Shown piece after piece: positions 1 to 21,160 of a stretch of DNA of 21,160 nucleotides (within the stretch, counting starts at the first letter, position 1; each line of letters begins with the position of its first letter). The notes under the pieces are model-generated. The model ran no database searches and was not told the DNA's origin. It saw only the letters and a list, made by a program, of their open reading frames with translations. Location of the stretch: positions 1 through 21,160 of IMG/VR virus record IMGVR_UViG_3300032093_000997. One strand, given 5' to 3'. The translations under genes and the position numbers were made by a program. The stretch is from a virus.

Positions 1-98
1 AGAAGAATGCTCAGCGTGCTATCTTTGAAGCGATTAAAGATGCTGAAAGCAAAGCGCAGGCACGGATGGATGCAAATTTGAATCAGAGAGAAGGTTAG
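1..98 (+). CDS. 3' end of a truncated gene upstream of the tape measure gene
   Basis: An open frame enters from the left edge and ends at a TAG at 96-98, three bases before the tape measure start. Only about 31 residues are visible. They are charged and probably helical (AIFEAIKDAESKAQ), with no diagnostic motif. In siphophages the slot just before the tape measure gene is usually held by the tail assembly chaperones, often expressed with a frameshift. That identity is inferred from position only, and any slippery site would lie outside the window. Confidence 0.6.
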   Translation, partial: KNAQRAIFEAIKDAESKAQARMDANLNQREG

Positions 99-101
99 AC
101 A

Positions 102-2543
102 ATGGCAATTATTGAACGCATTGTCACTGTCTACAACGACAAAGGTTCAAAGCAAGCCGTCAAAGACCTCAACAAACTTGAACAGAATTTCAAAGATGCC
201 GGCAAAAAGATTGCCAAGGCATTTGGCGTGGCCGCCCTCGCGGCAGGGGCGCTGGCAGTCAAGCTAGGCAAAGACGGCGTTGAAGCCGCTATCGCGGATC
301 AGAAGTCACAGGCATTGCTCGCCAATGCCCTTCGCAACACCACAGGCGCAAATGAGGCTGCCATTGCCTCAGTTGAAGATTATATTTCGGCGCAACAAAG
401 AGCCGTTGCCGTCACAGATGATGAACTCAGGCCAAGCCTTGCGACTTTACTTAATGCAACAAAAGATGTCACTGAGGCTCAATCATTGCAGAACCTTGCC
501 CTTGATATTTCGGCTGATGGCACTAGAGATTTACAAAGCGTTTCTCTAGCTCTTGCTAAAGCAGTCGGTGGCAATTTTGGTGCTTTGACAAAATTAGGCG
601 TTCCTCTCTCTGATGACATAAAGAAATCAAAAGACCTCAATGCAGCTCTTGCTGAATTAAGCAAAACATTTGCAGGCGCAGCAGCAACAAGGGCAGGCAC
701 CTTTGAAGGTCGAATGACTGCCCTTCGCATTTCATTTGATGAAACTTTAGAAACTCTTGGATATGCCTTGATTCCTGTATTGGAAGAACTAGCAACTGTC
801 TTTCAAACTCAAGTCCTGCCTGTCTTTGAAGAATTTATTGCCAACAATAAGGATCAGATTGCAGACACTTTGCGCGATGTCGCGCAGTTCGCTGTTAATG
901 CTGGCAAGGGTCTTGGCAAAATGTTCAAGACTATCTCAGACAATATGATTACATTCAAAATCTTTGCAAGTATCTTGACGGGTCTTTTCGTAGGAACTGC
1001 GGTCTATAATGGAGTCAAAGCCTTAATCGGAATAATCGGACTTCTGACAACAGCGTTCGGTAGGCAGGCGGCAGCAGGCACCGCCGCAGGCGCGGCTACC
1101 GCCTTCGCAACAGGCGGAACCTCAGCCTTTGCAGCAGCCGCAGGAATACTCGCCTTCACCGCCGCAGTCGGTGGAACTTTGTTGGCAATCAACTCTTTGA
1201 CAGAGGGCCTTGACACCAACACCGAAGCATTGGAAAAAAACTCAGGCGTTGTTCTTGGACACTTGAAAGACCTTGACAGACTTGCGAAGGCAACGCAAAA
1301 TGCCAACTTGAAAAACATAAACGCAGGGAAGATTCTTACAAATCTTACCAAGAAAACCGCCGAGCAGATTGCATCAGAAAAAGCTCTTGCAGCTTTGAAG
1401 AAGCAATTCAAAGTTGTTCCAACAAATGAAAAAGACCCAATTCAACTTGAGGCTGCTCGTCTAAATCTTGTAAAACAAGCAAACATTGAAGAATTGCGCA
1501 AGGTTGAAGCCTTAATCAAAAACGCTGAAGCGCAAATGAAGGTCAATGAAAACGCCCAACGATATGCCGACCTTCTCCAAGTGCTATCGGATCAGACAAT
1601 TTCAAGCGAAGAAGTTTCGGTTCTTGCTTCAAAATGGGGAATCACTGAAGGTCAAGTTCTTGAATACATCGCAAGAGTTTATGCTGCAAACACAACTGAC
1701 CTAAATGACGGCCCTATTGTTAATCTTTTAATGAAGTGGGGCCTAACAAAACAAGAAGCCGAAAAATATGTAGATTTTACCCGCGCCCTCAAAGACGAAA
1801 AGATTGACGATAAGGAAATCGAAGAGTTGATGGGCAAGTGGGGAATGACCCGTCAGGGCGTTCTTGACTATGCCAAGACAGTGCAAGATGGAACTGCGCT
1901 CCAAGCAGCTCTTGCAAAGTCTTATTCACTTCCTGGAGATGAAACTGCTGCTGCTTGGCAACGCGCATTGGAAGCGTTAAGAAAATATATTGAAGAATTA
2001 AAGAAAATTCCTCCATTTACGCCACCAGGCAAACCAACACCGCCTGGGCCACCAGGCAAACCAAGACCGCCTGGGCCACAACCAGAAGAGCCACCACCAC
2101 CACGGCGAGATGGCACAGAATTTGGCATTAGATCAAACCCATTTAATCCTGATTCGGCTGATTTATCTGCAAGTAAAATAGCCCAAGATATAGCAACACT
2201 AACTAGCTTACGCTTAGCTACTAGCACAGGCACGGGTATTAACTTTTTACTTAAAGAGCAGATAGATACTCTTACAGATGCTTTAAGTCTTAACGCGTTA
2301 AATGCGTTTGGTGATGAGCGAGCAAGGCTAAGAGCTATGGGCGCATTTGATACACCCGGCATAGGCCCGGGCTCTAGCTTTAACCCTGGCTCTTTCCGTA
2401 TGGGAGAAAATGCAGGAATGGTCATCAATCTTAATGTCGCAGGCAATGTGACAAGCGAGAATGATTTAGTTGATACTTTCCGTCAAAAACTTCTTTTAGA
2501 ACAACAAAGCGGTAAGCCAATTCTCTTTGTCGGCGGTCTGTAA
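102..2543 (+). CDS. Phage tail tape measure protein
   Basis: At 813 residues this is one of the two largest proteins in the window. It sets tail length and occupies the lumen of the tail tube. The N-terminus (about 1-60) is Lys/Ala-rich and helical. Residues about 285-370 form long Ala/Gly-rich hydrophobic stretches (IFASILTGLFVGTAVY and following), typical of tape measure proteins and thought to help DNA cross the membrane. Charged helical segments follow at about 390-620, then a Pro/Gly-rich linker at about 636-670. A shorter C-terminal domain ends in NLNVAGNVTSENDLVDTFRQ, a frequent ending in this family. The start is supported by AGAAGG at 89-94. It is followed, with a TAATG overlap, by the minor tail protein, as in most siphophages. 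No peptidase or lysozyme domain was recognised. Confidence 0.93.
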   Translation: MAIIERIVTVYNDKGSKQAVKDLNKLEQNFKDAGKKIAKAFGVAALAAGALAVKLGKDGVEAAIADQKSQALLANALRNTTGANEAAIASVEDYISAQQRAVAVTDDELRPSLATLLNATKDVTEAQSLQNLALDISADGTRDLQSVSLALAKAVGGNFGALTKLGVPLSDDIKKSKDLNAALAELSKTFAGAAATRAGTFEGRMTALRISFDETLETLGYALIPVLEELATVFQTQVLPVFEEFIANNKDQIADTLRDVAQFAVNAGKGLGKMFKTISDNMITFKIFASILTGLFVGTAVYNGVKALIGIIGLLTTAFGRQAAAGTAAGAATAFATGGTSAFAAAAGILAFTAAVGGTLLAINSLTEGLDTNTEALEKNSGVVLGHLKDLDRLAKATQNANLKNINAGKILTNLTKKTAEQIASEKALAALKKQFKVVPTNEKDPIQLEAARLNLVKQANIEELRKVEALIKNAEAQMKVNENAQRYADLLQVLSDQTISSEEVSVLASKWGITEGQVLEYIARVYAANTTDLNDGPIVNLLMKWGLTKQEAEKYVDFTRALKDEKIDDKEIEELMGKWGMTRQGVLDYAKTVQDGTALQAALAKSYSLPGDETAAAWQRALEALRKYIEELKKIPPFTPPGKPTPPGPPGKPRPPGPQPEEPPPPRRDGTEFGIRSNPFNPDSADLSASKIAQDIATLTSLRLATSTGTGINFLLKEQIDTLTDALSLNALNAFGDERARLRAMGAFDTPGIGPGSSFNPGSFRMGENAGMVINLNVAGNVTSENDLVDTFRQKLLLEQQSGKPILFVGGL
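2021..2074 (+). repeat. Tandem 27-bp repeat in the proline-rich linker of the tape measure gene
   Basis: Two consecutive 27-bp units, 2021-2047 and 2048-2074, differ at one base and encode two collagen-like P-P-G-K-P-x-P-P-G units. A third partial unit begins at 2075. Such repeats probably vary in copy number by slippage and form an extended linker before the C-terminal domain. Confidence 0.85.
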
Positions 2544-3808
2544 TGCCAGGCACTCCCATACTTGGAGTCAGCATTGACTTTGCAAATGGCCCTGCCTTTG
2601 GAAACCCTCTTCTGCTTGATGATCCTTCAACGCCCCTTGGCACGGGCATCTTGGCAGATGCGCCGGCAGATGTCGTTGATGTAAGTGACATCGCCCTTCG
2701 CGTTTCCATCCGCCGTGGCCGCAACCGAGTTCTTAATAGCTTTGAGGCAGGCCAAGCGACTGTCGTCTTAGAAGACGAAAATGGCGACTATAACCCGCAA
2801 AACAGTTCATCGCCCTACTTCGGCAAACTCTTGCCTCTTCGCAAGATTCGCATTTATGCAGATTATGACGATGGCGGTGGCACCGAACGCTATTATCTTT
2901 TCTCAGGCTATATCACAAGTTTTGACAACACATTCAGGCTTGGCAACGATGAAGTTTCAACTGTGACTTTCCAATGTGTCGATGCCTTCCGCCTTTTGCA
3001 GAATGTTCAAATCACGACTGTTGCGGGTTCTTCCGCCGGTCAAACAACGGGGGCGCGCATTGAGAACTTGCTAGATTTGGCAAGTTTCCCTGTAAGCCAA
3101 AGAGTGATTGATGTAGGCGACACGCTAGTTCAAGCCGACCCTTCAACTTCTCGAACACTTCTAGGCGCTTGTCAGAATATAGAACAGAGCGAACTCGGTG
3201 GCTTCTTCATTGATGACGAAGGCAATGCAGTCTTTCTATCGAGGTCAACAGTTTCAGAAAAGGCTGACGAAACGCCTTTATTGTTTAACGATGATGGCAC
3301 AAATATCTCCTATCAGAGCATCGATTTTGCCTACGATGACACACAGATTTTCAACGACATAACTGTCACCCGCCTTGGGGGAGTCGCTCAAAATGTGCAA
3401 TCCACAAGCTCTATTGAAACCTTCTTCATTCACTCAGGATCACGCTCTGACCTTTTAATGCAGACCGATGTTGAGGCCTTAGACCAGGCTTCAATGCTTC
3501 TCAATGCACGCGAAAATGCCCTTCTTCGCATTGATTCCATTGGCTTAAACCTTATGGATTCGACCGCCTCAAATCGCATTGTGGCAGGCCTTGAATCAGA
3601 TTTGTTCACCCTGATAAATGTCACCAAGACAGGTCAGGCATCCTCAACCTTTACCCTTGAGCTATTCGTTCAAGGTATTCAGCACGACATAACACCGAAC
3701 ACTTGGGCAACACGCTTCCTCACCGCAGAACCTATAATTCAGGCATTCATCTTGGATTCCGCAATCCAAGGTTTGCTTGATGGAACTGTGGGAGTTCTTT
3801 CATACTAA
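2543..3808 (+). CDS. Minor tail protein (distal tail/baseplate-type)
   Basis: A 421-residue protein encoded directly after the tape measure gene, with its ATG overlapping the preceding TAA. The N-terminal part has the pattern common in actinophage minor tail proteins: an opening SIDFANGPAFG segment, then VSIRRGRNRVLNSFEAGQA, VVLEDENGDYNP and LFSGYITSFD. These suggest a beta-rich distal tail or hub domain that anchors the adhesion apparatus to the tail tube. The remainder is beta-rich (FQCVDAFRLLQ, FFIDDEGNAVFLSR) with no enzymatic motif seen. Gene order (tape measure, then this, then fibre-like genes) supports a baseplate role. The exact homologue class (Dit or Tal) cannot be decided by eye. 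Confidence 0.85.
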   Translation: MPGTPILGVSIDFANGPAFGNPLLLDDPSTPLGTGILADAPADVVDVSDIALRVSIRRGRNRVLNSFEAGQATVVLEDENGDYNPQNSSSPYFGKLLPLRKIRIYADYDDGGGTERYYLFSGYITSFDNTFRLGNDEVSTVTFQCVDAFRLLQNVQITTVAGSSAGQTTGARIENLLDLASFPVSQRVIDVGDTLVQADPSTSRTLLGACQNIEQSELGGFFIDDEGNAVFLSRSTVSEKADETPLLFNDDGTNISYQSIDFAYDDTQIFNDITVTRLGGVAQNVQSTSSIETFFIHSGSRSDLLMQTDVEALDQASMLLNARENALLRIDSIGLNLMDSTASNRIVAGLESDLFTLINVTKTGQASSTFTLELFVQGIQHDITPNTWATRFLTAEPIIQAFILDSAIQGLLDGTVGVLSY

Positions 3809-3817
3809 GGAGAAGAA

Positions 3818-4723
3818 ATGGCTAAACAGACCTTCACAACAGGTCAAGTTTTGACCGCAGCGCAAATGACATCGCTGCAACAAACTGCAATGCTTGGTGG
3901 CGATGCAAGTGCAAAGGTTGCCTCTTATGTTCTAGTTGCTGCCGATGCCGGCACTGCTATCTCAATGAGCAATGGCAGCGCAACAACAATTACTGTGAAC
4001 ACAGGTTTGTTTGCGGCAGGTGACATCGTCACAATAATCAATCTTGGCGCAGGTGTTTGCACGATTACCGCAGGCACCGCAACTGTGACAACATCAGGAT
4101 CACTTGCTCTTGCTCAGAATCAAGGTGGCGTTCTTCGCTTCACAAGTGCGAGCGCAGCTATCTTCTTCCAGTTCGCAACACCTGCTTCGGGCGACATCGA
4201 AGGTGTCACCGCAGGCACAGGAATCTCAGGTGGCGGAACAAGCGGAACTGTGACCATCACAAACTCAATGGCAACTGCCATTGATGCAAAGGGCGATCTT
4301 ATTCCTGGAACTGGCGCAGATGCTTTCAGCCGTCTTGCTGTTGGTGCAAATACATTCACTCTTGTAGCCGATAGCGGCGAAGCAACAGGTCTAAAATATG
4401 TTTCCAACCAACAAATCCAAGCAATAAATGCACAAACAGGCGTGACATACACTCTAGTTATTGGCGACTTAAATGATCTAGTCACTCTAAGCAATGCAAG
4501 TGCTATCACCTTGACAGTGCCACCCTCGGTTTTTTCGGCCAATGATGTTATTAACATCGCTCAGATTGGTGCGGGCCAAGTCACTTTATCACAAGGCGCG
4601 GGAGTGACAATTAACTCAACAGGAGCAACGGCAACAGCGCCCAAGCTTAGAGCAAGATACTCGGCCGCTTCTATTATCTGCACCGCATCAAATACATTTT
4701 TAGTTGTTGGGGATATTGCCTAA
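3818..4723 (+). CDS. Tail fibre/adhesin-like protein with an internal duplication
   Basis: A 301-residue protein with a strong ribosome binding site (AAGGAGA just before the ATG). Composition is Ala/Thr/Gly/Ser-rich with almost no charged residues in long stretches, typical of beta-stranded fibre proteins. Residues about 37-117 and 210-299 appear to be two copies of one domain: YVLVAADAG aligns with YTLVIGDLN, TITVNTGLFAAGDIVTI with TLTVPPSVFSANDVINI, and GAGVCTITAG with GAGQVTLSQG. Between them lies a linker with GVTAGTGISGGGTSGTVTI and a DAKGDLIPGTGADAFSRLAVG segment, both common in phage fibre proteins. It probably contributes to host recognition together with the adjacent Gly-rich protein. 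The function is inferred from composition and position. Confidence 0.75.
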   Translation: MAKQTFTTGQVLTAAQMTSLQQTAMLGGDASAKVASYVLVAADAGTAISMSNGSATTITVNTGLFAAGDIVTIINLGAGVCTITAGTATVTTSGSLALAQNQGGVLRFTSASAAIFFQFATPASGDIEGVTAGTGISGGGTSGTVTITNSMATAIDAKGDLIPGTGADAFSRLAVGANTFTLVADSGEATGLKYVSNQQIQAINAQTGVTYTLVIGDLNDLVTLSNASAITLTVPPSVFSANDVINIAQIGAGQVTLSQGAGVTINSTGATATAPKLRARYSAASIICTASNTFLVVGDIA

Positions 4724-5619
4724 TGCCTATACTCGGGATTATTGCTTCACAGAATTATCCTCGCGGAGTGACAGTAGATTTTCTTGTTGTTGCTGGCGGT
4801 GGGGGTAGTGGCGGCAGCGTTGATTCTATTGCTAGTGGTGGTGGCGGTGGTGGTGGATTAAGAACCTCTGTCGGAACTAGCGGCGGTGGCGGAAGTGCTG
4901 AATCAAGTTTCTTGGCTGCACTTACCACCAATTACACTGTCACTGTTGGTGCGGGTGGTGCAGGCGGCGCTCAAGGTGGAGATGGAAATACTGGCGCGAG
5001 TGGTAGCAATAGTGTTTTTAATACTGTCACATCAACAGGCGGTGGCGGCGGAGCTGGTTCAAGAAAAGCTGGAAGTTCAGGTGGATCAGGCGGTGGTGGC
5101 GGTGCCGATGATGGCAGTGTTTCAAGAGCAGGCGGTGGCGGAACTGCCAATCAAGGATTTGCTGGTGCATCAGGTTTTGGAGCTAGTTTTAGTGGCGACA
5201 CTTATTCAGGGGCAGGCGGTGGTGCTGGCGAGGCAGGAAATACTGACGGGGCTCGAGAAGGTGGAGATGGAATTACTTGCTCAATAGATTCTGTTGCTAG
5301 AGGCGGCGGCGGTGGCGGAACTGGTCGCGTTGGATATATTGGGGGCGGTAGTGGTGGAACTGGTGGCGGTGCTGCTGGCGGTTCAACGAATGTCGCTGGC
5401 GCTGCTGGAACAGTCAACACAGGCGGCGGTGGCGGTGGAACTGCTGGTGGCGATAACCCTCGCGGTGGTGGTGCTGGTGGTTCAGGTATAGTCGTTTTGA
5501 AATATCCAGACAGTAGAACAATTACTATTGGAGCAGGACTTACAGGCTCAACTGCAACGGCAGGCGGATTCAGCACAACCACAATCACGGCAGGCACAGG
5601 AAATGTGAGTTGGGCATAA
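4723..5619 (+). CDS. Glycine-rich tail protein / putative receptor-binding adhesin
   Basis: A 298-residue protein with many runs of four to seven glycines. It opens with the hydrophobic strand VDFLVVAGGGGSGG and closes with GGSGIVVLKYPDS, a layout typical of the phage glycine-rich domain family. Known Gly-rich tail-tip adhesins, such as the gp38-type proteins of T-even-like phages, fold their Gly runs into polyglycine-II helices that hold variable recognition loops. The same arrangement is inferred here, with short variable segments (for example SFSGDTYSGAG) between Gly runs. The last 45 residues (TITIGAGLTGS, TAGTGNVSWA) look like a separate beta motif. Its ATG overlaps the stop of the preceding fibre-like gene and its own stop overlaps the next ATG. 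Confidence 0.8.
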   Translation: MPILGIIASQNYPRGVTVDFLVVAGGGGSGGSVDSIASGGGGGGGLRTSVGTSGGGGSAESSFLAALTTNYTVTVGAGGAGGAQGGDGNTGASGSNSVFNTVTSTGGGGGAGSRKAGSSGGSGGGGGADDGSVSRAGGGGTANQGFAGASGFGASFSGDTYSGAGGGAGEAGNTDGAREGGDGITCSIDSVARGGGGGGTGRVGYIGGGSGGTGGGAAGGSTNVAGAAGTVNTGGGGGGTAGGDNPRGGGAGGSGIVVLKYPDSRTITIGAGLTGSTATAGGFSTTTITAGTGNVSWA

Positions 5620-5960
5620 TGGCACATTACGCATTTTTAGATGAAAACAATGTAGTGATCGAAGTTATTACAGGCATTGATGAAACTGAACTTATTGAAG
5701 GTTCAGACCCTGAAACTTGGTATGGCAATTTCAGAAGTCAAACTTGCAAACGCACTTCATACAATAACAACATACGCAAGCAATACGCAGGCATTGGTTA
5801 TACCTATGATGAAGACAATGATGTGTTTATCGCGCCTCAGCCTTATCCATCTTGGTCGCTAGATAGTCAGTTTGATTGGCAGCCGCCAACTCCTAAACCA
5901 ACAGAAGGCTTTTGGTATTGGGATGAGGAAAACTCAAATTGGATAGAACAATCTTCATAG
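5619..5960 (+). CDS. Small acidic, aromatic-rich tail-associated protein
   Basis: A 113-residue protein starting MAHYAFLDENNVV. It carries the conserved-looking elements KRTSYN, RKQYAGIGYTYDEDNDVFI and PYPSWSLD, and ends with the repeated W-D/E pattern FWYWDEENSNWIEQ. Proteins with this layout are widespread in aquatic phages, usually beside tail genes, and are generally annotated hypothetical. I recognise the family but know of no proven function. A TTG three codons upstream (5610) is also in frame. The ATG at 5619 is preferred because it gives the same TAATG overlap used at neighbouring junctions. Confidence 0.85.
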   Translation: MAHYAFLDENNVVIEVITGIDETELIEGSDPETWYGNFRSQTCKRTSYNNNIRKQYAGIGYTYDEDNDVFIAPQPYPSWSLDSQFDWQPPTPKPTEGFWYWDEENSNWIEQSS

Positions 5961-5969
5961 ATAATCAAA

Positions 5970-6557
5970 ATGCACCTAAACGACATTGTTGAAACAGTCA
6001 TTGTCAAAAACTTAAAACGCAGAAATGATCGCCTTGAGGCTATAAGCGAACAACTTGCTGGTTTAGGTATAAATTGGATTAGATTCGATGTCATCGACCA
6101 TCAAGGCACAAACGCAAGCGCGACTTGGTGGAACGCATTTAACGGACTCCAAGCCATCAGGTATGCAAAACACGCGAATCTGCCCTGTGTTTTAGTGCTT
6201 GATGATGATTGTGTTTTTGTGGATGACTTTGCAGAAAAATTTGAAAAACTGTGGCCTTATATTCCTTTTGATTGGGATTATGTTTCTTTTGGTGAAATTT
6301 TTGGTGATAAAAAACAAATAGCTCCTGGCGTGGTAGAAAGTCAAAATAGTTGGGGCGGTCACGCAAGTTTATTTCGTAAAACTATTTATGATCTAATTTT
6401 GGAAAAAATTGATGGTTTAGACTTTGCTGATGAGCAATTAAATCGTAAAGTTAAACCTCACGCCAAATGCTATGTTTTTTCACCTTATTTAATCACACAG
6501 GCAGCAGGATTTTCAGACCATTCAGGGGATTATGCTACAAATCATTTCTTTGATTAA
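5970..6557 (+). CDS. GT25-like glycosyltransferase
   Basis: A 195-residue protein with the hallmarks of glycosyltransferase family 25 (LPS/collagen-type). An N-terminal strand leads into NLKRRNDR (residues 14-21), the family's N-L-x-R-R-x-x-R signature, and a hydrophobic strand ends in the acidic metal-site motif LVLDDDCVF (about 76-83). Later segments (WDYVSFGE, GHASLFRK) also fit the fold. It would transfer a sugar from a nucleotide donor; donor and acceptor are unknown. It sits between tail and lysis genes, so possible targets are virion proteins or the host surface glycan. It looks more AT-rich than its neighbours, especially in the second half, consistent with separate acquisition. Confidence 0.78.
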   Translation: MHLNDIVETVIVKNLKRRNDRLEAISEQLAGLGINWIRFDVIDHQGTNASATWWNAFNGLQAIRYAKHANLPCVLVLDDDCVFVDDFAEKFEKLWPYIPFDWDYVSFGEIFGDKKQIAPGVVESQNSWGGHASLFRKTIYDLILEKIDGLDFADEQLNRKVKPHAKCYVFSPYLITQAAGFSDHSGDYATNHFFD

Positions 6558-6574
6558 GAACAATAAGGAGAGAA

Positions 6575-6835
6575 ATGGCTTCCTCAAAACAACTGCTCGT
6601 CAATTCAACTGCTCAGATTATTATTGAATCCTATGGCCAAAACCGCCGAGTGCTTCTTCACAATAGCAATGACCATCCCTGCTACCTTGGTGGAGTAGAA
6701 GTCACAAGTAGCACAGGTCTTCAATTTCCAAAAGACACAAATTTAGATTTTGTAGTTCCCATCGCTAGTGTCATTTATGCTGCTACTGCGGGAGCTCAAA
6801 CCACCACAGTTTCCGTTCTATACTTGGAGCCATAA
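6575..6835 (+). CDS. Small beta-rich virion-like protein
   Basis: An 86-residue protein preceded by AAGGAGAG. The sequence is predicted beta-rich: AQIIIESYGQNRRVLLHNSND, then YLGG, VTSSTGLQFP and a C-terminal TTTVSVLYLEP. Similar short phage proteins with an R-V-x-L-H-N segment followed by Y-L-G-G and a T-x-S-T-G turn occur among small structural or decoration proteins, so a virion role is possible. No catalytic motif or membrane segment is seen. The assignment is tentative. Confidence 0.7.
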   Translation: MASSKQLLVNSTAQIIIESYGQNRRVLLHNSNDHPCYLGGVEVTSSTGLQFPKDTNLDFVVPIASVIYAATAGAQTTTVSVLYLEP

Positions 6836-6836
6836 A

Positions 6837-7034
6837 ATGAATCCAACAGATTGGGCAGGCTTTATTGTCGCCCTTATTAGCATCCTTGGCTCAACTGCCC
6901 TTGGAGTAAAGTGGCTAGTCAAGCACTATCTTGCTGAACTCAAGCCAAATGGGGGAACTTCTGTAAAGGATCAGGTCAATAGATTAGAAAGTCGCGTTGA
7001 TGAAATTTATCGTCTGCTTATTGATAGGCCTTAG
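6837..7034 (+). CDS. DUF2746-like membrane protein with coiled coil (holin/spanin-like)
   Basis: A 65-residue protein: one transmembrane helix at about 8-28 (GFIVALISILGSTALGVKWL), then a short soluble helix with LKPNGG and the coiled-coil-like DQVNRLESRVDEIYRLL. The LKPNGGxSxxDxxxRLE pattern is typical of DUF2746-like small membrane proteins of actinophages, found in lysis cassettes. The start at 6837 lies two bases after the preceding stop. An upstream in-frame ATG at 6768 would fall inside the preceding gene and is less likely. The last 35 bases overlap the lipoprotein gene at 7000. One helix plus a coiled coil suits a lysis regulator or spanin-like partner better than a typical two-helix holin. 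Confidence 0.8.
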   Translation: MNPTDWAGFIVALISILGSTALGVKWLVKHYLAELKPNGGTSVKDQVNRLESRVDEIYRLLIDRP

Positions 7035-7185
7035 CCTCACGGGTTGCAGTTATGATGGATGGGTTCGCTATCCCTGCCAAGAGTTTGAAAATTGGGAGAA
7101 GCCTGAGTGTAATCCGCCGCAATGTGAAGTGACAGGAACTTGCTCTGCTGACTTACTCCCCGAGGTGTTTGATGAAAAAGACTAG
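7000..7185 (+). CDS. Small predicted lipoprotein
   Basis: A 61-residue protein beginning MKFIVCLLIGLSLTGC, a classic type II signal peptide: one Lys, a hydrophobic core, and the lipobox L13-T14-G15-C16. The mature part of about 46 residues is Cys- and Pro-containing (YPCQEFENWEKPECNPPQC, then TGTC), so it could be disulfide-stabilised outside the membrane. Small lipoproteins of this type occur beside lysis genes in many aquatic phages. Its start is nested in the preceding membrane/coiled-coil gene, resembling Rz/Rz1 pairs, though a Gram-positive host has no outer membrane. Superinfection exclusion is another option. A TTG immediately upstream (6997) is also in frame; the ATG is preferred. Confidence 0.75.
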   Translation: MKFIVCLLIGLSLTGCSYDGWVRYPCQEFENWEKPECNPPQCEVTGTCSADLLPEVFDEKD

Positions 7186-7447
7186 ACTTACTGCCGAAGA
7201 GCTACACGCAAGACTCATTGTGACTATTGGAATCATCCTGGCTATCGTTTTTGCAATGTCTGTCTTTGCCTTATTGTGGGCCTTGGTATTTGTGACTCAA
7301 CCAATGAAGCAGGCTCCCAACGATGCAGCTTTCATTGACCTTGTTTCAACTTTGACAGTTTTCTTGACAGGCACCTTGGCAGGTATAGTCAGCGCTAATG
7401 GCTTGAAGGATAAAAAGCAACCAAAAGGGGAACCTGATGTGTTCTGA
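7172..7447 (+). CDS. Holin-like small membrane protein
   Basis: A 91-residue protein with two hydrophobic segments: about 14-40 (LIVTIGIILAIVFAMSVFAL) and about 55-76 (LVSTLTVFLTGTLAGIVSA). The N-terminus is charged (MKKTRLTAEELHAR) and the C-terminal tail basic (GLKDKKQPKGEP). Size, topology and position directly before the endolysin gene fit a class II-type holin that permeabilises the membrane for lysis. The ATG at 7172 follows GAGG at 7162-7165 and overlaps the lipoprotein gene by 14 bases. Holins are too diverse to be certain from topology alone. Confidence 0.7.
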   Translation: MKKTRLTAEELHARLIVTIGIILAIVFAMSVFALLWALVFVTQPMKQAPNDAAFIDLVSTLTVFLTGTLAGIVSANGLKDKKQPKGEPDVF

Positions 7448-8042
7448 TTTAGATAAGTTCCTAGAAGTGGCAGCAGGCGAAGTTGGCTACATTGAAGGCC
7501 CTGCCGATAATGAAACGAAATATCAGAAGGCAAATCAACCTTGGTGCGGAGCATTCGTCAATTGGGTGGCAAAGCAGGCAGGTGTCAAAATCCCTGACTG
7601 CACCTACACACCGGCAGGGGCAAAGGCATTCGCCGAGGCGAAGCGTTGGCAAGGTATTGCCGAGGCCGAGCCTGCGCCTGGTGATTTAGTTTTCTTTGAT
7701 TTTCCAAATGACTCACTCGACCGAATCTCGCACATTGGCATTGTTGAGCGAGTCAAGGACAATGGCATCGTTGTCTGCATTGAAGGCAACACGGCTTCCG
7801 ACACTAAAGGCGATCAGCGCAATGGTGGTCAGGTATGCCGTAAGGTTCGCGCTTACAAAGTAAAGAATCGGGGAAAACTTCAACCCTCTCTGCCAGTGTT
7901 CATTGTGGGCTTCGGCAGACCTAAGTTCAAGGAGTGCAAATGCTCGACAAAGACAAAGCAGTCGCAATCGCTTCAACCTACGCAAGAGCAGGAGCAGCCG
8001 CAGTCGCAGCTCTCTATCTCGCCGACCCATCGCGCCCTCTAA
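7437..8042 (+). CDS. CHAP-domain endolysin
   Basis: A 201-residue protein whose first 160 residues form a CHAP amidase/peptidase domain. Catalytic Cys37 sits in QPWCGAFVNWVAKQAG, His99 in ISHIGIVERV, and the acidic third residue is in IEGNT at about 116. APGDLVFFDF is the usual strand before the His motif. It would cut peptidoglycan peptide bonds or the sugar-peptide amide link. The last 30-odd residues are Gln/Ser-rich and low-complexity (KTKQSQSLQPTQEQEQPQSQ). They coincide exactly with the stretch that also encodes the next protein, so that tail may be only a by-product of overlap; no separate wall-binding domain is evident. The start has AAAAGGGG upstream and overlaps the holin-like gene by 11 bases. 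Confidence 0.9.
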   Translation: MCSDLDKFLEVAAGEVGYIEGPADNETKYQKANQPWCGAFVNWVAKQAGVKIPDCTYTPAGAKAFAEAKRWQGIAEAEPAPGDLVFFDFPNDSLDRISHIGIVERVKDNGIVVCIEGNTASDTKGDQRNGGQVCRKVRAYKVKNRGKLQPSLPVFIVGFGRPKFKECKCSTKTKQSQSLQPTQEQEQPQSQLSISPTHRAL

Positions 8043-8137
8043 AAGATTATCTCGCTGCATTCATTGCAGCAGTCATTGGCCCTGTATTGAAAGCCATTGA
8101 CCCAAAGGCGACAGAGTTTGGTCGCGGAAGTAAGTAA
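7940..8137 (+). CDS. Small hydrophobic holin-like protein
   Basis: A 65-residue protein, MLDKDKAVAIASTYARAGAA and onward, with hydrophobic stretches at about 8-29 and 38-53 (DYLAAFIAAVIGPVLKAI) and a basic end (FGRGSK). Short proteins with this opening and the IGPxxKAxxPK segment lie beside endolysin genes in many marine and freshwater phages and are regarded as putative holins. The start is set by AAGGAG at 7929-7934 followed after five bases by ATG; a GTG two codons upstream overlaps that site. Most of the gene overlaps the 3' part of the endolysin gene in another frame (103 bases). Confidence 0.72.
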   Translation: MLDKDKAVAIASTYARAGAAAVAALYLADPSRPLKDYLAAFIAAVIGPVLKAIDPKATEFGRGSK

Positions 8138-8141
8138 AGAA

Positions 8142-8411
8142 ATGAAATCGGGGAAGATTTTGGATGAGGCCAAACGCCTCACCGCAACGGATCGTCAAGA
8201 TATTTATGGCGACCCTTACATCAATCACAAGCGCATCGCCGACCTGTGGAGTGTTTATCTTGAAAAAGAGATAAGCCCTTCGCAGGTCGCTTTGTGTTTA
8301 TGCCTTGTGAAAATTGCTCGGCTCATAGAAACACCTGACCACTTAGATAGCATCATCGACTTGGCGGCTTACACCGCTATTTATGGGGAAATCAATGATA
8401 GTGAAAAATAA
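8142..8411 (+). CDS. DUF6378-like phage protein
   Basis: An 89-residue protein with the recognisable pattern ILDEAKRLTATDRQDIYGDP, then NHKRIADLWSVYL, QVALCLCLVKIARL and DSIIDLAAYTAIYGE. This is the compact helical layout of the DUF6378-type family, common in actinophages and other aquatic phages. The family's function is unknown to me; the helical bundle with conserved D-R-x-x-x-Y-G-D recalls nucleotide-handling all-alpha proteins such as MazG-like ones, which is speculation. The ATG at 8142 is preferred over a far-upstream TTG (8097) that would run through the preceding gene. Confidence 0.78.
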   Translation: MKSGKILDEAKRLTATDRQDIYGDPYINHKRIADLWSVYLEKEISPSQVALCLCLVKIARLIETPDHLDSIIDLAAYTAIYGEINDSEK

Positions 8412-9072
8412 TCTAGTGCTTGTGCCAACTAGAGGCAGGCCAAAGAATGCAGTTGAAGTCTTGCAAGCACATAAGCAGTTCTCTTGTCGCTCTGACTTGA
8501 TGTTCGTTGTGGACAAAGATGATGAAGAGATTGTCAACTATCGAAGCGCAGTTGGCGTTGAATACATCTTAGAAATTGAAAATACCACACGGGGGATGGC
8601 TTACCCTGTCAATGTCGCTGCCAAGAAGTATGCAAGTGAATATGACTTCTTCACCTTCATTGGCGATGACCATAGATTCAGAACACCTGATTGGGATATT
8701 GCCTTGATGAAAGCGATAGGCAGCGCCCCTGGCATTTCCTATGGCAATGACCTTTTGCAAGGTGAGAACTTGCCAACTGCCGTGATGATGTCAAAAGCCA
8801 TTGTCAGCGCCCTTGGCGGAATGGTGCCACCAAAACTTCGCCACTTATATCTTGACAACTTTTGGAAGAAGATAGGGCAAGACCTTGGCAACCTTGTCTA
8901 TCTGCCTGAAGTAATCATCGAGCATTGCCATCCATTAGCAGGCAAAGCTGAGTGGGATGAAGGCTATCGCTCTGTCAATGCCCGTGAGGTTTATTCACTT
9001 GATGCCTTGGCCTATGACTCCTACATCAAGAGCGAAGACTATGCAGTCCTCTTGCGAGATTTATTAAAATGA
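8395..9072 (+). CDS. GT-A-fold glycosyltransferase-like protein
   Basis: A 225-residue protein that starts with a donor-binding strand and loop (NLVLVPTRGRPKNAVEVLQA), has VVDKDDEEIVNY and MAYPVNVAAKKY, and then an acidic motif in FFTFIGDDHRFRTPDWD at about 87-103. The GDDHRF segment takes the place of the D-x-D metal motif of GT2-type enzymes and is followed by the expected aromatic W-D. The C-terminal half (LYLDNFWKKIGQDLGNL, then IEHCHP) is shared by many phage and bacterial GT-A proteins of this size. It probably transfers a hexose in the same pathway as the next two genes. GGGGA lies before the ATG at 8395; an ATG four codons upstream is possible. It overlaps the preceding gene by 17 bases. 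Confidence 0.75.
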   Translation: MIVKNNLVLVPTRGRPKNAVEVLQAHKQFSCRSDLMFVVDKDDEEIVNYRSAVGVEYILEIENTTRGMAYPVNVAAKKYASEYDFFTFIGDDHRFRTPDWDIALMKAIGSAPGISYGNDLLQGENLPTAVMMSKAIVSALGGMVPPKLRHLYLDNFWKKIGQDLGNLVYLPEVIIEHCHPLAGKAEWDEGYRSVNAREVYSLDALAYDSYIKSEDYAVLLRDLLK

Positions 9073-9806
9073 GAGCAGTTTCATTCTCGCTCTATGGTAA
9101 TGATCCGCGCTACACCATCGGAGCTATCAAGAACGCAATTCTTGGCTCGCGTTATTTTCCATTCGAGGATGGCTTCCGTTTAGTTTTCTATTGTGGACAA
9201 AGCGTTGATGAGTCAATCATCAGCACCTTAAAACTTGTCAAAGGTGTAAAGATTGTCAGGATGAGTGAGCAAGAAAATCACACGGCAAAACTTTGGCGTT
9301 ATCTTGCCTTCTCTGACCCGCAATTTGATGTGGTCATCTGCCGTGATACCGATGCCCGCCTTTCCTTCCGCGACCGAATAGCGCACGAAGAATGGGAGCA
9401 ATCAGGTCTTGATTATCACATCATCAAAGACCATTCGATAGGCCACAATTATCTAATCAGCGCAGGTATGTTTGCAGGCAAGACAGGCAAGTTGCGCGAT
9501 ATGGCAGAACTTATTGCTAAGACCAATGTTGCCAATTACTACACCACAGACCAAGATTTTCTCGGAACTATCATCTATCCAAGAGTTAAAGATTCTTGCC
9601 TTATTCACGATCCCTTCTTTGAAACAACAATTGAGGGCAATTCGATAAGAACAACAATTGCCTTTGATGCGCCAACGCACCTTTCACACATTGGCGCAGC
9701 TCTTGATGAAAATGACAGGTTTTATTTCAGGATTGACCGCGATGCTCAATTGGCAGAAGCCAACACTGATAAATACAAATACGAGAGCGACAGGTGGGGG
9801 AAATGA
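9069..9806 (+). CDS. Glycosyltransferase-like protein with D-x-D motif
   Basis: A 245-residue protein joined to the preceding gene by an ATGA overlap. It has an N-terminal FSLYGNDPRYTIGAIKNA segment, then FDVVICRDTDARLSFRDR at about 95-112, where R-D-T-D-A-R-L supplies the metal-binding D-x-D. EEWEQSG, HIIKDHSIGHN and an AGMFAGK segment follow. This order (R-D-x-D-x-R-L, acidic-W, D-H, G-M-x-G-x-K) is seen in a family of viral and bacterial glycan-associated GT-A proteins. The sugar substrate cannot be read from sequence. Immediate linkage to the epimerase gene supports a role in making or attaching a modified sugar. Confidence 0.7.
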   Translation: MRAVSFSLYGNDPRYTIGAIKNAILGSRYFPFEDGFRLVFYCGQSVDESIISTLKLVKGVKIVRMSEQENHTAKLWRYLAFSDPQFDVVICRDTDARLSFRDRIAHEEWEQSGLDYHIIKDHSIGHNYLISAGMFAGKTGKLRDMAELIAKTNVANYYTTDQDFLGTIIYPRVKDSCLIHDPFFETTIEGNSIRTTIAFDAPTHLSHIGAALDENDRFYFRIDRDAQLAEANTDKYKYESDRWGK

Positions 9807-10669
9807 AAATCCTGATAACAGGCGATGAAGGCTTTGTCGGCACTAACTTCAAGAGGCATCTTGATTCAAAGAACAATCAAATCACCGGCATTGACATCAA
9901 GAACGGGCGCGATGTGCGTGACTTCTTTGCTAAAGATGACACTAAGTTTGATGTGGTCATCCATCTCGCGGCGATTGTCGGTGGCCGTGCCACCATTGAA
10001 GGAAATCCTTTGGCAGTTGCCGCCGACCTTGCCATTGATGCCGACCTCTTCCAATGGGCGCTTCGCACTCGCCCTGGACATTTAGTTTATTTCTCATCCT
10101 CTGCTGCCTATCCAATTTTCTTGCAAAGAGCTGAATACAAGCAGAAGTTGAAAGAGTGGGATATAAACCTTGACCACATTAGGACACCCGATATGACCTA
10201 TGGATGGGCAAAGTTATCGGGCGAGAAACTTGCCTCTTATGCTCGCGCTGAAGGCTTGGGCATTACTGTCCTCAGGCCATTTTCAGGCTATGGCACGGAT
10301 CAAAGCCTTGACTATCCTTTCCCATCATTTATCAAGCGAGGCAGAGAGAAGGAAGCGCCATTTAATGTTTGGGGCAAAGGAACGCAGGTGCGCGACTTCA
10401 TCCACATTGAGGACATCGTAAGAGCTACCTTTGAAGCCATCACAAACAAGGTTGAAGTTTCTAATCTTTGCTCAGGCAGAGCGACATCTTTCATTGACTT
10501 GGCAGAACTTGTGATGATGCAGGCAGGTTATTTGGCAGAAATAAAAACCAACCCGACTGCACCTGTTGGGGTGGCATATCGGGTTGGTGACACTCACAAA
10601 ATGCTTTCCTTCTATGAGCCAAAAATCTCACTTGAAGAAGGCATTGAGCAAGCCTTAAAAGGTATTTAG
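9803..10669 (+). CDS. NAD-dependent sugar epimerase/dehydratase (extended SDR)
   Basis: A 288-residue extended short-chain dehydrogenase. The Rossmann NAD-binding motif is ILITGDEGFVGTN (G7-x-x-G10-x-x-G13), followed by DVVIHLAAIVGG and the catalytic VYFSSSAAYP. The Y-x-x-x-K pair is in TYGWAKLSGE (Tyr133, Lys137). LRPFSGYGTDQ and GTQVRDFIHIEDIVRA are typical of GDP-/UDP-sugar epimerases such as GDP-mannose 3,5-epimerase or UDP-glucose 4-epimerase types. Length is slightly short for the family (usually about 300-340). The ATG at 9803, behind GGGGGAA, overlaps the previous stop as ATGA; an upstream GTG at 9794 is less likely. It would supply a nucleotide-sugar for the adjacent glycosyltransferases. 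Its stop overlaps the stop of the convergent minus-strand gene. Confidence 0.88.
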   Translation: MKILITGDEGFVGTNFKRHLDSKNNQITGIDIKNGRDVRDFFAKDDTKFDVVIHLAAIVGGRATIEGNPLAVAADLAIDADLFQWALRTRPGHLVYFSSSAAYPIFLQRAEYKQKLKEWDINLDHIRTPDMTYGWAKLSGEKLASYARAEGLGITVLRPFSGYGTDQSLDYPFPSFIKRGREKEAPFNVWGKGTQVRDFIHIEDIVRATFEAITNKVEVSNLCSGRATSFIDLAELVMMQAGYLAEIKTNPTAPVGVAYRVGDTHKMLSFYEPKISLEEGIEQALKGI

Positions 10670-10905
10670 AACTCGCGCTCCATCTTCTTGATGGTTCGGT
10701 TGATGTATTTAGGGCCTGCCCAATCCATAAACCATTGCGGAAAGATGACCGCACTTGGTTGGCGCTTTGGCATAAATAACACCATCAGAAGCGGAATCCA
10801 AAAGCCGTAAAAGGCTGACATAAGTGGCCAAAAGATAACGCTTCGGCCGATGGCAAAGGCATAGAAGGCAGTAAAGAAAACAATAAGCAAATCCCATCCA
10901 TTCAT
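10666..10905 (-). CDS. Small membrane protein, last gene of the minus-strand cassette
   Basis: A 79-residue protein with two hydrophobic segments: about 4-20 (WDLLIVFFTAFYAFAIG) and about 23-45 (VIFWPLMSAFYGFWIPLLMV). A basic, Trp-containing tail follows (FPQWFMDWAGPKYINRTIKKM), probably cytoplasmic. Its ATG follows the preceding stop with no gap. It converges on the epimerase gene and their stop codons share bases, with no terminator hairpin between. No family is recognised. A superinfection-exclusion or membrane-modifying role is possible for an early small membrane protein, but this is a guess. Confidence 0.65.
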   Translation of the reverse strand: MNGWDLLIVFFTAFYAFAIGRSVIFWPLMSAFYGFWIPLLMVLFMPKRQPSAVIFPQWFMDWAGPKYINRTIKKMEREF

Positions 10906-11364
10906 TTAGCACCATCCCATAACAGGGGCAGGCTCTATGTCTTTGACAACCTCATAGAACTTGCCGTTTTCGTGAAGTGAACCTGCGGTGACAACATATC
11001 CATTGAACTTGATGTCAACGCCATCGCGCAGTTTGCCCTTGAAAGAAGCGCCAATTGGTGCCTGATAGTAGAGATGCAAGCCATCACCTGTTTCAACTGT
11101 GAAGGTGTCAAGGTCTAAGCCTTCGGTGCTTCCGCCGTTGCGGTAATCCACATCAAAGACCACAAGATTTGATGGCGCACAAGCAATGCCAATGTTGAGC
11201 AAGGGCGACTTCTCAAACCACTTTGCAACTGTGGCAGGCTTATTTGAAGCAGACTTATAGCCTTGCTTTGCTATCGGAAAGAATGGAATCTTTTGTTGCG
11301 GATAGCAAGGCAGAACATACCAACCGCGCTTTGCAAAGGCAGTGGCGATTTCGGCAGTTGTCAT
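10906..11364 (-). CDS. Stand-alone Prim-Pol (bifunctional DNA primase/polymerase N-terminal) domain protein
   Basis: A 152-residue protein consisting of little more than a Prim-Pol catalytic core of the archaeo-eukaryotic primase superfamily. The N-terminal AKRGWYVLPCYPQQKIPFF matches the family's opening (G-W-x-V-x-P-C). The metal motif is VVFDVDYRNGG (Asp71, Asp73), the His motif is TGDGLHLYY (His97), and the third acidic motif is DGVDIKFNGYVVTAGS (Asp117). All expected catalytic residues are present. Helicase and C-terminal primase domains are absent. It could make primers, fill gaps or tolerate damage. A second Prim-Pol is fused to a helicase at 16784. Its start overlaps the preceding minus-strand gene as ATGA. 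Confidence 0.82.
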   Translation of the reverse strand: MTTAEIATAFAKRGWYVLPCYPQQKIPFFPIAKQGYKSASNKPATVAKWFEKSPLLNIGIACAPSNLVVFDVDYRNGGSTEGLDLDTFTVETGDGLHLYYQAPIGASFKGKLRDGVDIKFNGYVVTAGSLHENGKFYEVVKDIEPAPVMGWC

Positions 11365-11486
11365 TTGACATACTCCTTTAAGAAGTCATTGATGGCTTCG
11401 GACAATGATTTGCCCTCTGCCCGCGCCCTCGCCTGCGCCTTGCGCCATAGTTGGTCAGATACACGAACGCTTCTAATTTTCTTCAT
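11361..11486 (-). CDS. Ribbon-helix-helix DNA-binding protein
   Basis: A 41-residue protein, MKKIRSVRVSDQLWRKAQAR and onward. The short basic strand RSVRVS is followed by two helices (DQLWRKAQARARAEG and SLSEAINDFLKEYV). This is the minimal ribbon-helix-helix (Arc/CopG-like) layout, in which the strand pairs in a dimer and reads the major groove. It probably regulates this cassette or another early promoter; a target could lie in the divergent gap at 12036-12202. The start is fixed by the TAATG overlap, and the stop overlaps the Prim-Pol start. Confidence 0.75.
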   Translation of the reverse strand: MKKIRSVRVSDQLWRKAQARARAEGKSLSEAINDFLKEYVK

Positions 11487-11704
11487 TATGCACCGACCTT
11501 TGCAAGTTCCAAATCCACATAATCGCCTGTTGATGTGTTGCTGATTCTTATATCTCCATTGGCATAATCCCATCGAAGCAATGTTGGAATACCATCGCAA
11601 TCACTAAGACATTCGCCATATTGGTTTGCATTCTCAATGTCTGTTTGCTTGTCACTTGACCAATCACAAACTAAGCAAGTCACTTTTTCAATGTTGCTTG
11701 TCAT
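11486..11704 (-). CDS. Small Cys-containing protein of unknown function
   Basis: A 72-residue acidic protein (MTSNIEKVTCLVCDWSSDKQ and onward) with C-L-V-C near the N-terminus and G-E-C-L-S-D-C in the middle, four cysteines that could bind one zinc. The second half is probably beta-stranded (LRWDYANGDIRISNTSTGDYV). It ends in A-K-V-G-A, the same ending as two other proteins of the cassette because the repeated junction sequence encodes it. I do not recognise a family. Small acidic early phage proteins are often host-takeover or anti-defence factors, but nothing here proves that. Confidence 0.65.
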   Translation of the reverse strand: MTSNIEKVTCLVCDWSSDKQTDIENANQYGECLSDCDGIPTLLRWDYANGDIRISNTSTGDYVDLELAKVGA

Positions 11705-11835
11705 TATGCACCGACCTTTTGGCATTCGTGCCAATCAAGATTGGCTACATCCCAAGAGCTAGTCATCTCATAAGTTCTACCGCAGTATTCGCAGGTTGCA
11801 GATACAACGCCTGCTTCTGATTTATGCCATTTCAT
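11704..11835 (-). CDS. 43-residue zinc-finger-like micro-protein
   Basis: A short gene filling the space between two cassette members, with TAATG overlaps at both ends. It encodes MKWHKSEAGVVSATCEYCGR, continues through YEMTSSWDVANLDWHEC and ends in Q-K-V-G-A. C-x-x-C followed by a late H-x-C (HEC) makes a C-C-H-C zinc-ribbon or finger pattern. Tight coupling on both sides and a coherent zinc motif support a real gene. The function is unknown; small zinc fingers usually bind nucleic acid or protein partners. Confidence 0.7.
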   Translation of the reverse strand: MKWHKSEAGVVSATCEYCGRTYEMTSSWDVANLDWHECQKVGA

Positions 11836-12035
11836 TATGCACCTACCTTTGCAGATACAAACGCATCGTAAAACTTCCAAAATTTATTTTGCTTTGCTTC
11901 TGTTTGCTTTGCAAGTAGCTCGAGAATTGCCCAACGATTTTGACTGTTGTTGTTGTAAGCATCAAGTAGAGCATCTGCCATTTCAGGAAACTCTGAAATT
12001 TTAAGATTGTTTGTGATTCGTGTTGTGCTGACCAT
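11835..12035 (-). CDS. First gene of the minus-strand cassette, small helical protein of unknown function
   Basis: A 66-residue protein, MVSTTRITNNLKISEFPEMA and onward, predicted mostly helical (ADALLDAYNN, WAILELLAKQTEAKQNKFWK, FYDAFVSA) and ending in A-K-V-G-A. The ATG at 12035 has GGAAGAAG just upstream. Longer in-frame extensions to 12119 would cross the promoter-like element and are not favoured. No family was recognised. As the promoter-proximal gene of a divergent early cassette it should be the most strongly expressed of the six. Confidence 0.7.
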   Translation of the reverse strand: MVSTTRITNNLKISEFPEMADALLDAYNNNSQNRWAILELLAKQTEAKQNKFWKFYDAFVSAKVGA

Positions 12036-12202
12036 TTTCTTCTTCCGTTTCTCGGAGCTACTACCTTTCGCCCCGATGAGAGAACAATAACCTAAGTGCC
12101 TACTTTTGTCCATACACAAGCAATAGACGGCTTCGGCGTGTCGGGCGTAGGGTGTCAGCCCTTCCCCTCATACTTAGCGCAAGTCAACAGAAGGGGTGTT
12201 TT
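12036..12202. promoter_or_regulatory. Divergent intergenic control region
   Basis: This 167-base gap separates the minus-strand cassette from the plus-strand early operon and holds no gene. It contains the minus-strand promoter-like element described separately and, at the right end, AAGGGGTG as the ribosome binding site for the gene at 12203. A plus-strand promoter must lie here or be replaced by read-through; CATACT at about 12169-12174 is a weak -10 candidate without a convincing -35. It is also the most likely place for an operator of the RHH or WhiB protein. Confidence 0.55.
12084..12112 (-). promoter_or_regulatory. Sigma-70-type promoter for the minus-strand cassette
   Basis: On the minus strand, TGGACA (12107-12112) matches the -35 consensus at five of six positions and TATTGT (12084-12089) matches the -10 at four of six, with an ideal 17-base spacer. 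Transcription would start near 12077, giving a leader of about 42 bases before the ATG at 12035. It lies in the only large gap between divergent genes, where a promoter is required. Confidence 0.5.
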
Positions 12203-12355
12203 ATGGAGTTTCTTATATTCGGGGCTATAATCGGCATTCTATGCCTTTTTTGGGCCATTCTGAGCCTACAAGATGACCCACTAGAAGAGGGGATTAGGCA
12301 GGCGCAGGCTTGGGAGAGCCGTCAGAAGGCTCTTGCAAGGGCGGTGGGCAAGTGA
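12203..12355 (+). CDS. Small single-pass membrane protein
   Basis: A 50-residue protein opening the plus-strand early operon. Residues about 2-22 (EFLIFGAIIGILCLFWAILS) form one transmembrane helix, followed by a charged cytoplasmic-type helix (DDPLEEGIRQAQAWESRQKA). AAGGGGTG at 12191-12198 gives a good ribosome binding site. In-frame upstream starts (12152) would run into the control region and are not favoured. No family is recognised. The topology resembles early phage membrane micro-proteins, but no function can be assigned. Confidence 0.65.
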   Translation: MEFLIFGAIIGILCLFWAILSLQDDPLEEGIRQAQAWESRQKALARAVGK

Positions 12356-12687
12356 ACCTATTTTCTGTCCACAATGCCACAGACGGATCAGTAGTCCTCT
12401 ACCTAGAAGAGCAGGATGCCAACCTTGACCTTTTGGAAGATGTCGTGGCGCAGGTGCCTTTGTTGGCCCTCTCTCGCCTTGCCGAGCATTCAGGCCTTGA
12501 CTCTTTGAAGTCGCAAGAAGCTGCAAGGCTTCTCGACAAGGTTAGGGCGCAACTGCCTGACATCGCAGTCAAGCTCGCCTCAATAACAGAGGAAGAGGCG
12601 CTGGCCTTGGCTGAGCAATTGATTTTGGCAGTGAAGTTCGCCCGCGCCGTTGCCGGCAAACCTACGAAGTTGGAGTTGGTGAAGTAA
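12352..12687 (+). CDS. Unknown helical protein of the early operon
   Basis: A 111-residue protein with a GTG start overlapping the previous stop (GTGA). The first 25 residues look beta (LFSVHNATDGSVVLYLEEQD). The rest is strongly helical and acidic (LLEDVVAQVPLLALSRLAEH, AARLLDKVRAQLPDIAVKLA, EEEALALAEQLILAVKFARA). No cysteine, catalytic motif or membrane segment is present. I do not recognise it. It is translationally coupled on both sides (GTGA at its start, TAATG at its end) to a membrane micro-protein and a resolvase-like nuclease, so it is expressed early. A leucine-rich helical bundle could act as an interaction or inhibitor protein. Confidence 0.7.
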   Translation: MNLFSVHNATDGSVVLYLEEQDANLDLLEDVVAQVPLLALSRLAEHSGLDSLKSQEAARLLDKVRAQLPDIAVKLASITEEEALALAEQLILAVKFARAVAGKPTKLELVK

Positions 12688-13037
12688 TGGCAAATCCCAA
12701 TGGTCGCAAAGGCTCTGCGTTTGAAATCGGAGTTCTCAAGTGGTTGCGTTCTCGCGGTGTCACCGCCGAGCGTTTGCGATTGTCGGGGTCAAAAGATGAG
12801 GGCGACATCGTTGCCTTCATTGCAGGCAAAACTTATGTGCTTGAACTTAAAAATCGCAAGGCAATAAGCCTTCCGACCTTTTGGGATGAGGCAGTTAAGG
12901 AAGCAAAGAATTATTCAAAGGCACGGGGCTTAGAAGAAGCTCCACCATCATTCGTTGTTGTCAAAAGAAGGAACGCCTCTATCGAGAGGGCTTTCGTTAT
13001 TCAAGACCTTGAATCCTGGCTAGGTGAGAGGCAATGA
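12687..13037 (+). CDS. PD-(D/E)XK nuclease, Holliday junction resolvase-like
   Basis: A 116-residue protein with the compact endonuclease core of archaeal-type Hjc resolvases and related phage nucleases. Glu13 lies in the first helix (GSAFEIGVLKWLRSRG). Asp40 is in KDEGDIVAFIAGK. The E-x-K pair is in TYVLELKNRK (Glu53, Lys55). A helix with NYSKAR follows, then a strand with FVVVKRRN. All four expected active-site residues are present. It probably cuts branched DNA during recombination or before packaging, or acts as another structure-specific nuclease. Coupled starts on both sides (TAATG before, ATGA after) place it in the same operon as WhiB. Confidence 0.82.
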   Translation: MANPNGRKGSAFEIGVLKWLRSRGVTAERLRLSGSKDEGDIVAFIAGKTYVLELKNRKAISLPTFWDEAVKEAKNYSKARGLEEAPPSFVVVKRRNASIERAFVIQDLESWLGERQ

Positions 13038-13504
13038 ATGTTCTCCAACACTTTTATCCTGCGCTCCCACTCTTGCCCGAAGCAAGTTGCAAAGGCATCA
13101 TCAATCCAAACTTATTTTTTCCTGAATCAAAAGAACAAGAGGCAAAGTGCCTTCCAATCGTGCGCAGTATTTGCGCCGGTTGTCCTGAAAGAAAGGAGTG
13201 CTTGGACTACGCGCTCAAAGAACAAATACCTCACGGAATATGGGCAGGCACCACGCCTGCACAGCGAGGCTTTGGGCAAGGATTTAAGAATCGCAAAACA
13301 GGGCGAGTCAATCGCGCTGATGCAATCCGATCCTTGCATTCTTTTGGGCGAACACCCAAAGAAATCGCCGACACTATGAGAATCGAATTGGCTTATGTCA
13401 CTCAGGTTCTCAAAAGAGCTGCGAAATTAGAAGGAGAATCCCAATTACTCAAAGAAGAAAAACTATCAGGGGAATCATCATCATCATCGGAGTCAGCGCA
13501 ATGA
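13034..13504 (+). CDS. WhiB-family Fe-S transcription regulator with C-terminal HTH-like extension
   Basis: A 156-residue protein with the WhiB signature: Cys19, then Cys47-x2-Cys50-x5-Cys56 (ICAGCPERKEC), which ligate a 4Fe-4S cluster, and the turn HGIWAGTTPAQR (residues 67-78), the equivalent of the G-[VI]-W-G-G motif. Wbl proteins occur only in Actinobacteria and their phages, where they bind the sigma factor's region 4 and redirect transcription. The region after the turn is unusually long: about 93-131 form two or three helices (ADAIRSLHSFGRTPKEIADT, ELAYVTQVLKRAA) that look like a helix-turn-helix. A Ser/Glu-rich tail made by repeated TCA codons follows. It may regulate phage or host promoters. 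It starts with an ATGA overlap. Confidence 0.92.
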   Translation: MNVLQHFYPALPLLPEASCKGIINPNLFFPESKEQEAKCLPIVRSICAGCPERKECLDYALKEQIPHGIWAGTTPAQRGFGQGFKNRKTGRVNRADAIRSLHSFGRTPKEIADTMRIELAYVTQVLKRAAKLEGESQLLKEEKLSGESSSSSESAQ

Positions 13505-13872
13505 CCTCGATGTTTGTCAATGCGGCATTTGCACCACAACCTGCAATTCCTGCAACTATTGTCTATAAAGAAAGACCTATCTTGCAGCAAGTCGATGCCA
13601 AGCAATTGGCAAAGAAGTTGCTGACGAAGAAGGAGTATTCCTGCCTTGCTTCATTGCTTGGCAAGGAAAGCGCCTGGAAGAGTTCTGCAAAGAACCCAAC
13701 TTCTAGCGCCAAGGGCATCGGGCAATTGCTTGATGTCACCTATCGCAACCTCGGAATGAAACACTCCGAGGCATCGGTGCCACAACTTGTGGCAACACTC
13801 GCCTACATTCACAGGCGTTATGTGACCCCTTGCAAGGCTTGGGATCACTTCAAGAAGAAGAACTACTACTAA
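13501..13872 (+). CDS. Lytic transglycosylase (SLT/lysozyme-like)
   Basis: From the ATG the protein has 123 residues. KEYSCLASLLGKESAWKSSA contains the catalytic Glu56 in the E-S-x-W motif. NPTSSAKGIGQLLDVTYRN is the conserved N-P-x-S-S-A-x-G-I-x-Q segment, and ATLAYIHRRYVTPCKAWDHF matches the Y-I-x-x-R-Y-x-x-P-C-x-A-W ending of small actinobacterial and phage transglycosylases. It cleaves the glycan strand of peptidoglycan without hydrolysis. The ATG, behind GGAG, overlaps the WhiB stop, but that start leaves only a stub of a signal peptide. In-frame codons from an ATT at 13444, behind AAGGAG, would add a basic N-region and a complete hydrophobic core. It lies far from the lysis genes, so its role may be separate from endolysin-driven lysis. 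Confidence 0.85.
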   Translation: MTSMFVNAAFAPQPAIPATIVYKERPILQQVDAKQLAKKLLTKKEYSCLASLLGKESAWKSSAKNPTSSAKGIGQLLDVTYRNLGMKHSEASVPQLVATLAYIHRRYVTPCKAWDHFKKKNYY

Positions 13873-13887
13873 AGCAAGGTCGGGGTT

Positions 13888-14208
13888 ATGTCAATGGAAC
13901 TAGAAAAGGGCGTGGTGGACTTTGACGAGAATATCGCAATGTGGCTCGAACAATATCGCCACGCCCTTGCAAAGATAAAAGAGTGGGAAGAAGTTGCTGA
14001 TGTAGCTCGCTCTCACATAGAAGCATCACTTGGCGACAATGAGATTGGTCTTTACAAAGGCCAAGAAGTTGTCCGCTTTACCACTGTGACATCAATGAGA
14101 TTTGATGTCAAACGGGCAAAGGAAATCTTGCCACCGCAAGTGCTAGATGTCCTACAAATACAAAGCAACCATCGCAGATTCACACTTGTAAGTCAGGAAC
14201 AACAATGA
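13888..14208 (+). CDS. Accessory protein paired with the Cas4/RecB-like nuclease
   Basis: A 106-residue protein with a helical N-terminal half (EQYRHALAKIKEWEEVADVA) and a C-terminal part with LGDNEIGLYKGQEVVRFTTV, MRFDVKRAKEILPPQV and HRRFTLVSQ. The last part resembles the C-terminal accessory segment of many YqaJ-type phage exonucleases (L-G-x-x-E, V-x-W/F-x-x-x-x-S, F-D-x-K, R-R-F-x-V). Here it is a separate gene just before a PD-(D/E)XK nuclease. It probably helps the nuclease grip DNA or a partner; this is inferred from resemblance and position. The ATG follows AAGGTCGGGG. Confidence 0.68.
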   Translation: MSMELEKGVVDFDENIAMWLEQYRHALAKIKEWEEVADVARSHIEASLGDNEIGLYKGQEVVRFTTVTSMRFDVKRAKEILPPQVLDVLQIQSNHRRFTLVSQEQQ

Positions 14209-14285
14209 GCATTCCTTATGTGAATCCTATTGAGCCAATCGTGCCAATAATTCCTGATTATGATGATGAAGAAGAGGATGATTGA
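14205..14285 (+). CDS. 26-residue acidic micro-protein
   Basis: A mini-gene precisely fitted between two genes by an ATGA overlap on its left and a TGATG overlap on its right. It encodes MSIPYVNPIEPIVPIIPDYD followed by D-E-E-E-D-D. The first half is Pro/Ile-rich and the end is a run of acidic residues. The exact double overlap argues for translation, either for a product or to carry ribosomes to the nuclease start. An acidic tail could mimic DNA or contact a DNA-binding protein. No family is known to me. Confidence 0.5.
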   Translation: MSIPYVNPIEPIVPIIPDYDDEEEDD

Positions 14286-15028
14286 TGACCTTAGTGTCAC
14301 CTGTTTCGCCTAGCAAAGCTCTTGGTCAAGGACTCTCTGAGATAATTACTCAGGCAGGCATTTGGACTCCAAGAGCCAAGCAAGTTGTCATCGGCCCATC
14401 AGAGGTCGGTCACGATTGCACTAGGCGACTTGCTTACAAACTCCTTGATTGGGAGAAGACCAACGAGGTCGGCTCATCTAATTGGAGCGCACAAGTTGGC
14501 AGCGCAATTCACAAATATCTTGCAGATGTCTTTGCAAGAATTGAAGGCTATGAAGTCGAGAAGCGAGTCAATATCCGTGGCAACCTGACCGGCACAGTTG
14601 ACCTTTATGACAGTGTGCGTGGCATCGTCATTGATTGGAAAACCACAAGTCCTAATCAGATGGATCGCAAACGCAAAGAGGGCAAAAATCCTCAATATCA
14701 CACACAAATTCAACTCTATGGCTATGGAATGGCGCAGACAGGAGCGAAGGTCAATCAAGTTGCCCTTGTCTATCTGCCCACAAGTGGCTCGATAGATGAG
14801 ATGCACATAGAACTTTATGACTATGACGAATCGGTAGCTCTGAAAGGTTTGGAGCGAATGGATAACATCCACGCTCTACTTGCTCAGGTAGATGTGGAAG
14901 CAAATCCTGCAATGTGGGAGATGATTCCAGCAAAGCCAAATCGCCTCTGCAACTATTGTCCTTACTTTTTGCCTTACTCAAAAGACCTCTCTAAAGGATG
15001 CTATGGTGAAACCGCGACTCGTAATTAG
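14285..15028 (+). CDS. Cas4/RecB-like PD-(D/E)XK exonuclease with Fe-S cysteines
   Basis: A 247-residue protein with the complete motif set of the Cas4/RecB-type nuclease family: GSAIHKYL (His76), GTVDLY (Asp106), IVIDWKTTSP (Asp117, Lys119) and QIQLYGYG (Gln141/Tyr145 region). Four cysteines, Cys45 (GHDCTRR) and Cys222, Cys225 and Cys239 (RLCNYCPY, KGCYG), sit where Cas4-type enzymes bind a 4Fe-4S cluster. It probably resects DNA ends for phage recombination together with the ssDNA-binding-like protein two genes downstream. No cas1, cas2 or CRISPR array is nearby, so a CRISPR adaptation role is not supported. The ATG at 14285 overlaps the micro-protein's stop. Confidence 0.9.
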   Translation: MTLVSPVSPSKALGQGLSEIITQAGIWTPRAKQVVIGPSEVGHDCTRRLAYKLLDWEKTNEVGSSNWSAQVGSAIHKYLADVFARIEGYEVEKRVNIRGNLTGTVDLYDSVRGIVIDWKTTSPNQMDRKRKEGKNPQYHTQIQLYGYGMAQTGAKVNQVALVYLPTSGSIDEMHIELYDYDESVALKGLERMDNIHALLAQVDVEANPAMWEMIPAKPNRLCNYCPYFLPYSKDLSKGCYGETATRN

Positions 15029-15230
15029 TCCAATGAAGCATTGGGAAGCAAGAATCCTCAATTCTGTCGCTTGGCTTATTGGAATGCGCGGTGGCTCTGT
15101 TGGCTACTGTTGGATTGAAACAACTGAAGAAGCTGATGAAAATGATATTGAGATGACAATCAATGACATAGCAAAAAACAATGAAGAGAACGAAGCAAAC
15201 ACACCAAAAGAAAAGGAGTCGGGGGAATGA
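15003..15230 (+). CDS. Small protein with acidic tail, unknown function
   Basis: A 75-residue protein beginning MVKPRLVISPMKHWEARILN. The N-terminal half is mildly hydrophobic and Gly-containing (SVAWLIGMRGGSVGYCWIET). The second half is strongly acidic and polar (EEADENDIEMT, KNNEENEANTPKEKESGE). AAAGGA at 14993-14998 supports the ATG at 15003, which overlaps the nuclease gene by 26 bases. A second in-frame ATG at 15033 lacks a binding site. Its end overlaps the ssDNA-binding-like gene as ATGA. No family was recognised; it probably belongs to the recombination/replication set by position. Confidence 0.6.
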   Translation: MVKPRLVISPMKHWEARILNSVAWLIGMRGGSVGYCWIETTEEADENDIEMTINDIAKNNEENEANTPKEKESGE

Positions 15231-15694
15231 CCTTCGCATCACCAGGAAACACATCAAGCGAGTCAGTGAAAGTGGCAGACCTTGCCAATCACTTGCTCAT
15301 CATTACACCTATTGAATACAAGACAGGGATTCAAACTGTCCACGGCATCGCCGAGGCAGTCGAAGTCAATGTCTATGACCTTGATACCAATACAGAACAC
15401 AACTCGCTTCTTTGGTTCAATGTCGCCCTTCGTAATGCGCTAAAGACAAAACTGAATCAGAAGGTTCTTGCCCGCATCGGCCAAGGCCCTGCCAAGCCTG
15501 GCAAAAGTGCGCCGTGGATTCTGCTTGATGCCACAAGCGATGCGGTAGCAATTGCAAAGGCAAATGCTTATCTTGCGGCAACGCCTGCGCCTGTCGCGGC
15601 GGCGGCGGCTGTGGCATCCGTTGCAAATCCAACTGCGGGTCTAACACCTGAAGTTGCAGCTCTGCTCGCACAACTTGGAGCAAAGCCCGCCTAG
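15227..15694 (+). CDS. Putative ssDNA-binding (OB-fold-like) protein
   Basis: A 155-residue protein. Residues about 15-108 are beta-rich: VADLANHLLIITPIEYKTGI, GIAEAVEVNVYDLDTNTEHN, then LLWFNVALRNALKTKL, QKVLARIGQGPAKPGKSAPW and ILLDAT. This order is shared with a common actinophage protein found beside recombination nucleases, and the strand pattern suits an OB fold. The last 40 residues are Ala/Pro-rich (AATPAPVAAAAAVASV) and end in LTPEVAALLAQLGAKPA, like the flexible tail plus interaction tip of ssDNA-binding proteins. The location after the Cas4-like nuclease and before the primase-helicase supports a replication or recombination role. The SSB assignment is by analogy. Confidence 0.65.
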   Translation: MTFASPGNTSSESVKVADLANHLLIITPIEYKTGIQTVHGIAEAVEVNVYDLDTNTEHNSLLWFNVALRNALKTKLNQKVLARIGQGPAKPGKSAPWILLDATSDAVAIAKANAYLAATPAPVAAAAAVASVANPTAGLTPEVAALLAQLGAKPA

Positions 15695-15702
15695 ATGTGA
15701 AA

Positions 15703-15733
15703 GCAAGGCGGTTTCCTTCCGTCATCGCCTTGC
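15703..15733 (+). other. 8-bp perfect hairpin after the ssDNA-binding-like gene
   Basis: GCAAGGCG (15703-15710) pairs perfectly with CGCCTTGC (15726-15733) around a 15-base loop. It begins eight bases after the stop codon at 15694. No T-run follows, so it is not a typical intrinsic terminator; it could slow or stabilise the 3' end, or be the first element of the structured region that continues to 15837. Confidence 0.6.
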
Positions 15734-15740
15734 ATCATAA

Positions 15741-15773
15741 GGTTGCCTGTGTCCTACCTTTCCACGGGCAACC
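15741..15773 (+). other. 11-bp hairpin in the non-coding gap
   Basis: GGTTGCCTGTG (15741-15751) pairs with CACGGGCAACC (15763-15773) along 11 pairs with a single T-G wobble, around an 11-base loop. This is the strongest stem in the 15695-15864 gap and is too long and perfect to be a casual match. No T-run follows. Confidence 0.65.
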
Positions 15774-15775
15774 AA

Positions 15776-15837
15776 GCAGTGCTTGGGAGCGATGAGATAC
15801 GGGGTCATTCATCGGCAGGTTCGATTCCTGCCACTGC
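15776..15837 (+). ncRNA. tRNA-like fold (T arm and acceptor stem, no D arm)
   Basis: The 3' part carries a canonical tRNA T arm: stem GCAGG/CCTGC (15815-15819, 15827-15831) around TTCGATT, including the invariant G-TTC-x-A pattern. The six bases after it, CACTGC (15832-15837), pair with GCAGTG (15776-15781), exactly like an acceptor stem closing the fold. Between them is only one further stem, CGATGA/TCATCG (15790-15795, 15809-15814), with a 13-base loop. The 33 bases between acceptor and T arm are too few for D and anticodon arms plus a variable loop, and no CCA follows, so this is not a normal tRNA. Alternatives are a tRNA remnant, a tRNA mimic, or an attachment site copied from a host tRNA 3' end. 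Confidence 0.45.
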
Positions 15838-15864
15838 ACTCGACAATCAAAGTCAGGGGGTTTT

Positions 15865-16437
15865 GTGCAATTAGGCAAGTTTGACTGCGCCACAGGTCTT
15901 TTGAATGTTCTATATCAAAAAGATGACCTGGTGGTTCGCAATGCTCGTGAGATTGACATTGCCTTCATTGATAAATTACAAAAGGAAAATTCGGCAGCCG
16001 TAGGCTTCATCCAGCGCACTATTTGGGATAAATATGTCTTTGGCGGAGAACGAAACTTTGTTGTCTTCATCTGTGAGAAGAACACTGACCCTGTCGGCTA
16101 CATTTTGATAACGCCAGGCAAAGGCCCAAATTCTTATGTCAAAATCCAACAAATTGCCGTTCGTGATGATGCAAGGCGTTTAGATTATGGAAGCGCCTTA
16201 ATTGCAGTAGTCAGAGATTTTTGTGAAACTTTCCAAAGAAGCGGGGCAACTTTGCGATGTCGCATTGACCTTGAATCAAATAAGTTTTGGAAGGCTCTTG
16301 GCTTTGTCAATTATGGCGTTTGGGAGAAGGGAAAGATGAATCATGTCGGCTTCAGGGCATCTGACAATATAAATCTTTGGCGCATCGAATTGAATAGAAA
16401 TTTGCTGACTTTATTTGAGTTAGTGGAAGTCGAATGA
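15865..16437 (+). CDS. GNAT-family N-acetyltransferase
   Basis: A 190-residue protein with a GTG start behind AGGGGG. The fold is read from LVVRNAREIDIAFIDKLQKE, an opening strand and helix, then FVVFICEKNTDPVGYILITP (strands 2-4), KIQQIAVRDDARRLDYGSAL (the acetyl-CoA motif, R-R-x-x-x-G-S-A-L) and SNKFWKALGFVNYG (the motif B helix ending in L-G-F). It transfers an acetyl group from acetyl-CoA to an amine; the substrate is unknown. Phage GNATs may modify host proteins, nucleotides in DNA, or toxins. Its gene lies just downstream of the structured non-coding region and its end overlaps the next start (ATGA). Confidence 0.83.
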   Translation: MQLGKFDCATGLLNVLYQKDDLVVRNAREIDIAFIDKLQKENSAAVGFIQRTIWDKYVFGGERNFVVFICEKNTDPVGYILITPGKGPNSYVKIQQIAVRDDARRLDYGSALIAVVRDFCETFQRSGATLRCRIDLESNKFWKALGFVNYGVWEKGKMNHVGFRASDNINLWRIELNRNLLTLFELVEVE

Positions 16438-16649
16438 GCCGCCACTCGCCGGAAGGTGCCATTGCCAATATCTTGTGGCGATTATATGAAATGGCCTTGC
16501 CTGATACGCCTTATCAAATGGGTCTTGCAATTGTTGAACAGTTAAAGCTCGAAGGATATTTAGAGGTGAACAATGACCCATCAACAGTTGAAGGAAGAGA
16601 AGCCTTGTCGCCACATCTTCGAAACCATTGGAGTTCCAATATGTCCTGA
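16434..16649 (+). CDS. Small protein of unknown function overlapping its neighbour
   Basis: A 71-residue product with an ATGA-coupled start. The first 46 residues look like a real small helical protein (IANILWRLYEMALPDTPYQM, then LAIVEQLKLEGYLEVNND). The remaining 25 residues come from bases that also encode the next gene in another frame and have no clear pattern. No stop occurs earlier in this frame, so the overlap is 77 bases. No family was recognised. Confidence 0.55.
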   Translation: MSRHSPEGAIANILWRLYEMALPDTPYQMGLAIVEQLKLEGYLEVNNDPSTVEGREALSPHLRNHWSSNMS

Positions 16650-16782
16650 CTGCGGGCGCGATACGCACGAAACAGATTTCGAGTTTCAAATAGAACTTCA
16701 TAAGCAATGGATAAGAGATGGCAAGGCAGATTGGAACATCTGCCCACTAGGCGGAACGATTAGGGGATGGTGGTCGATTTAA
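16573..16782 (+). CDS. Small zinc-ribbon protein of actinophage type
   Basis: A 69-residue protein with C-R-H near residue 12, then PICPDCGRDTHETDF and a conserved-looking C-terminal half (IELHKQWIRDGKADW, GWWSI). The cysteine and histidine spacing forms a zinc site, and the C-P-x-C-G-R-D-T-H-E with L-H-x-x-W-I pattern is one I associate with small actinophage proteins encoded near replication genes. GAGGTGA just upstream of the ATG is a good ribosome binding site. Its role is unknown; it may contact nucleic acid or the primase-helicase encoded right after it. Confidence 0.75.
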   Translation: MTHQQLKEEKPCRHIFETIGVPICPDCGRDTHETDFEFQIELHKQWIRDGKADWNICPLGGTIRGWWSI

Positions 16783-16783
16783 T

Positions 16784-18850
16784 ATGACAATGACGGGGGA
16801 AATCTTACGAACGGGCCTTGAGTTCGCTGCCAATGGCATCTGTGCGGTGCCGGTGGCAACTGATGGTTCTAAAAGGCCTGCTCTTGCCAATTGGAAGCTC
16901 TATCAAGAACGCCTGCCAACACCTGATGAGTTGTTGACTTGGTTTACAAAGGCCGAAGGTGTCGGTGTTATCTGTGGCAAGGTATCAGGCAACCTTGAGA
17001 TGTTGGAACTTGAAGGAAGAGCAGTTGCCGACAAGATGCACCTTGACTTGAAAGAAATGGCAAATAATGCAGGCCTTGGCGATGTATGGGATCGCATCAA
17101 CAATGGTTATGTAGAGATGACTCCATCGGGCGGAATCCATTGGCTCTATCGCATTGACGGCGAGGTTCCTGGCAACACCAAACTTGCAAGAAGACCTGGC
17201 GAAAATGGCGGGATAGATGTCTTAGCCGAAACAAGAGGCGAAGGCGGCTTTGTCATTGTCGCGCCATCGCAAGGGCCTTGCCATCCTTCGGGCGGAGCTT
17301 GGAAGATGCTTGTTGGCGGCGCCGGTAGCATCCCGACACTGACGGTCGCCGAGCGCGACCAACTCCACAAATTATTTGAAACCTTTGACTCAGTTCCCAA
17401 GGTCGAGTTTGTCACCGAAGAACTTGCGCCAAAAGGTGTCAATTTAACTCCTGGCGATGATTACAACTCCAAAGTCACTTGGGAGCAGATACTTGAGCCT
17501 TTAGGTTGGGCGAAGGTCTATACGAACAAGGCAGGTGTGACCTCTTGGAGAAGACCAGGCAAGTCTGAAGGCATCAGCGCCACCACAAATCACGCGGGCA
17601 ATGACAAGTTCTATGTCTTTTCAAGTAGCACACAGTTTGAAGCTGAGCGAAGTTATAGCAAGTTCGCCGTCTTCACCATCGTTGAACATCAGGGCGACTT
17701 CACCGCCTCTGCCAAGGCTCTGCGCGAGCAAGGCTATGGCGAGGCACGCAAAGAGCTTCAGACCTTAGAAGTCCACTCACCTGCCTTAGTTCAACTCCAC
17801 GATGAAGAAGGCCAACCTTTTGAGTCATCTTGGATACCTAAACAGATTGCAGAGTTAGACCTAGAAGATGAAAACCCGCCATCAATGCTTAGACGAGAAG
17901 ATGGGAACTCTCTTTTATATGCAGGCAAGATAAATGCCATCTTCGGTGAATCTGAAAGCGGTAAGACTTGGCTCGCATTGGAAGCAATAAGGCAAGAACT
18001 TGCCAAGAACAATATCGTTTTCTATTTAGACTTTGAAGACTCGGCAAGAGGCATTCTTAATCGCCTAAAGACAATGAAGGTGCCAACAGATAAGTTCAAG
18101 TTCTTCAGGTATGCAAACCCTGACTCCAAACTCGAAGCAGGTGTTGGCGAATTGATGAAGACTGAGATTATGGCCTACCTGCCAAGCCTCATTGTCGTTG
18201 ATGGTGTCAATGCCGCGATGAACCTGATGGGTCTTGATTTAGAGAAGAATAAGGATGCAACCTTCTTCTCACAGACAATCTTGAAGCCTCTTAGGATCGG
18301 TGGCGCTGGCATTCTCACCATCGACCATGTCACCAAATCAAAGGACAACCGAGGCAACTATGCCATCGGAGCCCAAGCCAAGAGAGCTGACATTGATGGG
18401 GCGGCCTTTGCCGTGTCGGTGGCGATGCCATTTGGCAGAGGCATTGACGGAGCCCTTGACATAACTTGCACCAAGGATCGGCCTGGCTTTGTCCGTGCCA
18501 TCTGCCCTGATGCCAAGACTGTCGGCGTTGCCAACCTAAGAAGCCTTCCTGATGGCGGTATCTCGGTGTCAATATCAGGTGGAATTGCCAAGGTTTCTAC
18601 AAGGGAACAGAAGATGGAAGCGGTTTGCGATTTACTTAGAAGAGTCGGCCACGAAATCGGCAGGAATCAGATTGCTGAGCACATGCGCGAGGCAGGTCAT
18701 TCCATTGCCAATGATGAGCTGAAATATGTCATTGAAGCTCTAGTTGCCAAGGGTTCCTTGACCTATCGCAAGGATGGTCAGAAGTATCTTTATGGCTATC
18801 AAAGCGACTTCTATGCCAATGATGTCAAGCCTTGGACTCCCAATGTCTAA
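16784..18850 (+). CDS. Primase-helicase: Prim-Pol domain fused to RecA-like ATPase
   Basis: A 688-residue replication protein. Residues about 10-200 are a Prim-Pol domain: NGICAVPVATDGSKRPAL opening, LEMLELEGRA (acidic pair 75-77, E-L-E rather than the usual D-x-D), SGGIHWLYRI (His motif, about 114-123), and GIDVLAETRGEGGFVIVAPS (third acidic motif). A linker domain spans about 220-330. The ATPase has Walker A AIFGESESGKTW (about 385-396), FYLDFED, Walker B SLIVVDGVN (about 467-475) and ILTIDHVTK, as in RepA/KaiC-like helicases. Residues about 605-680 form a winged helix (GRNQIAEHMREAGH). It probably unwinds and primes the phage origin; the repeat array right after the gene is a likely target. 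A second ATG two codons on (16790) is equally possible. Confidence 0.9.
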   Translation: MTMTGEILRTGLEFAANGICAVPVATDGSKRPALANWKLYQERLPTPDELLTWFTKAEGVGVICGKVSGNLEMLELEGRAVADKMHLDLKEMANNAGLGDVWDRINNGYVEMTPSGGIHWLYRIDGEVPGNTKLARRPGENGGIDVLAETRGEGGFVIVAPSQGPCHPSGGAWKMLVGGAGSIPTLTVAERDQLHKLFETFDSVPKVEFVTEELAPKGVNLTPGDDYNSKVTWEQILEPLGWAKVYTNKAGVTSWRRPGKSEGISATTNHAGNDKFYVFSSSTQFEAERSYSKFAVFTIVEHQGDFTASAKALREQGYGEARKELQTLEVHSPALVQLHDEEGQPFESSWIPKQIAELDLEDENPPSMLRREDGNSLLYAGKINAIFGESESGKTWLALEAIRQELAKNNIVFYLDFEDSARGILNRLKTMKVPTDKFKFFRYANPDSKLEAGVGELMKTEIMAYLPSLIVVDGVNAAMNLMGLDLEKNKDATFFSQTILKPLRIGGAGILTIDHVTKSKDNRGNYAIGAQAKRADIDGAAFAVSVAMPFGRGIDGALDITCTKDRPGFVRAICPDAKTVGVANLRSLPDGGISVSISGGIAKVSTREQKMEAVCDLLRRVGHEIGRNQIAEHMREAGHSIANDELKYVIEALVAKGSLTYRKDGQKYLYGYQSDFYANDVKPWTPNV

Positions 18851-18982
18851 CTGTTCCGCCGTTCCGCAACTGTTCCGCACTATTCCACGGAACACCACCG
18901 ACAAGAGTGTCCAAACTGTTCCGCCGTTCCCCCTCTTTAGAGGGGAACGCGGAACAGTGGAACAGTCACCCAAAGGGAACAG
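18851..18982. repeat. Direct and inverted GTTCC/GGAAC repeat array, candidate replication origin/operator
   Basis: This 132-base gap after the primase-helicase gene has no convincing gene. CTGTTCC occurs at 18851, 18870 and 18916; its complement GGAACAG occurs at 18951, 18959 and 18976. Partial copies (GTTCC or GGAAC) lie at 18861, 18889, 18926 and 18944. The 15-base CTGTTCCGCCGTTCC is present twice, at 18851-18865 and 18916-18930. All right-hand copies are inverted relative to the left-hand ones. Iteron-like arrays beside a Rep/primase gene are typical of origins; an operator is the alternative. The last copy abuts the next ATG. Confidence 0.7.
18916..18957 (+). other. Long imperfect hairpin within the repeat array
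   Basis: Bases 18916-18936 pair with 18939-18957: 19 base pairs with two bulged C residues on the left arm and a two-base turn (TT). It starts with CTGTTCCG and ends with CGGAACAG. As DNA it could extrude a cruciform; as RNA it could be a strong 3' structure for the primase-helicase message, but no T-run follows. Confidence 0.75.
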
Positions 18983-19315
18983 ATGAATCAAGATTTCAAA
19001 CCTATAAATTGCTCAAGGTGTGGCGCACTCATTTGGGCAGGGATTAGTTGGGCTGGCTTTGCTCGCCGACTTGATACCCCTGTCCTTACCATTGAGGAAG
19101 AGATAATTAAACGGATCAACAAGGTGATGACCTTTGAGTGTCACAAGACCAAGGTGTCCTTTGAGGCGGTTGAGAGAAGTGCCAACCGAATCAAGTGGGG
19201 CAAGACCAAGAGGTCAGTCATTTTGGGAGAGCATCACTGTTCCTCATTCAAACTCTTTGAAGTGACACCGCCGAACTATTGGAAAGAACTCGACTACATA
19301 GGAAGGCCGTTTTGA
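18983..19315 (+). CDS. Zinc-finger-containing phage protein of unknown function
   Basis: A 110-residue protein with an N-terminal INCSRCGALIWAGISWAGFA segment, one C-x-x-C half site and a conserved-looking L-I-W-x-G pair, followed by DTPVLTIEEEI. Later Cys53 and His54 (FECHKTKVSF) and a third site (GEHHCSSF) could complete zinc binding. This pattern occurs in small actinophage proteins near replication genes, of unknown role. The ATG is preceded by AAAGGGAACAG, which is also the last copy of the upstream repeat, so a protein bound to the repeat could block its translation or transcription. Its stop overlaps the next start (TGATG). Confidence 0.72.
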   Translation: MNQDFKPINCSRCGALIWAGISWAGFARRLDTPVLTIEEEIIKRINKVMTFECHKTKVSFEAVERSANRIKWGKTKRSVILGEHHCSSFKLFEVTPPNYWKELDYIGRPF

Positions 19316-20055
19316 TGCAATGTTTAGTCTGTAAAAAAGAAACTGACGGCGAGTGTCGCAGTTGCTTCGGTCGCCTGCGAGCTACCTTGAAGGAGTTGCC
19401 ACAGTTGCAGTTTGAGGCAGGGTTCTTCCTAGAGCCATCACGCACCGGCAGTGGCGTGGTCAGCGCCGAACGCTCTATCGGTATCAATGTCAATGCCTTG
19501 GACTTCTCAATGGCAACTGACCTTCTTGCCATCCTTCACGGATGGGAGCAGATTGTTAGGCGCGATAGGCAGTTGACACCGCCTGCGCTACTAACCAGGG
19601 AGAGGACTACTGACCTTGAGGTCTTGGCAACCTGCGAGTTCCACATCGCCCACCTTTCTTGGACATTGACTCAGCCGTGGGCGTTAGACTTCGCAGGGGA
19701 AGTTTGGGGGCTACACGCGCGGGGTCGTGCAGCCGCCAAAAAGTTCAAAGAACAGGCAAGAAGGATTCCTTGTCCGACAGATGATTGCAAGCGTTTTGTC
19801 GTCATTGATGTCGAACAAATGTCACAAGATGTCAGTTGCTTTGGATGCAAACAAAGTTGGTCGGTCTTGAGATTGGTGGCACTAGCAATGAGCAATCCGA
19901 ATCGCAGATTCTTTCTCGACATCGAGGCCATTGCTGCATGGCTACAAATGACAGAGCGAGAGGTTTACCGAGCAGTTAAGAAGTTTGGAATTGAAAAGCG
20001 GGGCTCTACTTACGATCTCCAAGCCTTAATGAAAGTGAGGCAACAAAATGCCTAG
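19315..20055 (+). CDS. Zinc-ribbon/HTH protein, conserved actinophage type
   Basis: A 246-residue protein. The N-terminus MQCLVCKKETDGECRSC has Cys3, Cys6, Cys14 and Cys17, a compact zinc ribbon. The middle is helical (ATDLLAILHGWEQIVRRDRQ, then LATCEFHIAHLSWTLTQ and VWGLHARGRAAAKKFKE). A second zinc ribbon follows (IPCPTDDCKRFV and SCFGCKQSW). The last 45 residues form a helix-turn-helix (IEAIAAWLQMTEREVYRAVK) like MerR/excisionase-type DNA-binding domains. It probably binds DNA as a regulator or replication accessory. GGAAGG lies before the ATG at 19315; an upstream alternative start at 19279 would lie inside the preceding gene. Confidence 0.78.
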   Translation: MQCLVCKKETDGECRSCFGRLRATLKELPQLQFEAGFFLEPSRTGSGVVSAERSIGINVNALDFSMATDLLAILHGWEQIVRRDRQLTPPALLTRERTTDLEVLATCEFHIAHLSWTLTQPWALDFAGEVWGLHARGRAAAKKFKEQARRIPCPTDDCKRFVVIDVEQMSQDVSCFGCKQSWSVLRLVALAMSNPNRRFFLDIEAIAAWLQMTEREVYRAVKKFGIEKRGSTYDLQALMKVRQQNA

Positions 20056-20254
20056 AATGTTGTCAAGGTTCTCTGCTACACTTTCGCTATCAGAGTTCCC
20101 TATCTCGGAACAATCCATCCACGAAATCGATGAAGCCCTTGGTCACGCTACCAAGGCACGCAACCTTCCTCATTACACTCAACGCCAACGCGACATTGTT
20201 GACGAGTTCATAAACGATTTGCTTGATATGCGTTTGGAGCTGAACAAATGTTGA
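20048..20254 (+). CDS. Small helical protein, unknown function
   Basis: A 68-residue protein, MPRMLSRFSATLSLSEFPIS and onward, with a basic N-terminus and two predicted helices (EQSIHEIDEALGHATKARN, RQRDIVDEFINDLLDMRLEL). GAGG lies before the ATG, which overlaps the preceding gene by eight bases; its stop overlaps the next start. No motif was recognised. Position in the replication operon is the only clue to its role. Confidence 0.6.
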   Translation: MPRMLSRFSATLSLSEFPISEQSIHEIDEALGHATKARNLPHYTQRQRDIVDEFINDLLDMRLELNKC

Positions 20255-20445
20255 GCATAACAATAAGCATTGGTGATGTTGAGTCAGAGATGACAACCGA
20301 CCAGAATCTTTCTTTTGATGCTATCGAGTCATTGTTGAACAGAGCAGTGAACGCAACGCTGCAATGTTATCTATCTCTTCCAACCGAGGATCGTCTTGCA
20401 GGCTTCGGAACGGATGATGAAGATGATGACGAGGAAGCCGAATGA
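20248..20445 (+). CDS. Small acidic protein, unknown function
   Basis: A 65-residue protein with a beta-like start (MLSITISIGDVESEMTT), a helix (SFDAIESLLNRAVNATLQCY) and a strongly acidic end (D-D-E-D-D-D-E-E-A-E). The acidic run is encoded by repeated GAT/GAA codons that also supply the tandem Met codons at the start of the following gene in another frame, an overlap of 32 bases. Function unknown; acidic tails in phage proteins can mimic DNA or recruit DNA-binding partners. Confidence 0.6.
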   Translation: MLSITISIGDVESEMTTDQNLSFDAIESLLNRAVNATLQCYLSLPTEDRLAGFGTDDEDDDEEAE

Positions 20446-20812
20446 ATCGCGTGTGTGTCGTAAGTGTGGAACTGAATATCCAATAACAGAATTTCGTTTC
20501 ACAAACAAAGCAACAAACAAAAGACATAACATCTGCAAACATTGTAGGCAGATTCATAGAAAGTTTGTTCGTGAAGCAAAGCAACACTATGACGAACTCT
20601 TAAAGAAACAGAATAACTCTTGTGCTATATGTGGCATCACTGCTGATGAGAGCAATGATAAGTTAATCATTGACCACAATCACGACACACTTATTGTGCG
20701 AGGAATTGTTTGTTCTTACTGCAACAAGGGTCTTGGATTCTTTAAGGACTCCCCTACCCGCCTAGCGATGGCAATAGAATACTTAGTGAAACACGATGGC
20801 ATTACTTCCTAG
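20414..20812 (+). CDS. Recombination endonuclease VII-type nuclease
   Basis: A 132-residue protein with an N-terminal zinc ribbon (VCRKCGTEYPITEF, ICKHCRQ) and a C-terminal endonuclease VII core of the His-Me/HNH type. The core has SCAICG, then LIIDHNHDT with the D-H-N-H-D active-site cluster (about 87-91), RGIVCSYCNKGLGFFKDSP, and the helix AIEYLVKH. The two late C-x-x-C pairs bind the structural zinc of T4 endonuclease VII relatives. It resolves branched DNA such as Holliday junctions before packaging. Four in-frame Met codons crowd the start (20414, 20417, 20423, 20426), and the real one is uncertain. With the Hjc-like nuclease at 12687 the phage appears to carry two junction-cutting enzymes. 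Confidence 0.88.
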   Translation: MMKMMTRKPNESRVCRKCGTEYPITEFRFTNKATNKRHNICKHCRQIHRKFVREAKQHYDELLKKQNNSCAICGITADESNDKLIIDHNHDTLIVRGIVCSYCNKGLGFFKDSPTRLAMAIEYLVKHDGITS

Positions 20813-21092
20813 ACCTTGCGCACAATGCGGAACAATAGTTCGCAACTCTTATCTCTGTGCTGAATGTAAGCGAAAGAAAGAAGCACTGCGCCCGTCACGC
20901 TCAGCGCGAGGATATGATTACAAGTGGCAGAAGTTATCTAAGCTCGCTCGGCAGTTGCAACCATTTTGTCGCCTGTGCCATAGCACTCAAGACCTGACGG
21001 CGGATCACATAATTAGTTTGGCTAATGGTGGCAAAAACGAATTGCAAAATATCCAAGTGCTTTGTCGTTCTTGCAATTCATCAAAAGGTTAA
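20796..21092 (+). CDS. HNH endonuclease (packaging-associated type)
   Basis: A 98-residue protein with two N-terminal C-x-x-C pairs (PCAQCG, LCAECKRKK), the segment SRSARGYDYKWQKLSKLARQ and the HNH core: FCRLCHS, LTADHIISLANGGKNELQN (Asp70-His71) and VLCRSCNSSKG. The R-G-Y-D-Y-x-W-x-x-L pattern is typical of the small HNH nucleases encoded next to terminase genes in HK97-like phages, where they work with terminase at the packaging site. Its start lies 17 bases inside the endonuclease VII gene. Terminase genes are therefore expected just past the right edge of the window. Confidence 0.9.
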   Translation: MALLPRPCAQCGTIVRNSYLCAECKRKKEALRPSRSARGYDYKWQKLSKLARQLQPFCRLCHSTQDLTADHIISLANGGKNELQNIQVLCRSCNSSKG

Positions 21093-21160
21093 AACATATT
21101 CTAAAAAATACAAAATAAAATTGACCCCCCGTGGCATCTACGGGTATGGGCAAAAAGTGT
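21093..21160. other. Gap after the HNH gene: AT-rich block, then GC-rich block
   Basis: Bases 21093-21120 are very AT-rich, including an A-rich run with TAAAAT-like elements, followed abruptly by TTGACCCCCCGTGG at 21121-21134 and ACGGGTATGGG. An ATG at 21146 opens a frame (M-G-K-K-C) that runs off the end. A promoter, a packaging (cos-like) site or the start of a terminase gene could each be here; the window is cut too early to decide. Confidence 0.35.

Follow-up and report, generated by a model that had tools for sequence, protein, structure and literature searches.

A candidate iteron-type replication origin directly 3′ of a phage primase-helicase gene, with repeats that change together with the C-terminal winged helix of the enzyme

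In the 21,160-base viral DNA stretch analyzed here (hereafter, the window), the gene of a 688-residue replication protein (16784–18850, + strand) is followed by a 132-base gap crowded with short inverted repeats (18851–18982, assigned to neither strand); the question is what this array does and which protein reads it. Based on Pfam, PHROG and AF2, the protein combines a Prim-Pol domain (residues 12–172; PF09250, E 6.5e-12), an AAA_25/RepA-type helicase domain (residues 376–520; PF13481, E 9.7e-7) and a C-terminal winged helix, and its PHROG families are primases. The winged-helix segment (residues 606–688; 18599–18847, + strand), which AF2 and the co-variation described below mark as the putative exchanged specificity domain, was modeled with helices at residues 607–621, 627–636 and 643–655 and strands at 659–664 and 667–672; the recognition helix thus corresponds approximately to residues 643–655, and the two strands form the wing. 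The pLDDT was 84–88 over most of the segment in the full-length model, and the segment modeled alone gave a mean pLDDT of 84.7 and a pTM of 0.73. Outside the last 80 residues, the AF2 model of the full protein was poor; therefore, no claim on ring geometry is made from it. A fold search of the winged helix against solved structures returned generic winged helices (Hop2, Zur/Fur, BlaI/MecI, PadR), mostly of transcription regulators; no origin-binding initiator was among the matches listed, which is no evidence against one, and a sequence search with the primase alignment found no solved structure. The next gene (18983–19315, + strand) encodes a 110-residue protein of PHROG 10480, a family of unknown function, and marks the right border of the exchanged block. 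The window also contains a WhiB-like gene and hence probably derives from a phage of Actinobacteria. A second, stand-alone Prim-Pol of 152 residues (Pfam E 5.6e-27), with neither helicase nor winged helix, is encoded at 10906–11364 (− strand).

Exact-copy counting identified six full iterons in the gap, as the first-pass annotation had stated: CTGTTCC at 18851–18857, 18870–18876 and 18916–18922 (+ strand), and GGAACAG at 18951–18957, 18959–18965 and 18976–18982 (− strand), the last of which touches the start codon of the gene at 18983. Additionally, the gap sequence contains the partial iterons GTTCC at 18861–18865 and at 18926–18930 (+ strand), the latter running into the hairpin stem, and GGAAC at 18889–18893, within GGAACA, and at 18944–18948 (− strand), the latter on the opposite side of the stem. 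The GTTCC/GGAAC cores thus amount to ten, five per direction, a count shared by near-identical relatives and in agreement with the at least four partial copies noted earlier. The symmetry that had been described holds for the full copies, the three on the left pointing right and the three on the right pointing left, and is broken by the partial GGAAC at 18889, the lone reversed copy of the left side. The unit that had been reported as a 15-base repeat is actually 17 bases long, AACTGTTCCGCCGTTCC, and occurs at 18849 and 18914. By inverted-repeat search and folding, we localized a GC-rich hairpin or near-palindrome core, CCCCTCTTTAGAGGGG, at 18930–18945, in the middle of an extended inverted repeat (18915–18934/18939–18958); the first-pass annotation does not mention it.

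The whole window contains nine copies of CTGTTCC/GGAACAG versus 2.8 expected from dinucleotide shuffles, none of 100 of which reached nine, and the second-best 132-bp stretch holds one copy versus the six of the array. A null based on unfiltered k-mer clusters was discarded, being confounded by low-complexity words. The prediction that the cluster would be unique was borne out, since nothing comparable was found elsewhere in the record or in the full records of relatives, in whose full or longer records the array motifs are almost confined to the array. The gap is not, as had been claimed, the only non-coding stretch on the right; 15695–15864 (170 bp) and 14209–14281 are also free of listed major ORFs. 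A different repeat, AAAGGT[CA]GGTGCATAATG, occurs three times on the − strand (11484–11501, 11702–11719 and 11833–11850) and in each case bridges the stop codon of one small gene and the start of the next, which gives the upstream protein the C terminus KVGA; it looks like a repeated translation-coupling element.

In iteron origins, an AT-rich unwinding element is usual, although not universal, and many, but not all, include a DnaA box. What was found here is a cluster of short repeats, unique in its replicon and located beside a putative initiator gene, the arrangement by which an iteron origin is recognized. No AT-rich unwinding stretch was found in the array, which is 57% GC versus 47% overall, nor any strongly AT-rich 50-bp bin in 18500–19400 (lowest GC, 0.40). 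The GC-skew switch that the first-pass annotation had anticipated did not appear, as neither the window nor four relatives of 30–34 kb showed a clear one at the array; with no consistent signal in these five, skew was rejected as an origin marker. Strict and loose searches found no DnaA box in the window, and an argument for its origin from skew or DnaA was dropped accordingly. In relatives, a perfect DnaA box, TTATCCACA, lies within 250 bp of the array in all nine of those at 60% identity and in all of type E (defined below), and perfect boxes also adjoin the arrays of four chromosomal elements, against a background of 0.003–0.03 per 500 bp; the boxes are clustered by lineage and therefore represent few independent cases. 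LPVDN, the peptide at the C terminus of the primase, is specified by CCTGTGGATAAC in L089, L090, L092, L127 and L132. This stretch includes a perfect DnaA box (TTATCCACA reversed) in type E and, as judged by eye, in L127/L132, and coding sequence may here also serve as a piece of the origin.

Two scans of viral contigs yielded more than 80 contigs with relatives of the 688-residue protein (63–98% identical). More than 60 contigs of related phages have the array at the same place and with the same arrangement, and among close relatives with a sequenced gap the conservation that had been proposed as a check was observed. In contigs reaching past the gene, the array sits in the gap after the primase gene or beyond an inserted gene. 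In most, three repeats in one direction are followed by one reversed copy, a spacer, one or two copies in the first direction, the hairpin and at least two reversed copies. The repeat unit differs between relatives and is altered as a set rather than copy by copy. We distinguished five types: type A, that of the window, with unit CTGTTCCG, interchangeable with CCGTTCCG; type B, CTGTTTCCC; type C, ACCGAACCT; type D, CTGTTCC[CT]; and type E, CCGCGCCGAACC. A split of type A into CTGTTCC and CCGTTCC was abandoned because the nearly identical domains of L062 and L067 use either letter. Judged by eye, the spacers of type A and type B arrays can be aligned, while the repeats differ at matching positions. 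When dense GTTCC clusters were sought by DNA pattern alone, nine of 11 sat 3′ of primases with 60–62% identity. No primase-less array with the repeat of the window, as in a satellite, was established; two contigs (L236 and L290) have dense GTTCC clusters and no primase akin to that of the window in the fetched stretch. In L166, the hairpin and CTGTTC iterons lie inside a 1314-residue open frame rather than in a gap.

Only the last approximately 83 residues of the primase-helicase change with the repeat type, residues 1–600 (the body) being insensitive to it. Thus, genomes 98–99.7% identical over the body bear unrelated winged helices and a different repeat. The body and winged-helix differences are 0.3% and 58% for L027/L037, 0.7% and 61% for L004/L010, in which the downstream 110-residue protein is identical, 0.7% and 40% for L019/L025, and 1.7% and 54% for L078/L084, and in all four pairs the iterons differ. 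The swapped block is approximately 400 bp long and combines the array with about 270 bp from the 3′ end of the coding sequence. In pairs with short arrays, its borders lie at about −270/−300 and +110/+130 relative to the stop codon; it starts nearer 180 bases before the stop in L019/L025, and its right border is further away where one array is longer. DNA identity in the pairs is roughly 88–100% outside the block and about 50–65% inside.

The partial Mantel correlation with iteron type, given body distance, was −0.09 to 0.09 in ten 60-residue body segments, 0.56–0.71 for residues 605–664, with a peak at 637–648, and 0.12 for the downstream protein; the permutation p for the winged-helix domain was 0.001. 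Counted by parsimony on quick trees, and thus not as dated events, the body tree requires 14 changes of iteron type and the winged-helix tree five, the minimum being four; in the subset of 34 genomes with the downstream protein, the counts were nine for the body, nine for the downstream protein and five for the winged helix, with a mean of approximately 16 for shuffled labels. The positions with the highest mutual information with iteron type include 642–644, where the third helix begins, and 661, 663 and 664, in the wing, and further winged-helix positions also rank high. Winged helices usually contact DNA at the start of the recognition helix and at the wing. Residue 643 is N in 15 of 15 type A representatives, D in six of six of type B and S or G in 15 of 15 of type C, and residue 642 is K in six of six of type B. 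Type A winged helices down to 49% identity retain GTTCCG, whereas those of type B, 68–75% identical to that of the window, accompany GTTTCCC; the winged helix of L023, a type A genome, is 69% identical to that of the window. Overall winged-helix similarity is therefore a poorer guide to iteron type than the key residues.

In three genomes, inserts separate the primase gene from the array, and the match between domain and repeat is retained. The inserts are a 174-codon ORF with a DPPY motif (L034, 8043–8564), a 272-codon ORF that is reductase-like by eye (L069, 8051–8866), and a tRNA-Gly plus an ORF (L082, 8063–8638); the sequence just past the stop codon of the primase gene may serve as an insertion site.

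Among the candidate readers, co-variation singles out the winged helix as the likely one. The first-pass annotation had proposed the primase-helicase, its winged helix or a neighboring zinc/HTH protein; the winged helix was upheld, and the product of 18983–19315 was not, as it co-varies no more than the rest of the genome. The same pattern might arise by linkage alone, if a recombination hot spot swapped the 3′ end of the gene and the gap while another host or phage protein recognized the repeats. The inclusion of domain and array in one block with shared borders is what this explanation predicts. Nevertheless, we regard it as improbable: the protein gene that flanks the array at an equal distance on its far side does not follow the type; the best-tracking residues are in the recognition helix and wing; type A domains 51% different share one repeat, while the 25% different type B does not; and the pairing of domain and repeat outlasts insertions. 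Neighboring sequences swapped as a unit co-vary through linkage alone, an objection that the downstream-protein control and the residue-level evidence reduce without eliminating.

The layout extends beyond this family. The central 16-mer CCCCTCTTTAGAGGGG was found in at least 119 stretches of viral contigs, versus 11 for a permuted palindrome of equal composition. Among the matches listed, 54 of 86 distinct 16-mer sites, some of them belonging to the window's own family, are flanked by at least five copies of some 6-mer, a density reached at 2.75% of random positions in those contigs and at none of ten control sites. The flanking 6-mers vary (GTGACA, CGTACC, AATGAG, CATGAC, GTTACA, TCTTCA, ATTGCA, CGTTAC, CAGACA, ATTACC and others), and the large proteins encoded beside the sites carry AAA_25 with Prim-Pol, Toprim, DnaG-type zinc plus Toprim, or PriCT-2. 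In 27 of 30 iteron-bearing records, an AAA_25 gene faces the hairpin with its 3′ side, 26 being within 1 kb of the domain, versus four of 20 records with few or no iterons (Fisher p about 7e-7); these 50 records were hand-picked to cover iteron sequences, so the fractions describe the selection. A literature search for the 16-mer returned unrelated papers alone. Other GC stems, most of them TA-rich at the tip, take its place in type B, L007, L035, Microcystis phage MinS1 and marine phages.

Of 46 distant Prim-Pol genes in bacterial chromosomes, picked by protein similarity alone, 27 are followed within 250 bp 3′ by six or more copies of a 6-mer, and one is preceded by such a cluster within 250 bp 5′; among other bins, 13 of 1695 contain one (p 2e-37). 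These arrays, built from 19 different 6-mers, independently confirm the position 3′ of the gene. Cultured phages with iterons 3′ of the primase gene include Salicola phage CGphi29 (GGGACA), Idiomarinaceae phage 1N2-2 (GGTACA, 11 copies), Alteromonas phage PB15 (GGTTCA, 13 copies), Arthrobacter phages Peas and Karkharias (AGTGAC) and MinS1 (GGACGA). The rule has exceptions, since Caulobacter phage GB2A, the circular record ct76p945 and Arthrobacter phage Shambre1 have no array 3′ of the gene. In Peas, the AGTGAC array lies inside an annotated hypothetical gene immediately following the primase (gp61; L059, 7475–7816), and likewise in L061; this gene call may be spurious.

Could the array be an operator instead, bound by the winged helix to control transcription or translation of the genes from 18983 on rather than replication? 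Its position between two same-strand genes, with the last repeat at the start codon of the second, and the regulators among the structural neighbors of the winged helix fit this proposal. We consider it unlikely, as predicted promoters and terminators were at or below shuffled expectation and the gap contained neither, many lineages have quite different or oppositely oriented genes beyond the array, and DnaA boxes adjoin some sister arrays. A dual use, as origin and for autoregulation, is possible.

The single strand of the array region folds far better than shuffles, also as RNA (z −6.2), as would be expected of a structured leader, a processing site or a terminator-like hairpin in an intergenic transcript. 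We give such an RNA element very little credence: the DNA fold is as strong (z −7.7), and the fold follows from the inverted iterons; no T run after the stem and no Rfam match were found for the array; and the left direct repeats, unneeded for a hairpin, change along with the rest. A packaging or termini site (cos/pac) would suit an array that, in the window as in the records of several relatives, is about 2 kb away from the right end. Such a site is nonetheless scarcely credible, as the array co-varies with a replication enzyme, and in other lineages the layout is often far from contig ends. The distance of about 2 kb from the same end recurs in several independent contigs (the window, G001–G004, G006 and G007), which suggests that these genomes have a fixed end, physical or due to assembly, shortly after the HNH gene.

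We conclude that the array is probably an iteron-type origin located directly 3′ of its own initiator gene and read by the C-terminal winged helix of that enzyme. The role of candidate origin assigned at first is supported by uniqueness and conservation and seems right as far as the sequence tells. From these patterns we infer how such an origin might work. The 688-residue protein would bind the iterons through the recognition helix and wing of its winged helix, and the two groups of sites facing the central GC hairpin would set two helicase rings head to head; the helicase would then open the DNA, and the Prim-Pol domain would prime. A single recombination of approximately 400 bp could switch replicon specificity without breaking the match, because the domain that presumably reads the address is encoded beside it. 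Exchange of the putative reader and address as a block has, to judge from the genomes compared, happened many times.

More broadly, we lean toward the view that these loci represent a widespread, unnamed class of origins in phages and mobile elements, with a GC hairpin and lineage-specific iterons 3′ of an AAA_25 helicase gene (with a Prim-Pol, Toprim, DnaG-like or PriCT primase), a C-terminal winged-helix reader and cassette exchange, possibly as an escape from replication parasites, origin-directed nucleases or co-infecting competitors. The parts are of known kind; compared with the open-access literature, what appears to be new is that the probable reader and its address are swapped together in a single block at the gene's 3′ end, that lineages have a hairpin core in common and that the layout is so broadly distributed. 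Earlier proposals held that winged helices at the ends of phage primase-helicases recognize origins and left those origins unidentified; here, a candidate origin is legible from sequence, also in phages with cultured hosts. Since address and probable reader are traded jointly, the start-site rules of the enzyme become directly testable, and near-identical enzymes with five addresses form a natural panel for testing winged-helix site specificity and a one-step change of replicon identity. Additionally, a simple rule emerges for locating candidate origins of many uncultured phages and integrated elements.

An origin is the natural reading because of known parallels (P4 alpha, pRN1, SaPI/Cch2 and PLE RepA), and the best reading of the proposed origin is that it resembles those of P4 alpha and SaPI in logic, with a hairpin core and exchangeable specificity added. 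In lambdoid phages, initiator-iteron pairs (O/ori) differ between related phages, as in the window family. For lambda itself, the iterons are located within the initiator gene, and it is a host helicase that is loaded. O-ori binding in Stx phages is among the subjects treated in PMC7466680. The archaeo-eukaryotic primases (AEP) of PrimQH and related families combine a primase with a RepA-type or other ATPase and a C-terminal winged helix, the last of which was proposed to recognize origins (Kazlauskas 2018, PMC5862659); that study identifies no origin, and the word iteron is absent from its main text. The window protein, with Prim-Pol and AAA_25 domains (Pfam) and a winged helix (AF2), may be PrimQH-like. 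The winged helix of the P4 alpha protein is C-terminal. That protein joins a Toprim primase, a helicase and a winged helix binding origin repeats in one polypeptide (PMC4234260); the window protein has the same three parts, also with the winged helix at the C terminus, but an archaeo-eukaryotic Prim-Pol (PF09250) and a different, AAA_25 helicase, and its family adds the central hairpin and the natural exchange of the domain with the repeats. ORF904 of the crenarchaeal plasmid pRN1 likewise combines Prim-Pol, helicase and a C-terminal winged helix, and an essential stem-loop with low sequence conservation lies just downstream (PMC4234260). The window family also has a conserved stem-loop downstream of its Prim-Pol gene; pRN1 differs in its SF3 helicase, its 100-nt stem-loop and, explicitly, in having no iterons.

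The position of the array has a counterpart in SaPIs, whose origin is directly downstream of rep, and in SCCmec, where the C-terminal domain of Cch2 binds its direct repeats (PMC7581432). Both share with the window a helicase C-terminal domain and iterons directly downstream of the helicase's own gene, binding having been shown for Cch2; they have other helicases and no fused Prim-Pol, and that account contains neither the exchange series nor the hairpin core seen in the window family. The exchange itself is paralleled by the Vibrio satellite PLE, in which RepA is conserved except for its DNA-binding domain, which varies in step with the iterons of the origin; only cognate pairs replicate, and swapping has occurred repeatedly, with the phage nuclease Odn as the likely driver (PMC8263062). 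PLE is a satellite rather than a phage and has no helicase-primase fusion; the RepA_N domain that is swapped there occupies the opposite terminus of the protein, and its origin lies in a separate non-coding region. In the window family, too, the putative DNA-binding domain co-varies with the iterons; for PLE, cognate specificity has been demonstrated experimentally.
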